Source of the DNA: Lachnospiraceae bacterium
GTDB taxonomy: Bacteria; Bacillota; Clostridia; Lachnospirales; Lachnospiraceae
Length of the DNA: 64,000 nt
Assembly: GCA_022794255.1 (NCBI GenBank)
Contig: JAAWEL010000024.1
Span: 1 to 64,000 of the forward strand
Direction: 5' to 3'
The position numbers and the translations under genes were made by a program. Each line of letters opens with the position of its first letter. Position 1 is the stretch's first letter. This document shows, piece after piece, positions 1 through 64,000 of the stretch. The notes beneath the pieces were generated by a model. It did no database searches, had not been told where the DNA came from, and saw only the letters and a program-made list of their open reading frames with translations.

Positions 1-573
1 GCGGGAGGTACGCTGGACGTTCCGGAAGTTCACAAAGATGCCCTGGGCTGTCTCCGGCCGCAGATACACCGTATTCTTGGCATCCTCAGTCACCCCCTGG
101 AAGGTTTTAAACATCAGGTTAAACTGACGGATATCTGTAAAATCATGCTTGCCACAGCTGGGACAGCAGATATTGTTCTCGTCAATGTATTTTTTCATAT
201 CCTCCTGAGACCAGGCATCCACAGAACCCTCAATCTTGATCCCATGCTCTTCCATATAGGCCTCAATCAGCTGATCTGCACGGAAGCGCTCCTTACAGGC
301 CTTGCAATCCATGAGTGGATCCGAAAAACTGCCCAGATGGCCGGAAGCCACCCAGGTCTGGGAATTCATCAAAATGGCACAGTCTACTCCTACATTGTAC
401 GGACTTTCCTGAACAAACTTCTGCCACCAGGCCTTTTTCACATTATTCTTAAGCTCCACCCCCAGATTCCCGTAATCCCAGGTATTGGCAAGTCCACCGT
501 AAATCTCAGAACCAGGATACACAAATCCTCTGCTCTTTGCCAGTGCAACTATCTTATCTAATGTCTTTTCCAT
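1..573 (-). CDS. glyQS: Glycyl-tRNA synthetase, N-terminal 191 residues (runs off the window)
   Basis: Dimeric-type class II glycine-tRNA ligase, which charges tRNA-Gly with glycine in the cytoplasm. The frame reads [20 protein letters not shown], followed by the family's N-terminal motif [19 protein letters not shown]. It then shows two zinc-type cysteine pairs (CKAC and CPSC) and the class II motif 2 region [13 protein letters not shown] near the window edge. The ATG at 573 has a good ribosome site (GGGAGGA). It begins only 14 bases after the stop of the upstream lipoprotein gene, so the two are probably cotranscribed. No T-box leader is visible. The C-terminal anticodon-binding part lies outside the window. 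The family call is secure. Confidence 0.96.
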
Positions 574-587
574 GTAAATCTCCTCCC

Positions 588-1253
588 TTATTGAAATATG
601 ATGTAATTCATTCCCTCACCGGTAACAGCTGTATGCGCATCCCGGATCACCGTATCCCCGGCTGACACATATTTCACCTTTCCTTCCACAAACACCACCC
701 CGGCGCCCTCTACCGCCACCGCCTTGTACTTAGGCTGTTTTGTCACCTCTCCGATCTCCACCTCTGCTCCGTCCACAGCCGTAAAGGTTCCGGAATAATT
801 CCCGGATGTGAGAACTTCGGATGCCGCACCTACCGTGAGAGAGGTAACTGTGTGGGTATCATCCCCAACGGTCTGCGCAAATGTCACAAAGTCCTCCGGA
901 CTCCCGTAGTCAAATACAAGGGCCCCCGTCTGTCCCTCTAAACGACAGGATTTTAACGCCACCGGAAGCTTATTCGTACCGTCTTGATTTTCTGCAGCCG
1001 CAGCCGCCCCCCTGGCAACATTGTAATCCTTTATCCAGCCTCTTGCCTCCTCTGCCAGTTCCTCCTGATTGTACAGTTCATTGGCCTCTGCTGAGGTAAA
1101 AACCATGGCACTCTGTACTTCCAGCTTTTTTGTCACATAGATACTATTTTCACTGGCGGCCCATTTGCCACTTCCTCCCAGGCTGCCACAGGAAACCATC
1201 AAAAACCCGGCCACTCCTAATGCCAGAAAAACTGGGAATTTGCACTTTTTCAT
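588..1253 (-). CDS. Putative secreted lipoprotein of unknown function
   Basis: Starting at the ATG at 1253 gives [23 protein letters not shown], a lysine-rich lipoprotein signal peptide with the modified cysteine at residue 22. The open frame reaches back to 1340, but the 1253 start has GGAGG five bases upstream and places the signal peptide correctly. The mature part is about 200 residues, mostly polar and beta-rich in appearance, with an alanine-rich stretch around residue 80. I recognise no domain. The gene sits immediately before glyQS and has its own promoter about 140 bases upstream. Surface or membrane location is inferred from the lipobox only. Confidence 0.75.
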
Positions 1254-1396
1254 AATTTCCTCCATTCTGTGCATTCCTGCAGCATTTTGCTGCCTTCCTG
1301 CCCAATACCCTTCCATCAGCCCCAAATCCCTCTCTGGCATCTTCTATCCAATCCCAAAGGCACCTAATTTCTCTGCGGCTGAAACTCAGTGTTCCT

Positions 1397-1425
1397 ATTA
1401 TATCGTCAAATCCTTATATTTTCAA
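1397..1425 (-). promoter_or_regulatory. Sigma-A-type promoter for the lipoprotein-glyQS pair
   Basis: Minus-strand TTGAAA (1425-1420), a 17-base spacer and TATAAT (1402-1397). It lies between the recO stop and the lipoprotein gene and predicts a leader of about 135 bases. Confidence 0.7.
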
Positions 1426-1452
1426 TACCTTCCTTAAATTCTTCCATTCCCC

Positions 1453-2103
1453 TTATCCCTGCATCTGCTGCAAAATCTTCAGTGAACGGAATGTCCGGTC
1501 TAAAAACCGCCTTTTATTCATCTCCACACACTCCTTAAGCTCCTGCTGTACCGACTCCTTCAGCACAAAAGTATAGAGGGACTCCAATGGGGATGCAATA
1601 ATAAATTCCCAGGCATAGGCAGCAGAATCACTGACTGCCTTGGGAGGAGCAGGTGTGTATTCTCCACTCACAGCCATGGCCCGCAGCTCAAATACCAGCT
1701 GCACCAGAGCGTTTGGCAGCACTGGCTTTAAAAGAGCCCGCACAGACTGATAGAGAAGGAGCAAAAGCTCTGCTCCTTCCATATTTTCCCGACTGTAATA
1801 ATCGGCAAACTCCAGAAAATAGGAGCCGTAGCATGCAGCCTCCACATCCTCTGCCAGCTCCGTAAAATAGTTTTTCACCTCTGCTGATGCCAGGCTATAG
1901 GCGTCCCGTCCTTCATAAAGCTTAAATCTTCCAAACACAAAGGGACGGCTGACTGCCATCAGCCCGTTTCCCGGTCTCTTGGCTCCCCGGGCAAAGGCTG
2001 TGATCTTCCCCCTCTCCCGAGTCAGGATCTCCAGCCGCCTGTCATACTCTCCTACCGGGGTGGATTTTAGCACCATCCCCACAAGGCTCACTGCCTCCCT
2101 CAC
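1453..2103 (-). CDS. recO: DNA repair protein RecO, zinc-finger-less form
   Basis: RecO helps load RecA onto SSB-coated single-stranded DNA in the RecFOR pathway. The N-terminal OB-fold is clear: VSLVGMVLKSTPVGEYDRRL, then TRERGKITAFARGAKRPGN. A helical C-terminal half follows. I chose the GTG at 2103 (preceded by AAAGGCGG) because it gives the family's usual start; a TTG at 2127 would add eight residues. The four-cysteine zinc motif found in many RecO proteins is absent: only two cysteines exist in the protein, and the loop where it belongs is short. Placement downstream of era and upstream of glyQS is the usual clostridial order. Confidence 0.9.
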   Translation of the reverse strand: MREAVSLVGMVLKSTPVGEYDRRLEILTRERGKITAFARGAKRPGNGLMAVSRPFVFGRFKLYEGRDAYSLASAEVKNYFTELAEDVEAACYGSYFLEFADYYSRENMEGAELLLLLYQSVRALLKPVLPNALVQLVFELRAMAVSGEYTPAPPKAVSDSAAYAWEFIIASPLESLYTFVLKESVQQELKECVEMNKRRFLDRTFRSLKILQQMQG

Positions 2104-2145
2104 GCTTTTTTCCGCCTTTCTCCCCAATATACTTCCAAAGTCTCT

Positions 2146-2517
2146 TTATTCCCCAATCACCTTCACGACCATCCGGTTAGGAAGGCAGACGATCATCTCC
2201 CCGTCCCGGGACTGCTTTCCCTGATGGACACACACCTTATCCGGACAGGATGCCTCCTCACACCAGATTGCTCCATTTTGCACTACCAGAAGGTTCTCTC
2301 CATTCTGAACTCCCTGGATGGTAATCTTCTGATCCTCAGACAAATCCAGAGTCTCCACCAGCTGCCCGTCCACTGTGACTTCTGCCGTTTGGGCCAGCTC
2401 CCGGTGTCCCCAATAATATCCGCCGCCACAGACTGTCGCCAGCCCCAGAAGAACCGCTGCCAGCAAAAGCTCATTTCTCCTCTGCTTCTCTGTATTTGTC
2501 TCATCTTTATCCTTCAT
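2146..2517 (-). CDS. NusG domain II-like membrane-anchored protein
   Basis: A 123-residue protein with a short charged N terminus, one membrane segment (about residues 17-36, LLLAAVLLGLATVCGGGYYW) and an exported or extracytoplasmic domain resembling the NusG_II superfamily. The domain contains IWCEEASCPDKVCVHQGKQS, with three cysteines typical of this small family, and ends MVVKVIGE. Such proteins are common in Clostridia, often beside electron-transport or Gx-transporter genes, but their role is not established. It lies 2 bases downstream of the cupin gene and 42 bases upstream of recO, so it is probably cotranscribed with both. Confidence 0.75.
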   Translation of the reverse strand: MKDKDETNTEKQRRNELLLAAVLLGLATVCGGGYYWGHRELAQTAEVTVDGQLVETLDLSEDQKITIQGVQNGENLLVVQNGAIWCEEASCPDKVCVHQGKQSRDGEMIVCLPNRMVVKVIGE

Positions 2518-2519
2518 AA

Positions 2520-2849
2520 CTACTGCTCCGGCACAACCGCAAAAAATATCAAATCTTCATGGCTGTTATTAAGCATGGAATGGCTGTGACCTTTTGGGCA
2601 ATAGTGACATCCCCCTGCCTCAATCGCTTCTTTTCCCTCGTCATACAAAAAATCTGCCCGGCCGCTCAAAATATAGATAATCTCACTGCTGGTCTCATGC
2701 TTATGATATCCAATGGAATCGCCTGGCTTTAGTTTTCCATAAAGGATTTTCCCCATCTCATCCGTATGCATCTTGGCAATCATCTCTCCCTTGCCGCCTT
2801 TAAACTCTGGTAAGCATTTCTCCTCCATGTTATCAAAATTTATAATCAT
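2520..2849 (-). CDS. Single-domain cupin protein
   Basis: A 109-residue beta-barrel cupin. Motif 1 is visible as GDSIGYHKHETSSEIIYILSG (residues about 44-64, with metal-ligand His-His-Glu). Motif 2 is CHYCPKGHSHSMLNN, supplying the second histidine. Cupins of this size bind a metal and a small molecule or act as isomerases or sensors; nothing here fixes the substrate. The start at 2849 gives the usual length. It sits between era (76 bases upstream) and the NusG-II-like gene (2 bases downstream). Confidence 0.85.
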   Translation of the reverse strand: MIINFDNMEEKCLPEFKGGKGEMIAKMHTDEMGKILYGKLKPGDSIGYHKHETSSEIIYILSGRADFLYDEGKEAIEAGGCHYCPKGHSHSMLNNSHEDLIFFAVVPEQ

Positions 2850-2925
2850 TGTTTTCTCCTCTCTGCTACTTTTTTGTCACCATTCCCTGACTATTTTCTT
2901 AAGCGATGTCTTCTGTTTTAAATCA

Positions 2926-3837
2926 TCACCCATCCTTCCGGTAGCCATAATTCTTCATCAAAAGCTCATTGTCCCGCCACTCCTTGCGGACCTTCACCCA
3001 GATTTGAAGGTTCACCTGCATCTCCATCATCTCCTCGATCTCCCGCCTGGCGCCTGACCCGATCTTCTTTAGCATACTGCCTCCTTTACCGATAATGATC
3101 CCCTTATGAGAATCCCGCTCACAGATAACAGTGGCTTCAATATCCATAATTCCATTGTCCCGCTCTGACATTTTCTCCACAGTCACAGCAATCCCATGGG
3201 GGATCTCCTCTGCCAAAAGCCGCAGGGCCTTCTCCCGCACCAGCTCCGCCACGATCTGCCGCATCGGCTGGTCAGTGACCGTGTCCTCGTCATAGAACAG
3301 AGGACCATAAGGAAGATACTTAAAAATAACCTCTGTCAATCCGTCCGTATTCTTTTTTCTTAAAGCCGATACTGGCACAATCTCTGCAAAAGGGCAGATA
3401 TCCTTGTAGGCATTGATAAAGGTCAGAATCTCCTGTTGATCCTTTATGGTGTCAATCTTATTGATCACCAGGATCACCGGCTGCTTTACTTTATTTAACT
3501 GCTCTGCAATGTGCCGCTCCCCGGCCCCGATAAAGGTGGTAGGCTCCACCAGCCACAAAATCACATCCACCTCCTCTAAGGTGTGCTCCGCCACATGGAC
3601 CATGTACTCTCCTAACCGGTTCTTTGCCTTGTGAATCCCCGGTGTGTCTAAAAATACGATCTGCCCCCGGTCATCGGTGTACACGGTCTGAATCCGATTG
3701 CGGGTGGTCTGAGGCTTTGACGAGGTGATAGCAATCTTCTGACCGATCAGATGGTTCATCAGTGTGGACTTTCCCACGTTCGGCCGGCCAATCAAGGTCA
3801 CAAAACCAGATTTCTTTTGTTGTTTACTCTGCTCCAT
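2926..3837 (-). CDS. era: Ribosome-associated GTPase Era
   Basis: Essential GTPase that binds the 3' end of 16S rRNA and helps mature the 30S subunit. GTPase motifs are complete: G1 GRPNVGKST, G3 DTPG and G4 NKID. The C-terminal KH RNA-binding domain shows GKGGSMLKKIGSGARREIEE. I chose the ATG at 3837 (AAGGAG five bases upstream, MEQSKQQKKSGFVTLIGRPN). The open frame extends to 3993, but that part covers the promoter and the upstream gene's terminator. At 303 residues it has normal Era length. Confidence 0.96.
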   Translation of the reverse strand: MEQSKQQKKSGFVTLIGRPNVGKSTLMNHLIGQKIAITSSKPQTTRNRIQTVYTDDRGQIVFLDTPGIHKAKNRLGEYMVHVAEHTLEEVDVILWLVEPTTFIGAGERHIAEQLNKVKQPVILVINKIDTIKDQQEILTFINAYKDICPFAEIVPVSALRKKNTDGLTEVIFKYLPYGPLFYDEDTVTDQPMRQIVAELVREKALRLLAEEIPHGIAVTVEKMSERDNGIMDIEATVICERDSHKGIIIGKGGSMLKKIGSGARREIEEMMEMQVNLQIWVKVRKEWRDNELLMKNYGYRKDG

Positions 3838-3894
3838 ATATGCTCCTTCTTTTAAAGAATATCCGTCATTCCGTTTGGGTTCTGTTTCTAATCC

Positions 3895-3923
3895 ATTATA
3901 TATTACATTTTCCAAATTAGCAA
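3895..3923 (-). promoter_or_regulatory. Sigma-A-type promoter for era
   Basis: Minus-strand TTGCTA (3923-3918), 17-base spacer, TATAAT (3900-3895). It lies immediately after the terminator of the M16C gene and about 60 bases before the era start. Confidence 0.7.
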
Positions 3924-3943
3924 AAGAATTATAACTGCAAAAT

Positions 3944-3984
3944 AAAAAACTGCCGGGCCAATTCCCATAGCATCGGCCCGGCAG
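3944..3984 (-). terminator. Rho-independent terminator after the M16C protease gene
   Basis: A perfect 10-base-pair stem, CTGCCGGGCC (3950-3959) with GGCCCGGCAG (3975-3984), followed on the minus strand by six T. It lies 28 bases after the stop codon at 4013. Confidence 0.9.
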
Positions 3985-4012
3985 CTTTTCCATTATAATT
4001 TTCTCAGCCCTT

Positions 4013-6967
4013 TCACCCCATACCCCCGGAAAGATTTTTCACTTCTTTAAATGCAGCCCGGTTGGCCTCGATCTTGTCCTCATTTCCCACCACACAAAAG
4101 CTCTGCGTGTCTAAAATGGCCTTAATCCGGCCAGCCAGAGCCCGGATATCTTCCTTGGTGGCTTTCAGCACCTGGTCACGCTCCTTTTGCAGCATCTCAT
4201 CGGTCACGCCTGAAAGATAAGCTGACAAAGCCCGGCTGCCCTTCACCGAAGGGGTGAGAGGGGTGTCCAGATTGCTGATAGTACCGATCACATACTTGGT
4301 CATATCTCGCTCATCTGGATCAAACTCCTCCAAATATCTGACGATTCCCTCATAAACCTGGTTCGTCTCTTCCAAGTTAGGATCCCGGTAAGAGACCAGA
4401 TATCCCTCCCCGGACCGGCCAAATCCGCTCATGCAACCGTAGGCGCCGCCTTTGACCCGAATATTCAGCCACAGATAATCATAGCTTAAAATCACCTGCA
4501 GGATCTTCAGCGCTCCTGTGTAATCGTAGCCTTCTTTTCTAAAATCTCCGCACCGGGCAACATAATTGACCTGGGAGGAGGTTTTAAGCCCCTCATTGCG
4601 GTTTGCAACCGGATGAGTAAACCTATAACAAGTTCCATCTCCCTCCGGCAAACGGTCCGTCAGCTTTTTCATGGCCTGAGGAAGCTTCTCGTAGCCTTTT
4701 TCATCAGCCGTATAGCTGATGAGGATATTAGAACGGGTAAACAGCTTTTTGCTGACCTCCCAAAGTTTGGCGATCACATGATCCTTCTCAGTCTCAAAAT
4801 TCCGGCAGATTTTCTCTAAGAACTGGAAATAGGAAGTTCCACCCACAAGCTCGTTAAAATATGCTGTCGGAGAAAAGTAGGATGTGGCCCGGGATACTGC
4901 CGTACTGTGGCCTGCATTTTCCAGCTTCATCTTCGCCCTAGAACAGGTTTCCCAGAGAACCTCCTTAAGCCTCTTCTCGTTTTCAAAAACGGACCGACAC
5001 AAAATCTCCTCCAAAATTTCAAATCCAAAATCCAGACGGTCATACAACACTCGCACTCCCGCAACCAAAGCTCCCGTAAAGTGCTCCGGCTCTTTCAGAT
5101 TGGCATAGGATGCCACCGAAATGTCCACGCCACCACTGTTTAAATGAATCTCGCTGGTCAAATCCGAATAGGTATAATGCTCTGTGTCCATCCCCCCCAA
5201 CACGGATTTTAACAAGCCCACATAAACTAAATCCTCCTGGGGAATCACATCCGTCTTAAACAATACCTTCAGATACCCGATTCCGGAGGTGAAGAAATTG
5301 TGGTGAAGAACCAGGATCCCATCTTCCGTTTTTTCATTCCACTTAAGCTTTTCCGCCTCTTTCCCAATATCCGCTCTCTCCAGCAAAGGAATCTTTGCCA
5401 AATCCTCCGGTTTTGAGGGCGTATCCTGATATAGCTCAAGCTCCTTGGTAGCCTTAATAAGCGCTTCCACCTGTTCCTGGTCTAAAGATTCTTTATAAGC
5501 GGCAAGCGTCTCTGCCACCTTTGCCTCATTTCTGGCTGTAAGATTTTTCCTGGGGCTTAAAATGACCACGGCCTCAAAAGGATTGTCCAAAAGATAATCT
5601 CGTATCAGCTGCTCAAAATATCCCTCATCCACCGATTTTTTCAGGGCATCAAAGGTGTGCTGATATTCCAGATGCATCATAGGATCCCCATCATAAAGCC
5701 AGCTATCCAGGCTCTGCAATCCCCACATCAGTCCTTTGGGAGCTGACCCATAATCTGCCTCCCTGTATTTAAACTCATAGTAATTCATCCCGGCCAAAAG
5801 GCTTTTCCGGTTGATTCCCTGATCCGCTAACTTTCTTAAAGTCCCCTTCACAACAGCCAGGAATTCTCCCTTTTGTTCCCGGCAGGCATCTTTGGCAATC
5901 ACCGTAAAGTAAGGCTGTAAGATCCCGCTCTCATAGCCTCCCATTACATCCTTGCCGATTCCTGCATCAATTAATGCCTGCTTTAAGGGCGCTCCCGGCG
6001 CACTGAGAAGTGTGTACTCCAAAATCTGAAAGGCTACATACAGCATGGGATCCAGATCCGTTCCCACCACCGTACTCAGGGACAAAAAGGTCTTATTCTC
6101 CTGGGGTTCCTCCTCTGTGATGGAATAAAAAATCTCCTGCTCCACCGGCTTTTCAAAAGCCTTCTGGAAAGGGATATGAGAATCCACCTGCCGCTCCTCA
6201 TAGTGGCTTAAATACTCCCGGTCCAGCCATTCCAGCTTCTCTGCCATATCCATATCCCCATACAGATAGATGTAGCTGTTGCTGGGATGATAATAAGTTC
6301 TGTGAAAATCCAAAAACTTCTCATAAGTCAGCTCAGGAATTGACGCCGGATCTCCACCAGAATCCTTTCCATAACAATTATCCGGAAAAAGGGCGCTCTG
6401 GGTATACCGGTCCAGCATCCCCTCAGGAGCAGAATAAGCTCCCTTCATCTCGTTGTAGACCACTCCGTTATAGATTACAGGAGAATCCTCATCCTTCAGC
6501 TCATAGTGCCACCCCTCCTGTCGGAAAATCTTTTCTTCCTGGTAAATATTGGGGTGGAGCACTGCATCCATATATACATCCATCAGATTTTGAAAATCTT
6601 TGTCATTACAGCTTGCCACCGGATACACCGTCTTGTCCGGATAGGTCATAGCATTTAAAAAAGTGTTTAAGGATCCTTTCACCAGCTCCACAAAGGGATC
6701 TTTTAAGGGAAATTTCTCCGATCCACACAGCACGCTGTGCTCCAGTATATGAGGAAGGCCTGTATTGTCGTCTGGTGGTGTGCGAAAGCCAATGCAAAAC
6801 ACCTTGTTCTCATCTTCGTTGGAAAGCAAAAATATCCTTGCTCTGGTCTTTTTGTGCTCCATCACAATCCCTTCAGACTGCATCTCCTCAATCTGACGAT
6901 GCTCTACCATCCGGTATGCCTGAAGCTTCTCAAGCTGTGTCAACTGTTTATCCCTTGACTGACTCAT
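4013..6967 (-). CDS. M16C (presequence protease-like) zinc metallopeptidase
   Basis: A 984-residue insulinase-superfamily protease of the PreP/M16C type, which encloses and degrades unfolded peptides in a two-halved chamber. The inverted zinc motif HILEH is at about residue 73-77, followed by SVLCGSEKFPLKDPF and LNTFLNAMTYPDKTVYPVAS, hallmarks of the PreP family. Length matches the family. There is no signal peptide, so it is probably cytoplasmic. The ATG at 6967 has GGAGGAG upstream. It is the last gene of the block starting at ireB and is followed by a strong terminator. The peptide substrates in bacteria are not known from this sequence. Confidence 0.92.
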   Translation of the reverse strand: MSQSRDKQLTQLEKLQAYRMVEHRQIEEMQSEGIVMEHKKTRARIFLLSNEDENKVFCIGFRTPPDDNTGLPHILEHSVLCGSEKFPLKDPFVELVKGSLNTFLNAMTYPDKTVYPVASCNDKDFQNLMDVYMDAVLHPNIYQEEKIFRQEGWHYELKDEDSPVIYNGVVYNEMKGAYSAPEGMLDRYTQSALFPDNCYGKDSGGDPASIPELTYEKFLDFHRTYYHPSNSYIYLYGDMDMAEKLEWLDREYLSHYEERQVDSHIPFQKAFEKPVEQEIFYSITEEEPQENKTFLSLSTVVGTDLDPMLYVAFQILEYTLLSAPGAPLKQALIDAGIGKDVMGGYESGILQPYFTVIAKDACREQKGEFLAVVKGTLRKLADQGINRKSLLAGMNYYEFKYREADYGSAPKGLMWGLQSLDSWLYDGDPMMHLEYQHTFDALKKSVDEGYFEQLIRDYLLDNPFEAVVILSPRKNLTARNEAKVAETLAAYKESLDQEQVEALIKATKELELYQDTPSKPEDLAKIPLLERADIGKEAEKLKWNEKTEDGILVLHHNFFTSGIGYLKVLFKTDVIPQEDLVYVGLLKSVLGGMDTEHYTYSDLTSEIHLNSGGVDISVASYANLKEPEHFTGALVAGVRVLYDRLDFGFEILEEILCRSVFENEKRLKEVLWETCSRAKMKLENAGHSTAVSRATSYFSPTAYFNELVGGTSYFQFLEKICRNFETEKDHVIAKLWEVSKKLFTRSNILISYTADEKGYEKLPQAMKKLTDRLPEGDGTCYRFTHPVANRNEGLKTSSQVNYVARCGDFRKEGYDYTGALKILQVILSYDYLWLNIRVKGGAYGCMSGFGRSGEGYLVSYRDPNLEETNQVYEGIVRYLEEFDPDERDMTKYVIGTISNLDTPLTPSVKGSRALSAYLSGVTDEMLQKERDQVLKATKEDIRALAGRIKAILDTQSFCVVGNEDKIEANRAAFKEVKNLSGGMG

Positions 6968-7027
6968 GTCTGATTCTCCTCCTGATATTTTAGTGACTCT
7001 TTTGAAATCTTTTTGTGATTCCTTCTT

Positions 7028-7864
7028 TTACAGATTCCCTGCCAGCCTCTCCTTTAAAACAGCCAGTCCATCCCGGAAACAGAAATGGACAAACAGGATT
7101 CTGTCAGAGGGGGAGGCGATGCCGCTGATCCTTACCATCCCCTGCTTTCTGGCTATCTGCATAGCCCGATACAAATGAAAATTGCTGGTCAAAATCCCGA
7201 TCTCATGGGAGGAATCCGGTCTCTGCATCATCACTGAGGGCAGGTAGGCAGGCAGAGCTCGTTCATCCTGGTGATGCTCCTCCTGCTTTTCTTTTTTTAA
7301 AACCTCTATAAGAATCCGGCTGTATGCAATATTCTCCATTGTACTAGTAGAATTGGTTTCCAGAACCATCTGCTCATTTGGTACTCCTTTTTCCAGAAGA
7401 TACCTTCTCATCACCTCTGCCTCTGTCTCTGCCTGACCTTCGGTTCTTCCTCCGGAAAGTATCATGATCGTCTCCGGATTCTGAAGAGCATACTCCGCCG
7501 CTTTGTCAAGCCGCAGTCTGAGTGTATGCCCAGGCTGTTCCTCCTTTACAGATGCCCCCAGCACAATTACGTATTCCAGTCCCGATTCTGCCACCTGAGG
7601 GACTCTTCCAATGATCAGGATCTGAAGTATCAGCATAATCACCACCCCGGCTCCACAAAGAGTCACCAGAGATACAGGCAGACGCAAGGGAAGCTTTCTG
7701 GGGTATCTTTGATGATACCAGACGCACCAGGCCGTGATTCCCAGTCCCCCGGCGAACAAAAGCCACATAAAAGCAGAAGCTGTGCCCATGCCGGAATATA
7801 CCAGAATTATGATAAAATAGGCAAGGCAGATCACCGCCCCTGCCGCCAAAATCCAGGTCAGCAT
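7028..7864 (-). CDS. YdcF/SanA family (DUF218) membrane protein
   Basis: A 278-residue protein with three hydrophobic N-terminal segments (about residues 1-25, 28-48 and 60-83), then a DUF218 domain: YVIVLGASVKEEQPGHTLRL, MILSGGRTEGQAETEAEVM and a second half with GILTSNFHLYRAMQIARKQG. DUF218 proteins are linked to envelope homeostasis, but their chemistry is poorly defined. The start at 7864 has AAGGAGG eight bases upstream. It follows the U32 gene by 29 bases and precedes the M16C gene by 60. Confidence 0.85.
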   Translation of the reverse strand: MLTWILAAGAVICLAYFIIILVYSGMGTASAFMWLLFAGGLGITAWCVWYHQRYPRKLPLRLPVSLVTLCGAGVVIMLILQILIIGRVPQVAESGLEYVIVLGASVKEEQPGHTLRLRLDKAAEYALQNPETIMILSGGRTEGQAETEAEVMRRYLLEKGVPNEQMVLETNSTSTMENIAYSRILIEVLKKEKQEEHHQDERALPAYLPSVMMQRPDSSHEIGILTSNFHLYRAMQIARKQGMVRISGIASPSDRILFVHFCFRDGLAVLKERLAGNL

Positions 7865-7893
7865 ATCCTATCCCTCCTTGTGTGCCACACCGT

Positions 7894-9129
7894 TCACATC
7901 TCGTTCCTTTCATCCCGGCGCAGAATATCGTAAGCTTGTGTCTCTGTCCCCAGATCCACATAGAGCACCTGGCGGGCATGGGGAGCGCTCTCCATGGATA
8001 TTCCCTCCTCATCTGTGATCCCCAAAACCTGTACCGGAATATTCCGCCCGTCCGGCTTCATAATCTCTATCCATTCTCCTGCCACAAACTTGTTCTTTTG
8101 TTCAATCCGGACTCTTCCATCAGCCATTACCTGATTCACAGTGCCCAGATAAGTAAAATTCTTCTGATATGTGCTGCTTCCATAGATCTGAGCACTCTCA
8201 TCTGGCTTACCAAAATAAAAACCTGTGGTAAACTGCCGGTTTGTACACTTGTCAATCTCCTCCCGGTACCAGGACAGATTATCCCTATATTTCTTTGGAT
8301 CTTCTCTGTAATCGTCAATCGCCTTTCTGTATGCCCGTGCCACCACAGCCACATACAAGGCTGTTTTCATCCGCCCTTCCACCTTAAAGCTGTCAATACC
8401 TGCTTCTATCATTTCCGGAATATGCTCAATCATACATAGATCCTTGGAGTTAAAGATAAAGGTTCCTCTCTCATTTTCAAATACCGGCATATACTCCCCT
8501 GGCCGGGTCTCCTCCATCAGTCCATAGCTCCAGCGGCAGGGATGAGTACATGCTCCCCGGTTGGCATCCCGCCCTGCTAAAAAGCTGCTGAGAAGACATC
8601 TTCCCGAATAGGAGATACACATAGCCCCATGAACAAAGCTCTCTATCTCCATTTCTTCGGGAATCTTCTCCCGTATCTGACGAATCTCCTCCAAGGACAG
8701 CTCCCGGGCTGACACCACTCTTTTCGCTCCCAGATCATGCCAAAACCGATAAGTTCCATAATTGGTATTGTTGGCCTGCGTGCTGATGTGGATATCCGTA
8801 TCAGGCATCACCTGCCGGGCTATGGAAAAAATCCCCGGATCAGAGATAATCAGAGCATCCGGGTTATATGATCTCAACTCCCTGAAATACTCCTCTGCCG
8901 CCGCCAGATCCTCATTGTGAGCCAGAATATTTGCTGTGATATAAACGCGAACCCCATGGGAATGGGCAAATTCAATCCCCTGCTTTATCTCCTCATTGGT
9001 AAAATTCTTTGCCTTTGCCCGCAAACCAAAGGCTTCACCGCCTAGATACACTGCATCCGCACCATAGATTACGGCAGTTTTAAGAATATCCAGGCTTCCT
9101 GCCGGGATTAAAAGTTCGATCTTTCTCAT
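7894..9129 (-). CDS. trhP: U32 family protein, probable tRNA 5-hydroxyuridine synthase TrhP
   Basis: A U32-family protein of 411 residues, close in length to the Bacillus yrrO product. N terminus is MRKIELLIPAGSLDILKTAV. The cysteine-rich signature FVHGAMCISYSGRCLLSSFL, followed by GACTHPCRW, supplies likely iron-sulfur cysteines. In Bacillus, TrhP makes 5-hydroxyuridine at tRNA position 34, using prephenate, and TrmR methylates the product. Here the gene follows the trmR homologue by 16 bases, which supports that role over the older name collagenase/peptidase. Function is inferred from family and neighbours. Confidence 0.88.
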   Translation of the reverse strand: MRKIELLIPAGSLDILKTAVIYGADAVYLGGEAFGLRAKAKNFTNEEIKQGIEFAHSHGVRVYITANILAHNEDLAAAEEYFRELRSYNPDALIISDPGIFSIARQVMPDTDIHISTQANNTNYGTYRFWHDLGAKRVVSARELSLEEIRQIREKIPEEMEIESFVHGAMCISYSGRCLLSSFLAGRDANRGACTHPCRWSYGLMEETRPGEYMPVFENERGTFIFNSKDLCMIEHIPEMIEAGIDSFKVEGRMKTALYVAVVARAYRKAIDDYREDPKKYRDNLSWYREEIDKCTNRQFTTGFYFGKPDESAQIYGSSTYQKNFTYLGTVNQVMADGRVRIEQKNKFVAGEWIEIMKPDGRNIPVQVLGITDEEGISMESAPHARQVLYVDLGTETQAYDILRRDERNEM

Positions 9130-9145
9130 CGTTTCGTTGTATCCC

Positions 9146-9814
9146 TCACTTATCCTTAGTCAAAAAACACGGACTGTGCTTCACACTCAGTGCCACACCA
9201 TCGCCGATAGGCACAATGCTGGTCTCTAACAGGGAGCTGTGCTTTAGCTGGTAGAGATACTCCCGCATCCGCCCATGGATGGTCCGGTCACGCCGTTTTA
9301 CGGCAAAACGGGATTCCAGTACATCCCCCTCCTGAAATACATTGTCAGAAAAGAGCACTCCGCCTTCTTCCATCAGTTCCAAAATCCGGGGAAGCCAGTG
9401 AAGATATTGTCCCTTGGCTGCATCCATAAAAATAAAATCATAAGGGCCGGAAAGCAGCTCAAGCACCTTCCCGGCATCTCCCTCAATCAAAGTAATCCTC
9501 TCAGAAAGCCCCGCCTGATAAAAATGCTCCCGGGCCTTTCTGGTCCGGGGAGCATAATTCTCAATCGTGGTAATAACTCCATCCCCAGGCATTGCCTGGG
9601 CCATCAAAAGGGCGGAATATCCCACCGCTGTCCCCACCTCCAAAACTCTTCTAGGACAGGTAATGGCAACCATTGTCTTTAAAAATGCGCCTGTCTCAGG
9701 ACGGATCACAGGAACATGGTCCTGACGGGCCTCTCTCTCGATCTGGTCACACAGTTCTCCATGTCCTGGCTCTAAAGACAAAATATAATCCGCGATTCTG
9801 CTCTCCCGGGTCAT
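9146..9814 (-). CDS. trmR: tRNA 5-hydroxyuridine methyltransferase (YrrM/TrmR-like O-methyltransferase)
   Basis: A 222-residue SAM-dependent O-methyltransferase of the class III catechol-like fold. SAM motif I is VLEVGTAVGYSALLMAQA, and the metal/acidic motif is YDFIFMDAAKGQY. In Bacillus subtilis the homologous YrrM sits in the same gene order and methylates ho5U34 of tRNA to mo5U. Here it directly precedes the U32 gene. Its ATG overlaps the stop of the MltG-like gene (ATGA), indicating translational coupling. A small-molecule O-methyltransferase cannot be excluded from sequence alone. Confidence 0.85.
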   Translation of the reverse strand: MTRESRIADYILSLEPGHGELCDQIEREARQDHVPVIRPETGAFLKTMVAITCPRRVLEVGTAVGYSALLMAQAMPGDGVITTIENYAPRTRKAREHFYQAGLSERITLIEGDAGKVLELLSGPYDFIFMDAAKGQYLHWLPRILELMEEGGVLFSDNVFQEGDVLESRFAVKRRDRTIHGRMREYLYQLKHSSLLETSIVPIGDGVALSVKHSPCFLTKDK

Positions 9815-10332
9815 GGCAGATCCTCTCCATCCTGATTGTCAAAGACTTCTTCCTCCATGTCATCCGACAGACCTGTGTCCATCTCCTCTGTCTGGCCGGA
9901 ACCAGGCTCTCTTCCTTCCTCTGATATATCTGACAAGGCCTCTTTCTTGTCTCCGGTTTCCGGCTTCACATTGAGAATCTGTAAAATTTCCTTGGAGGTC
10001 ATGGCTGTACCCAGATCATAAGTGCCAGGATAAGCCTCATAATCGTAAAACCACATCTGAATCCGCACTGCATACTCATTGCGAATCAGACCTGTGTCCT
10101 TTAAAAGCCTGGCTGTCTCTGATGGCTTTTGTCCCTCGGGAATCGTTACGGAATACATGATCCCCGGCGCCGGCTCCATGGAGGTTGCATAAAACACTTC
10201 ATGGCCAAAGGCATATCCCCGGGTCATACCTTCCACCAGCAAGAGAATCACCAGGGCATATATGATCAGCTTGCCGGAAATCCCTATAATGGTTCCTGTT
10301 ATGGCATTGATCTCCTTTGTCATCTGGCTCAT
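9811..10332 (-). CDS. MltG-like protein lacking the catalytic domain
   Basis: A 173-residue protein with a single N-terminal membrane segment (about residues 19-36). A short LysM-like region follows with the MltG signature SVTIPEGQKPSETARLLKDT and YPGTYDLGTAMTSKEILQIL, and the tail is very acidic (about residues 130-173). The family's muramidase-like catalytic domain, with its glutamate, is missing. In Bacillus the gene at this position (yrrL) is full-length MltG. The product may therefore be a regulatory or scaffold relic rather than a transglycosylase. It overlaps trmR and is 16 bases downstream of RNase J. Confidence 0.8.
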   Translation of the reverse strand: MSQMTKEINAITGTIIGISGKLIIYALVILLLVEGMTRGYAFGHEVFYATSMEPAPGIMYSVTIPEGQKPSETARLLKDTGLIRNEYAVRIQMWFYDYEAYPGTYDLGTAMTSKEILQILNVKPETGDKKEALSDISEEGREPGSGQTEEMDTGLSDDMEEEVFDNQDGEDLP

Positions 10333-10348
10333 AATACGTCCACCGCCT

Positions 10349-12220
10349 TTACTCCACTTCCATGATAATCGGCAGAATCATGGGATTGCGTTTCATCCGT
10401 TTCCACAAAAAATCACTTAAGCTGTCCCGGATAATGTTCTTCATCTTTCCCCAGTCAGTCAGATGACGGTCCAGACAGTCCATAACTGCTTCATCCACCA
10501 CCCTCTTGGCCTCGTCAAGAAGATCCTCCGACTCCCGCACATACACAAAACCCCGGGACACAATATCCGGCCCGGCCAAAAGCTGATTGCTGTACTTTTC
10601 CAGGGTCAAAACCACGATAATAATACCGTTCTGAGCCAGGTTCTGCCGGTCCCGCAGAACAATGTTTCCCACATCGCCCACGCCCAGTCCGTCCACCAGG
10701 ATCCCTCCTGCCGGAACATGTCCGTTGATCCTGCAGGAATCCGGACTGATTTCCACCACATCCCCGGAAGACATAAGAAGAATGTTCTCTTTGGGAATCC
10801 CCATGGATTGAGCGATCCCCCGATTAGCCACCAGATGACGATATTCTCCGTGAACCGGCAGGGCAAACTTAGGATGAAGAAGGGCATACATAAGCTTGAT
10901 CTCCTCCTGGCAGGCATGCCCTGATACATGAGTGTCCTGAAATATCACTTCCGCTCCCTTCTGGGACAGCTCATTGATCACCTTGGACACTGCCTTTTCA
11001 TTGCCGGGAATCGGAGTGGAGCTAAATATTACCACATCATTGGGCTTTATGGAAACCTTCCGGTGAAGGTTGGATGCCATGCGGGACAAGGCAGCCATCG
11101 ATTCCCCCTGACTTCCGGTTGTGATGAGAACCGTCTGCTCATCTGTATAATTTTTCAGCTGTTCAATATCAATCAAAGTCCCGTCCGGTATATTGATATA
11201 TCCCAGTTCACTGGCCGTTCCGATAACATTGACCATACTACGGCCTTCCACCACAACCTTTCTACCATAGCGGTAAGCCGAATTGATGATCTGCTGAACC
11301 CGGTCCACATTAGAAGCAAAGGTTGCCACAATGATTCGGTTGGCCCTATGCTCTGCAAAGATCGCATCAAAAGTCTTGCCCACCGTCCGCTCCGAAGCCG
11401 TAAATCCGGCGCGGATAGCGTTGGTGGAATCACTCATTAAAGCCAGCACACCCTTTCTCCCCAGCTCCGCAAATCGCTGCAAGTCTGCTGCATCTCCAAA
11501 TACCGGTGTATAATCAATCTTAAAGTCTCCTGTATGAACAATAATGCCTGCAGGAGTGAAGATCGCCAGCGCAGCTGCATCGGCAATGCTGTGGTTTGTC
11601 TTGATAAATTCCACCCGGAAACAGCCCAAATTGATGGACTGGCCATGGCGAACCACCTTTCTTTTGGTGGATTTCATCAAATTATGTTCCTTTAATTTAT
11701 TTTCGATCAGTCCGATGGTTAGTTTGGTGCCGTAAACCGGCACATTGATCTTCTGTAAAATGTAAGGTAAAGCCCCAATATGATCCTCATGTCCGTGGGT
11801 GATCACAAATCCTTTGACCTTGTCCAGATTCTGCTCTAAATAAGTGACATCCGGAATCACCAGATCAATCCCCAGCATATCATCTGTGGGGAAAGACAAC
11901 CCGCAGTCAACCACCAGAATACTGTCCTCATATTCAAAAGCCGTAATATTCATTCCAATCTGCTCTAAACCGCCCAGGGGAATGATTTTCACTTTTGGCT
12001 GGCTTTCGCCTGCCTGTCTTTTGTCTCCCTTTTTCTTTTCTGTCTGCTCTCTTCTTGTGTCCCGGGACTCCGCTGATTCCTTTGTGTCCTTCTGCTCTCT
12101 GGATTCTCTAAGCTCTCTTGTATCCTTATGATCTCTCAACTCTCTATGACTTTTCCCATTTCTCTGGTTTTTCCCATTCTGTCCCTGATTCTTCCCATCC
12201 TTCTGATTTTCTGTCCTCAA
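10349..12220 (-). CDS. rnj: Ribonuclease J
   Basis: Metallo-beta-lactamase/beta-CASP RNase, with 5'-3' exo- and endonuclease activity in mRNA turnover and rRNA maturation. The zinc motif is ITHGHEDHIGALPYIL, and the beta-CASP region includes MSDSTNAIRAGFT and TGSQGESMAALSRM. The first 75 or so residues are an unusual low-complexity, highly charged extension (K, R, E, D and Q) with RELR/KDT-type imperfect repeats; the conserved core begins at VKIIPLGGLEQIGMN. The start is a TTG at 12220 with GGAGG seven bases upstream. Total 623 residues, longer than typical RNase J (about 555) by the extension. Confidence 0.95.
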   Translation of the reverse strand: MRTENQKDGKNQGQNGKNQRNGKSHRELRDHKDTRELRESREQKDTKESAESRDTRREQTEKKKGDKRQAGESQPKVKIIPLGGLEQIGMNITAFEYEDSILVVDCGLSFPTDDMLGIDLVIPDVTYLEQNLDKVKGFVITHGHEDHIGALPYILQKINVPVYGTKLTIGLIENKLKEHNLMKSTKRKVVRHGQSINLGCFRVEFIKTNHSIADAAALAIFTPAGIIVHTGDFKIDYTPVFGDAADLQRFAELGRKGVLALMSDSTNAIRAGFTASERTVGKTFDAIFAEHRANRIIVATFASNVDRVQQIINSAYRYGRKVVVEGRSMVNVIGTASELGYINIPDGTLIDIEQLKNYTDEQTVLITTGSQGESMAALSRMASNLHRKVSIKPNDVVIFSSTPIPGNEKAVSKVINELSQKGAEVIFQDTHVSGHACQEEIKLMYALLHPKFALPVHGEYRHLVANRGIAQSMGIPKENILLMSSGDVVEISPDSCRINGHVPAGGILVDGLGVGDVGNIVLRDRQNLAQNGIIIVVLTLEKYSNQLLAGPDIVSRGFVYVRESEDLLDEAKRVVDEAVMDCLDRHLTDWGKMKNIIRDSLSDFLWKRMKRNPMILPIIMEVE

Positions 12221-12276
12221 TTGAATTCCTCCATATTTTACTGTTGCTCCTGTTCTTATCCGGACGATTTTTCCAG

Positions 12277-12741
12277 TCAGTATTCTGGTGTACTTAACCG
12301 AAACCTTTCACTACATTCCCTGCAGTAACCTATTAGCTTGACCGCATGATCTGTCACCTTAAATCCTTCTGTGTCATACAATGCCTGTTCCAGAGGCTCC
12401 AAAAGATCCCCCTCAAAAGAAATAACTCTGCCGCATTTTATGCATATGGCATGATGGTGGCGGTGGCGGCTGTCCTTTTGTTCCTGTCCCAGCTCATACC
12501 GGACAAATCCGTCATCAAAGCTTACCCTGTCAATCACGTTCAAATCCACCAAAACCTGAAGAGTGCGGTAGATTGTAGCCAGACCGATCTCAGGATATTT
12601 GTCTCTTGCCAGCTCATAGAGCTCCTCTGCTGTCAAGTGCTCCCCCGGATGATCTGCAATCGTCTCCAACACTAACAGGCGCTGGTTTGTAACCTTCAGC
12701 CCGCGCCCCCGCAATATTTCTTTAAACCGTTCCTGCTCCAT
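12277..12741 (-). CDS. Fur-family metal-responsive repressor
   Basis: A 154-residue Fur-family regulator. It has an N-terminal winged helix (KVTNQRLLVLETI, GLATIYRTLQVLVDLNVIDR), then a histidine-rich metal site (HRHHHAICIKCG) and the structural zinc pairs CIKC and CREC. Fur, PerR and Zur are not separated by the residues I can judge, so no gene symbol is given. It lies inside the ireB-ruvX-DUF1292-RNase J block, 38 bases from DUF1292 and 56 bases from RNase J. Confidence 0.93.
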   Translation of the reverse strand: MEQERFKEILRGRGLKVTNQRLLVLETIADHPGEHLTAEELYELARDKYPEIGLATIYRTLQVLVDLNVIDRVSFDDGFVRYELGQEQKDSRHRHHHAICIKCGRVISFEGDLLEPLEQALYDTEGFKVTDHAVKLIGYCRECSERFRLSTPEY

Positions 12742-12779
12742 ACTTTTTTCATCTCCAGAGTCAGGCCTTTCATGCCTGC

Positions 12780-13052
12780 CTACTTTCTCAGCTCCACGTC
12801 CATGTCCTCTAAAAGCTCCGTGAAAATCCGGTAGAGATAATCCAGCTCATCGTCATTCTCCACAAACTCATAGACTGCCTCATTGTCTGAGGAACCAGAC
12901 ACATCCTTAAGTACATAACACTCCCCGTCCTCATCCTCATTGGAATCCGTCACCATCAGGTAATTCATTCCGTTAATCCGGGTCTCCTCAAGCACATAGA
13001 AATCCACTGCCTCCCCACTGTCAGTGTGCAGTGTAATCTTTTCTTCCTGCAT
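12780..13052 (-). CDS. DUF1292 protein (YrzB-like)
   Basis: A 90-residue, strongly acidic protein of the DUF1292 family (Bacillus YrzB). It contains [20 protein letters not shown] and [20 protein letters not shown]. Function is unknown. The conserved position directly after ruvX suggests a link to that gene. The start at 13052 lies inside the 3' end of ruvX (32-base overlap, different frame), with AGGAG upstream, so translation is probably coupled. Confidence 0.88.
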
Positions 13053-13482
13053 CTTTTTGCTTCTCCTGTACGAAGTCCAGATAAGACCTGAGAATCAGGA
13101 TCGCTGCCACCTTATCGATCACGCTCTTTCTACTCTCTCTGGGCACTCCGCTTTCTATTAAAATATCATTGGCCTCCATAGTTGTCAGACGCTCATCCCA
13201 CAAAATCACAGGCAAACCTACACGGCGCACCAGAATATCCCGAAATTCCTCTGTTTTTTTTGCCCGCTCTCCAATCGAATCATCCATATTCTTAGGATAC
13301 CCCAAAACGATGGTTTCAATCTGATATTTTTCTGTCAGCTCTTCAATCCGGGCCAAAGTTCTCCGCATCTTATTCTCATCTTTGCGGAAAATGGTCTCTA
13401 CTCCCTGGGCAGTAACTCCCAGAGAATCACTGACTGCCACTCCCACAGTCTTGGAACCATAATCAAGTCCCAATATTCTCAT
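13021..13482 (-). CDS. ruvX: Putative pre-16S rRNA nuclease RuvX/YqgF
   Basis: RNase H-fold protein of the YqgF family, implicated in 5' maturation of 16S rRNA. It shows [20 protein letters not shown] at the N terminus, [19 protein letters not shown] in the middle, and [11 protein letters not shown] and DKVAAILIL with the acidic catalytic residues. I place the start at the ATG at 13482, matching the family; a TTG two codons upstream (13488) is possible. At 153 residues it has normal length. It sits 101 bases after ireB, beyond a hairpin that should reduce read-through. Confidence 0.93.
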
Positions 13483-13509
13483 GTGCAAACCAGTCCTTTC
13501 CTGCGCCCG

Positions 13510-13549
13510 AAAAGACTGTCAGCCCGCAAATCCGGCCAGGCTGACAGTC
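13510..13549 (-). terminator. Terminator-like hairpin between ireB and ruvX
   Basis: An 11-base-pair perfect stem, GACTGTCAGCC (13514-13524) with GGCTGACAGTC (13539-13549), followed on the minus strand by TTTT. It lies after ireB. Because no clear promoter follows, it may act as an attenuator that lowers expression of the downstream genes rather than a full stop. Confidence 0.75.
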
Positions 13550-13583
13550 TCCCTTATCTTTTGGCTCCAACAACAAAAAACTG

Positions 13584-13850
13584 CTACTGCTCCTCTAATC
13601 TTGCATGAATATACACAGACATCAGTTCTTCCAGAATCTCATCCCGCTCCACCTTCATAATCAGGCTTCTTGCGCTTTTGTGACTGGTAATATAGGTCGG
13701 ATCTCCGGATATAAGATACCCCACGAGCTGATTGACCGGATTGTATCCTTTCTCTGTAAGAGCCACATACACCTGCTCTAAAACCTGGCTGACATCCATT
13801 TTATTCTCCTGTACTGCCTTAAAAAATTGTGTATTATGAATTTCGCCCAT
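13584..13850 (-). CDS. ireB: IreB family regulatory phosphoprotein
   Basis: An 88-residue protein of the IreB/DUF965 family, starting MGEIHNTQFFKAVQEN. In Enterococcus, IreB is phosphorylated on N-terminal threonines by the PASTA kinase IreK and dampens cephalosporin resistance. Threonine 7 is present here; the second threonine is not. The typical core GYNPVNQLVGYLISGDPTYI is intact. It heads the long block leading to RNase J and the tRNA-modification genes and has its own promoter. Confidence 0.93.
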   Translation of the reverse strand: MGEIHNTQFFKAVQENKMDVSQVLEQVYVALTEKGYNPVNQLVGYLISGDPTYITSHKSARSLIMKVERDEILEELMSVYIHARLEEQ

Positions 13851-13879
13851 GTTTTCACGTCCTTTAACTATTCCCCTCT

Positions 13880-13908
13880 ATTCTATACCACTTTGTCCGA
13901 TTCGGCAA
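13880..13908 (-). promoter_or_regulatory. Sigma-A-type promoter for the ireB block
   Basis: Minus-strand TTGCCG (13908-13903), 17-base spacer, TAGAAT (13885-13880), about 30 bases before the ireB start. Confidence 0.65.
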
Positions 13909-13944
13909 GGAAAATATTTCTTAAGATATTGAGGAGATTCACTA

Positions 13945-15267
13945 TCACAGCAGGATTTCCTCTGTCAGCATTTGCTTTGGTACAACCTGAACTATGGTAT
14001 TTGACTGACAGACTGAGGAAAACGTTTCTGTCAAAACTGCCACCTTCACATATTCTTCTGTATGGCCTATCATATATCTTCTGCCCCGGATCTCTGTCTC
14101 CTCCTCCAAAAGCACCTGTTTGCTTTTCCCTGTAAAACTCTGACGGTATTCCACGGACATTCTTTTTTCCAGCTCCAAAAGCTCCTCGCTGCGCTGTGTC
14201 TTTACAGATTCCGGAATCTGATTCGGCATGGATGCAGCGCGGGTACCAGAGCGGAGAGAGTATTTAAAAATATGCATTTCATAAAAATGAATCCGTTCTA
14301 AGAATGCCTTCGTCTGTGCAAATTCCGTCTCAGTCTCCCCGGGAAAGCCCACAATCACATCCGTAGTGATAGCTGGATTGTCAAAAAAACTTCTGAGTAT
14401 CTGACAGCGCCTTTCATATTCTTTTGATGTATAATGACGGTTCATCCGCTTTAAGGTCTCGTCACATCCGCTTTGCAGGGACAGATGAAAATGAGGGCAA
14501 AGTTTTGGAAGCCCAGCCAGGATATTGGCAAATTCCTCCGTGACAATCCCTGGCTCTAAGGAGCCTAAACGGATACGACTGATTCCCTCAATCGAATGAA
14601 GCCTTCTGATAAGCTCCGACAAGCGGATCCGTTCCTCCTCAGGAAAATCAACCCCATAAGAGCTTAGATGGATTCCTGTCAACACAATCTCCTTGTATCC
14701 CGCCAGGGCTAAGGTTTTCACCTCCTGCTCCACATCCTTTGGCCTGCGGCTGCGGACTCTCCCCCGTGTATACGGGATGATGCAGTAGCTGCAAAACTGA
14801 TTGCATCCGTCCTGAACCTTGATAAAGGCCCTGGTATTGCCGGATGTGCCGCCAATATGCAATGGCTCATACTCCCGTGTACTGCCAATGTCAATCAAGT
14901 ACTCCCCTGTTCCTCTTTCTCTCTGGTAAAAATACTCTTCCAAAACAGAGACCAGATCCTTCTTTTTATTGTTTCCAATAATCAAATCCACAGACAAATC
15001 CTTTTTCAGCTCACTTACCGCCGCCTGGGCATAGCACCCAGCCGCCACCACCACGGCCCCGGGATTCTTCTTTTTCGCCCGGTGCAGCATTTGCCGGGAT
15101 TTCCGGTCCGCTATATTTGTCACGGAACATGTATTGATAATGTATACGTCTGCCTGCTCTGTAAAAGGCACAATCTCATATCCTGCCTCCTCCAAAAGCT
15201 GCTGCATGGCATCGCTTTCATAGGCATTCACCTTGCATCCCAGATTGTGAAGCGCGGCTTTTTTCAT
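13945..15267 (-). CDS. mtaB: tRNA t6A37 methylthiotransferase MtaB
   Basis: Radical-SAM enzyme that adds a methylthio group to t6A37 of tRNA. The N-terminal MTTase domain shows LGCKVNAYESDAMQ, with cluster cysteines also at INTCSVTN and AAGCYAQAA. The radical-SAM motif is DGCNQFCSYCIIPYTRG. A C-terminal TRAM domain closes the 440-residue protein. The start at 15267 has AGGAGG six bases upstream. The gene ends before the ireB promoter and is divergent from the HPr-like gene. Confidence 0.95.
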   Translation of the reverse strand: MKKAALHNLGCKVNAYESDAMQQLLEEAGYEIVPFTEQADVYIINTCSVTNIADRKSRQMLHRAKKKNPGAVVVAAGCYAQAAVSELKKDLSVDLIIGNNKKKDLVSVLEEYFYQRERGTGEYLIDIGSTREYEPLHIGGTSGNTRAFIKVQDGCNQFCSYCIIPYTRGRVRSRRPKDVEQEVKTLALAGYKEIVLTGIHLSSYGVDFPEEERIRLSELIRRLHSIEGISRIRLGSLEPGIVTEEFANILAGLPKLCPHFHLSLQSGCDETLKRMNRHYTSKEYERRCQILRSFFDNPAITTDVIVGFPGETETEFAQTKAFLERIHFYEMHIFKYSLRSGTRAASMPNQIPESVKTQRSEELLELEKRMSVEYRQSFTGKSKQVLLEEETEIRGRRYMIGHTEEYVKVAVLTETFSSVCQSNTIVQVVPKQMLTEEILL

Positions 15268-15352
15268 GTGGATCCTCCTGGTAAATTTCTATATTTCGTC
15301 TGCCGGTAAAAGGCAGCGCTTTTTTGAAACAATTTTTCTTATAAACTTTCTA

Positions 15353-15381
15353 TTGACTTTTCTTCCATATCTGGGTAGTAT
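15353..15381 (+). promoter_or_regulatory. Sigma-A-type promoter for the HPr-like gene
   Basis: TTGACT (15353-15358), 17-base spacer, TAGTAT (15376-15381), followed by a leader of about 70 bases that contains a small GGGGA...TCCCC hairpin. Confidence 0.6.
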
Positions 15382-15455
15382 TGTTATAAGGCAGAGAGGG
15401 GAAGGACATCCCCATGCTACCATAAAATGAAAATGACCATTAAGGAGGTTTGTAC

Positions 15456-15689
15456 ATGAAGACAGTCCGTATTTCGCTCAATTCTATTGATAAAGTAAAG
15501 TCATTTGTAAATGATCTGACCAAATATGATGTGGATTTTGACCTGGTATCCGGCCGATATGTGATCGATGCCAAGTCTATTATGGGCATCTTTAGTCTGG
15601 ATCTATCCAAGCCCATTGACCTCAATATCCATGCCGAGGCTGGTATTGATGAGATTTTGGATACGCTGGCTCCCTACATCATTCAGTAG
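15456..15689 (+). CDS. HPr-like protein without the phosphorylatable histidine (Crh-like)
   Basis: A 77-residue HPr fold. The regulatory region KSIMGIFSLDLSK matches the Ser46 site of HPr (here Ser41), and the rest of the fold aligns. The active-site region that should read GIHARPA instead reads NSIDKVKSF, with no histidine. It therefore cannot carry phosphate in the sugar phosphotransferase relay in the usual way. Like Bacillus Crh it could still be a target of HPr kinase and a CcpA partner; that is inference. The start at 15456 has AAGGAGG seven bases upstream. It is a monocistronic gene with a terminator. Confidence 0.85.
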   Translation: MKTVRISLNSIDKVKSFVNDLTKYDVDFDLVSGRYVIDAKSIMGIFSLDLSKPIDLNIHAEAGIDEILDTLAPYIIQ

Positions 15690-15703
15690 AAGATGAAGGA
15701 CAT

Positions 15704-15737
15704 AAGACGCTTCCGCTTTTCCGGAAGCGTCTTTTTT
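15704..15737 (+). terminator. Terminator of the HPr-like gene
   Basis: Stem AAGACGCTTCCG / CGGAAGCGTCTT with a short T-rich loop, followed by T residues. It lies 15 bases after the stop at 15689. The opposite strand has only a short T run, so it acts mainly on the plus strand. Confidence 0.9.
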
Positions 15738-15757
15738 GTGCTCCATAACGCACCGTT

Positions 15758-16939
15758 TTAATCACACCATATCATCTCTGCTGTGTTGATGGCTGACTCC
15801 ATCATTTCTTCGATTTTCTCGGTCAGATACTCTTCTGATTTGCGGATCCGCTCCAGATTCGGTTTGATCACCGGATGCTTTGCCACAAAGATGGTACAGC
15901 AGTCCTCATATGGCTGTATAGAGGTCTCAAAGGTTCCTATTTTCTGGGAAACCTCCACAATCTCCTGCTTATCAAAGCCGATTAAAGGCCGGAATACTGG
16001 CATAGAAGAGACTTCATTCGTGGCGGCAAGAGATTGAACCGTCTGGGAAGCCACCTGCCCTATGCTCTCCCCGGTAATGAGCGCTAAACCATCGGTTTTG
16101 CAGGCAATCCTCTGGGCGATCCGCATCATATACCGCCGCATGATGATCGTCAGCTCCTCATGGGGACATTTATCATAGATATAAAGCTGAATATCCGTAA
16201 AATTCACCACATGGAGAGGAATCGGCCCGGAATACCTGGCCACCTGCTTTGCCAGATCCACCACTTTCTGCTTCGCCCTCTCGCTGGTATAGGGCGGTGC
16301 GTGAAAGTACACTGCATCAATCTTAACCCCCCTCTTGGCAATCATGTATCCTGCCACCGGACTGTCAATTCCTCCTGACAGAAGAAGCATTGCTTTTCCA
16401 TTGGTTCCCACAGGCATCCCGCCAGGGCCGGGAATCATCAGGGAATAGATATTGACCACCTTGCGTATCTCCACTCGAAGCAGCACATCTGGCTTATGAA
16501 CATCCACCTTTGTCTCCGGAAACGCTTTTAAAATCACCTCTCCCAGATCCCGATTCATCTGTTCTGAGTGAATGGGATACTGCTTGTCCGCTCTCCGGCT
16601 CTCCACCTTAAAGGTAAAGTGTTTCTCCGGGTACACCTCATCCACATAATTTGTCACTGTCTCCTTCAAATGCTCAAAATCCTTATCCTCAATCTGAAGC
16701 ATTGGACAGATCCATGCAATCCCAAACACATGCTGCAGGGCAAATATCACCTCGTCATAATCATACTCACTCATTGCCTGAACATAGATCCGGCCCGATT
16801 CCTTGGAGGCCAGAAAGGCGCCCTCCACCTTTTTTAAAGCATTTTTAATCTGATGAATCAGAGCGTCCTCAAACAGATAGCGATTTTTTCCCTTCGTTCC
16901 GATCTCCGCATACTTTATTAAAAATGACTGATATACCAT
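15758..16939 (-). CDS. thiI: tRNA 4-thiouridine synthase ThiI, no rhodanese domain
   Basis: Adenylates tRNA U8 for sulfur insertion and can feed sulfur to thiamine synthesis. It has an N-terminal ferredoxin-like/THUMP region (VYQSFLIKYAEIGTKGKNRY) and the PP-loop ATPase motif LLLSGGIDSPVAGYM. The C-terminal rhodanese domain of the E. coli enzyme is absent, as in Bacillus, where a dedicated cysteine desulfurase supplies the sulfur. The nifS-type gene directly upstream fits that. I chose the ATG at 16939 (GGAGG eight bases upstream) over 16978. Confidence 0.94.
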   Translation of the reverse strand: MVYQSFLIKYAEIGTKGKNRYLFEDALIHQIKNALKKVEGAFLASKESGRIYVQAMSEYDYDEVIFALQHVFGIAWICPMLQIEDKDFEHLKETVTNYVDEVYPEKHFTFKVESRRADKQYPIHSEQMNRDLGEVILKAFPETKVDVHKPDVLLRVEIRKVVNIYSLMIPGPGGMPVGTNGKAMLLLSGGIDSPVAGYMIAKRGVKIDAVYFHAPPYTSERAKQKVVDLAKQVARYSGPIPLHVVNFTDIQLYIYDKCPHEELTIIMRRYMMRIAQRIACKTDGLALITGESIGQVASQTVQSLAATNEVSSMPVFRPLIGFDKQEIVEVSQKIGTFETSIQPYEDCCTIFVAKHPVIKPNLERIRKSEEYLTEKIEEMMESAINTAEMIWCD

Positions 16940-17011
16940 ATATTTATCCTCCGATTTTTTTCCAAAAGCCCTGGCCATCCTTCTTTTTCTTTCCTTCTGT
17001 CCTAAGCCACG

Positions 17012-18166
17012 CTACTTGCGGGAGTATCTCCTAAGCACCGGAAGCAGCTCCTTTAGAACCTGGATACAATAATCGATTTCGCTCTTTGTATTAAACATGC
17101 CGAAGCTGAACCGGATTGTGGATTCCTGAAGTCTTTGAGGAATCCCGATACCCTTTAGGGTACCGCTGACTCCCGGATGATGCGCTGAGCAGGCAGACCC
17201 GGAAGATACATAGATCCCCCGCTCCTCTAAAGCGTGAAGAAGCACCTCACTGCGCACCCCTTCAAAGCTGACACTTACAATTTGAGGCGCACTTTTGTCT
17301 CCTTTTTTGCTGTTGATTGTAACCCCTTCCAGCTCCTTTATACCGTCCATCATATAATCCTTTAATTCGAACAGATGCTCTACCTTTGCCTTGTGGTCTG
17401 TGTACATTTCCCGGGCCGCCACTCCAAGTCCTGCCACTCCCGGCACATTCTCTGTCCCGGAACGCAGGTTATTCTGCTGCCCACCTCCGTAGATCATGGG
17501 TTTAAGCTTTACCCCCTCCCGGATATACAAAAATCCCACTCCCTTTGGCCCATGTATCTTGTGACCACTGACAGACAAAAGATCAATCCCCTGCTTTTTC
17601 GGACAGATCACATATTTCCCATAAGCCTGGATGGCATCTACATGAAAAAGCGTATTCGGATTCTTTTCCTTGATCACGCGGGCGATCTCCTCCACCGGTT
17701 CCACTGCCCCTATCTCATTGTTCACATACATAACAGATACCAAAATTGTATCCTGCCGCACAGCCTCATAAAGCTCTTTAAGGGAAATATGCCCATCTCC
17801 ATCTACAGACAGAAAGCTTATCTCAAACCCCAATCCCTCCAAATACTCCATAGGATTATATACGGAAGGGTGTTCAATAGCAGTGCTTACAATGTGCCTG
17901 CCTGCTCTCTGGTTCGCTAAGGCCCCTCCGATCAAAGCCAGATTGTTGGACTCCGACCCCCCGGAGGTAAAAAGGATTTCTTTCTCCAAAGCCTTCAAAG
18001 TTTTTGCAATCTCTGCCCGGGCCCGGCGGATATACTGTTCTGCCTCCATACCTTTTTTATGTCTGGCAGAAGGGTTGGCATAATCCTCTGTCATTGTCTT
18101 TACAACAATCTCTTTTACACTGTCAAGAACCCGTGTAGTCGCCGAATTATCAAAATATGCTTCCAA
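17012..18166 (-). CDS. Cysteine desulfurase (NifS/IscS class)
   Basis: PLP-dependent enzyme that takes sulfur from cysteine as an enzyme-bound persulfide. The start MEAYFDNSATTRVLDSV is standard. The PLP lysine is in VSGHKIHGPKG, and the active cysteine is in SSGSACSAHHPGVSG. The start codon is TTG at 18166 with GGAGG six bases upstream. The neighbour thiI, 72 bases downstream, is the likely sulfur acceptor, as with Bacillus NifZ-ThiI. At 384 residues it has normal length. Confidence 0.95.
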   Translation of the reverse strand: MEAYFDNSATTRVLDSVKEIVVKTMTEDYANPSARHKKGMEAEQYIRRARAEIAKTLKALEKEILFTSGGSESNNLALIGGALANQRAGRHIVSTAIEHPSVYNPMEYLEGLGFEISFLSVDGDGHISLKELYEAVRQDTILVSVMYVNNEIGAVEPVEEIARVIKEKNPNTLFHVDAIQAYGKYVICPKKQGIDLLSVSGHKIHGPKGVGFLYIREGVKLKPMIYGGGQQNNLRSGTENVPGVAGLGVAAREMYTDHKAKVEHLFELKDYMMDGIKELEGVTINSKKGDKSAPQIVSVSFEGVRSEVLLHALEERGIYVSSGSACSAHHPGVSGTLKGIGIPQRLQESTIRFSFGMFNTKSEIDYCIQVLKELLPVLRRYSRK

Positions 18167-18178
18167 TTTTCTCCTCCT

Positions 18179-18916
18179 TCACGCTTCCAGGTGGAACATC
18201 AATATGGAAAGAACAGCCATACCTGCTGTCTCAGTCCGCAAAATTCTTCGGCCCAAAGTCACCGGGCAGAGCCCTGCCGCTTTTGCCTCCTCCACCTCTT
18301 CCACATCAAATCCCCCTTCAGGGCCAATCAGAATCCCCACCTTCATACCAGGAGCAAGGGATTTTAATATCTCCTTTGTCCTTTCCATACCCTCCGCCAG
18401 CTCATAGGGAATCAGGCCCAGATCCATCTCTCCAGCCATGGCACAGGCTTTGGAAAATTCCACCACATCTGTCACCTGGGGAAGAACTGAACGGCCGCAC
18501 TGCTTTGCGGCGCCTTCTGCAATTGTATTCCACCGCCGCACTCTGGCCTCAGCTTTCTTTTTATCCAGCTTCACCACAGACCGCCTGGTTGCCACAGGAA
18601 CGATCTGAAAAGCTCCTAGCTCCACAGCTTTCTGGATAATCCAGTCCATCTTGTCACTTTTGGGAAGGCCCTGAAAGAGATAAATCCGGGCAGACAGCTC
18701 ACTTTTCCTATCTTCCTCCTCCACAATGCGGGTGCAAATCTCATCCGTACCTACCTTCTCAATCCTGCATATATAATTTCTGGAAACCCCGTCCCGAACA
18801 GCGATAAGCTCCCCCTGCTTCATCCGCAGCACATTCCGGATATGATTCACATCCTGACCGGTGATATAACAGCATCCGTCCTTTACCTGGGCCGGTGTCA
18901 CAAAAAAATGATGCAC
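18179..18916 (-). CDS. rsmE: 16S rRNA m3U1498 methyltransferase RsmE
   Basis: SPOUT-fold methyltransferase for U1498 of 16S rRNA. It shows an N-terminal PUA-like region (HIRNVLRMKQGELIAVRDG) and the knotted SAM site (KVGILIGPEGGFDVEEVE, LGRRILRTETAGM). I chose the GTG at 18916 (AGGAAGG upstream, then HHFFVTPAQ) because it gives the family's normal N terminus; an upstream GTG at 18949 lacks a usable ribosome site. It follows prmA, so two ribosome-methylating enzymes are in tandem. Confidence 0.93.
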   Translation of the reverse strand: MHHFFVTPAQVKDGCCYITGQDVNHIRNVLRMKQGELIAVRDGVSRNYICRIEKVGTDEICTRIVEEEDRKSELSARIYLFQGLPKSDKMDWIIQKAVELGAFQIVPVATRRSVVKLDKKKAEARVRRWNTIAEGAAKQCGRSVLPQVTDVVEFSKACAMAGEMDLGLIPYELAEGMERTKEILKSLAPGMKVGILIGPEGGFDVEEVEEAKAAGLCPVTLGRRILRTETAGMAVLSILMFHLEA

Positions 18917-18954
18917 GCCTATCCTTCCTTTCCTGAAGGCTTTCTGCACGCCTT

Positions 18955-19911
18955 CTATTTTTTCCTGGCTGTTATGGACACCCAGTCGCCCTGATAAGTG
19001 GTCTCCAAAATATCCAGCTCCTCATTGGCCTCCATGGCTGCCCGGACTTCCTTTTCTTTGGTATTGATGATACCGGAAGTAATGAAAATCCCTCCCTGCT
19101 TTAAATGGCGGCTGATCACTCTTTGCAGCAGAATAATAACCGGCGCAAGGATATTGGCTACTGCGATATCGTAGCACTCCTCCCCTGCCTGCCTTTGTAT
19201 CTCTTCCTCTTCAATAATATTCCCCTGAACCACCAAAAACCGGTCCTTTGGGATCTGGTTCGCCTCCAGATTCTCTTCCACTGCACGAATGGCATTTTCA
19301 TCCAGATCCGTTCCAAATACCTGTCCGGCTCCCAGCTTTAAGGCAGCTATCCCCAAAATTCCGCTGCCGGTTCCCACATCCAGGACAGACGGACTCCCTG
19401 ATATGTATTTGCAAAGCTGGCGGATACACAGCTGAGTTGTCTCATGCATCCCTGTGCCAAAGGCTGTTCCCGGATCAATCTGAATTAACAGCTTGTCCTT
19501 ATGCTCATCCGGAACCTTCTCCCAAGTAGGTTTGATCAGAATATCATCCACTGTAAATGGCTTAAAATACTGCTTCCAGTTGTTGATCCAGTCCTTATCC
19601 TCCGTCTCAGACATAACAATGGTCCCATCTCCCACGTCCACAAACTGCCTCAAATCCGCCAGTCCGTCCTCCACCTGTCCTAAAACCTTCTGAATAGCAG
19701 TGGGATCCTCCAGATAAAAGCTGACTCTGGCCGTGCCGTCATCCGGGGGAAGCTCCGGTAATATATCAATAAACATTCCCTTGGTATCCGCCTCTGACAG
19801 AGGAATCGTATCCTCAATTTCAATCCCTTCAATCCCAATCTCATCCAGCATACTGCTGATTAGATCCACCGCTTCCGTGGTGGTATGCAGGGTAAATTTT
19901 GTCCACTTCAT
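18955..19911 (-). CDS. prmA: Ribosomal protein L11 methyltransferase PrmA
   Basis: SAM-dependent methyltransferase for lysines of ribosomal protein L11. It has an N-terminal L11-binding region (MKWTKFTLHTTTEAVDLISS), then IDPGTAFGTGMHETTQLCIR and SAM motif I VLDVGTGSGILGIAALKLGA. At 318 residues it is full length. The ATG at 19911 has AAGGAG seven bases upstream. It is the first gene of prmA-rsmE-nifS-thiI. Its leader carries a 7-base-pair hairpin (about 19939-19963). Confidence 0.95.
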   Translation of the reverse strand: MKWTKFTLHTTTEAVDLISSMLDEIGIEGIEIEDTIPLSEADTKGMFIDILPELPPDDGTARVSFYLEDPTAIQKVLGQVEDGLADLRQFVDVGDGTIVMSETEDKDWINNWKQYFKPFTVDDILIKPTWEKVPDEHKDKLLIQIDPGTAFGTGMHETTQLCIRQLCKYISGSPSVLDVGTGSGILGIAALKLGAGQVFGTDLDENAIRAVEENLEANQIPKDRFLVVQGNIIEEEEIQRQAGEECYDIAVANILAPVIILLQRVISRHLKQGGIFITSGIINTKEKEVRAAMEANEELDILETTYQGDWVSITARKK

Positions 19912-20007
19912 AAATGATCTCCTTAAAATTATGTATTTCCTGCCAGTGTCCTTTCCTGGCAGGCTTTTGTATGCCGGAAAATCAAACTTTCACAATAAAT
20001 CAGAGAT

Positions 20008-20036
20008 ATCATATCATAGAATTTGTGGGTTTACAA
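20008..20036 (-). promoter_or_regulatory. Sigma-A-type promoter for prmA-rsmE-nifS-thiI
   Basis: Minus-strand TTGTAA (20036-20031), 17-base spacer, TATGAT (20013-20008). A second overlapping TATGAT is present at 20018-20013. It abuts the 3' end of gpr. Confidence 0.65.
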
Positions 20037-20039
20037 CTG

Positions 20040-21038
20040 TTAAGGAAACACTGCCTGATGAACCCCTTCTGATATAGTAAAGCTTAAATGACCGATCATC
20101 TCATCAATATTAGGAGGTGTCACATAGAGACTTCCAAATTCCGGCTCCAAAAGCTCCCGAATCAGATCATACTGTTCATCTGGTGACATTTCCTGGACAA
20201 AATCTCCCATCCCCTTGGTGGACATACTGCTGTACAATGTCTCTATCATAGTATTTACCGTATCATGAACAATGGCAGCCGCTCCCACCACTGTGGGAAC
20301 TCCCACAGCCAGTACCGGGATTCCCAGGCTTTCTCTTGTCAAGCTGTGCCGGTGATTCCCCACACCAGAACCCGGGTGAATCCCCGTGTCAGTCAACTGG
20401 ATGGTGGTACACAGCCGGCGGATACTGCGGGCTGCCAGGGCATCAATAGCAATCAGAAGATCTGGTTTGGTCTCCCGGATAATCCCCTTCAATATCTCTG
20501 CCGTCTCCATACCAGTCTGAGCCATGACTCCGGGTACGATACCGCTTAATACCGGAAGCCCCCGTTTTCTGCAAAACCCTTCCCCATACTGCTGATCCAG
20601 ATGACGAGTCACCTGCAGATGACTGACCGCCTTCGGTCCCAGAGCATCTGGTGTCACAGACGGATTCCCCAAACCTACTACCAATATTTTTAAAGGTTCT
20701 TTTTTGGTTCCCCTTTCTACCATATTCCCAATCAGCCGCCGAATCTGTTTTGATAGCTCCTCCGATACCATCTCATGATAATCCTCATCCTTCTTTGCCA
20801 TCTGATCCGCCTCCAGGGTCAGATAGATTCCCTGAGGCTTTCCCATAGCCTTTGCTCCCTGCTTATCCAAGATCTTTACTTCCGTCAGTTTCACCTGACT
20901 TTTCTCTTCTTTCCACTCCCGCAGAGAAACCCCTGAGATCTCCCCTCCATCTCCCGGATAGCTTTCTCTCTCCTCCAAAGCCAGATCCGTCCTCACCTCA
21001 AAATCTGGTTTCTCCTTCTCAATCACATAATCCTTCAT
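20040..21038 (-). CDS. gpr: Germination protease GPR
   Basis: Aspartic-type protease that degrades small acid-soluble proteins when spores germinate; it is made as a zymogen in the forespore. The N-terminal propeptide leads to FEVRTDLALEE, the autoprocessing region of the family. The core shows LVVGLGNPSVTPDALGPKAV and LLIAIDALAARSIRRLCTTI. I chose the ATG at 21038; the frame continues to 21080 without a better site. At 332 residues it has family length. It shows that the organism forms endospores. I could not identify a convincing forespore-sigma promoter. Confidence 0.95.
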   Translation of the reverse strand: MKDYVIEKEKPDFEVRTDLALEERESYPGDGGEISGVSLREWKEEKSQVKLTEVKILDKQGAKAMGKPQGIYLTLEADQMAKKDEDYHEMVSEELSKQIRRLIGNMVERGTKKEPLKILVVGLGNPSVTPDALGPKAVSHLQVTRHLDQQYGEGFCRKRGLPVLSGIVPGVMAQTGMETAEILKGIIRETKPDLLIAIDALAARSIRRLCTTIQLTDTGIHPGSGVGNHRHSLTRESLGIPVLAVGVPTVVGAAAIVHDTVNTMIETLYSSMSTKGMGDFVQEMSPDEQYDLIRELLEPEFGSLYVTPPNIDEMIGHLSFTISEGVHQAVFP

Positions 21039-21114
21039 GATAATCCTTTCTCTCCTTCCTTCATCACACCATATGAACACTAACAGTTTTCTTCAAAATC
21101 TCCTAAAATATGTA

Positions 21115-21143
21115 TTGACAATTCTACCTGGATTCGCTAGAAT
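21115..21143 (+). promoter_or_regulatory. Strong sigma-A-type promoter for rpsT
   Basis: Consensus TTGACA (21115-21120), 17-base spacer, TAGAAT (21138-21143), with a leader of about 80 bases. Confidence 0.85.
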
Positions 21144-21231
21144 AAAACAGTATGTTTACATTAAACTGTCCGTGTCCAGACTTTGATGCAAACCAGCGAT
21201 TATAAATCTTTAAATATCGGAGGTGAACAGA

Positions 21232-21495
21232 TTGGCAAATATCAAATCTGCAAAAAAGAGAATCTTAGTAAACGAGACAAAGGCTGCAAGAAATAAAGCG
21301 ATTCGTTCCAAGGTTAAGACTGCCTGCAAGAAAGTGGATGCCGCCGTGGCTGCCGGCGACAAAGCTGCTGCTCAGTCCTGCCTGACCGCTGCGATTTCCG
21401 AAATTGACAGAGCCTGCACCAAGGGCGTATATCACAAGAATACTGCTTCCAGGAAAGTGTCCCGCCTGTCCAAAGCCGTAAATTCAATCGCTTAA
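21232..21495 (+). CDS. rpsT: 30S ribosomal protein S20
   Basis: S20 binds 16S rRNA early in assembly. The sequence starts ANIKSAKKRILVNETKAARN and ends ASRKVSRLSKAVNSIA. I chose the TTG at 21232 because it gives the normal N terminus and lies eight bases after GGAGG; the GTG at 21223 overlaps the ribosome site. A TTG start is a common way to limit S20 synthesis. The gene is monocistronic with a strong promoter and terminator. Confidence 0.96.
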   Translation: MANIKSAKKRILVNETKAARNKAIRSKVKTACKKVDAAVAAGDKAAAQSCLTAAISEIDRACTKGVYHKNTASRKVSRLSKAVNSIA

Positions 21496-21510
21496 TTTAA
21501 ATTATAGACA

Positions 21511-21556
21511 AAAAAAGCTTCTCTCCGGAAGGTGTGCCGGAAAGAAGCTTTTTTCT
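21511..21556 (+). terminator. Terminator of rpsT
   Basis: AGCTTCTCTCCGG / CCGGAAAGAAGCT stem with one mismatch and a short loop, flanked by A6 and T6, 15 bases after the S20 stop. Its A-rich upstream side makes it likely to work in both directions. Confidence 0.9.
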
Positions 21557-21670
21557 TTTATTTCCATACAAATTTCACCTTGTTTTGCTTATGAATCGCA
21601 TAGATTATCCACTTATGGGTAATATGCACTACTAGATAATGCTGGTTTAATAAGAGCAGAGGTGAATCAA

Positions 21671-21949
21671 ATGATAATATACGACCGACTCTGGGAGACT
21701 ATGAAAACCAAAGGCATCAGTCAGTACCGCCTGATCAAATATTATGGCTTCAGCGCGGGACAAATCGGCCGCCTGAAGAAAAATTCCTATGTATCCACCC
21801 ATACACTTGACGTTTTGTGTACGATTTTAAATTGTCCCATTGAAGATATCATAGAATTCCGGCTGGACACCACCATAACTCCAAAACTTGGAATCAATCC
21901 GTCCGTTGCCACCACACCACCGGATAAGCCCATTGACAAAACGGAATAG
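21671..21949 (+). CDS. Small helix-turn-helix (XRE/Cro-type) regulator
   Basis: A 92-residue protein with one HTH domain: LWETMKTKGISQYRLIKYY, then FSAGQIGRLKKNSYVSTHTL and LDVLCTILNCPIEDIIEF, the usual Cro/CI family pattern. The C-terminal 25 residues are proline- and threonine-rich. Start at the ATG 21671 after AGAGGTG. Just upstream is an imperfect inverted repeat TTATCC-N6-GGGTAA (about 21604-21621), a possible autoregulatory operator. It converges with holA, 26 bases away. Target genes are unknown. Confidence 0.85.
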   Translation: MIIYDRLWETMKTKGISQYRLIKYYGFSAGQIGRLKKNSYVSTHTLDVLCTILNCPIEDIIEFRLDTTITPKLGINPSVATTPPDKPIDKTE

Positions 21950-21975
21950 CAATGGGTCCATTAAGGAGGTCTGAA

Positions 21976-22947
21976 TCAGTAATTTTTCGTGAGCAAAAGC
22001 TCCACTGCCAGGCGGTCCGAAAGCTGTCCTGTTTTTACCGCTTCCTCCACTTCTACGCAGAGATTCACGTAGGAAAGGATCTGTTCCCTGGAAAACTGCC
22101 TGGCCTGAGGCATTGCCTTTCCCACCACAAAAGGCTGCATCTTCAGCTTTGAGGCAATGCTTCCCCGATCCATCCCCTTTTCCATCAGCTCCTTCACCTG
22201 AAGAAGCTGGTTAAACTGGCGTGCAATGAGAAACAAAATCCGCATTGGCGGTTCCTTTAAGGTCATTAGATCCTCATAGAGATCCATGGCCTTTTTTATC
22301 TGCCGGTTTACAATAGCTGCCACCATCTCAAATATCCGATTGCTAACCCGAACAGCACAGACAGATTCCACATCCTCATCCGTGATCACCTCTCTTCCCA
22401 GCGTGTAGGAAATCAGTTTTTCCAACTCCATCCGGATATTTTCCATGTCATCCCCGGTCATGCTCAGAAACAGTTCCATGGTATGGCCCGTGATTTTTTT
22501 CCCTTCCTTTGCCAGGATGGTGCCTGCCCACTTGCCCAGCTGAGCCACATTCTGTCTTGCCATCTCAGACACATAGCCCATGCTTTTTACCTTTTTATAC
22601 AGCTTCCCCCGCTTGTCCACCTCCCTCTCCACAAACAACAAACAGGTACTCTCTGGCATAGAAGGCAAATATTGCACCAATGCCTCCTGGGCACTTTTAA
22701 AAAAACCACTGTCCTCCACCAGAATCAACCTCCGCTCTGCAAAAAACGGCATGGTATCTGCCAAGCGAATCAGCTCATTTACATCCAGCCCTTTCCCCTC
22801 AAATCGAGAAAAATTCATGGTATCATCTCCCACAATCTTTTCCCTCATCCGGTTTTTATAACTGTTTTTTAAAAACTCCTCCTCCCCGAAAAGAAGATAT
22901 ACCCGCCTAAAAGCACCTTCCTTTATATCCTGATTTAAAGTCTGCAT
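21976..22947 (-). CDS. holA: DNA polymerase III delta subunit
   Basis: Clamp-loader subunit that opens the sliding clamp. The AAA+-like fold lacks a full Walker motif, as expected. It begins MQTLNQDIKEGAFRRVYLLF and contains GEEEFLKNSYKNRMREKIVG, LGKWAGTILAKEGKKITG and IARQFNQLLQVKELMEKG, the C-terminal collar region. At 323 residues it is normal length. No neighbour forms an obvious functional group with it. Confidence 0.93.
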   Translation of the reverse strand: MQTLNQDIKEGAFRRVYLLFGEEEFLKNSYKNRMREKIVGDDTMNFSRFEGKGLDVNELIRLADTMPFFAERRLILVEDSGFFKSAQEALVQYLPSMPESTCLLFVEREVDKRGKLYKKVKSMGYVSEMARQNVAQLGKWAGTILAKEGKKITGHTMELFLSMTGDDMENIRMELEKLISYTLGREVITDEDVESVCAVRVSNRIFEMVAAIVNRQIKKAMDLYEDLMTLKEPPMRILFLIARQFNQLLQVKELMEKGMDRGSIASKLKMQPFVVGKAMPQARQFSREQILSYVNLCVEVEEAVKTGQLSDRLAVELLLTKNY

Positions 22948-23046
22948 TCGTTTCCTGCCTGTCCCTCCTTAAACTACAATACATGTTCTGTCTGTGGCAA
23001 GCTATCAGCCACAGACTTCTAGCCCTTGGCAAAGCCTTTCAGAACA

Positions 23047-23072
23047 GAAAATGCGCCCCTTCCGGAACGCAT
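23047..23072 (-). terminator. Probable terminator after the Bax-inhibitor-1 gene
   Basis: Minus-strand stem ATGCGTTCC / GGGGCGCAT (two G-T pairs) with loop GGAA, followed by TTTC. It lies 22 bases after the stop. The T run is short. Confidence 0.5.
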
Positions 23073-23093
23073 CCTCTTCTTTTCCGACAGTCC

Positions 23094-23807
23094 TTACTTC
23101 CTTCTGCCAAGAACTCTGAGCAGATAAATAAACAGGTTGATAAAATCCAGATACAGCTGCAATGCTGAAAAAATAGATGCCTTCTTTGCCATCTCGGGAT
23201 CATGGGAATAAGCCTGATGATAGGCCTTGATTTTCTGGGTGTCATATGCGGTAAACACCAGAAAAATAAAGATCCCCACCGTACATGCTATGATCTCGAA
23301 CTGTTCCAGATTAATAAACATGGCAGCCAGCCAGAACACGAGGAGAAATACCAATCCGCCTACCAAAAAATTGCGGAGGTTACTTAAATCTGCTCTGGTA
23401 AAATATCCGATTGCCGCCATGATTCCAAAAAACACAGCTGTGGCTCCAAATATAAACACCAGACTGGGAAATGCATAAATCAGAAAATATGCGGAAAACA
23501 CCACTCCATTAAGCACTGCATAAGTCAGAAATAATGCCCTGGCTGTCGTCACAGACACTTTATTGATCTGAGATGACATATACAAAACCACCCCTACCTC
23601 TGCAATCCCCAGCACAAGCACGGCATAGGGAATGGCAAACACATACCAAATCAAATCACTCAGATACGTGGCCATAGCAACAAAGAATGTTACCGACAGT
23701 CCTGCACACATCCACCCAAAGGTCTTTGCAGTATACCGGTTTAGCGGTTCATATTCCTTGACCGCACCATATACACCATAATTCTGCTCCAAATTCTGAT
23801 AATCCAT
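23094..23807 (-). CDS. Bax inhibitor-1 family membrane protein (YetJ-like)
   Basis: A 237-residue BI-1/TMBIM family protein with seven hydrophobic segments, starting after NRYTAKTFGWMCAGLSVTFF. Bacterial YetJ is a pH-sensitive calcium leak channel. The C-terminal aspartates typical of the family's sensor are present around FTAYDTQKIKAYHQ and LYLDFINLFIYLLRVL. The ATG at 23807 has AAAGGAG five bases upstream; the 23849 start would add 14 poorly placed residues. Confidence 0.9.
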   Translation of the reverse strand: MDYQNLEQNYGVYGAVKEYEPLNRYTAKTFGWMCAGLSVTFFVAMATYLSDLIWYVFAIPYAVLVLGIAEVGVVLYMSSQINKVSVTTARALFLTYAVLNGVVFSAYFLIYAFPSLVFIFGATAVFFGIMAAIGYFTRADLSNLRNFLVGGLVFLLVFWLAAMFINLEQFEIIACTVGIFIFLVFTAYDTQKIKAYHQAYSHDPEMAKKASIFSALQLYLDFINLFIYLLRVLGRRK

Positions 23808-23864
23808 AAGTACTCCTTTCCGGTTATCCGCACAATCGCGGAGTCCCATTGCATCTATTCTCTG

Positions 23865-23892
23865 ATTTTATCACATTTTTTCCTGTTTGAAA
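23865..23892 (-). promoter_or_regulatory. Promoter for the Bax-inhibitor-1 gene
   Basis: Minus-strand TTTCAA (23892-23887), 16-base spacer, TGA-TAAAAT (extended -10; TAAAAT at 23870-23865). Confidence 0.6.
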
Positions 23893-23943
23893 ATGGAAAT
23901 TATAGATTTTTTGTAACCGATTTTTATAGTGATTTTTATACTC

Positions 23944-26364
23944 TCAGGGAACAAGAGGACTCTCGCTAAGGATCATCGTTCTTAATGACATCTTACGGCC
24001 GTCTGTTTTTAAGATAACAGCTCCTTTTTGTGCAGTCTTAAAAATCTTCACATTGTTTTCCTCTAAAATTCTCAGTACTTCCCGGCCCGGGTGCCCATAT
24101 CGGTTTTTCTCTCCATAGGAAATCACAGCCCATACCGGCTGTATCGACTCAATCCAGAGCCGGGTCGTAGAATGGGAAGAACCATGGTGTGCCACCTTTA
24201 AAACCTGGATTTCTTTCAGTTCCTGTGCAGATGTATTTTCCCTCTCTAAAGCCAAAAGCCTTTTTTCCCCCTCCCCGCTCATATCTCCAGTTAAAAGCAT
24301 GTGAAAATCTCCATAATTTACCTGCAAAACCAGAGAATGTTCATTGCGATCCGCTGCTGTTCTTATGCCATAATCTTCTTTATCCTTTTCTCCTTTTGGG
24401 GGATAATGGCAATATATATCCATCCCTCCAAGTTTTATCCGATCCCCCCGTTCCATCCAAAGTACAGCCCCGCCCCGGGCCTTAACAAGTTCCTCCAGAC
24501 GGTCATAGATTTTATCCCCTTTTCCTGCCGCGGGAAGCACCAGGCTTTTTATACCAATCCGGCTTTCCTCCATAAGATACACAAGCCCGCTGATGTGGTC
24601 CTGATCCCCATGGCTGACAATGGCATAATCAACCGCTGAAATCCCTCTGCTTTTTAAAAAGGGCTCCAGGCAATTCTCACCTAATTTTTTTTGATCTGTA
24701 CTCCCTCCATCTACCAGAATAGTTTTTGTCTGTGTATGAATACAAAGCCCATCTCCCTGCCCTACATCCAGAAAAGTGATCTCCATCCCCCAAACCGGAA
24801 CAGGGAGCAAAACCAAAGGGGACGCAATCAAAAGTATGGCACCTCTGCGCCGTACTCCTCTTTTCCACAGCCATATAGCAGCGCCAAAAAACCCGATATA
24901 AATCCAAATCTGCCACAAAGCAGGGCGGCCCAAAATAAGACTGCTCAGCGGCAGAGCGCTCCACACGCTGCAAAGATACTCATAAAGCTTCAGGATCAGA
25001 TGACCACTTCCTGCTGCCAGTCTCCCCCATGGCAAATAAATGCTTCCAAGGAAAATTCCTGCCACACCAAAAGCAATCACCCCACCCATCAAAGGGACAA
25101 CAAGAAGATTCAAAAATATACCATACAGAGGGATCTGAAAGAAGTGGTAGAGAATAACCGGAAGAGTCACGAGCTGCATAATTACACCTGACTTTAGAAC
25201 CTTTAATCCCCCTTTTTTTGCTGTATCCACCGAAATTCCAATCCCAGCCACTGCTCCAAAGGACAGCTGCACTCCTCCCTGAAGCATAAGATACGGATTT
25301 TTCCATAAAAGAAGAATCGCCGCCACCCCCATGGCGGAAAAAAGGTCATAGGTTCTTCCCAAATAAGTCGCCAGAAAACCGCTGAGAACCATAACACAGG
25401 CACGTATCACAGAAGGGGACGCACCTGTCATGATAGCATATCCGATTAATATCAATCCCCCTGCGATTCCGGCTTTCCCATAGCCTGCACCTGCTTTTCG
25501 TAAACCTCCATATACTGCTGAGCTGATAATTGACAGATGAAGACCGCTGATAGCAAGCAGATGAGCAATGCCGTTCTCCTGGTACAGCCTGCGGATTCCT
25601 GCTTCCAGCTGGGATTTATCTCCCAGAAGCACAGCGCGGTAAATACCGCAGTCCTGCGGAGCCGATATCTTATCTAACAACTGTCCTGCATATTCGGACC
25701 ACTGATACAGAATTTCCCTTCCCCATCCATATCCGGCCTTCACCTCCTGCCAGGAATCTGCAAACATACGGTAATTTAGTCCCAGAGAACGGTAATACAG
25801 CTGATAATCAAATTCCCCCGGATTCCTGGCCTGTCCGTAACAGCTCAACGCTCCGGTTGCCTGGATTCGGGCCCCGATCTGGGGCCGCGGGCTTTTTTTA
25901 TGATTTTCTTTCACATATACCTGTACCTGATTAAGCTTATCTGATATTTCCCTTTCCTCCGGAAAAGAAACCTGCCTCCTGACAGTACAATCCTTCAGGC
26001 CAAAAACCTGGTACTCCCCACTTTTTTTCACGGAATCTAAGGTTCCCCAGAGAGTTCCCCTTACCCCGTCTAGCATCAGTCCCTGCTCTCTTTTGCTCCA
26101 CTCTACAGCCTGCCTTCCCCGGCAAAATCCCGCGCAAAGAAAAACCAGCCCCCAGAGAATCCATTTTTTCAAGGTTTTGTTTTTCCTGCTGCCTAGACAA
26201 CTTTTCTCTTCTTTCATCCAGAAAGCGCCTGTCAGCTCTTCCCCCAAAAGGCACAATAACAGCGCCAGCCCAAAAGCCAGCGTAACAATCACTGTCATCC
26301 AAACCGCTAAAGCTCCAAACAGACCAAGCGCCTCTCCAAGTACGAATCCTGCTGTTAAAATCAA
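23944..26364 (-). CDS. comEC: DNA uptake channel ComEC/Rec2
   Basis: Inner-membrane channel for single-stranded DNA in natural transformation. In order it has N-terminal membrane segments, an OB-like exported domain (about residues 85-180), the competence membrane domain with IAHLLAISGLHLSIISSAV, and a C-terminal metallo-beta-lactamase domain (LDVGQGDGLCI, VSHGDQDHISG). Full length at 806 residues. The listed start is a TTG at 26364, but no ribosome site serves it. A GGAGG inside the gerM-like stop region is correctly spaced for an ATA codon at 26379, giving IKRPLLILTAGF. Both possibilities are open. Whether the cell is transformable cannot be told from this gene. Confidence 0.93.
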   Translation of the reverse strand: MILTAGFVLGEALGLFGALAVWMTVIVTLAFGLALLLCLLGEELTGAFWMKEEKSCLGSRKNKTLKKWILWGLVFLCAGFCRGRQAVEWSKREQGLMLDGVRGTLWGTLDSVKKSGEYQVFGLKDCTVRRQVSFPEEREISDKLNQVQVYVKENHKKSPRPQIGARIQATGALSCYGQARNPGEFDYQLYYRSLGLNYRMFADSWQEVKAGYGWGREILYQWSEYAGQLLDKISAPQDCGIYRAVLLGDKSQLEAGIRRLYQENGIAHLLAISGLHLSIISSAVYGGLRKAGAGYGKAGIAGGLILIGYAIMTGASPSVIRACVMVLSGFLATYLGRTYDLFSAMGVAAILLLWKNPYLMLQGGVQLSFGAVAGIGISVDTAKKGGLKVLKSGVIMQLVTLPVILYHFFQIPLYGIFLNLLVVPLMGGVIAFGVAGIFLGSIYLPWGRLAAGSGHLILKLYEYLCSVWSALPLSSLILGRPALWQIWIYIGFFGAAIWLWKRGVRRRGAILLIASPLVLLPVPVWGMEITFLDVGQGDGLCIHTQTKTILVDGGSTDQKKLGENCLEPFLKSRGISAVDYAIVSHGDQDHISGLVYLMEESRIGIKSLVLPAAGKGDKIYDRLEELVKARGGAVLWMERGDRIKLGGMDIYCHYPPKGEKDKEDYGIRTAADRNEHSLVLQVNYGDFHMLLTGDMSGEGEKRLLALERENTSAQELKEIQVLKVAHHGSSHSTTRLWIESIQPVWAVISYGEKNRYGHPGREVLRILEENNVKIFKTAQKGAVILKTDGRKMSLRTMILSESPLVP

Positions 26365-26382
26365 AAGCGGCCGTTTTATCTT

Positions 26383-27348
26383 TTATTCCTCCTCCACAGG
26401 CACTAAGGGCTTTAGCTCTGCCTGCCTGTCACCCTCCCCAATATAATCCAGATTCCGCTCAAACATGGTATTAAGCTCAATGGAATCACGGAATTTCACA
26501 TTCTGTACCCCATTGATGCTGATCTGAACCCGATTTACTGAGGATAACTCAGACAGAGAATTTACGATCGAATAGATAGGGATATAATCCTTTACCTCCA
26601 GCGGATTATTCAAAAATGCTCCGTCAAAATTTAAATAACACACGTTTTCATTGGTAGATACATTTAGCAGCCGGATACCCGGATCCAGCGTAGGCTCTAG
26701 CCCTGGCTGTCTGGGCCCGCCTAAAAGTTCCTCTAAAATCACCTTTTCCACCGAAGTATTAATATTGTGGACCACTTCCCTTTTCTCTGCAAAAAGAGCT
26801 TCTCCTCCCCCATCCGTAAAATACAGAGTCAGCTCTGTCCGCTCATATGCATTTACATCACTGATGCTATCTACAAAGTCTGTGGCTGACAACATTCCAA
26901 CTGGCATTCCCTTCGTATCCATCAAAAGCTGATCCCCGGAATAGATAGAAATATAATCGATTCCCGGAACCTGGGTGAGCGTTCGCACCAGTGCTGCCCG
27001 GCACAAAATCTCCCTTCCTGGCTGCATAGCCCCATAGCCACTGTCAAAATACAGATATAAAACCATGTCCTCCTGCTTGTATCCCTGATAGGTTGCTTTT
27101 TCTGACAAAGCCGCCTGACAATCCAAATCTGCCGGAACCTTTAAAAACCGATCCATCATTTCCTGAATCAAAAGGTCCGTATCCTTTGTTCTGCTCCGGT
27201 ATTCCTGGGGGATCAAACGGGTCATGGCTGCATTGAGATAATAAATCTGGTATACGATCTCCCCCTCTTCCAGCGGAGCCGTCTTTGTCCTACAACCTGC
27301 CAGCAAAAGGGAGGCCAGCAATGTCAGCCATATTCTTAACCATTTCAT
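26383..27348 (-). CDS. GerMN-domain lipoprotein
   Basis: A 321-residue lipoprotein: signal peptide MKWLRIWLTLLASLLLAGC with the modified cysteine at residue 19. Two GerMN domains follow (about residues 65-160 and 205-300); the second shows VEKVILEELLGGPRQPGL and VCYLNFDGAFLNNP. GerM proteins act in sporulation and germination and also occur beside sensor kinases in vegetative operons. Here it follows the histidine kinase by 81 bases and may be a sensory or accessory partner. Confidence 0.9.
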   Translation of the reverse strand: MKWLRIWLTLLASLLLAGCRTKTAPLEEGEIVYQIYYLNAAMTRLIPQEYRSRTKDTDLLIQEMMDRFLKVPADLDCQAALSEKATYQGYKQEDMVLYLYFDSGYGAMQPGREILCRAALVRTLTQVPGIDYISIYSGDQLLMDTKGMPVGMLSATDFVDSISDVNAYERTELTLYFTDGGGEALFAEKREVVHNINTSVEKVILEELLGGPRQPGLEPTLDPGIRLLNVSTNENVCYLNFDGAFLNNPLEVKDYIPIYSIVNSLSELSSVNRVQISINGVQNVKFRDSIELNTMFERNLDYIGEGDRQAELKPLVPVEEE

Positions 27349-27429
27349 TTTGTATCCTCAGTATCCTTTCTGTTTTGCAGTAGTACAACTGCTTTTTCTG
27401 CTGCCTCTGCTCTAACAGGATGATGTTGT

Positions 27430-28884
27430 TTATGCAATATAATTCAAGGGTATCCGCAGAGTGAACGTGCTTCCCTCCCCCTCCTTGCTGCTTAAACGGA
27501 TGGCTCCCTTGTGCATAAGCACCACCCGGCGGGTAATCGCAAGCCCCAGCCCACTTCCTCCGGTCTGTCTGGAACGAGCCTTATCCACCCGGTAAAACCG
27601 TTCAAAAATCCGATCCTGTTCTTCCTCTGGAATGCCAATACCTGAATCTGCCACCTTTATATAAAAGAACTTGTGATCCGCATCCACAGTCACCCGAACC
27701 CATCCATCCGCAGAATTATATTTAATGGCATTTTCCACCAGATTGCTGATAGCAAGAGATAGTTTCATCTCATCTACATCGGCCGTCACTCCCCGGATGC
27801 TCTCTAAAATCAGCTCCACCTTCCGCCTGTTGGCAATCGGACGCAGCCTTTTTAAAATCTGCTTTACCAAGGTCACAATATCCACCTGAGACAGATTGAT
27901 CTCTGCCTCAGATTTATCCATCTTCACAAGAGCAAGAAGGTCATCAATGATTTTCCCTTCCCGGTCAATCTCATCGGAAATATCCTCCATAAATTCCCGG
28001 TACAGCTGTACTGGCACTTCCTCCATACCCATCAGAGAATCTGCCAGCACCCGAATAGAGGTAATCGGTGTTTTCAGCTCATGAGAAACATTTGATACAA
28101 ATTCCTGCCGGGACTGATCCACCTCCCGTAATTTGGAGATGGTATTTCCCACTGCGTGAGAGATCTCCCGGATCTCTTTATATCCTTTGGTACGGATATC
28201 CGTATCCAGAGCTCCGGCTGCAACCTGATTCAGCTTTTTCTGGAGCTCCCTAAACGGCCTTAAAAGTATGTTTACCACTGCTGCGGCAGCCAGCAAAAGA
28301 ATCAAAATCATCAAGAGCTGCATGAACAACACCTTGTCATAGACCGCGTCCATTAATGTCATGATTCCTTCCGTGGAAGCCGTAATCACCAAAACCCCTT
28401 CAATCCCCTTAACCGGAGTATTATCATAAATAGGAACTGCCTGGGCGAAATAATGCTTTTCCTTATTGTACTTACTGCTGCTTTCCCCCTGAAAACAGCG
28501 CACCACTTCCTCTGCCACCAAAAATCGCCGTTCTGCAATATGAAAGGTATCCTGGACAATCCTGAAATCCCGGTTAACCACCACAATCCTTCCATTATAT
28601 ACATCTGCCATAGCCTGAATTTCACTGTCCATGGTTCCGTCTCTGGCATCTCCCCTAAGATACCCTGCACGGGTCATCTTACTGCTAAGAATCTGACATT
28701 GATTCTGAACCTCGACCATACGGGCATCTGTCTGACTTTGACGAAGAGCCCCAATTAGCACCTGCGTGCATAAAATCATCGGAATTACTCCAAATAACAC
28801 CAAAAGCGCTGCCACCGGGATCTTCAGACTAACCAAAGACCCCGGAAGGCGAAATATATGCCATCGCTTTATTCCATTTTCCAT
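27430..28884 (-). CDS. Membrane sensor histidine kinase (HAMP-HisKA-HATPase)
   Basis: Two membrane segments (about residues 18-45 and 187-208) enclose an extracellular sensor of about 140 residues. Then comes HAMP (RPFRELQKKLNQVAAGALD), the phosphoacceptor box FVSNVSHELKTPITSIRVLA, and the ATPase boxes NLVENAIKYNS, DSGIGIPEEEQDRIFERFYR and GGSGLGLAIT. The arrangement is of the WalK/PhoR kind. No response regulator gene is adjacent: the upstream neighbour is degV and the downstream one is GerMN. The ATG at 28884 has AGGAG five bases upstream. Confidence 0.95.
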   Translation of the reverse strand: MENGIKRWHIFRLPGSLVSLKIPVAALLVLFGVIPMILCTQVLIGALRQSQTDARMVEVQNQCQILSSKMTRAGYLRGDARDGTMDSEIQAMADVYNGRIVVVNRDFRIVQDTFHIAERRFLVAEEVVRCFQGESSSKYNKEKHYFAQAVPIYDNTPVKGIEGVLVITASTEGIMTLMDAVYDKVLFMQLLMILILLLAAAAVVNILLRPFRELQKKLNQVAAGALDTDIRTKGYKEIREISHAVGNTISKLREVDQSRQEFVSNVSHELKTPITSIRVLADSLMGMEEVPVQLYREFMEDISDEIDREGKIIDDLLALVKMDKSEAEINLSQVDIVTLVKQILKRLRPIANRRKVELILESIRGVTADVDEMKLSLAISNLVENAIKYNSADGWVRVTVDADHKFFYIKVADSGIGIPEEEQDRIFERFYRVDKARSRQTGGSGLGLAITRRVVLMHKGAIRLSSKEGEGSTFTLRIPLNYIA

Positions 28885-28906
28885 GCTCTCTCCTGCCGCT
28901 TTTTCT

Positions 28907-29791
28907 CTACTGACACACCTTTATATCTGGAGACAGGCACTGAGTCACTGCCACTGCCAGTGCTCCTGGTCCGATATGACAGGCAACACTTAAAGAAAGG
29001 GGATCGGCAATTATCTTTCCGGTTTTTGGATACAGATTGCGAAGCTCTGCCACAAATTCTTCTGCGGCACCATAATTGCACGTATGTGCCACAGCGATCC
29101 AGGTATGCTCTGCCTCCGGATCCTGAAACCTGTTTTTCAAATCCTGGGCAATCGCTGTTAGCATAGTTGCCTTTGCCTGCTTCATAGTTCTTGCTTTTGA
29201 AAATGCATCCAGCTTTCCTCCTTGGATCTGTAAAACCGGTTTGATTTTAAGAAGAGTTCCCAAAGCAGCTGCGGCAGGAGTGATGCGCCCTCCCCGCTTA
29301 AGATATTTCAAAGTGTCAATAGTAATATAGATACTGGAATCCCCACTCACCTTTTCTAATTCTTTTCGAATCTCCCTGGCAGAAAGTCCCAGCTCTGCCA
29401 TCTCTTTTGCATCCAGAACTGCCTGCCTCTGGGTGATGGAAATCCGGCGGTTGTCCGCCACCTGTACCCGTTCCTCATAATCCTGGGCCAGCAAAAGAGC
29501 CGTCTGACAGGAGCTGCTAAGGCTGCCAGACATAGGTATATGAATAATCTCATCATATTTTTCAAGAATCCTGTCCCATGTGTTCATCACCAACTTCGGA
29601 GATGGCTGTGATGTGGAAATATTTGCATCCTCCCTCAGCCTGCTGTAAAATTCCTCCTGGGTTAAGCTGATATCCTCCTCATAGGTCTCTCCGTCAATCA
29701 TAAAAGGCATTGGCACCACAAAAATTCCCAGCTCCTTTCCCTGACTTTGGGTAATGCCGCTATTGCTGTCTGTTACAACTGCCGTTTTCAT
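28907..29791 (-). CDS. DegV family fatty-acid-binding protein
   Basis: A 294-residue DegV protein (FakB type), which holds a fatty acid for phosphorylation by the FakA kinase. It starts MKTAVVTDSNSGITQSQGKE and contains STSQPSPKLVMNTW, HIPMSGSLSSSCQTALLLAQ and TLKYLKRGGRITPAAAALGT, the lipid-head contacts of the family. The upstream ABC exporter ends 6 bases before it, so they are cotranscribed. FakA is not in this window. Confidence 0.92.
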   Translation of the reverse strand: MKTAVVTDSNSGITQSQGKELGIFVVPMPFMIDGETYEEDISLTQEEFYSRLREDANISTSQPSPKLVMNTWDRILEKYDEIIHIPMSGSLSSSCQTALLLAQDYEERVQVADNRRISITQRQAVLDAKEMAELGLSAREIRKELEKVSGDSSIYITIDTLKYLKRGGRITPAAAALGTLLKIKPVLQIQGGKLDAFSKARTMKQAKATMLTAIAQDLKNRFQDPEAEHTWIAVAHTCNYGAAEEFVAELRNLYPKTGKIIADPLSLSVACHIGPGALAVAVTQCLSPDIKVCQ

Positions 29792-29797
29792 AATTCC

Positions 29798-31591
29798 TTA
29801 TACCTCCATATCTCCCTTAATTTCCTCAGCCGTTTTCTCTATATCTGTCCCTTGATCCCGAACAGACTGGTACAGCTGGTAATAGATTCCCCTTTTCTCC
29901 AAAAGATTTTTATGACTTCCCTCTTCCATAATTTTCCCTTCTGAGAGCACCAGAATCCGGTCTGCATTCTGGATCGTTGTAAGGCGATGGGCAATCGTCA
30001 GGGTTGTTCTGCCCTCCGCCAGCCTGTCTAAGGACTGGGAAACCAGATGTTCACTTTCATTGTCCAACGCTGATGTAGCTTCATCTAAAATAAGAATCGC
30101 AGGATTTTTTAAAAATACCCGGGCAATGCTGATGCGCTGTTTTTGTCCGCCTGATAATTTGACCCCACGCTCCCCCACATAGGTATCATACCCATCTTTT
30201 AAAGCTGTGATAAACTCATGAGCGCCAGCTAACTGCGCTGCCTGAATCACTTCTTCCCTGGATGCATCTGGCTTTCCATAGGAGATATTTTCATACACGG
30301 TTCCGGAAAACAGATACACATCCTGCTGGACAATCCCAATACTGGTCCGCAGGCTTTGAAGGGTAATCCCCTTAAGCTCCTGCTCATCAATCCAGATTTC
30401 TCCCCTGGTCGTGTCATAAAACCTGGGAATCAGATTACACAAGGTGGTCTTTCCTCCTCCTGAAGGGCCAACAAGAGCAATCCGTTCCCCTGGCCGGATC
30501 GTCAGGCTGATATTTTCCAGAACAGAGTTGTGATCATCCGGATATTCAAAGGATACATGATCAAAACGGATCGCCCCCTTCACATCTGTAAGAGGCATAG
30601 CCCCCGGCTCATCCAAAATCTCCACTGTGGAATCCATGATCTCCACAAACCGCTCAATCCCGGTCAATCCCCGCTGAAACTGCTCTGCAAATTCAATGAT
30701 CCGGCGTATAGTTACTAACAGGGTGGTCACATACAACGTATATGCCACCAAATCTCCCGGTTCTATCCACCCTTTCACCATAAAGATCCCACCAGCCACA
30801 ATGACCACCACATACATCAGGCCATCAAACATGCGGATCGTATCCTGAAATGCCGCCATATAAAGATAACTTTCCCTTTTTATCTGTAAAAATGCCTGAT
30901 TGTCCTGGCGAAATTTTTCAATCTCTATATTTTGGTTGGCAAAGGCTCTCACCACCCGATTTCCCAAAAGATTATCCTCAATGCGAGCATTTAGCTCCCC
31001 GATCTGCTGCCTCTGCCTGCGGAATGCCTTCTTCACCTTCAGATTAAAATATGTGCAGGACAGAACCATAATCGGAATAAATACAAAAATAATCACGGTC
31101 AAGGTCACATTGATCCCGGACAAAACCACAAAAGAGATCAGGGCCTTCACAAAAGCAATAAAAAACTCCTCTGGACAGTGATGAGCAAACTCCGTCACAT
31201 CAAACAGATCACTGGTGATCCGGGACATGATCTGACCGACCTTCGTATTATTGAAATAACTGTCAGACAGCTTTTGCAGATGTTCAAATGCATCTTGCCG
31301 CATATCCGTCTCAATCCGCGCCCCCATCACATGTCCTGTATAAGCCATATAAAATGCTGCTAAACCATCTACAATCCGCAGCGCAAAATAAATCCCACCA
31401 ATCTTTAAAATAATCCCCACGGTTATCAGGCTCAGATCCTGCATCCCCTGATTGGTAATATACCGAAGAAGCATGGGAAACACCAGCTCGCACACTGTAG
31501 TCAGAGATGCGCAAAGCAAATCAAACGTTATTATTTTCCAATATCTTCTATAATAAGGTACAAACCGTTTTAAAAGTGTTGAGGTTTCCAT
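29798..31591 (-). CDS. MsbA/LmrA-type ABC exporter (half-transporter)
   Basis: A 597-residue fused membrane and ATPase protein with six membrane segments (residues about 15-300). ATP-binding motifs are Walker A GPSGGGKTT, signature LSGGQKQRISIARVFL and Walker B ILILDEATSALD. It works as a dimer. The substrate may be a lipid or drug-like molecule; the sequence does not say which. The ATG at 31591 has AGGAG nine bases upstream. It heads an operon with degV, the kinase and GerMN. Confidence 0.93.
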   Translation of the reverse strand: METSTLLKRFVPYYRRYWKIITFDLLCASLTTVCELVFPMLLRYITNQGMQDLSLITVGIILKIGGIYFALRIVDGLAAFYMAYTGHVMGARIETDMRQDAFEHLQKLSDSYFNNTKVGQIMSRITSDLFDVTEFAHHCPEEFFIAFVKALISFVVLSGINVTLTVIIFVFIPIMVLSCTYFNLKVKKAFRRQRQQIGELNARIEDNLLGNRVVRAFANQNIEIEKFRQDNQAFLQIKRESYLYMAAFQDTIRMFDGLMYVVVIVAGGIFMVKGWIEPGDLVAYTLYVTTLLVTIRRIIEFAEQFQRGLTGIERFVEIMDSTVEILDEPGAMPLTDVKGAIRFDHVSFEYPDDHNSVLENISLTIRPGERIALVGPSGGGKTTLCNLIPRFYDTTRGEIWIDEQELKGITLQSLRTSIGIVQQDVYLFSGTVYENISYGKPDASREEVIQAAQLAGAHEFITALKDGYDTYVGERGVKLSGGQKQRISIARVFLKNPAILILDEATSALDNESEHLVSQSLDRLAEGRTTLTIAHRLTTIQNADRILVLSEGKIMEEGSHKNLLEKRGIYYQLYQSVRDQGTDIEKTAEEIKGDMEV

Positions 31592-31784
31592 AATCTCTTT
31601 CTCCTATGTCAAACAGCACGTTTTGGTGTATAATGGACACCTTTTCCTATTCTATCTTATTTTCCCGGGAAAGGGAAGTAATATTTTGTAAATTTGCTGG
31701 ACGGATGAAGTCCCGGGGATTATAATGAAAAATATATGTCCGCACAGCAGTCCATTGCTGTCGGAAGTAAAGGGAGGATACGAT

Positions 31785-32531
31785 ATGCCTTACTGTCCAA
31801 AATGCGATATGGAATTTATTGATGGAATCACCGTGTGCAGTGACTGCGGCGGTATCCTGGTGGAATCCCGCCAGGTGGCTCAGGCCATGAAGGAAAAAGA
31901 ACAAAAAGAGGCCCTTGCACGCATGCAGCAGGATTACGAAGAGCAAAGACAAATCATGGAGGAGCTGAAAAAGGAAGAATCCTTTGAGGAAACTCCCTCT
32001 TGTAACAGCACCGACAAAGCCAGCTCCGGGCCGCCTTCAAGAGAACAACAGCGGGTTCCTTCATTTACCCATGTATATGTGAAGAAGTCTCAGCAATATG
32101 AAGATCTGAAATCCTCTGCCTCCGCCTTTTTTCTGGTTGGAGGAGCGCTCTCTGTTTTTGCCGGTCTTTGCTGGCTCAATATCCTAAAGCTTCCTTTAGG
32201 TCTTATCGGACGCCTGACTATCACAATATTTGGTCTGGTTTCCCTGATCATTGCCGCCAAATCCGCAAGGGATGCCAAAGCTGTTCAGGCCCAGATAGGA
32301 GAAGAAGATGCAAAAACCAGCGACCTGGTTAAGTGGTTCACAGATAATTATTCAGAAAGCCAGCTGGATCATCAGCTTCTTAGTGAGTACGGAGAACTTC
32401 TGCCGGAAGAACTAAGCTTGAAACGCTTTGATCTGATCCAGGATATTCTGATCACCAATCACGACCTTTCTGACCAGTCCTACGTAGATCTTCTGGCAGA
32501 GGATATCTATGGGAAGCTGTTTCAGGATTGA
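31785..32531 (+). CDS. Zinc-ribbon membrane protein of unknown function
   Basis: A 248-residue protein beginning MPYCPKCDMEFIDGITVCSDCGG (a zinc ribbon with four cysteines). A charged coiled-coil-like stretch follows (about residues 35-80), then two hydrophobic segments (about residues 115-155) and an acidic helical tail. I recognise no enzyme. The ATG at 31785 has GGGAGG seven bases upstream; an upstream in-frame ATG at 31725 has no ribosome site. It is divergent from the ABC exporter, with a TATAAT at 31721-31726 as a likely -10 box. Confidence 0.8.
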   Translation: MPYCPKCDMEFIDGITVCSDCGGILVESRQVAQAMKEKEQKEALARMQQDYEEQRQIMEELKKEESFEETPSCNSTDKASSGPPSREQQRVPSFTHVYVKKSQQYEDLKSSASAFFLVGGALSVFAGLCWLNILKLPLGLIGRLTITIFGLVSLIIAAKSARDAKAVQAQIGEEDAKTSDLVKWFTDNYSESQLDHQLLSEYGELLPEELSLKRFDLIQDILITNHDLSDQSYVDLLAEDIYGKLFQD

Positions 32532-32540
32532 CACCACAGA

Positions 32541-32569
32541 TTGTATTTTTTTCTGGTAAATGTTATAAT
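32541..32569 (+). promoter_or_regulatory. Sigma-A-type promoter for uxuA
   Basis: TTGTAT (32541-32546), 17-base spacer, TATAAT (32564-32569), about 65 bases before the uxuA start. Confidence 0.65.
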
Positions 32570-32635
32570 GCATAGAGCAATTCATAAAGCTGCAACCTAA
32601 TATCATACAATTTCAAACAAGGAGGAACTATTTCT

Positions 32636-33721
32636 ATGAAAATGACGTTTCGCTGGTATGGTGAAGGACGAGATTCTATTTCCTTAAAGCAGATCCGTCA
32701 GATTCCTGGTATGAGCGGGCTCATGGGCGTCTTAGATGAAAAAGCTGCCGGGGAAATCTGGACCTACGAGGAATGTAAGGCCTATGTTGATCACGTCCAT
32801 GCTGCCGGTCTGGAATGCGAAGTCATCGAGAGTGTGAATGTCCATGAGGATATTAAGATGGGATTACCCACGCGAGATCTGTATATCGCTAATTACTGTG
32901 AAACAGTCCGCAATCTGGCTAAAGTTGGTGTCAAGGTTATTATCTACAATTTTATGCCGATTCTTGACTGGCTGCGCACAGATCTGGCCCGGGAAATTCC
33001 GGAAGATGGTTCCAATTCCCTGTATTACGATGAGGCAGATATGGCCAATCTGTCTCCCATGGATATTGTCCGCAACACAGCCAACCAGTGCAATGGCTTT
33101 TCTCTCCCCGGCTGGGAGCCCAAGCGGCTGGCTGAGCTGGAAAAAACCTTAGAGATCTACAAATCCATTGATGTGCCAAAACTTCTGGAAAATTATAAAT
33201 ATTTCCTTGAAGGTATCATTCCCACCTGTGAGGAATGTGGTGTAGTGATGGCCTGCCATCCGGATGACCCGGCATGGCCCATTTTTGGCCTTCCCCGTCT
33301 GGCCCATGACCAAGAGGGATATGATAAAATTGTCAAGCTGGTGGACAGCCCCAGCAATACCATATGTCTTTGCACAGGCTCCTTAGGATCAAATCCGGAC
33401 AATGATATTCCTGCCATTATCCGCCATTTCGGCCAGATGGGCCGTATTGGCGCCATGCATGTGCGCAATGTCAAATACCTGGGCTACCGCAAATTCCGTG
33501 AAGCCAGCCATCTGTCTTCTGATGGGGATCTGGATATGTATGCTATCATGAAAGCTATTTATGAGACCTGTCCTAACACCTATATCCGCCCGGACCACGG
33601 ACGCATGATTTGGGACGAGGTCGGACGTCCTGGCTACGGACTGTATGACCGCGCTTTAGGAGTTACCTATTTAAACGGCCTGTGGGAAGCGATTGACAAA
33701 GAAGCAAAGACAAAGGAGTAA
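32636..33721 (+). CDS. uxuA: Mannonate dehydratase
   Basis: Converts D-mannonate to 2-keto-3-deoxygluconate in glucuronate breakdown. It starts [20 protein letters not shown] and contains [44 protein letters not shown] and [11 protein letters not shown], the metal-binding and catalytic histidines and aspartates of UxuA. At 361 residues it is full length. No uxaC, uxuB, kdgK or kdgA gene is nearby, so the rest of the pathway must be elsewhere. It is followed by a NERD-like gene 4 bases downstream. Confidence 0.96.
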
Positions 33722-33725
33722 AAAT

Positions 33726-34469
33726 ATGGAGGAGATTGGCTCCAACCAATTTTTGTTTGTGGCTGTCCTGGTGTTTCTGATGATGATCATCATTCCTGTT
33801 CTCCAGAAGCGCACCGGGAAAGATCTTACGCAAATGTTGTTTGGCATTAAAAGCAGAAAAGCTTTTGAGGGCAGGGAATCCATAAAAGCCACCAAGGAGC
33901 CCCGCGTCCGCAATGGCACCAAAAGTGAACTGACATCCTTTGTTGCTCAGCTCCTGCGCTTTACATCGAAAAATGGTATGCGCCTGGTGGCTCCCGGCAC
34001 TATAAGCCATAATGGAAAAACTGCCCGCCTCACCGCACTGGTTGTAGCGCCGGGAGGGATTATTGGCATCTATTGCCTGGGCTTTGGAGGTACCATTTCT
34101 CCCGGCGATCCGAAAGCTCCGGCTGGAAAAGCTTCCCCATGGCGCCAGCATATCAATGGGGAGGACAAAACCTTTGATAATCCTATAAAAGCCTGTGAAG
34201 AGCAGAAAGAGCTGATTCAGGCCGCCATGGAGCAGGCTGGAATCCACACCCAGCTAACGGTTTTGACCGTGTTCACCAATGCACAGGCCATGCTTCAGGC
34301 TACTCCGGCTTTTGTCTACAATCCGAAAAACCTTTTGCAGTATTTAAAGGACGAGCCTTCCCTGAAATCCGGCAGCTTAGATATTCATGGGACAGCTCAA
34401 ACCCTGGCAAAATTAGCTGGAATCAAAAAGGATGAACCTGAAAAAAAGCATGGAAAATCCAGAAAATAA
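33726..34469 (+). CDS. NERD-like membrane protein with degenerate nuclease motif
   Basis: A 247-residue protein with one N-terminal membrane segment (about residues 7-24). A domain resembling NERD (nuclease-related) follows: TARLTALVVAPGGIIGIYCL, GFGGTISPGD and FDNPIKACEEQKELIQ line up with the family's core. The catalytic E-x-K and the preceding aspartate are not there. A basic tail ends KKDEPEKKHGKSRK. The ATG at 33726 has AAAGGAG seven bases upstream. It is translated close behind uxuA and is followed by a terminator. The NERD call is tentative. Confidence 0.65.
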   Translation: MEEIGSNQFLFVAVLVFLMMIIIPVLQKRTGKDLTQMLFGIKSRKAFEGRESIKATKEPRVRNGTKSELTSFVAQLLRFTSKNGMRLVAPGTISHNGKTARLTALVVAPGGIIGIYCLGFGGTISPGDPKAPAGKASPWRQHINGEDKTFDNPIKACEEQKELIQAAMEQAGIHTQLTVLTVFTNAQAMLQATPAFVYNPKNLLQYLKDEPSLKSGSLDIHGTAQTLAKLAGIKKDEPEKKHGKSRK

Positions 34470-34476
34470 GATTTTA

Positions 34477-34520
34477 CAGGAAGGACAGAACCAGAAAAGA
34501 TTTCCGCCCTTCCTGTTTTT
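34477..34520 (+). terminator. Terminator between uxuA group and gpmI
   Basis: Stem CAGGAAGG (34477-34484) with CCTTCCTG (34508-34515), followed by TTTTT. It probably also serves gpmI on the opposite strand. Confidence 0.8.
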
Positions 34521-34532
34521 ATTCCTTATCGA

Positions 34533-36074
34533 TTATTTTATCAGCAGAGACTTACCTGTCATTTCTTTAGGCTGCTCCAATCCCATCAGCTCAATCAGGG
34601 TGGGGGCGATATCTGCCAGACAGCCGCCCTCTCTCAGCTTGTATGCAGGATCTGCATTTACCAGGATAAAGGGCACCGGGTTGGTGGTGTGAGCGGTAAA
34701 TGGCTCTCCCGTATTATAGTCAATCAGCTGCTCTGCATTTCCGTGATCTGCACAGATAAACATCACGCCATCCGTCTCCTTGATGGCATCCACCACTCTG
34801 CCCACGCATTGGTCTACTGCCTCGATAGCCTTGATAGCAGCGGCTTCCACACCAGTGTGACCAACCATATCCGGATTGGCAAAATTAATAATCACCACAT
34901 CATAATTGCCTGAGCGGATCACCTCCACCAGCTTATCGCACACAGCCGGTGCGCTCATCTGCGGCTTCAAGTCATAGGTGGCAACATCCTTTGGCGAAGG
35001 AATGAGGAAGCGGTCCTCCCCTTCATTGGGCTCCTCGATTCCGCCATTGAAAAAGAACGTTACATGGGCATATTTTTCTGTCTCTGCAATCCTGGCCTGC
35101 TTCATGCCATGAGCTGCCAAAAATTCTCCAAAAGTATTGGTAATACTCTCCTTTTCAAAGGCAACCAGCTTATTGCCAATGGTCTCATCATAGTCTGTGA
35201 AACACACATAGGTCGTCTTTACCCGCTCTCCCCGATCAAACCCGTCAAACACTTCATCGCAGAACACATGGGTAAGCTCTCTGGCCCGGTCAGGACGGAA
35301 ATTGTAGAAAATGATGGAATCATTTTCCGTAATAGCGGCCACCGGTGCTCCGTTCTCCGTGATCACTGTGGGCATCATAAACTCATCCGTTTTCCCCTCA
35401 TCGTAAGAAGCCTGGATGGCACCGGTAGCACTGTCACTTTTTGGTCCTTCATTCTTTGTCAAAGCATCATAGGCAATCTTTACCCGATCCCAGTTTTTAT
35501 CCCTGTCCATTGCATAATAACGCCCGGCCACCGTAGCCACCTTGCCTACACCAAGTTCCCTCATCTTCTCTTCCAGAGCCGCCACATAATCCTTTCCGGA
35601 AGTGGGGGGCGTATCACGTCCATCTAAGAAGCAATGGACATACACTTTGTCAAGGCCATTTTTCTTAGCCAGTTCCAGCAGGCCGTAAATATGGGTATTA
35701 TGGCTATGCACTCCACCATCTGACACCAGACCATACATGTGCAGAGAGGAATTGTTCTTTTTGCAGTTCTCTACTGCAGCCATAAAAGCCTTGTTCTCAA
35801 AGAAATCCCCATCCTGTATGGATTTGGTAATACGGGTCAGCTCCTGATATACGATTCGCCCGGCTCCCATATTCAGATGGCCCACCTCTGAGTTGCCCAT
35901 CTGTCCGTCCGGCAGACCTACTGCCAGCCCGCTGGCCTGCCCTTTCACAAATGGGCATTGGCTCATCAGCTGATCCATCACGGGAGTTTTCCCTTTGCAT
36001 ACCGCATTGGCCTCACAGTTGTCATTAAGACCATATCCATCAAGAATCATCAATACTACTGGTTTCTTGCTCAT
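34533..36074 (-). CDS. gpmI: 2,3-bisphosphoglycerate-independent phosphoglycerate mutase
   Basis: Glycolytic mutase (alkaline phosphatase superfamily, manganese-dependent). It starts PVVLMILDGYGLNDNCEANA; the phosphoserine is in GNSEVGHLNMGAGR. Later motifs are HCFLDGRDTPPTSG, FRPDRARELTHVF, NFANPDMVGHTG and FICADHGNAEQL with the metal ligands. At 513 residues it is full length. It lies 48 bases downstream of the TetM-NYN gene; a 6-base-pair hairpin (36098-36115) sits between them without a T run. Confidence 0.97.
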   Translation of the reverse strand: MSKKPVVLMILDGYGLNDNCEANAVCKGKTPVMDQLMSQCPFVKGQASGLAVGLPDGQMGNSEVGHLNMGAGRIVYQELTRITKSIQDGDFFENKAFMAAVENCKKNNSSLHMYGLVSDGGVHSHNTHIYGLLELAKKNGLDKVYVHCFLDGRDTPPTSGKDYVAALEEKMRELGVGKVATVAGRYYAMDRDKNWDRVKIAYDALTKNEGPKSDSATGAIQASYDEGKTDEFMMPTVITENGAPVAAITENDSIIFYNFRPDRARELTHVFCDEVFDGFDRGERVKTTYVCFTDYDETIGNKLVAFEKESITNTFGEFLAAHGMKQARIAETEKYAHVTFFFNGGIEEPNEGEDRFLIPSPKDVATYDLKPQMSAPAVCDKLVEVIRSGNYDVVIINFANPDMVGHTGVEAAAIKAIEAVDQCVGRVVDAIKETDGVMFICADHGNAEQLIDYNTGEPFTAHTTNPVPFILVNADPAYKLREGGCLADIAPTLIELMGLEQPKEMTGKSLLIK

Positions 36075-36122
36075 GTAAAATCTCCTTTGATTTAACGACT
36101 GGTTATGCCAGTCCTTTCCCGT

Positions 36123-38804
36123 TCACGGTTTTTCGTGTTCATTGTACTTTATTTTAAACATTTTTTCAAGATTCTCTGGAAAATTTTGAAGAACCGTTAC
36201 CTTTTCTCCTTGTGGAAGCTTCCTCTGCTCTTCCTGTATCATTGCTTCGGTTCTTTTCACATCCTCCCAAAGATCCTTTGCCGACATCAAAAGGCATCCC
36301 GCTCCCCGGATAATAAGCTGTTCTAAGCCATCGGATGTGGCCACGGTCACATGAGCATTTTTCCCCATTTGATAGGCAAACTTTTCAATGTATTGATCTG
36401 CCGTCTCCGCCTCCTTTGTAAAAGCCACATGAATATTGTGATAGTCCATAATATTTCCCTTATTTCCCAATACCTTGTAGGCATCAAACACCACAATCAG
36501 AATACACTGACGAAATGCCTGATAGTTGCATAAAATATCCATCAGATGATATCTGGCCCCGTCAATGGTTTCCTTAGCCAGCTCCCGCAATTCCTCCCAG
36601 GCATAGATAACATTATAACCGTCTATCAGCAAATACTCCTCCTTCTGTTCCCTTTTTTTCTGCTCCTTTCTTTCTTCCGGTGCTTCTGACTGTCTGCTCT
36701 CCTGATACCTTACCTGCCTTGGCCCGTTTTCATAAAAGCGCTTTCTCTTCGGTTCTCCGTAGGTGCGAGCAAAAATTGCTTCCAGTTCCTTATCCTCCAC
36801 CCCAAAAGGGCTTTGAATATCCCTGCCTTTTCTCTCTGTCCTTTTCCCTTTTTCCTCCCTCTGTTTTTCTTCCTCCATAGCTGTGGGAAGGCTTTCCAGA
36901 TGCATATAATCTTTCACCTGATCCCAGGAGACCACAAAGCCTGCCCCATGAGAACAAAATACAGAGCCTGTGGGATTGTCCAAATCAGCTTCCGGATCGT
37001 ATCCAACTGCCTTAACTACTTCTTCCTCATTGTGGCAGGACTCATATCCTTTCAGAGCACAGGTAAACATTCCCCTTCCTCTCGTATAGCGGATCACTTC
37101 CTGCTGATAATCTCTCAGCGTGGAGGCCGGTCCTTTCCCTGACAGAACAGCTATATCTCCTTCAATCTCAGGCGGCTCAAACACTCCCTGCATCCGCTCC
37201 ATGTCAGCCATAGCCCGTCCCACATTTTCTGCCGGCACCCGCAGACAGAATGTATAGTAAGGCTCCAAAAGCATACACCCTGCCTCTCGAAGCCCCTGAC
37301 GCACAGCCCGGTACGTAGCCTGCCTGAAATCTCCTCCCTCTGTGTGCTTAATGTGGGCGCGGCCGGATACCAGCGTAATCTTCACATCCGTAATTTCCCC
37401 GCCAACCAGCACCCCTTTGTGAGGCTTTTCCTCCAGGTGGGTAAGAATCAGGCGCTGCCAGTTTTTGTCCAGAACATCCTCACTGCAGTTTGTTTCTATC
37501 TGGATCCCACTTCCTCTTTCTAAAGGTTCCAATAAAAGGTGAACCTCCGCATAGTGACGTAAAGGCTCAAAATGCCCCACTCCCTCCACAGGTTTTAGAA
37601 TTGTCTCCTTATATACAATATTCCCAGCGCCGAACTCCACACCCACCCCAAATCGTTTTTGGATAAGACTCTTTAATAGATCCATCTGCACCTCACCCAT
37701 AACCTGCGCATGAATTTCCTGTAAGGTCTCATTCCACACGATATGAAGCTGCGGCTCTTCTTCCTCAAGCTGCCGTAAATTTCCCAGCATTCCGGAAATA
37801 TCACTGTCCTTAGGAAGAAGAATCTGGTAAGTCAAAACCGGTTCTAGCACAGGAACCTGCGCCTCCTTCTCTGCACCGATTCCCTGTCCCGGGTAGGTGG
37901 AGACCGGTCCGGTAACTGCACACACCATTCCCGCCTCCACCTGATCTGTCACTTCAAATTTTTCTCCGGAATAGATACGGATCTGATTGATCTTTTCAGC
38001 CTCTGTTCCGGAAAGGATCGCCTTCACCCGCAGACATCCGCTGGTAATCTTCATGTGTGTCAGGCGATTTCCCTGTCCGTCTCTGGATATTTTATAAACT
38101 CTTGCACCGAAATCTTTTTCCTCTTCCCTGCAGGCTTCCATAAACTCCCTTAAACCATCGAGAAATGCATCTACCCCGTCCCCCTTTAAGGCTGAACCAA
38201 AATAGCAGGGAAAGACAGCCCTTTTCTGGATCAATCTTCGGATTTCCTCTTTTTCGATCCTCCCCTGTTCCAGATAGGTTTCCAAAATCTGCTCATCACA
38301 CATGGCCAGGTTTTCCCACAATTCCTTTGTCTCTACACTAAAATCCACACATCCCTCATCTAAGTGCCGCTGCAATTGGGACAGCAGCATCTCCCGGTCT
38401 GTACCATCTTGATCCATCTTATTGACGAAAAGAAAGCACGGGATCTCATATCGTTTTAAAAGGCGCCACAAAGTCTCAGTATGTCCCTGTACTCCATCTG
38501 CCCCGCTGATCACAAGAACTGCATAATCCAGCACCTGCAGGGTTCTCTCCATCTCTGCCGAAAAATCCACATGTCCCGGAGTATCCAACAGCGTTACAGA
38601 AAAATCCCCCAAGGAAAACACTGCCTGTTTAGAAAAAATCGTAATTCCCCGTGCCCGCTCCATCTCATAGTTGTCCAGAAATGTGTCACGAAAATCCACT
38701 CTTCCCATCCTGCGGATCTTCCCTGTCAAATACAGAATCCTCTCCGACAATGTGGTTTTTCCCGCATCCACATGGGCCAATATGCCGATAACCGTTCTTT
38801 TCAT
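36123..38804 (-). CDS. TetM-like ribosomal GTPase fused to a Rae1/YacP-type NYN endoribonuclease
   Basis: About 893 residues. Residues 1-650 form an EF-G/TetM-like translation factor: G1 AHVDAGKTT, RGIT, DTPGHVDF, NKMD, and the TetM C-terminal signature GYDPEADLDNPTGSVFCSHG. A charged linker of about 60 residues follows. Residues from about 720 form a complete NYN domain (LLIDGYNVIYAWEEL, VVFDAYKVLGN, TKEAETADQYIEK, VATSDGLEQ), closely like Bacillus YacP/Rae1, which cuts mRNA in the ribosomal A site. A product that binds the A site and cuts mRNA there is inferred. The ATG at 38804 is the family start; its promoter lies at 38861-38889. Nothing shows that it confers drug resistance. Confidence 0.92.
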   Translation of the reverse strand: MKRTVIGILAHVDAGKTTLSERILYLTGKIRRMGRVDFRDTFLDNYEMERARGITIFSKQAVFSLGDFSVTLLDTPGHVDFSAEMERTLQVLDYAVLVISGADGVQGHTETLWRLLKRYEIPCFLFVNKMDQDGTDREMLLSQLQRHLDEGCVDFSVETKELWENLAMCDEQILETYLEQGRIEKEEIRRLIQKRAVFPCYFGSALKGDGVDAFLDGLREFMEACREEEKDFGARVYKISRDGQGNRLTHMKITSGCLRVKAILSGTEAEKINQIRIYSGEKFEVTDQVEAGMVCAVTGPVSTYPGQGIGAEKEAQVPVLEPVLTYQILLPKDSDISGMLGNLRQLEEEEPQLHIVWNETLQEIHAQVMGEVQMDLLKSLIQKRFGVGVEFGAGNIVYKETILKPVEGVGHFEPLRHYAEVHLLLEPLERGSGIQIETNCSEDVLDKNWQRLILTHLEEKPHKGVLVGGEITDVKITLVSGRAHIKHTEGGDFRQATYRAVRQGLREAGCMLLEPYYTFCLRVPAENVGRAMADMERMQGVFEPPEIEGDIAVLSGKGPASTLRDYQQEVIRYTRGRGMFTCALKGYESCHNEEEVVKAVGYDPEADLDNPTGSVFCSHGAGFVVSWDQVKDYMHLESLPTAMEEEKQREEKGKRTERKGRDIQSPFGVEDKELEAIFARTYGEPKRKRFYENGPRQVRYQESRQSEAPEERKEQKKREQKEEYLLIDGYNVIYAWEELRELAKETIDGARYHLMDILCNYQAFRQCILIVVFDAYKVLGNKGNIMDYHNIHVAFTKEAETADQYIEKFAYQMGKNAHVTVATSDGLEQLIIRGAGCLLMSAKDLWEDVKRTEAMIQEEQRKLPQGEKVTVLQNFPENLEKMFKIKYNEHEKP

Positions 38805-41800
38805 GCCTGCTTTCCCTGCCTTTTGCTGTACAAGTTTTCTTTCCTGCCTTCCTTCCACTTATTATAGCGAATCTTCCACGTTTTGTCACTTGTATTGCAA
38901 AAAAAGCGATTGCTGCTCCAAAAAATGACAGTACAAAAACTACTCCATATATCTTGACAAATGACGCATCCCCTGCTGAGTCCAGTCTCAAAAAGCCTTT
39001 AGGAATCTGGTCTGAAAATTCTCTCCCGGCCAGAGGAATCCCTGTGTCATACCAGGCAGTTACATATCCTGGCTCCCTGGGCGGTTCTAACTGGTCTGTC
39101 CCGGGTGTTCCCGGATCCTTGGGATGTTCCTTTCTTACGTCTTTCTTATGATTTTCAAAGGTCAGTTTTAAAATCTCTGCTTCCTTAGGCATCTGAAATC
39201 TCAAAGGGCCAGCCAGCCGGTATCCATCCGGAGCCTTTGTCTCATAAAGAAAGTATTGCTCCCCTGCCAGAAGTTTTCCTGTGATCTTGTGGCTTTCCTC
39301 TCCGGAAGTCCATTGCTCTAAAATTCTTCCCTGATTATCCCGTATCTCTAAAGCTGCTCCGGATATAGGCTTCCCATTAACAGCATCTGTTTTTATTATT
39401 TCCACCTGGGTTTTTTCATTTTTCATATATACCTTGTCCAGACTTCCATCCAAGCTGACTGTAAAACGAATCTCCTCTGACCAGGCAAATCCATTACATG
39501 GTCTTATTTCCTCAAGAATATAGGTCTCCCCTGCATTTAATACTCCTGCCAATTCATAGGGTTCTTCAGAGGATATCCAGGAAGCAATCTCTTTCCCATC
39601 CAAGGCTTTTATCTGAAGATGATTGCCTGGAAGCTCCTTCTCCCCAGTGATATCTGTCTTGTGGAAAGAAACTCTTGTCTGGCTGTCCGTCATAATCACC
39701 ATCTCTTCTCTGCCGTCCCGTCTGACAGTAAAACGCATATCCTCTGCATAGGCATAGCCAGGTGCAGGTTTTACCTCATGAAGCAGATACTCTTGTCCTG
39801 CCGACAGCTGCTGCCAAAGCTTTATGGGATCTGTTCCTGTAACAAAAATCAACTCCTCCCCTTTCTTATAAGGCTCCTGATCCCAAACTGCCACGGCTGG
39901 TGTTCCATCTAAATTTAAAATCTGCAAAACAGCTCCCTCAACCGGTTTGTTATGAAATCCTTCTGAAAGCTTTTGCACCTGAACCTTTGTTATATCATCC
40001 TTCATAATCACCTGTTCCCGGATTCCTCCCTGGGACAGGGTAAACCAGATTTCTTCCGCCCATGCAAAACCATCACAGGGATGATTCTCCCTAAGACAAT
40101 AGCTTTCTCCTGGCTTTAGCACCCCTTCAATCACATAGGGCTCTTTTCCGGACACCCAGGATCTAATCTCCTTCCCGTCCTTGTCCGTTATACTCATCTC
40201 ACAGCCGAAAAGCTCTTTCTCTCCGGTTATATCGGTCTTAGACAGGCTTACCTTTGTCTTGCGGTCTGGAGCTATTATTCCTCCGACTGCCGCCTTTTCA
40301 TCAATTGTAAACATTATCCGGCTGCTTTCCCAGAAATCACCATCAGAAAAGATCGTATATTCTGTTAAAATATAACTTTCTCCCTTATTGAAAAGCGCTT
40401 TTCCTGAATCAGCTGAAGGAATATGATTCTGAATCGTCTTTTCCTGAATCACTTCATTAGGATAAAAGAAATCAATTTGCGTTCCATCTCTGTGACTTAA
40501 TGACAGAGACGTCCTTATAGCCTGACGTCCTGGAATCAACAGATATTTGTCCTCTCCAAAGGCCAGTATTTCCGTTCTTTTTCCAGTAACAGCTACCGAA
40601 CCATCACTGTAAAGCGTTCTCTCCGTGATCACACAGGGCTCTCCTTCTCTCCATCCGTTTTCCAAACAGATCCGATGTCCATCCCTGTTCCCTGTCCAGC
40701 ACACGGTCCTTCTGCCGGAAACATCTCTTAATTCATACTCGGTCCGAACCGGATAACGCCCCTTTAAGGTCACAGCCTGAATCAAGTCCCTCTTTTCCTC
40801 ATCCTCTGAATCCGAATGGATGGTAATGGTATTTAGCTGGTTGCTGATTCCCACAATCCTTCTTCCATCCAGAGACATGGTAAACAGCACCGGCTCAAAC
40901 AGATCATATCCCAAAGGAGCGGAAAGCTCCTTTAAAAGATAGCTTTTTCCCGCTGTAAGTCCCTCTGTCACATGTTCCTTCTCCCCGGTAGTCCATTGAT
41001 CTTTTGGATCCATTAAATCATACAAAAGCTGCCCCTTCTCATCCCTGCCGGTAATCTCGTAGATCGCCATTTCTGCTCCCACAAGAAGCTCATCCGTTCC
41101 GTGTCCCATTGCATCAAAATCCTTTTTTCCGATGGAGACCCTGGTTTTTCTGTCCGTTACCTGAATCTGCTTTTCTGCCTTATGGCCTGGCTTATAGGAA
41201 CTTCCCTCTGTATCTGGTTCAAATTCCCATGTAAAAATCTGAGTGTTGACAGCATATCCTTCCGGGGGAACAATTTCCCTCAGCTTATAGAGATAAGGTT
41301 CTATCTGTCCGTCCGCCTGCACCTCACCAACCAAAAGATTATTGATCCGAAGCGTCCCTTCATGATCACTGATACATTGTGTCTGTACAGGATTTCTCAT
41401 GTCATCTTTTTTGTATGCAGTAAGCTCAAATACGGCACCAGTGAGAGGATTCCCCTCAAGATCCGTTTTTCTCACCTCCAGACTTCCTTTCACCGGCTGG
41501 TCCAAGACCCGAACCACCCGGATCTCTTCCTGCTGGTGATAATCGATCCGAACCGGTTCCATCAAGGTGTAATACTCAGGGCTTTTTTGTTCCCGCAGCC
41601 AGTAAATCCCATCACTTAGCCTGCCAATTTCGTGAGGCCGTAAATCTCCTTTCTTATATCCTGAAGGAATCCTTCCATTGACAAAATCCTCTTCCGAATA
41701 AATCCCATCCGTTCCGGTAATCCACCATGCTTCCAGATGTTCTTTATCTGCAAGAAAACTTCCATCTTCTCCGGCCCTGAAAAGCTCCATATAAGCTCCG

Positions 41801-44800
41801 GTCAATTCTCCCCTCCGACCTTCTGCCTCCTTGGAAATATACAGCCTTCCTTCCATGTTCTCCACCATATAACGTTGTACATTTCCTGTGTTTTTTGCCA
41901 GAATCACCTGGTCCTCTGCCTTCGCATATCCTTTGGGCACCTGTGTCTCCACCAGTACATAGGCTTCCCCCACCGGAAGATAATCGATACGCCGGACACC
42001 ATCCGTGGTCACATAGGAACATGCATATGGATTTATCTCTGTAAGCTTATGGTAATCAAACTGATATTCAAAGGAATCTTCTCCTGTAACCGTAACGCGG
42101 ATTTTTCTTCCATCATCCATTTGAAATATCAAAACAGCAGCTGTGGGGTGGCGGGAAGGCTCTCCTCCGCTCACAGAGGCATCCAAAGAACTGGAAGAAA
42201 TATGCCTGGCCTGGAAAGTTTTCTTTCCCTGATCCCACAAAACCACGGTTCCATCTTCTGTCCCAAAGTCCTGGTACATGGCCTCAAAAGCCGGGATAAA
42301 GCCAAAGTATTCCTCTGGATCCGAGGTGGTCCAGGTATCTGTTATAGCACCAGAATCGTACACTGGCGCTCCATCCTGACATATCACATTTCCATCTCCA
42401 GATGTAATTGCCTTGTACAGAGTGAATCCGGCCCCAAAAACCGGCTTTCTCTCAGCTTGTTCCATGACATATTTCTCAATTTCTATCTTTGTATGATCGT
42501 TGTATACAGGGATCACCTGCACTTTTTCCGTACTCATTATCTCCACCTCCTGCGGCTTAATGGTGACAAACCCGGACGGTGTGACAAGCTCCTCTAAAAT
42601 ATACGTTCCTGCAGGCAGACCTTCTGTATAAACAGGAATCTCCCCTGTAACCCAGCTGGCCTTTTGCCACTTAAGACTTCCTGCTCTGCTGTCTGTTGAT
42701 TCATAGCTCACCGGTTCCTCCCCTATCTTTTTCAGATAATATCCCTTTTCTAAATCCGGGCTGTACACTCTTTTTGCCGGAAACAATGCCAGCCTGGCTC
42801 CGGAAACCGGGCCATAGGAATAGCTGCCTTTTCCCTCTGTCATTTCTCCTAAATCCCGGGAGGATCCATCTTTCCAGATACCTGATATCTTGATCCTTCG
42901 TGTGTCTGTTCCATCAATTTTAGGAAACTCGACCTTTATCGTCTTGTCCACCATGGAGACAATCTGCATATCTGCAATCTCTCTGACCTGGGTTCCCACA
43001 GGCATGGCCTTCACATATCCAGACGGGTTGTCTAATTCCTCTATTATGTAGCTTCCAGCAGGCACTCGCTTTAAAATATCCGGCTGTCCTGGCATCTCCT
43101 CGGTATCAAAAGGATCATTAGGTGTTTTATCCGAGGTAGTCCAGATATTTTCTAGAATATATCCCTCTCCTTGCCGGTGATAAAGTTTTTTCTGGATCTG
43201 CTGTTCTTTTTTCTCATCCCCATCATACAGCTGACCGTGGGGATTGATATGATAGGCATTGTGATTGTATTTTTCCAAATTGTCCGAATCCTGATATCGG
43301 ACAAAATCCCCGTTTCTGTCGTAAAGCTCTGTTCCCTTGTCATACATCGCTTCACTTCTCTGATAATATTGTGGCAGTCCATAGTTGTCATAGACTGGAT
43401 TTAATTCTCCTGCAAAGCTGCCATTATTTTCATCTGTCAGCACCTCCTGATTCAGATTCTGGCCGTGGCTGTTGGTTGGAAAAGTAGTTTCCTGGTGACT
43501 CTCCCCGCTTCCCTGACTCTCCCAGGTTCCGGTAATGCTTCCTGACTCATTATGCTCATAGGAAGGCAGTTCCTTTTGGGGAATCTCATGGCCGGAATGG
43601 TTAATTACCTGAAGGATGGACTTTTCCTCATAGCCTTCCTGGTTTTCACCTATGGTAGCCACCCGGCATGTGGTGATCTTGTCCCTGGCAATCACATTTC
43701 CATATTCATCTCTGTGGGTGTGAACTGCCCATACCATCACCATCCCCTCTGGGCCTTCCTCTGGCACAACATAAGCCATACCTGTGTAAGGATCCACCAA
43801 ACAATCCCGGTTTCCATTCTTGTCCAGATGGTAGACTAAAGTTTTTTCATCTACCTTCAGAATCTTATCTGCAGAAGAATATCCAAGCTTTGTAAAATCA
43901 CCTCCCACAAACTCTAAAAAGGGGATTCCTCCTTTAAAAGCAAACAGGGAATGATCCGTGTCTGTCCGGCTAAAATTGGCTTTCTCCGACTCTGCCTGCG
44001 CTACAGATACCTTATTGTGATTCTTGTCATAACCATAGACTATACTTCGCCCATCTATATTCCTGGTGACAGTCACTTCCAGACTGTCCAAATCATAAAA
44101 CAAAATATCCGTATCCGGCCGTTCAAGCGTCTCTGCTCCCCACACCGCTCCTGTTTCCTTTACCGGATTTCCAGAAGAATCCACCCCTGTCTGAATTTCC
44201 GTCACATATTCCTCTCCCTTTTCATTTCTTTTCTTCACAAACTCAGTCTTTTTTCCGGCATAGCCTTGTTTCACATACATCCGAATAACATTGTTTGTGG
44301 AGTTTCGCTTTATTTCCAGACCTTCATAGGCATGATCCTGAATGTCACCAGACGCCTTTAACACAATGGCATCAAACAAAACCATCCGGGCACCTGCCAC
44401 ATAAGTATTGGCATCATCTGCTGTTTCCAGCTTTCTGGTTACATACCCATATCCGGCAAAAACCGCACCCTCATAGGCAATTTCCACCAGTTCTCCTGCA
44501 GCTTTTCTGGATGCCAGATATTCCAGTGTGCCCTTTCTCCATCCATATCCCAGATAACACCCATTTTCATAAGCATATTCATAGTCCGGATCCCCTCCGA
44601 TCTCCACAAGGCTTCCGTCAACCCTGCCGCTTACTTTATAAGTGACCGTTTTATCCCCAGTGGTGTTGGCTGCCCTGGCGCTGGACTCTTTAAGTTTCTC
44701 CACAGTCAGCTTAATCGGCACGTTCTCCACATTGACTCTTGCCAGTTTCCCCCTGTCCTGTGGCTTATTTTTATTGGCTGTCTGTTCCATGGCATCAATC

Positions 44801-47800
44801 TCATAAATGGCTGCCAGAACCCGACTGTCTTTGTTTCCCTCCTTATAATAAGTAACCTTATCTGAATAAATCTCCAATGCTATCGGTTTACTTCTCACAT
44901 ATCCAGAGGGAGCTTTCTCCTCACAGATCACATAAGCTCCTGCTCCCAGAGGCTGTGGTGTTTCCAGATATCCTGCTGTCTGAAGCTGCCAGGCCATTGT
45001 CTTTTCTTCCAGCTCCTCCTTCATCTGCTCATCCAGCACTGTGGAAAAGGAAGAAAAAGCCACTGTCTGCTGTCCTCTTCCATCTCCTAGTATGATTTTC
45101 TCACTTTCCTCACACATGGGCGTTCCGGCCGGAACCACACCTGTATAAAGGTTTCCAGGGCCTTGGTTCTTTCCCAACAAACGGTCTAAAAGAGAAAGCT
45201 TTCTGGCCATGGGGCGGATGTCCAAAGCCCCCATAGACTCTAAAAATCCTCTGGTACCAAAGATGGTTGTATCCTTCTCATAAAAGCATACCCTTCCGCT
45301 GCCATCCTCAGACGCCTCCCTCTTAGCTCCATAGACAGCAAAAACAGCACTGTCATGAAGAATATTTTCATGGGTTTCCCCATCTAACTTTTCCAGACGC
45401 AGTCTGGCGGTAAAGAATCGGTTTCGGAATTTTGCACATGCAAAACCCGTATAATCACTTTCTCCGGTAGCCTCCTCCTTTCCTCCGGACACAAACGTCC
45501 CCTGATTTCTGTCCGGGCCGAGAATACTCCATGGCACCAGCATAGAAGCATACTGTTTATCACAGGCTGTCTGCATCCCCTGCATTACAGGGACCTGATC
45601 CCGATACCCTGTTCCAGGTACATTATCCTCGGTGGAGGTTCCACCAAAAAATGGTACATTGTCCATAACTCCCCTGTGCTCTGACACAGAACTATATCGA
45701 TACTGGCCGGCGATCCCCTCTCTCCCAGACTGACCCTCCGTAAGATAAAAATCCACTTTGGCTCCCTCTCTGTCATCCTGCTGGTTATAGTAATTTTTAT
45801 ACGGATTGTAGGTACTTTGGGTAAGGGCAAAACGATTGCCTTTTCCCAGAACAGGTGGGACTCCGTTGTCAAGAAGGTCCACATCCATGCCATATTTGTA
45901 AATCTCAAAATCCCCATAATGGCTGTGGGCAAAGATTTGATGATTTTCCTGATTAAATCGAATCCGGTATTTTCTCTCCATCTCCGGTCCGGCCATGGAG
46001 GCATCATAGCAATAATAATTATTGGTCCGCTCCGGTGATGCAAGAAAGCCTTCCGTCCCCTCATACACCGATGGAAGCACTACCTCTTTCGGCCTGTCAA
46101 TCTGATAATGTTTATTCTTAAAATCCTTTTGATTCCGGCCATACTCTGCCCCTGCATACTTTGGCTGCTGCTCCACTACCACATAGGTTCCATACGGCAG
46201 ATAGGAGGACAACCCACAATATCCTTTTGATTCATCGCCTTTTTCTGCCAGCACATCCGCTGACAAGGTGGTCCGGTCATGATCCTTTCCCCCAGATGCT
46301 TCATCCCATTGAATTCCGTAGATTTCGTCCAGATCATAGGCAAAGAAGGGCACCAGATAATTTTCCGCCTTTATAATCGCTTCTCTTAAGGCATGGTCAT
46401 AGATTTCATCCGGATAGGAAACCTTTTTATCCTTTGCTTCTTTTTCTGTTTCATTTTCCTCTACCGGTTTTACCAGCTTTCTCACTTCATCCTCCAGGTA
46501 CCAGTCGATTGCAAACTGCCGTACCTGATCCGATACTTTTACATTTTCTATAGAGTCCTTTGTCCTGTTTGCTTCATTGCCCACAGGCTGCCAGCTGGTA
46601 TACGTAGGCGCCCCGTCATCCCATTTGTCTGCATTTGCCACATAAATGGCCTGAAAAAACTTATCATAATTCGGTACTTTTACAGTCCTCATTTTCTGAC
46701 CATCCTCTGTCAGTCTTTCCTCTGTCTCCAAAACCGCTGTATAGCCTTTCCTTGCCTCTTCATGGATCTTTCCATCTGAATATCCGTAAAGGGCCTCATT
46801 TGCCACTATCGCATCCCGGGAGTCTGCATATAAGGGATCGGTTTTGTGCGTTACCTTTGTATAGATTTTCCGCACCAGACCGGGAAAAGCACGATTTTCG
46901 GCCAGCACCTCTTCCTCCCCTAAATCCTGCCCCTGCCGGTTCTGCCAGACAATTTTTCCTTTCTCAGTACGGTACAACCGGGAGAGATTGGATCTTAAAT
47001 ATATTTTAAAGCGGAAATTATCCATCCTTGTGGCTGCTTCCTTTTCCTGAACTTCCTCCGAAAATCCTCCAAACAGCCAGGTAAACCAATCTTTATGAAC
47101 CTTTCCATAGGAATTGGTATGGTTGTAAGAGGTTTTCTCAATATCCTTAAACACCTCCACTCTCTGAACAATGGCTCGTTCCCAGACCTCCACCGGAGCC
47201 TTTCTTGTACCTCCATCCTCATAGATGCAATCCTGCCCGGGATAGGCCAGCGTTACCTGACGCATATAGGTCTTTGTCAAATTCATGGATGGGACTGCTG
47301 TCACCACAGGGCTCCTCCCCTCCCCTGTAAAACGGTTTCCATAGCGAATGGTCATTAAAAGCTTCTCTTTTTCCAATATCTGATTTTCAGGAACATGAAT
47401 TTTCCAGGTCCGGGACAAAGGATCGTATGCCTCCTTAAGCTTTTCATAATCTATAGTCTCTCTGACCTGATAGCCCTCCCGGTCCACGTATCGGATCTTC
47501 TCCTTTTGATAAATCCCTCCCTTCTCATCCCTGAGAAGCTCTCCCTCTCCATAGACCCAAAAAGATTTGAATTTTTCTGCACTAACCCAAGACAAAGCAG
47601 ATAAATCCTGATAAGGATCCAGCTTTTCTTCTGCCGGTTTTTCATTGGGAACCCGCACCCACCGGAAAAGATGATTTCCCGCTCCCCGGTCCTCAACCGG
47701 TATGGCAGATAATGGATAGCCGCGATACAGATAGCCCTCTGCCCCATCCTGAAATTTCACAGAATATTTTACATAAAAAGTATCATCAGAGGCACTGTAT

Positions 47801-50800
47801 ACAACCGGCTGTGCCTGTCCTTTCTCCAAAAAAGAATACCGAAGCACCCCATAATTTTCTCCGTTTTTCCTTATCACTCGCTCAAAAAATGCTCCATTAA
47901 AGGCAGGACACTTTTCATCTTCAAAAAAGTTATACATTTTTTCCGCCCATTGGCTTTTGTCCTCCCCCAGCTCTATCAGAAAATAGGGAGCATCTGTTCC
48001 GGCCCACTCCATGCCAATAGACAAAAATGCCTGATTGCACATTTCCGCAAATTTTTCCTCACCTGTTTCCCCGCCTGTCAGCTCTGGTATATACTGGGTA
48101 TCAAAAGCCGGAATAGCCCCTTTTTGTCCTGTCAGATAACGTTTCTCAGGAGAAACCACAAATTCCTTTGTATGTTCTGCCAAAACTGTTTCTCCGTTGG
48201 GAAGATCAATCCATTCCCCGGCTACTGCCTCCACGCTTTTCCCTTCAATCATCACCTGTGTCCCGGCAACCGCCTCCACCGGCTCATAGTAAGTCTCCGG
48301 CTCCCTCCATTGACAGTATTCCTCCCGCTTCCCCTTTTTTGTGATCCAGAAGGATGGCATGGACCGTGGATCTATATTTTTTATGGAAATGTCCCATCCG
48401 TATTTGGTATCGCTGCCAGAAAGGGTGATCTCAGTCACCATCTCCTCTTCCCCGGTGTCCTCCATTCTACAGATATTTCCCTCTGTTTTTTCCACCAGCA
48501 CATTACCTCCGGACTCTATGCTTCCTCCTGCCAAAAAGCTGTTTCGGTTAGAAACCTCTGCCTCCACCCCATATACGGACAGCTCATACCCTTCCGAGCG
48601 GGTCAGCTCCTGCACATAGTAGGATCCTAAAAGCAATGGTCTGCCAATCCAGCAGTTTCCATTTTTCGACTGATTATCTGATAAAGGATAATACCATCTT
48701 TCCTGTCCGTTTCCATCAGGGTTGCTGGTATACTCATGAACCGTCCTTATGTATTTGTTTGTTGGTCCCGAAAAACCGGTTCTTGCCATGGCTCCCAGGC
48801 TGTAGTCATAAAAAGTTCCCGGGGCTTCTGTAATCGCCATAAAAGAGGCATCCCCATTTTTGTCAGTAGTCGCCACTGCCACTAAGTTTCCCTTCTCAAA
48901 AACCACCCCGGTCTTTCCGTCCGGATGGATCAAATCCGCTGCAGCATATAGCCCGTAGACAGCTCCTTCCAATGTTCCATCCCCCTGCGTATCACCGTAA
49001 GAATCATAGTTTTTTCCTTCCCCCTTCTTTAAGAGAAGATCCCTCTTATTTATGTGGATCTCTCCTTCTGTCCGGTGGTCATAAACCTCAAAGCTCCAGT
49101 CTGCCCCCTGTCGTCCGGAATAATCTGGATCTGCCGGGACAATCAAAGCCAGGGGCGAGGGCTGAAGGCTGACCTCTCTCCCCGCAGCCAGGGGCTTTGA
49201 TCTGGGAGAAGAAAAAAGGGGGATTGTCTGTCTTAAATTCCGGATACTCCCGGAAAAAAGGCGGGTTCCATTGGACGGACTTGCCATTTCAGAGCCTTCA
49301 AAAGCCTTCCATTCTTCCTCTTCATCTAAAATCCATATCTCATCCAGATTCACTTCTTCTCCGGAAATCACCTCTGTTTTTATAGGATAATTGCTGTTGC
49401 TCCCGGTAGCCAGAGGAACGATTACTGTTTTCTGTATTTCTGTTTCCTCCGGGCCCTCTGTTTCCTCTGCATCTGACATAGTTGCCATTTTGCTATTTTC
49501 TGATTGCTTTTCAAATGTATCCTCTCCTTTTTCTATGATTTTATATGGAATTTCAAATAGTGTTGCTGTTTCTGCCAACCGGACTTCCCCTGCCATCTCA
49601 TCCCCTTTCTTCCTTTCTTCTGCCATCAGCTCATCTTCTTTCTGGCTCTCCTTTTCACCCTCTGTTTCTCTTTCACTGACACACTCTCCTTCCAGAAAAC
49701 CCTGCATCAAATCAATACCAGTCTCTGATATCCCTTTCCATCCATACTCCTCCCTCTGATTCTTTCCCTGCAAATCGTAATATTGACTGGAATGTATGGT
49801 TATGGTCTCAATGGGAACGGTATCCCTGTGAACCCCATCAAAAATATTTTCAAAAGGCTGATGAACCAAATCCTGATTATGGACAATATAACCCTTTCTT
49901 GCTGACAACTCCCGGGCTGAATAATCATAGGTGAGAGACACAAAAGCCTCATAGTGCTTATCTCTGTCCGCTTCCAAAAGCTCTGCCGCCCCCGCATCCA
50001 GGGAATGATAAAAGCCACCGGCACTTACCAGATTCTCACAAACTTCAATCTCTCTTTCGTATTCTTCTACAGCCTCCTCATCTTCCGGCTCCGGCTCCGG
50101 ATGTCCTCCGCAATACCCTTTCGTGTAAGAATAATACTTAATATCCCGGTGGGCGCGGACACCAGACGGCTGCAGCTCCCCAACCCCATAAGATCCTGCC
50201 TCAACCAGCCATCCGTCCGGACCAGTCACCTCCTGATCCTTCTGACAGGGATCTGGATCTCCATTGTCTCCGTAAGGGCTGTCCCATCCTCTCCAGCGAA
50301 TAAACTGGCTTCCCTTATCATTGTCCCAGTTGTCATCCTCCAGCACGCTCTCCTCTAGCTGGCTGTCATCAAAAGCCTCCAGAATATCAAACCAGACATT
50401 TTCCAAAGGTTTTCCTGTTTCTGAATCCAGCTTTCTCAGATTTACCACATAGTCTGCCTGCCATTTTTCTGTATGCTTGTACCGCATCACCGAAGAACCG
50501 CCATACCCTGGAGCATCCTCCCCCGGGGAAGTTCCCACCAGAATTTTAAGTCCATCCTTCAAATTAGAGATCAGATTTCCCTGGGCAAAGGTCAGACTCC
50601 ATCTGTTTCCCAGCTTTACCGGCATGTGGAGCTCCCGGATACTCTCTCTTCCAATCCATTTCCGGATAATTCCATTGGCATTTTCCAGATTGATCTCCGC
50701 CACATTGCCTCCCTCTGGTATCTGACCGGTCTGAGAGCGGAAATCCAGTCCGGTTTCTGTCATCTCATAAGTCCAGTCCCCATAGGGTAAGATCGAGGCT

Positions 50801-51687
50801 GCCCCAAAAAATTCCCTTGTCTCCGGGGTAAGGGGATAGCTGGCATGATAGAAACCATCTTCTCCCAGGGATATTACCGGGCGAAACACATACCCGGTAT
50901 CAGAACATTCCACACAATCAGCAGCCAGCTTTGCCGTATTCCATACAGACCGGAAGGTTCTCTCCATATCTCTCATCATGTCCTGGTATACCTGAGTGCT
51001 TCCTAACCCGGACGGGTTGTACCGTTGTGCAATCTGAGTGGTATGCTGTTGGTATATGCCCCAGTCATGTCCATATTCTCCGGTAAATTTTGCCTCTTCA
51101 GACAAGGTGCAAAAACTCTGGCAAAGATAATAATTTGCCGTGTTGATCACCGGATCCGAATTCACAGTTCCCTGGTAGGCCTCATGATTTGCCGCGTATG
51201 CCATGAGAAGAAAATTCAGTCTCCGGCAATATTCATCCGCTGTATTGTTCACAATAAAGGGCGGCAGATTCTGAAGGGTATAAGGCTCTTTCTTTATGTA
51301 CCATATGGCCGTGGTCTCCATGGTGGTATTGGGATTTTCCGCCAGTTCCCGGCTATGGGAAATACAGTACATATTCCGGTACTGATAGTCCTTCCACTTT
51401 CCTCCGGGACTGACACTGGTTTGCTGCTTGTAGATCACAATTCCCGGCTGGGGATAGGTAGGTGTCATATGCCCGATAAAATCAGTCCTCTCCAATCCAG
51501 CCCCGTCCTGCGCTGCCAGCTGATCCCATAAAGCCACCAATTCCTCACTGTAGCTAATCTCTCCTCCGCCAAAAGACACTGCTCCATACGCTCTGTCTGT
51601 AAAATGCAGATAAGGCAGAAAGGTCATGAAAAATACCATTGCTGCCACAATCCCTGCATATCTCCGCCTTATTTCTCTCCCCTTCAT
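38686..51687 (-). CDS. Giant membrane-anchored Cna-B/SpaA-type surface protein
   Basis: About 4,333 residues. A signal peptide (IVAAMVFFMTFLPYLHFTDRAYG, then SFGGG) leads to an N-terminal domain of about 360 residues. Many Cna-B/SpaA-type beta-sandwich modules follow, each opening like VNLRKLDSETGKPLENV or VSFHKTDITGEKELPGN and closing with a GETYILEE-type glutamate motif; these typically form Lys-Asn isopeptide bonds. An acidic E/K-rich linker lies near residues 680-800. One membrane segment (about 4,243-4,270, IYGVVFVLSFFGAAIAFFAI) anchors it; no LPXTG motif is present. I chose the ATG at 51687 (GGGAGG eight bases upstream). The frame then runs on for about 62 residues over the next gene's promoter and start. 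An adhesive role is inferred from the architecture. Confidence 0.88.
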   Translation of the reverse strand: MKGREIRRRYAGIVAAMVFFMTFLPYLHFTDRAYGAVSFGGGEISYSEELVALWDQLAAQDGAGLERTDFIGHMTPTYPQPGIVIYKQQTSVSPGGKWKDYQYRNMYCISHSRELAENPNTTMETTAIWYIKKEPYTLQNLPPFIVNNTADEYCRRLNFLLMAYAANHEAYQGTVNSDPVINTANYYLCQSFCTLSEEAKFTGEYGHDWGIYQQHTTQIAQRYNPSGLGSTQVYQDMMRDMERTFRSVWNTAKLAADCVECSDTGYVFRPVISLGEDGFYHASYPLTPETREFFGAASILPYGDWTYEMTETGLDFRSQTGQIPEGGNVAEINLENANGIIRKWIGRESIRELHMPVKLGNRWSLTFAQGNLISNLKDGLKILVGTSPGEDAPGYGGSSVMRYKHTEKWQADYVVNLRKLDSETGKPLENVWFDILEAFDDSQLEESVLEDDNWDNDKGSQFIRWRGWDSPYGDNGDPDPCQKDQEVTGPDGWLVEAGSYGVGELQPSGVRAHRDIKYYSYTKGYCGGHPEPEPEDEEAVEEYEREIEVCENLVSAGGFYHSLDAGAAELLEADRDKHYEAFVSLTYDYSARELSARKGYIVHNQDLVHQPFENIFDGVHRDTVPIETITIHSSQYYDLQGKNQREEYGWKGISETGIDLMQGFLEGECVSERETEGEKESQKEDELMAEERKKGDEMAGEVRLAETATLFEIPYKIIEKGEDTFEKQSENSKMATMSDAEETEGPEETEIQKTVIVPLATGSNSNYPIKTEVISGEEVNLDEIWILDEEEEWKAFEGSEMASPSNGTRLFSGSIRNLRQTIPLFSSPRSKPLAAGREVSLQPSPLALIVPADPDYSGRQGADWSFEVYDHRTEGEIHINKRDLLLKKGEGKNYDSYGDTQGDGTLEGAVYGLYAAADLIHPDGKTGVVFEKGNLVAVATTDKNGDASFMAITEAPGTFYDYSLGAMARTGFSGPTNKYIRTVHEYTSNPDGNGQERWYYPLSDNQSKNGNCWIGRPLLLGSYYVQELTRSEGYELSVYGVEAEVSNRNSFLAGGSIESGGNVLVEKTEGNICRMEDTGEEEMVTEITLSGSDTKYGWDISIKNIDPRSMPSFWITKKGKREEYCQWREPETYYEPVEAVAGTQVMIEGKSVEAVAGEWIDLPNGETVLAEHTKEFVVSPEKRYLTGQKGAIPAFDTQYIPELTGGETGEEKFAEMCNQAFLSIGMEWAGTDAPYFLIELGEDKSQWAEKMYNFFEDEKCPAFNGAFFERVIRKNGENYGVLRYSFLEKGQAQPVVYSASDDTFYVKYSVKFQDGAEGYLYRGYPLSAIPVEDRGAGNHLFRWVRVPNEKPAEEKLDPYQDLSALSWVSAEKFKSFWVYGEGELLRDEKGGIYQKEKIRYVDREGYQVRETIDYEKLKEAYDPLSRTWKIHVPENQILEKEKLLMTIRYGNRFTGEGRSPVVTAVPSMNLTKTYMRQVTLAYPGQDCIYEDGGTRKAPVEVWERAIVQRVEVFKDIEKTSYNHTNSYGKVHKDWFTWLFGGFSEEVQEKEAATRMDNFRFKIYLRSNLSRLYRTEKGKIVWQNRQGQDLGEEEVLAENRAFPGLVRKIYTKVTHKTDPLYADSRDAIVANEALYGYSDGKIHEEARKGYTAVLETEERLTEDGQKMRTVKVPNYDKFFQAIYVANADKWDDGAPTYTSWQPVGNEANRTKDSIENVKVSDQVRQFAIDWYLEDEVRKLVKPVEENETEKEAKDKKVSYPDEIYDHALREAIIKAENYLVPFFAYDLDEIYGIQWDEASGGKDHDRTTLSADVLAEKGDESKGYCGLSSYLPYGTYVVVEQQPKYAGAEYGRNQKDFKNKHYQIDRPKEVVLPSVYEGTEGFLASPERTNNYYCYDASMAGPEMERKYRIRFNQENHQIFAHSHYGDFEIYKYGMDVDLLDNGVPPVLGKGNRFALTQSTYNPYKNYYNQQDDREGAKVDFYLTEGQSGREGIAGQYRYSSVSEHRGVMDNVPFFGGTSTEDNVPGTGYRDQVPVMQGMQTACDKQYASMLVPWSILGPDRNQGTFVSGGKEEATGESDYTGFACAKFRNRFFTARLRLEKLDGETHENILHDSAVFAVYGAKREASEDGSGRVCFYEKDTTIFGTRGFLESMGALDIRPMARKLSLLDRLLGKNQGPGNLYTGVVPAGTPMCEESEKIILGDGRGQQTVAFSSFSTVLDEQMKEELEEKTMAWQLQTAGYLETPQPLGAGAYVICEEKAPSGYVRSKPIALEIYSDKVTYYKEGNKDSRVLAAIYEIDAMEQTANKNKPQDRGKLARVNVENVPIKLTVEKLKESSARAANTTGDKTVTYKVSGRVDGSLVEIGGDPDYEYAYENGCYLGYGWRKGTLEYLASRKAAGELVEIAYEGAVFAGYGYVTRKLETADDANTYVAGARMVLFDAIVLKASGDIQDHAYEGLEIKRNSTNNVIRMYVKQGYAGKKTEFVKKRNEKGEEYVTEIQTGVDSSGNPVKETGAVWGAETLERPDTDILFYDLDSLEVTVTRNIDGRSIVYGYDKNHNKVSVAQAESEKANFSRTDTDHSLFAFKGGIPFLEFVGGDFTKLGYSSADKILKVDEKTLVYHLDKNGNRDCLVDPYTGMAYVVPEEGPEGMVMVWAVHTHRDEYGNVIARDKITTCRVATIGENQEGYEEKSILQVINHSGHEIPQKELPSYEHNESGSITGTWESQGSGESHQETTFPTNSHGQNLNQEVLTDENNGSFAGELNPVYDNYGLPQYYQRSEAMYDKGTELYDRNGDFVRYQDSDNLEKYNHNAYHINPHGQLYDGDEKKEQQIQKKLYHRQGEGYILENIWTTSDKTPNDPFDTEEMPGQPDILKRVPAGSYIIEELDNPSGYVKAMPVGTQVREIADMQIVSMVDKTIKVEFPKIDGTDTRRIKISGIWKDGSSRDLGEMTEGKGSYSYGPVSGARLALFPAKRVYSPDLEKGYYLKKIGEEPVSYESTDSRAGSLKWQKASWVTGEIPVYTEGLPAGTYILEELVTPSGFVTIKPQEVEIMSTEKVQVIPVYNDHTKIEIEKYVMEQAERKPVFGAGFTLYKAITSGDGNVICQDGAPVYDSGAITDTWTTSDPEEYFGFIPAFEAMYQDFGTEDGTVVLWDQGKKTFQARHISSSSLDASVSGGEPSRHPTAAVLIFQMDDGRKIRVTVTGEDSFEYQFDYHKLTEINPYACSYVTTDGVRRIDYLPVGEAYVLVETQVPKGYAKAEDQVILAKNTGNVQRYMVENMEGRLYISKEAEGRRGELTGAYMELFRAGEDGSFLADKEHLEAWWITGTDGIYSEEDFVNGRIPSGYKKGDLRPHEIGRLSDGIYWLREQKSPEYYTLMEPVRIDYHQQEEIRVVRVLDQPVKGSLEVRKTDLEGNPLTGAVFELTAYKKDDMRNPVQTQCISDHEGTLRINNLLVGEVQADGQIEPYLYKLREIVPPEGYAVNTQIFTWEFEPDTEGSSYKPGHKAEKQIQVTDRKTRVSIGKKDFDAMGHGTDELLVGAEMAIYEITGRDEKGQLLYDLMDPKDQWTTGEKEHVTEGLTAGKSYLLKELSAPLGYDLFEPVLFTMSLDGRRIVGISNQLNTITIHSDSEDEEKRDLIQAVTLKGRYPVRTEYELRDVSGRRTVCWTGNRDGHRICLENGWREGEPCVITERTLYSDGSVAVTGKRTEILAFGEDKYLLIPGRQAIRTSLSLSHRDGTQIDFFYPNEVIQEKTIQNHIPSADSGKALFNKGESYILTEYTIFSDGDFWESSRIMFTIDEKAAVGGIIAPDRKTKVSLSKTDITGEKELFGCEMSITDKDGKEIRSWVSGKEPYVIEGVLKPGESYCLRENHPCDGFAWAEEIWFTLSQGGIREQVIMKDDITKVQVQKLSEGFHNKPVEGAVLQILNLDGTPAVAVWDQEPYKKGEELIFVTGTDPIKLWQQLSAGQEYLLHEVKPAPGYAYAEDMRFTVRRDGREEMVIMTDSQTRVSFHKTDITGEKELPGNHLQIKALDGKEIASWISSEEPYELAGVLNAGETYILEEIRPCNGFAWSEEIRFTVSLDGSLDKVYMKNEKTQVEIIKTDAVNGKPISGAALEIRDNQGRILEQWTSGEESHKITGKLLAGEQYFLYETKAPDGYRLAGPLRFQMPKEAEILKLTFENHKKDVRKEHPKDPGTPGTDQLEPPREPGYVTAWYDTGIPLAGREFSDQIPKGFLRLDSAGDASFVKIYGVVFVLSFFGAAIAFFAIQVTKRGRFAIISGRKAGKKTCTAKGRESRHEKNGYRHIGPCGCGKNHIVGEDSVFDREDPQDGKSGFS
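38861..38889 (-). promoter_or_regulatory. Sigma-A-type promoter for the TetM-NYN gene, inside the giant ORF
   Basis: Minus-strand GTGACA (38889-38884), 17-base spacer, TATAAT (38866-38861), about 50 bases before the ATG at 38804. It lies within the reading frame of the giant surface protein and argues against the GTG at 38858 as the start. Confidence 0.75.
38899..38905. repeat. A7/T7 homopolymer run at the end of the giant gene
   Basis: Seven A on the plus strand (T7 in the giant gene), in the last codons of its membrane segment. With six T the frame would stop at once after AFLQYK, leaving a short basic cytoplasmic tail. Confidence 0.9.
39140..40257 (-). repeat. C-terminal array of four Cna-B/SpaA modules, two nearly matching
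   Basis: Four consecutive modules in the giant protein. Modules at 40257-39991 and 39678-39412 are each exactly 89 codons and share VS-KTDITGEKEL, DGKEI-SW and GFAW-EEI. They alternate with two different modules (39990-39679 and 39411 to about 39140), which suggests duplication of a two-module unit. Confidence 0.8.
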
Positions 51688-51733
51688 CTCCACTGCCTCC
51701 CTTTCTCTTATGTGTTCTTGGGATGTACTCTCC

Positions 51734-54700
51734 CTATCTTATCCTTTTCACTCCTTCTGTAATCCAGCAGCCCTCCTGGTCTACCAGATACCCGTCCGGT
51801 GTCTCTCTTCCACAGAACAGGGCTCCCCTTGTTCCGTCTGATTTCTCGTTAAAATAGTAGCAATATTCTTTTTTATCATCCCCCTGGATCCAGTTCCATC
51901 CCACAAACATCCGTCCCTGTGTGCCATCTGAGGCTGGATTCAGATAATATGCGTTTCCGTCAGCATCTTGATGCCATCCGGTTGCCATACAACCGTTTTT
52001 GTCAAACCAAAACCACTCAAAAGCGTCTTGTCCTAAGTCCGGATTTCTGTAGGGATTGACAACGGCTGCCCATTCGTCTGCAAAAAACCGGGTTCCGTCA
52101 TTCAATCGCCATCTTCCATTCTCATCCTGGATCCAGGTCCCCAAAACCACATACTCCGGCAGAAATCCTGCCTCTGGTGATGCTCCCTTGGGCACGTTGG
52201 CCCCGGCCATAACCACCGTTCCCGAAGCTGCACCTGGGCCGGATGATGCAGTACTTCCACCCTGGCTGCTGCCCTTACTGGACGAACCGCCTCCTCCCCC
52301 GCCTCCTGACGAGCTTCCACCTCCATAACTGACATGAGAAGAACCTTTTGCCTGAAATGACAGATGGATGTCACATTGAGCCACATGTCCCCCATCCCTT
52401 GTCTTTGCAGTGATCACCACCTTTTTGTCTGCCTGATAGGGATAAGCCTTCAACGCCTCCCTGATCCACCCTGCCTGATCGCAAACGGTAATCACTCCGT
52501 TTTGAACAATCACTGCATCCGGGTCGGAGGAGCTCCACAAAACCGTCTTGTCATAGGGTTTATATTCCTCCTGATCCCTAAGTTTAGGAACCACCACAGC
52601 AGTCAGAGTATCTCTTACTCCAAATCCGCTTTTACCCTTTATAGAAGAGCCCACGTATCCTGTATAATCATAAGAAAGCAAGTAGTTAAACCTGGTCTGA
52701 TCAAGAGAAATTCCCTCCGGGCGGATCACAGTCTCATCCTCTGTCACAAAACGCACAGTCACCGGACAGGAAAATGTCACATGCCCGTTGGTCTGATCCT
52801 CGCTGGAAGCCGTTATGATCTCCTGATGCACAGCCGAGCCATTGATTTTTTCATAAGGCTTCAGCCTTCTTTTTTCATTATCTTCTAAAATAACATTCTG
52901 AATCCACGCCGGATTTTTCTCTCCCGCCGGGTCAAAATTCACAGAAACCTGACAGTCCTGGGTATTGGCACCGGATGGTTCCAGAGATAAAATCTTTTTG
53001 TCCTCTCTTGTATTCCAGGACACATTTTTGAAAAACGGACGGACGGGACTTAAAGTAGCAGTCAAAACCACCGGCTGGGAAACGGTTATTGCTTCATCTG
53101 GCTTTAGCCGGTCTCCTGTCAGCCTTCGGGTAATTGTAAACCCCACATGATCCCGGTTCAGCTCTAAGCCTTCCACCCGGAGCGTGGTATTATCCACAAT
53201 CTGAAACGTCACATTTACCCGGCAATTGGCATAAACAGAACGATTGTTCACAGAGGTTTCCGGATTGGTGGAGGCTGTCATAACCCCGTGTTGTGTATAA
53301 ATGGTATTGTTGATCTTTTCCTGATATTGTCCGTCCGCCTGAGCCTGTACCTCCCTGTTCATAATCCCCTGAACGAAGGCCGAAGAAAGGTTTGGCATAA
53401 TCACCCCATCCTTTGTTGTGTAGCCTTCATCTGATAAATTGGTCAGAAGATTGGTGTCATCCAAAGACCATTTCATTGTGCGGTCTGCCGTAAGTCCGGT
53501 TCCATTGTGTTTTCCATGAATGGTGACTGGCTGCACCTGAACGGAAGTATCCGGATTCTCATCAATGTATCGTGCAATCAGTATCCCCTCCTGATTGGTA
53601 ACTTCTGTGACAATCTTGGGATTTTTCCGGTCTCCGCTGCGGGTCTGGATAATATGGATAGAGGTCTCTGACGGCTCAACCTCCAGACGGGTTGTTACTT
53701 TAATGTACTCTACATTCAGCTCTGTATCACATTCCGGCATAACAAAGGTGTAAGCTCCTCCATTTACATAATCCATCTCCACCATTTTTCCTGTCTCATC
53801 CAAAAAGGTAGGTGCTTTCACCCCGCCGGGCACATTGGAATCCACCACCATCTGATACCGGTTTTCTCCTCTGTTTTTCGGTGCTGTTGCCACTGTCACA
53901 ACAGAACCAGGCACAACAGCTGCCCCGTGATCCTTATCAATCGTCCGACAGTAAGAGTTGCTGGTAGCAGAAATAGCTGTCAGCTCCGCCACATCCGTAT
54001 CATAAGTTCCATTGTCATTTTTGGTGTCGATTCTGGGAATCGATACCAGACAACCCTTCACCGGTTCTCCCATATAACCTGGAGCAAAATGATCTATTTT
54101 AAAGGATACTCCATTGGCATAGTCTGCTGCCGTAAATTCTCGCCCCAGTTTTTGCGTCACAATGTAGCGGACCCCATCCTCTAATTCTTCATAAAAATAC
54201 CGGTTTTTGCTATCTGTTTCTGTCCGGCCGGCTATAATGCTGTACTTTCTTTCATTGTCCGTCCAATAGCCAATGTGGGCATCTCCTGTAAAAGTATTGT
54301 CTCCGTCAATGGTACTGCCCATCACATTCTTTCCCTTGGCCCCGTCAGTAGTAAAAAGATAACTGAAATTGCTGTTTTTTTCCGTTCCATAGGTAAAGCG
54401 GTCTCTGGATTCTCTGGTTCCCACAAAAGTTCCCTCCCGGGAGGCTGTTCCATTGTTGGTAGCGGAAATCCGGCCAGCCATCCGGGCCAGAATCAGGTTA
54501 CCGCTGCGATACTGACCTACAATGCCCCCAACTGCCCGGCTTCCGTTTCCTCCAATGGTTCCGCTCACATAAGAATTGTAAATATCTGCCTGGTTGATTC
54601 TTCCGGCAATTCCTCCCACATATCCTTTCCCCCGGATCCGGTTGGAATCACCATTCTGGGTTGTGACCGTATTATCCACCAGCCATGCATTCTGCACATT

Positions 54701-55621
54701 GCCTGCAATTCCCCCTACGCAGCTATCCCTTCCCTCAGAATTCAGCACAATGCTTTCTGCTGTGCAATTCTCAATGGTAATTCGTCTGGAAGAACCGGTC
54801 ACCTCTCCGGCGATTCCTCCCGCATTTCCCATAGAATTCACAAACCCGGAAACCGTCACATGGGAAATCACCCCGTCTCCCACAATGGCTCCGGCCAGGA
54901 CTCCTGTCTTGTCCTCCCCGATAATATCCTCTGCCTCTACATTCAGATTTTTCACAGAGCCTCCGTCAATAACACCAAAAAGACCGATATTGGTTAGACT
55001 TAAGGACGGATTTACGATTTTCAGACCAGATATGGTATTCCCTCTGCCGTCAAAATGTCCCCGGAAAGGATGACGCACCTGACTGCCACATTCCGTCCGG
55101 TTCTGATACCAGCCGATTGGATTCCAGTTTCCGGAATTTGCCAACAGATTTCCAAGGTCAATGTCCTGAGTCAGTTCAAAATACTCCCCCTCAAATTCCA
55201 TTCCCGCAGCTACTGCCTCAGAAAGGCCCATCAGACGGGAAAGGCTGTCAATCTGATAAGGCGCCTCCCTGGTTCCGTCTCCTGAAAAATCCATATTGGC
55301 ATTCCAGTTTTCCCACAGATCCCCCACACAAGAGGATGTGGCAGTTATCTGATTCTCTGGCATGGAGTAAGAAATATCTTCCTTTGCATTCGACCTGGTG
55401 GCAAAAGGCTCCGTCTCTTCCATTGATCCCTCTTTTATTGCAATCTCCTCAGTCGCTATTCCGTCAACTGGTGTTGCCACATTTCCTGCAAATTCAGCCT
55501 TTTCCTCTCTCCACCGCTGATTCCCGTATTTAGTCTCGGCTCTCACCGTCATGGCCATGAAGGTCTGTAAAAGCAATACAACTGCCATTGCACCGGCCAT
55601 CTTTCTTCTGTACCTCATCAT
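51734..55621 (-). CDS. GLUG / Ig-like surface protein with C-terminal cell-wall-binding repeats
   Basis: About 1,295 residues. Signal peptide (MAGAMAVVLLLQTFMAMTVRAE), then a right-handed repeat region with GLUG-type motifs (GGIAGEVTG, GGIAGNVQN, GGIAGRINQ, GGIVGQYRSG; about residues 265-385). Several Ig-like BIG2-type segments follow (VLWSSSDPDAVIVQNGVITV), then a Gly/Ser linker. Last are choline-binding-type cell-wall repeats (WFDKNGCMATGWHQDADGNA, GRMFVGWNWIQ). Such repeats hold proteins to wall polymers without sortase. I chose the ATG at 55621 (GAGAGGA upstream); ATGs at 55618 and 55627 are close alternatives. It is the middle gene of the surface operon, 46 bases before the giant gene. 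Confidence 0.87.
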   Translation of the reverse strand: MMRYRRKMAGAMAVVLLLQTFMAMTVRAETKYGNQRWREEKAEFAGNVATPVDGIATEEIAIKEGSMEETEPFATRSNAKEDISYSMPENQITATSSCVGDLWENWNANMDFSGDGTREAPYQIDSLSRLMGLSEAVAAGMEFEGEYFELTQDIDLGNLLANSGNWNPIGWYQNRTECGSQVRHPFRGHFDGRGNTISGLKIVNPSLSLTNIGLFGVIDGGSVKNLNVEAEDIIGEDKTGVLAGAIVGDGVISHVTVSGFVNSMGNAGGIAGEVTGSSRRITIENCTAESIVLNSEGRDSCVGGIAGNVQNAWLVDNTVTTQNGDSNRIRGKGYVGGIAGRINQADIYNSYVSGTIGGNGSRAVGGIVGQYRSGNLILARMAGRISATNNGTASREGTFVGTRESRDRFTYGTEKNSNFSYLFTTDGAKGKNVMGSTIDGDNTFTGDAHIGYWTDNERKYSIIAGRTETDSKNRYFYEELEDGVRYIVTQKLGREFTAADYANGVSFKIDHFAPGYMGEPVKGCLVSIPRIDTKNDNGTYDTDVAELTAISATSNSYCRTIDKDHGAAVVPGSVVTVATAPKNRGENRYQMVVDSNVPGGVKAPTFLDETGKMVEMDYVNGGAYTFVMPECDTELNVEYIKVTTRLEVEPSETSIHIIQTRSGDRKNPKIVTEVTNQEGILIARYIDENPDTSVQVQPVTIHGKHNGTGLTADRTMKWSLDDTNLLTNLSDEGYTTKDGVIMPNLSSAFVQGIMNREVQAQADGQYQEKINNTIYTQHGVMTASTNPETSVNNRSVYANCRVNVTFQIVDNTTLRVEGLELNRDHVGFTITRRLTGDRLKPDEAITVSQPVVLTATLSPVRPFFKNVSWNTREDKKILSLEPSGANTQDCQVSVNFDPAGEKNPAWIQNVILEDNEKRRLKPYEKINGSAVHQEIITASSEDQTNGHVTFSCPVTVRFVTEDETVIRPEGISLDQTRFNYLLSYDYTGYVGSSIKGKSGFGVRDTLTAVVVPKLRDQEEYKPYDKTVLWSSSDPDAVIVQNGVITVCDQAGWIREALKAYPYQADKKVVITAKTRDGGHVAQCDIHLSFQAKGSSHVSYGGGSSSGGGGGGGSSSKGSSQGGSTASSGPGAASGTVVMAGANVPKGASPEAGFLPEYVVLGTWIQDENGRWRLNDGTRFFADEWAAVVNPYRNPDLGQDAFEWFWFDKNGCMATGWHQDADGNAYYLNPASDGTQGRMFVGWNWIQGDDKKEYCYYFNEKSDGTRGALFCGRETPDGYLVDQEGCWITEGVKRIR

Positions 55622-55670
55622 AAGCATTCCTCTCCTTCTCACTATTTTCATGAATTTTTATCTCATTTTC

Positions 55671-57716
55671 TCACTGCTGAGGCATAACAAACGCAGGTCT
55701 TACTCCCACCGGACTAGTCACCTGCAATTCCAGATCCTCCGTTCCTCCTTCCGGGCTCACTTTCACAGGGCAGATTTTGCCATTTTCCAGATCCACCTGA
55801 TAGACCAATCCTGTATCATGATCTTGTGAAGTTCCCCCAGGGCTCCGAAGCCAATAGCCTTTGGAAAATGCGCCTGTCTGACTTAAGGAATTTTCTTCCA
55901 CCGAGCCGTCAAATCTCCACAGCCAGTCCCGGTACTTCAATGCTTCATCCACGGACAGAATAAATAATTTCCCCGTAAGCTTCTGATTGCCAATCGGATA
56001 TCCCTTTAAGTCCGATTCCCTTAGCTGATCATACATTCCCTGACCAGTGCTTCCCAAATAGGCAAAAGAACTCCCAATATCAATATCCTTTGCCCTGTAA
56101 AAGTTATCCTCCCAGGCCTCAAGCCATCTTCGGATGTTAGAATATTTGTAGTCATTTCCATTTCCAAAATTCACTACCGGCCCCGGGCAAAACACATACC
56201 CATAGCTTCCTTCTTTCAGAAGCTCATAAGTATAGGAAGAGCCAGTATTGGCAGGTATCACGGAATCACAGAGAAAGAGGGCTCCTTCCTGATGATTTCC
56301 TCCCAGATCCGAATAATTCTGATCTATACAGCGAAACCGATAGCTCTCTCCGTCAATCTCCCCTGTAAGCACATCCCCTACATTCCAATGGATTTTATCC
56401 CAGGATTCTTTCGTGTCTGCTTCTCTTTCCCCGCCTGGATCCCCTTGTTCCAATTCTCTTTTCACAGAAAAGCGGACCACCGTATACACATCCCCCTCCA
56501 GTAAGAACTGATCCTCTGTCAGCTTAGAATACACCGCCAAATCCCCGTAATGGTCTTTTAGAATCATCCCCTCCGGCTCATGGTTTTTGCCGATCAGATA
56601 CACTGCATATTCCATTGAAGGAGGAATCTGGCCGGCTATAGTAAGAAGCCGCTGGTTTGCTTCCCTCTGGCTCTCCACTAAAAGCCGGCTGTCCGGGATT
56701 TCTGACACATCTTCCCCTGTAATTTCTGCCTCCTGCAATTTTCCCACTTCCAGCCAACTGCCCAGACGTTCTCTGGCCTCTTCAAAAGGATCCTCCGGTG
56801 TATCTAACATTCCAAGCTGCACATACTCCACATAATAAATCTGATCCCCGGGCCCGTAGACTGGGATCTCTATAGGAGGCTTTTCCACAGATTCCCACAC
56901 ACGTCTTTCCCGGTCCACAATCCGGTTGCGGAAATTCACTACAAGCTTCTCTCCATCCTGTATCCGCCCCTGCCTGGACTCTGCCAATAAAGCCTGATGC
57001 GTATCCCGATCCACAAAATGTACCTGCCAGTTTACCTCTATTGCATTAGAATGGGTCGCTTTTAGGTCAGATATTTCTGAGTCTGATGGTTCTGTTTTTT
57101 CAGGCAGACAAAAGTCTGTGGCGCCGTTGCTGTCACTCATGCTTCCTTTGCTGCTTCCTTCTTTACTACTGCCACTGCTTCCTCCTTTACTGCTGCTTTT
57201 CCTTCCCCCGCTGCTTCCTCCTGCTGACACAGCCTTGCCATACTCCGAATCTCCTGGTCCTCTTGTAGAAATCCCCTTTCCCGGAATTTCCACCATTTCT
57301 CCTCTCGCATCCACCCAGGCTCCGCTTTCATCCACCCAGTATCCATCCGGAGTCTGACCATTGGCATACATCGCTCCCTCCGGATATTCCCCATTGACTC
57401 CATCCGACAGATAATAGCATCTCCCATCAATCCACTGCCAGCCAGTAAACATCCGGCCCCACGTTCTCCCTTCCTTCGGGTTTAAAAAATACCAGAATCC
57501 ACCGATCTTTTTCCAGCCAGTCTCCATCTTTCCTTCCTCCCCCAAATAGTACCACCCAGAGGAATCCTTCACCCAGCTGCTTTTAACCCATCCTCCATCT
57601 TGTTCATATTTCCAGCAATCCTCCTGCTGCTGCCATGCTGCATAGGCGGGCATTGACCTGCCCACCACAGCAAGAACAGCCAGCACAGCCAGCTCCTTGA
57701 CAAATTTTCTCTTCAT
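55671..57716 (-). CDS. Cell-wall-repeat surface protein with DUF6273-like domain
   Basis: About 681 residues. Signal peptide (KRKFVKELAVLAVLAVVGRS), then choline-binding-type cell-wall repeats at the N terminus (SGWYYLGEEGKMETGWKKIG, GRMFTGWQWIDGRCYYLSDG). A Ser/Gly linker follows (about residues 165-205), then a MucBP-like segment (VHFVDRDTHQALLAESRQG). The C-terminal 200 residues resemble DUF6273 (RFRCIDQNY, YWLRSPGG, VGVRPAFVM). The C-terminal fold's function is unknown. I chose the ATG at 57716 (AAAGGA upstream). It is the first gene of the operon, and its wall repeats match those at the C terminus of the next protein. Confidence 0.87.
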   Translation of the reverse strand: MKRKFVKELAVLAVLAVVGRSMPAYAAWQQQEDCWKYEQDGGWVKSSWVKDSSGWYYLGEEGKMETGWKKIGGFWYFLNPKEGRTWGRMFTGWQWIDGRCYYLSDGVNGEYPEGAMYANGQTPDGYWVDESGAWVDARGEMVEIPGKGISTRGPGDSEYGKAVSAGGSSGGRKSSSKGGSSGSSKEGSSKGSMSDSNGATDFCLPEKTEPSDSEISDLKATHSNAIEVNWQVHFVDRDTHQALLAESRQGRIQDGEKLVVNFRNRIVDRERRVWESVEKPPIEIPVYGPGDQIYYVEYVQLGMLDTPEDPFEEARERLGSWLEVGKLQEAEITGEDVSEIPDSRLLVESQREANQRLLTIAGQIPPSMEYAVYLIGKNHEPEGMILKDHYGDLAVYSKLTEDQFLLEGDVYTVVRFSVKRELEQGDPGGEREADTKESWDKIHWNVGDVLTGEIDGESYRFRCIDQNYSDLGGNHQEGALFLCDSVIPANTGSSYTYELLKEGSYGYVFCPGPVVNFGNGNDYKYSNIRRWLEAWEDNFYRAKDIDIGSSFAYLGSTGQGMYDQLRESDLKGYPIGNQKLTGKLFILSVDEALKYRDWLWRFDGSVEENSLSQTGAFSKGYWLRSPGGTSQDHDTGLVYQVDLENGKICPVKVSPEGGTEDLELQVTSPVGVRPAFVMPQQ

Positions 57717-58088
57717 TCTATCCTTTCTGCCTGTCAAAAGGCATACAACACCTGCTATCCAATAGCATTCACAAAAAATAACAAATTGAAATCGCTGAGG
57801 AATCCTCAAAAGTGCAGCTTACTTACTGCAAAATGATCTTTAGAAACCAGACCCGGACCCGGGTCTCCAAACGAACCATTGCCATATATCCAAATAAAAA
57901 CCTACATGATATAAATTATCACATAAAATCACCCCATCTCTCCACAAAAAATATAATACAATCTTATACACTGGTATTTTCCGGCGAATACGCCAGACAC
58001 ACTTCCTGATGAAGTGTCCGACAGACAGCCATCTGCTGCCTCTCTGAATTATTGCAGATTGAATATCTGCGATAAGTAATTTCAGCAT
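57717..58088 (-). promoter_or_regulatory. Long leader of the surface-protein operon with several hairpins
   Basis: About 370 bases between the promoter and the first start codon. Clear inverted repeats are GCAGAT-N5-ATCTGC (58054-58070), ACACTT-N7-AAGTGT (57999-58017) and a GC-rich AGACCCG-GACC-CGGGTCT (57849-57866). None is followed by a T run. I see no known riboswitch consensus. Confidence 0.5.
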
Positions 58089-58117
58089 ATCATAATTCCT
58101 GTCATTTGACAAGTCAA
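58089..58117 (-). promoter_or_regulatory. Sigma-A-type promoter of the surface-protein operon
   Basis: Minus-strand TTGACT (58117-58112), 17-base spacer, TATGAT (58094-58089). A small inverted repeat (TTGACTTGTCAA, 58117-58106) overlaps the -35 box and could be an operator. Confidence 0.75.
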
Positions 58118-58182
58118 TTTTCTCAAAAACTACGAATTTTCTCCCTGAATTCCCTTTCCTGTTTTGCACCTCTAAATTCAGC

Positions 58183-58211
58183 TTGCCACCCTGCGCCAAT
58201 CCCGTTAAAAT
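58183..58211 (+). promoter_or_regulatory. Sigma-A-type promoter for the DNA glycosylase gene
   Basis: TTGCCA (58183-58188), 17-base spacer, TAAAAT (58206-58211), about 30 bases before the ATG at 58249. Confidence 0.65.
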
Positions 58212-58248
58212 AAAAAGGAATACTCAACCTCAGGAAAGGAACCCTCCC

Positions 58249-59127
58249 ATGATAAAAATATCCATCCCCCACTTCAGTCTCTCCCAAATCTGCCAGTCAG
58301 GGCAATGTTTTAGAATGTACCCTTTATCCCCTCTCTCCCCCGAAAGAGAACGCTATCAGATTCTGGCCGGAAACCGGAAGCTAGAGATCGAGCAGCAAGG
58401 GCAGATTTGTCTCTTTCATTGCGAAAAAGAACCTTTTGAAAAATTCTGGTACAATTACTTTGATCTGAATGCAGACTATGATATTTACCAGAATCAGATT
58501 GACCCAAAAGACCGTTTTCTCCTCCACACGGCCCGCTTTGGATGGGGTATTCACATTCTCCGTCAGGATCTGTGGGAGATGATCGTTTCCTTTCTCATCT
58601 CCCAGTAAAATAACATTGGACGGATCCGAAAATGTATTGAAAATCTGTGCAGTCAATACGGCGAACCCATCGAACCTGAGGAAACATCCGGCCCAAGAGC
58701 CTTTCCCATCCCCCAGGCTCTCGCCTCCCTAGATAAGGACGCTCTGATGGCATGCAATTTAGGCTACCGAAGCAAATATGTGGTTCAGGCTGCCAGGAGT
58801 GTAGTCTGCGGCCACATAGATTTAGAAAAGCTGCAGCTCCTGCCCTACGAGGAAGCAAGGCAGGAGCTTTTAAAGCTGTATGGGGTTGGGGAAAAGGTGG
58901 CAGACTGTATCTGCCTCTTCGCCCTTCACAAGCTGGAGGCCTTCCCCATTGACACCCATATCCGTCAGGCCCTGAATCGCCATTATCCTCAAGGTTTTCC
59001 AAAAACCTATCACAAGATACAAGGCGTTCTCCAGCAATATATCTTTTACAATGAATTAATGAAGCCTACAGATATTTCGGCACCAGAAGCCTGGGCAAAA
59101 ACAGAATCAACTCTGGCGAAAAAATAA
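58249..59127 (+). pseudogene. OGG1-like DNA glycosylase interrupted by an in-frame stop
   Basis: Helix-hairpin-helix base-excision glycosylase of the OGG/AlkA type. The N-terminal part has the OGG_N-like fold (QICQSGQCFRM). The second part has the hairpin GVGEKVADCICLFAL with the catalytic lysine, and PIDTH with the catalytic aspartate. A single TAA at 58606-58608 splits the frame, exactly where family members read SQ-K/R-NNI; AAA to TAA would explain it. Both halves are in the same frame. The last 20 residues overlap the 3' end of dctM. Without read-through the product lacks the active site. A sequencing error is the other explanation. Confidence 0.8.
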
Positions 59128-60364
59128 TAACCAAAAGCACCACAGCCACAGCTCCCAACATAATCAGCAAATTCCGAAACACCCTTTGAGGCTCTATTTT
59201 GGCAATCTGACAGGCCAGCAAAAGACATAGACCGTAAGGCGGCGTCACCATGCCGAAGGCCAGCACCAAACAGATAAGCATCCCCATGTGAACCGGGTGA
59301 AGTCCCAGGGCCGTTCCCACGGGAACCACAATGGGAACAAAAATACAAATCGCTGGTGTTGCGTCCATAAAGCATCCCAAAATTAGAAACAGAACTGTCA
59401 CAAACAGGATAAAGCCGCCGGCAGACAGATTCATGGATTCCATAAGCCAAAGTACCATGTCATTTGTTCTGAAGTAAGCTAAAAGATACCCAAAGGTGCT
59501 GGCTGCCCCGATGCAAAACAAGCTTGTGGCTGTCCCCTTTGCCGTGTTGATAAAGATGGGAACTAAGTCCTTAAAGGTCAGGGTTTTATCTACAAAGATG
59601 GTAATAATCAAACTGTACACGACCGCCAAAACCGCACTCTCTGTAGCCGTACAGATACCAGATAAAACTCCTCCGATAATGATAACCGGCATAATAAGCA
59701 CAGTGGCAGCATCCTTTAATGCCCTGAAAAATCCTAAAACCCCTGCCTTCTCCTCCTTTGGATAATCATATTTTACAGCATAGACATAGCTCACTACCAT
59801 CATAATCGCCGCAAACAAAATCCCTGGAACAATCCCGGCAATAAACAGGGCCTGTACACTGGCTCCCGCTGTGGCAGAGTAGATGATCATAATCAAACTG
59901 GGAGGAATAATCTGCCCCAGCACTGATGAAACTGCAGTAATCGTAACCGTAAAGGACGGATCATAACCCTTTTTTACCATGGCCGGAATCAGGATTGTCC
60001 CAATTCCGGATGTGTCTGCAATGGCAGAGCCAGAAACCCCGCCAAACAGCAAACTGACTACCACATTGATGTGAGCCAGGCCACCCCGGATATGCCCCAC
60101 TGCCGCAGATGCCAGACGAATCAGCTTGTCCGTGATCTTTCCCGAATTCATCAGATTTCCCGCCAGGAGGAAAAAGGGAATGGCAGTGAGTACAAAGCTG
60201 TCCACCCCTGCAAAAAAACGCTGAATCAGCTGCCACAGAGAAATGTCTGTAAAAATAACAGCAGTTAAAGTGGAGATACCAAAAATGGAAAACGCCAGTG
60301 GCAGCCCTAAAATCATAAAAAGCAGCATCCCCAAAACTAATACAAGAACCGGTACCATACTCAT
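59066..60364 (-). CDS. dctM: TRAP transporter large permease (DctM)
   Basis: A 432-residue, 12-13-segment membrane subunit that carries the solute across the membrane with sodium. It starts MSMVPVLVLVLGMLLFMILG and contains GGVSGSAIADTSGIGTILIP, IIPPSLIMIIY and the C-terminal LGLHPVHMGMLICLVLAFGM. The ATG at 60364 overlaps the dctQ stop (ATGA). It is the last gene of the operon, and its 3' end overlaps the convergent glycosylase frame by 62 bases, with no terminator visible. Confidence 0.95.
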   Translation of the reverse strand: MSMVPVLVLVLGMLLFMILGLPLAFSIFGISTLTAVIFTDISLWQLIQRFFAGVDSFVLTAIPFFLLAGNLMNSGKITDKLIRLASAAVGHIRGGLAHINVVVSLLFGGVSGSAIADTSGIGTILIPAMVKKGYDPSFTVTITAVSSVLGQIIPPSLIMIIYSATAGASVQALFIAGIVPGILFAAIMMVVSYVYAVKYDYPKEEKAGVLGFFRALKDAATVLIMPVIIIGGVLSGICTATESAVLAVVYSLIITIFVDKTLTFKDLVPIFINTAKGTATSLFCIGAASTFGYLLAYFRTNDMVLWLMESMNLSAGGFILFVTVLFLILGCFMDATPAICIFVPIVVPVGTALGLHPVHMGMLICLVLAFGMVTPPYGLCLLLACQIAKIEPQRVFRNLLIMLGAVAVVLLVIIFSPELILFLPRLLVPKYL

Positions 60365-60834
60365 GCGCTTCCCCCTTTCTTCCACTCCTCCACAACATTT
60401 TCCAGACCATTTAATATCATGACAAATGCTGAGATTGGTGCGGCGATATAGACACAGTTGGCAGGAATCGGTAAGGTAACTGCCGTCTTTCCCACACTGC
60501 GGACCACGTAATTCCACCCGTACCACAAAATCACCCCGGCAATCACAACCACTGCGAGATTTATGAGAATTTTCATATAATGCGCTGTCCTTTTGGGCAA
60601 GGCTTTCATCAGTATCTCAAGAGACAGATGAGATCCCTCTTTCACTCCCAAAGCTGACCCCAAAAGTATCATCCACACAAAGCTGATTCTTGCCACCTCC
60701 TCTGACCATGAAATCGGTATTTTCAGCACAAACCGGCACAGCACCTGCAAAAAAGTCACCGTAATCAGCACACACATCCCGCAAAACAGAACCGCCTCGA
60801 TCCCCCGGTTGACTGCCTTTGTAATTCTTTTCAT
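60361..60834 (-). CDS. dctQ: TRAP transporter small permease (DctQ)
   Basis: A 157-residue, four-segment membrane subunit that binds DctM. It contains the family motif ISWSEEVARISFVWMILLGS and ALGVKEGSHLSLEIL. The ATG at 60834 has AAGGGGG five bases upstream. It lies 15 bases after dctP and overlaps dctM by 4 bases. Confidence 0.93.
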   Translation of the reverse strand: MKRITKAVNRGIEAVLFCGMCVLITVTFLQVLCRFVLKIPISWSEEVARISFVWMILLGSALGVKEGSHLSLEILMKALPKRTAHYMKILINLAVVVIAGVILWYGWNYVVRSVGKTAVTLPIPANCVYIAAPISAFVMILNGLENVVEEWKKGGSA

Positions 60835-60849
60835 GGAATCCCCCTTCCA

Positions 60850-61911
60850 TTATTCGCCAGACTGAATCTTCTCAATCAGATCTGTCAGACCGGTACTCTC
60901 TCCAAACTCTTTAAAAATCGGCTTTGTCCGTTCCATAATCGGCGCCTTGTCAATCTCTGTCTCCGTCACTCCAAATTGTTCCACCATCTGTTTTTCCGCC
61001 TCCTGCCCAAATTCCAGCTCCTTTTGGCGCGCTACATCTGTGGCCTCGTCAATGGCCTTTTGAAGCGCTTCCTTAAGCTCAGGCGACAAGGACTCATACT
61101 TGTTCTGATTCATAAACAGAGGGCGCACCGTGATCTCATGCCCGGTCATGGTAAAATAGGGAGCCGGCTCATAAAATTTGGATGACAAAATCGATGGCAT
61201 CTCATTTTCCATTCCATCACACAAACCGGATGCCAGGGCAGAATAGGTCTCCCCAAAGGCAATTGCCACAGGCAGGGCTCCCACAGCCTCCCATACCTTA
61301 AATTTAAGCTCCGAGGGGGCCAGCCGCAGCTTAAAGCCCTGAAGATCCTCAATATCCTCCACCGGCTTTTTCACGGCAAGAACATTTCTTGAGGAACCTC
61401 CCCAGTAATCCAGAATCATGATTCCCCCGCTGTTTGCGGCGATCCGACTTTTGTAGGTCTCTCCAATCTCCCCATCTAAAACCCGTTTCCAGTGGTCATA
61501 ATCCTTAAAAAGAAAAGGAAGGGCAAATAATTCCAGTTCCTTACAGAAAGTAGTTCCCACTGTGGGATCAACCACACACAGATCCAGGCTTCCCTCCCGC
61601 ACGCTTTCCAACATGGCATCCTCGGCCCCTAAAGTGGCATTGGGATAATTTATGATCTCAATCTGTCCGTCTGAGTATTCTGATGCCTTCTGGACAAGAA
61701 CCTCTATGGCTACATTCCAGGGGTGAGAATCTGCCTGGCTGTTTCCGATCTTTAATGTAATCTTTTCTGCCGGCGCAGCCGCTTCGCCACTCTTTTGTCC
61801 CCCGGCCGTTGCCTGGGTAGCTGCAACCGTTCCTCCGGATGTGCCTCCATTAGTCCCACAGCCTGTCAAAAAAAGCACACATGCCATCCCAACACAAATT
61901 AATTTCTTCAT
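60850..61911 (-). CDS. dctP: TRAP transporter solute-binding lipoprotein (DctP)
   Basis: Extracellular solute receptor. The lipoprotein signal MKKLICVGMACVLFLTGCG has its cysteine at residue 18. It then has an alanine/threonine-rich linker and the DctP core KITLKIGNSQADSHPWNVAI and DLQGFKLRLAPSELKFKVWE, with the conserved arginine that binds the carboxylate. The ATG at 61911 has GGGAG upstream. The ligand is probably a sugar acid, judging by the adjoining dehydratase; that is inference. Confidence 0.94.
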   Translation of the reverse strand: MKKLICVGMACVLFLTGCGTNGGTSGGTVAATQATAGGQKSGEAAAPAEKITLKIGNSQADSHPWNVAIEVLVQKASEYSDGQIEIINYPNATLGAEDAMLESVREGSLDLCVVDPTVGTTFCKELELFALPFLFKDYDHWKRVLDGEIGETYKSRIAANSGGIMILDYWGGSSRNVLAVKKPVEDIEDLQGFKLRLAPSELKFKVWEAVGALPVAIAFGETYSALASGLCDGMENEMPSILSSKFYEPAPYFTMTGHEITVRPLFMNQNKYESLSPELKEALQKAIDEATDVARQKELEFGQEAEKQMVEQFGVTETEIDKAPIMERTKPIFKEFGESTGLTDLIEKIQSGE

Positions 61912-61957
61912 TCCTGTTCTCCCTTCTTTATATAAAATTATCTTTTTGCTGACCATG

Positions 61958-63103
61958 TTAATTCATTTTGTATTTTTCCAATATTTTGTGGTTGACCTCC
62001 ACCCCATTGCCAGGTCCCTGAGGTACCTGTACCCAGCCATTTTCAAACACAACCCCGTCATAGATCAAATCAAGGCGGAAAGGATGGGAGGACTGGTCAT
62101 ATTCCAGCATTGGCTCTTGAGGCTTCATGGACAGAGGCGCCGAGGGCAGTGTTGCAATAAACTGAAGCGATGCTGCTAAACCGATTCCCGAGCCCCAGAC
62201 ATGAGGAATCAGCATCACATTCCAGGCCTGGGTCAGGGCAGCAATCTTTTTACATTCCGTATAGCCTCCGCTGGAACAAAGATCCGGCTGGTAAATATCC
62301 AAAGCACCTGCCTTTAACCATTCTTTATACGCAATTTTCCCAAATATATTCTCCCCTGCAGCAATATAGGAAGGAGTAAGGTTTCTCAGTGACTGATAGC
62401 CGCCGATGTCCTCGGGAGCCAGAAGCTCCTCAAAAAATTCCAGCTTCACGTCCGCAAGCTCCATCACAATCCGCCTTGCCACTGATGCATTGTAGGCACA
62501 GTTAAAATCCGCCATCAAAAGCGTGTCCTCCCCCACTGCCTGGCGAAGTGCCCGGATATACCGAATATCCTCCCTGGCCCCAAATCCGGTTTTCAGCTTC
62601 ATTCCCTGAAATCCTTTTTCCAGATATCCCATGGCCTCCTTTATGGCATCCTCCGGATAAACCCCATTCTCTTTTCGGTAAAAGCCGGTGGCATAGGCTT
62701 TTACCTTGTCCCGGAATTTCCCTCCGATTAAGTTGCTGACCGGCTGGTTTACTTCCTTTCCCATGGCATCCCACAAAGCGATATCCACACCGCTCAGTGC
62801 ATTTACCGCCGCCCCCTGCTGCCCAAATGGCCTTGAGCGGTTATAAAGCTCCTCCCACAAAACCTCCACATCAAAGGCAGACCGTCCGATCATCAAAGGC
62901 CTGAAGCAATTCTCAATAAATGCCTGGGCCACCTGGGGAGGCTGCTGCCCATGGCAGAGACACTCTCCAAAACCATGAATCCCGTTATCGCAGATCACCT
63001 CCACGATCACAGAACTTCTGCATGTTACCCAACCTTGAGAAAAACAAAATTTTTCTTCAAGAGGCGCCTGGATGACATGTACCTTCACATCCTTAATTTT
63101 CAT
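61958..63103 (-). CDS. Enolase-superfamily enzyme, mandelate racemase subgroup (acid-sugar dehydratase-like)
   Basis: A 381-residue enolase-fold enzyme. The K-x-K motif is GMKLKTGFG; metal ligands are in ADFNCAY, FFEELLAP and AAGENI; the Asp-His pair is in PDLCSSGGYTE and IPHVWGSGI. These residues place it in the mandelate racemase subgroup, whose members mostly dehydrate sugar acids. The exact substrate cannot be read. The ATG at 63103 has AAGGAG. It is the first gene of the catabolic operon with the TRAP genes downstream. Confidence 0.92.
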   Translation of the reverse strand: MKIKDVKVHVIQAPLEEKFCFSQGWVTCRSSVIVEVICDNGIHGFGECLCHGQQPPQVAQAFIENCFRPLMIGRSAFDVEVLWEELYNRSRPFGQQGAAVNALSGVDIALWDAMGKEVNQPVSNLIGGKFRDKVKAYATGFYRKENGVYPEDAIKEAMGYLEKGFQGMKLKTGFGAREDIRYIRALRQAVGEDTLLMADFNCAYNASVARRIVMELADVKLEFFEELLAPEDIGGYQSLRNLTPSYIAAGENIFGKIAYKEWLKAGALDIYQPDLCSSGGYTECKKIAALTQAWNVMLIPHVWGSGIGLAASLQFIATLPSAPLSMKPQEPMLEYDQSSHPFRLDLIYDGVVFENGWVQVPQGPGNGVEVNHKILEKYKMN

Positions 63104-63121
63104 TGATAACTCCTTTCTTCT

Positions 63122-63144
63122 TATATGATATCAGATATCTTATA
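63122..63144. promoter_or_regulatory. Palindromic operator in front of the dehydratase-TRAP operon
   Basis: TATATGATATCAGATATC followed by TTATA: a 23-base near-perfect palindrome centred on one base, with one mismatched pair. It shares TATGATATCA with the palindrome in front of the GntR gene. It lies 19 bases before the dehydratase start, within the likely promoter. Confidence 0.7.
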
Positions 63145-63165
63145 ACTTTGAAAAACACTACGGAT

Positions 63166-63840
63166 TTAGCTTAAAATCCGCATATGCACATTGTCCGATG
63201 TGGCTTTCATATGGCGCTTTACCGCTGTCATTGCCTCCTCTCCCTTTCCAGCACGAATCGCCTCGAAAATTGCCCGGTGATATCCATATTGCCGTTCAAT
63301 GCAAAAATCCTCCTGTGATGATACAATCACCACATCCCGCAAAAGGGGCTCAAAGGATTTCATTATGGAATACAGCAAAGGATTACCTGAAGCTTTTGCC
63401 ATAATCAGGTGAAAATTCAGATCATTGGTGTAGTAAGACTCATCCATTACAAGAGCTGTCTCCATATGCTCTAAATATCCTTCCATCTGGGCCAGATCCT
63501 CTGCCAAAGCCCGCTCCGCCGCCAGGCGGGCCGCTTCCACCTCAATAATATTCCGAACCTCAATCAGATCCAGCACGGAGCTTTCCCCCCGGCTGATCAC
63601 ATCAGACAGAGAGCGGGTCAGCACCTTTACGCTGTTATCCACCACCACAATCCCCTTACCGTGCATCCTTTTTACAAACCCCCGCACCTCCAAGGACCGG
63701 ACGGCCTCCCGCACTGTGGCCCGGCTCACATCAAACTTCACACACAGATCCCCTTCACTTGGAAGATAACGGCTCTCGTCATACTCTTTATTCAGAATCA
63801 TCTCCTCAATGCCTAACTGTACCTTCTCCACCAGTTTCAT
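63166..63840 (-). CDS. GntR/FadR-family transcriptional regulator
   Basis: A 224-residue regulator with an N-terminal winged helix (YLPSEGDLCVKFDVSRATVR, SLEVRGFVKRMHGKGIVV) and a C-terminal all-helical FCD effector domain containing the metal-ligand histidines of FadR-like proteins (NDLNFHLIMAKASGN, YHRAIFEAIRAG, VKRHMKA). The ATG at 63840 has AAGGAG eight bases upstream. It is likely to repress itself and the dehydratase-TRAP operon and to be released by a sugar acid. A small stem that includes its stop codon (63161-63180) precedes the next promoter. Confidence 0.93.
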   Translation of the reverse strand: MKLVEKVQLGIEEMILNKEYDESRYLPSEGDLCVKFDVSRATVREAVRSLEVRGFVKRMHGKGIVVVDNSVKVLTRSLSDVISRGESSVLDLIEVRNIIEVEAARLAAERALAEDLAQMEGYLEHMETALVMDESYYTNDLNFHLIMAKASGNPLLYSIMKSFEPLLRDVVIVSSQEDFCIERQYGYHRAIFEAIRAGKGEEAMTAVKRHMKATSDNVHMRILS

Positions 63841-63916
63841 TCTGTTTTCTCCTTCCAGCACATCGCTGCACCTGTGTGCCGACATGTTCACTTACACTCA
63901 TATCGTACACTAGTTG

Positions 63917-63946
63917 TATGATATCATATTTGTCTATTTCAATCAA
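63917..63946 (-). promoter_or_regulatory. GntR gene promoter overlapped by a palindromic operator
   Basis: Minus-strand TTGATT (63946-63941), 17-base spacer, TATCAT (63923-63918). The perfect palindrome TATGATATCATA (63917-63928) covers the -10 box, which fits autorepression. Confidence 0.7.
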
Positions 63947-64000
63947 GTATAGCCTTTCATCTCATGTATTTTTCGTCTCAATTAACTATTTTTTCTGTTT

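Follow-up and report, generated by a model that had tools for sequence, protein, structure and literature searches.

The window, i.e., the whole stretch of DNA that was analysed (64,000 nucleotides of a contig from a Lachnospiraceae bacterium), contains on its reverse strand a single open frame of 893 amino acids (36123..38804, stop included), here called the fusion; all features described below lie on this strand. The frame, whose extent was set from the reading frame and its full-length relatives, starts with an ATG at 38804 and runs uninterrupted, and the longest possible start would give a protein of 911 amino acids. At the N-terminus, a GTPase (G) domain (residues 5-222, 38139..38792; PF00009 GTP_EFTU, 174.6 bits) contains a P-loop, the switch I motif RGIT, DTPGH, NKMD, and G5. 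Pfam further detected EFG_III at residues 321-392 (27.5 bits against a cut-off of 27) and the EF-G-type domains IV and V at residues 395-593 (37026..37622; PF03764 and PF00679), with EFG_IV covering residues 395-508 (67 bits) and EFG_C residues 512-593 (61.7 bits), while EF-G_D2 (domain II) reached 22.1, under its Pfam cut-off of 27. With a G domain holding all five G motifs, along with domains III to V, this part of the protein has the make-up of an EF-G/EF2 translational GTPase. At the other end lies a NYN nuclease domain of the YacP/Rae1 type (residues 725-870, 36195..36632; PF05991), whose 163.8 bits against NYN_YacP, compared to a gathering cut-off of 24.6, place it in that Pfam family. 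By sequence, the closest solved relatives were TetO/TetM and EF-G for the GTPase part and Bacillus subtilis YacP/Rae1 (5MQ9/5MQ8, E 6.5e-25) for the NYN part. The original prediction, in which an EF-G/Tet-type GTPase was joined to a complete NYN domain, was therefore correct in both its coordinates and its domain reading.

The conservation of the two parts was followed in two alignments, both drawn from 145 fused frames in the loci of relatives. The GTPase alignment used non-identical frames of at least 780 amino acids covering the GTPase (115 plus the query, giving 116 rows but 115 distinct proteins, as the window's own gene is present twice), and the NYN alignment used rows with a near-complete NYN match (133 including the query, 131 distinct). 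In the GTPase, K16, T17, D74 to H78, K129, and D131 were invariant in all 115 distinct fused proteins, T55 was kept in 114, and N128 in 110. In the nuclease, four acidic residues (36330..36623), D728 (36621-36623), D774 (36483-36485), D803 (36396-36398), and D825 (36330-36332), aligned with the four acids of Rae1, and we take them to be the catalytic acids of NYN/PIN nucleases. Each of them was present in 131/131 distinct fused domains as well as in 32/32 standalone ones, so that the acids on which the predicted nuclease depended were kept in its orthologues. Conservation of the C-terminal tail of the NYN domain was lower in the fused proteins than in the standalone ones. Judged by the residues that they retain, the GTPase and nuclease centers of the fusion both look alive.

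The two parts are joined by a linker of 86 residues (residues 638-723, 36636..36893), delimited by alignment and charge-hydropathy. Across the 116 rows, the linker varied between 56 and 204 residues, with a median of 80, and its mean majority fraction was 0.22, compared to 0.69 for the GTPase and 0.65 for the NYN domain. By charge-hydropathy, it was predicted to be unfolded in 113/116 rows, and the GTPase and NYN parts in 0/116. Fully stretched, a chain of 56 residues measures approximately 20 nm, which is enough to bridge the distance between the factor site and the A site of the ribosome. The objection that the linker could be too short for the nuclease to reach its target thus fails. Within this variable segment, the alignment also revealed a short motif (residues 669-683, 36756..36800) of approximately the form E[LIV]xxI[FLMY]x[RQKN][TEA], in which I677 was found in 109, E673 in 100, and T681 in 84 of the 115 distinct fused proteins. 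The pattern, which was drawn from the same alignment after inspection, occurred in 92/116 linkers compared to a mean of 0.15 in shuffled ones.

In the order of its GTPase domains and in its GTP motifs, the fusion resembles the Tet ribosomal protection proteins TetM/TetO (NF012153; PDB 3J9Y and 4V6V), and its domain layout is also like that of EF-G. However, it fell below the family cut-offs of both, with 441.2 bits for the tet_protect model NF012153 (NCBIfam, cut-off 775) and 291.6 bits for the EF-G model TIGR00484 (cut-off 659.4). Alignments with TetM and EF-G showed a tip motif in domain IV, H484-x-K486-H487-T488 (37341..37355), with H484 present in 113, K486 in 110, and H487 and T488 each in 115 of the 115 distinct fused proteins; in the unfused orthologues, each of the four residues was found in 24/24. 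The TetM counterpart is Y507-S508-P509-V510-S, and the TetM-type loop III of domain IV (S508-P509-V510) is missing from the fusion GTPase, a histidine replacing V510 in 115/115 distinct fused proteins. H484 instead aligned with the tip histidine of the one EF-G compared, a residue that matters for EF-G. Activity is, however, described for TetM carrying the changes S508A/P509A/V510A (PMC4750697), and since TetM tolerates alanines at positions 508 to 510, the different tip is by itself not strictly diagnostic and does not exclude a role in resistance. A further difference from TetM/TetO, besides the attached nuclease, is a C-terminal extension of the GTPase (residues 590-637, 36894..37037), delimited by alignment, in which Y602, S614, F616, G620, and W627 were kept in 115/115 distinct fused proteins and which is common to the unfused orthologues. 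The RPP-like matches, with 31 to 36% identity to the fusion GTPase, ended at residues 589-605, and the two RPP-like rows compared had gaps opposite the extension from around residue 605 onward. The GTPase had been predicted to be TetM-like; this fits only loosely, given its score below the Tet cut-off and its different domain IV tip.

Among the best 80 of 116 relatives in named genomes, identities were 48 to 71%, and nearly all matched almost end to end (one, L099, was cut at a contig end and another, L032, had a broken C-terminus). The fusion was also present in named isolates, e.g., Faecalicatena contorta, Mediterraneibacter massiliensis, and Butyrivibrio hungatei. Within the 299 genomes of its own family, a YacP domain was found in 264, leaving 35 without detectable YacP, and a GTPase match (E 1e-40 or better) in 261, two of which (G068 and G213) were RPP-like. 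Taking frames of at least 780 amino acids as fused, we found such a frame in at least 171 family genomes, among the 189 of 299 listed with a frame length; of the remaining 18, 12 had YacP frames of 174 to 260 amino acids and the others contig edges, broken, or shorter frames. Across the class (291 genomes), the GTPase orthologue was present in 123 genomes, 100 of them with frames of at least 780 amino acids distributed over 25 families, and those outside fused frames comprised 17 separate genes (10 with YacP, 7 without) and 6 that were cut or broken. The orthologue was found in 24 of the 348 genomes of the phylum set, 19 fused and 5 separate, and four of these five had a standalone YacP. The prevalence of fused frames in 100/291 class genomes and 25 families rules out an assembly join or a chance frame, and the fusion is thus widely conserved. 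YacP was undetectable in 102 class genomes, about a third, and these together with the 35/299 family genomes indicate that YacP is dispensable.

A separate GTPase and its relation to YacP could be followed in the genomes lacking the fusion. In the class, an unfused GTPase was found in 10/84 genomes with YacP and 7/101 without (Fisher p 0.31; 7/102 gives the same p), where G426, with a GTPase and no YacP but cut at a contig end, was left out of the count of seven. In the family, the corresponding numbers were 8/13 and 0/35 (p 3e-6), counting genomes with listed frames and ignoring kinship. Here, the YacP frame of G128 was unseen, G068 had only an RPP-like GTPase, the RPP-like match of G213 (no YacP) was uncounted, and the GTPase matches of G135 and G229 were weak or split. 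Given that the association was absent in the class, we did not use the co-occurrence of separate GTPase and YacP as evidence for a shared pathway. The presence of the GTPase in 7/101 YacP-less class genomes implies that it also serves a separate function.

Phylogenetic trees were built with 63 of the 116 fused GTPase rows and 68 of the 133 fused NYN rows, including the long branches L197, L198, and L129. In the GTPase tree, rooted on the RPP-like rows, the 63 fused rows grouped in a single clade (SH-aLRT 99) that was nested within unfused genes; the unfused gene of G202 adjoined this clade (support 86), and the other unfused genes fell outside. In the free NYN tree, one long-branched fused row, L197, was placed outside the fused clade, and a single fused NYN clade was not rejected (p-AU 0.965). 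The GTPase and NYN trees thus fit a single fusion event.

The window's genome (86.8% complete) yielded no YacP other than the fused one, and a single YacP match was likewise found in 258 of the 264 YacP-bearing family genomes, with second matches in six. A second true YacP in genus g327 was ruled out, as the matches reached 21 bits, under the cut-off. Standalone yacP adjoined rlmB in 9 of the 12 loci read, where neighboring frames resembled mrnC (mini-RNase III) and rlmB. Of 24 genomes searched, the rlmB locus was retrieved from 20 with the fusion; by single-reference tblastn (E 1e-6), no yacP was found there in 20/20, whereas rlmB and mrnC were present in all 20, cysS in 19, and sigH in 15. 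By match boundaries, the gap between rlmB and sigH was smaller than 350 bases in 14/15 of these, leaving no room for a yacP of approximately 510 bases. The fused yacP therefore does not share the placement in a cysS-mrnC-rlmB-yacP-sigH gene group, which is a feature of context and does not define the family. Since no other YacP turned up in its genome and no yacP remained beside rlmB in the fused genomes checked, we read the fusion as a relocated Rae1 whose old copy was lost. What had been put forward as a candidate for an uncharacterized system is thus no addition to its genome, which has no other YacP that could be found. The fusion is like Rae1/YacP of B. subtilis (5MQ8/5MQ9, PF05991) in its NYN family, in its four acids, and in usually being present in one copy per genome, and it likely has the same role. 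While B. subtilis Rae1 is a free protein and the standalone relatives here have 168 to 260 amino acids, the fused form makes up the C-terminal domain of a GTPase, encoded away from rlmB.

We also inspected the genomic surroundings of the fusion in the loci of 71 relatives and in the window, looking at neighbor families that occurred in at least six loci. No family was common to more than 22 of these loci. The neighbors that recurred by eye in the 71 loci were large transporter and sensor families, along with a pyrF-like gene in seven, and no shared mobile, resistance, or defense family was seen by eye among the families present in at least six of the 71. In 14/20 fused genomes, the contig bearing both rlmB and the fusion was 2.2 to 6.9 Mb in size, and the fusion is therefore chromosomal in these. 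A YacP-like match was found in 23 plasmid records, three of which were inspected; two fused genes were located on records labeled as plasmids, of 252 and 518 kb, and a Clostridioides difficile "plasmid" record with a YacP match was a piece of chromosome (cysS, rlmB, NYN, sigH, tuf, rplK). One of 12 phage records with a YacP match was inspected and was, by eye, a bacterial contig. A mobile resistance gene was accordingly rejected as an explanation, based on the 71 loci and the three inspected plasmid records. The fusion matched 0 families of PADLOC-DB at E 0.01 and, with no common defense neighbor among the families found in at least six loci, a defense system was ruled out.

How the two activities could be combined is suggested by what has been reported for their relatives, the closest solved ones being A-site factors for both parts. 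Rae1 has been presented as an endoribonuclease that acts in the ribosomal A site and may gain access more readily when ribosomes stall (PMC6613710), cleavage by Rae1-like enzymes is said to open the A site to tmRNA (PMC12320835), and domain IV of the TetM type is described as acting in the A site (PMC8161019). We propose that, in an ancestor of many Clostridia-like lineages, rae1/yacP would have been joined once to the end of the gene for a GTPase related to the tetracycline ribosomal protection proteins, and the copy beside rlmB would then have been lost. The GTPase part may bind a ribosome whose A site is vacant or obstructed; domain IV would probe or clear this site, and GTP hydrolysis would release the GTPase. 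The nuclease, tethered to the same ribosome by the disordered linker, would then enter the A site and cut the mRNA, after which tmRNA, present in the window's own genome, could rescue the truncated complex. Because TetM domain IV and Rae1 have both been placed in the A site, which the two parts cannot occupy together, delivery would have to be sequential, as a hand-over, or take place on another ribosome. We give an even chance to the reading that the fusion is the Rae1 of these bacteria, relocated onto a GTPase and working by such an A-site hand-over. A little short of even, and thus offered tentatively, is the more specific proposal that GTP hydrolysis on the stalled ribosome gates the tethered Rae1 into the vacated A site and that the linker motif provides a second docking point, which would make the fusion a self-delivering cutter of A-site mRNA, and the form that Rae1 usually takes in much of the gut Clostridia.

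The GTPase could alternatively do nothing but hold Rae1 on ribosomes or fix the ratio of the two activities, with hydrolysis and cleavage uncoupled. Such a passive role would be compatible with a linker that is long and predicted to be unfolded, with a GTPase that exists unfused, also in genomes without YacP, and with the occurrence of YacP without the GTPase in 74/189 YacP-bearing class genomes. However, one fusion has been kept in 25 families with both centers conserved and no yacP at the old site, suggesting that the joined form is worth keeping, and the conserved motif in the linker suggests more than a passive tether; we therefore regard simple tethering as rather unlikely, although it is the alternative that we take most seriously. 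It could also be hypothesized that the RNA target lies elsewhere and that the nuclease acts on rRNA or tRNA, by trimming or cutting, while the GTPase would provide access to the ribosome. Standalone yacP sits with frames resembling mrnC and rlmB, which are rRNA-maturation genes, and an rRNA RNase was among the ideas proposed for the fusion by Atkinson in 2015 (PMC4342817). The NYN domain is, however, close to that of B. subtilis Rae1, described as an endonuclease of mRNA in the A site (PMC6613710, PMC12320835), and an rRNA or tRNA target appears improbable to us.

Least probable, to the point of being very doubtful, is a protein for resistance to tetracycline or another drug to which an RNase has been added. 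Such a role was put forward in the same 2015 report (PMC4342817), the Tet proteins are the nearest named families, and a fused protein of Agathobacter rectalis, on a record labeled as a plasmid, is annotated as a Tet protection protein. Against this, the tet_protect score was 441 bits for a cut-off of 775, the 71 loci had no mobile or resistance neighbor family in common, and at least six fused genomes (G207, G332, G345, G446, G539, and G574) had a separate RPP-like gene. The replacement of S508-P509-V510 of TetM, with a histidine in place of V510 in 115/115 proteins, points the same way without being exclusive by itself, given the reported activity of the alanine mutant (PMC4750697). The fusion thus appears to serve in quality control and not in antibiotic resistance.

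The architecture itself is not new. In the 2015 report (PMC4342817), Tet proteins with a YacP-like NYN domain are described in ten Clostridiales species and put forward as a potential means of resistance, without a functional test. These proteins have the same architecture as the fusion; while they were read there as Tet resistance proteins, we read them as a Rae1 that was relocated onto a distinct subgroup of GTPases and that is distributed far more widely. The original prediction had known of no functional description of such a protein, and this held with regard to function in the literature consulted, although the architecture had already been reported. A search of the open-licence literature, a scope outside which most subscription papers lie, likewise returned no functional test of the fusion.

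If the proposed hand-over is true, Rae1 would, in a large group of gut bacteria, most commonly occur in a form different from that of B. subtilis, a single protein would tie the stalling of ribosomes to the destruction of mRNA, and the question of how Rae1 chooses its ribosomes would become directly testable. It would also bear on public annotation, where proteins of this kind can appear under the name of tetracycline resistance (one case was seen), so that resistance in gut commensals could be overcounted. The case is the fused protein of A. rectalis (WP_306784676.1), annotated as a "TetM/TetW/TetO/TetS family tetracycline resistance ribosomal protection protein"; a fused protein from Monoglobus (WP_320690501.1) is annotated as a "translation factor GTPase family protein."

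The linker of the fusion protein (residues 638 to 723), which is predicted to be unfolded, contains a short conserved motif (window positions 36756 to 36800, minus strand). In the C-terminal tail of NYN, at residues 883 to 886 (36147 to 36158), the motif L-E-x-R was nearly fixed in standalone YacP, with R886 found in 31 of 32, but was weaker in the fused NYN, where arginine was present in 54 of 133 rows and 37 had gaps. It looks as if the L-E-x-R tail has been relaxed since the fusion.

The fusion was present in four other sampled members of genus g327, whereas G356 (L258), of the same genus, carried only a standalone YacP of 168 amino acids and had no GTPase match at E 1e-40. It is possible that free Rae1 replaced the fusion in this genome. 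In two further genomes (G140 and G530; L124, 5791 to 8510, and L199), the GTPase gene was broken into two frames, which may reflect sequencing error, decay or frameshifting, all being compatible with the split.

Public annotation labels the fused protein of Agathobacter rectalis, WP_306784676.1 (L225, 1628 to 4429), a TetM/TetW/TetO/TetS tetracycline resistance protein; it is probably a misnamed Rae1 fusion. The 97-kb Clostridioides difficile record NZ_CP149721.1 (L227), carrying cysS, rlmB, NYN, sigH, tuf and ribosomal protein genes, is a piece of chromosome despite its "plasmid" label; the same match occurred in 11 other C. difficile plasmid records. The unverified "Bacteriophage sp." record MT835514.1 (L228) has an 890-amino-acid frame bearing a GTPase start and an NYN match, adjoined by frames resembling glutamyl-tRNA synthetase and glycerol kinase, and is probably a bacterial contig.

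Upstream of the fusion gene lies a giant frame of 4335 amino acids (38686 to 51693, minus strand), by eye a repeat-rich surface protein, whose 3' end overlaps the fusion gene by 119 bases in a different reading frame. The giant frame ends beyond what appears to be its membrane anchor. The overlap is either genuine, though unusual, or the product of a break in this frame close to its end.
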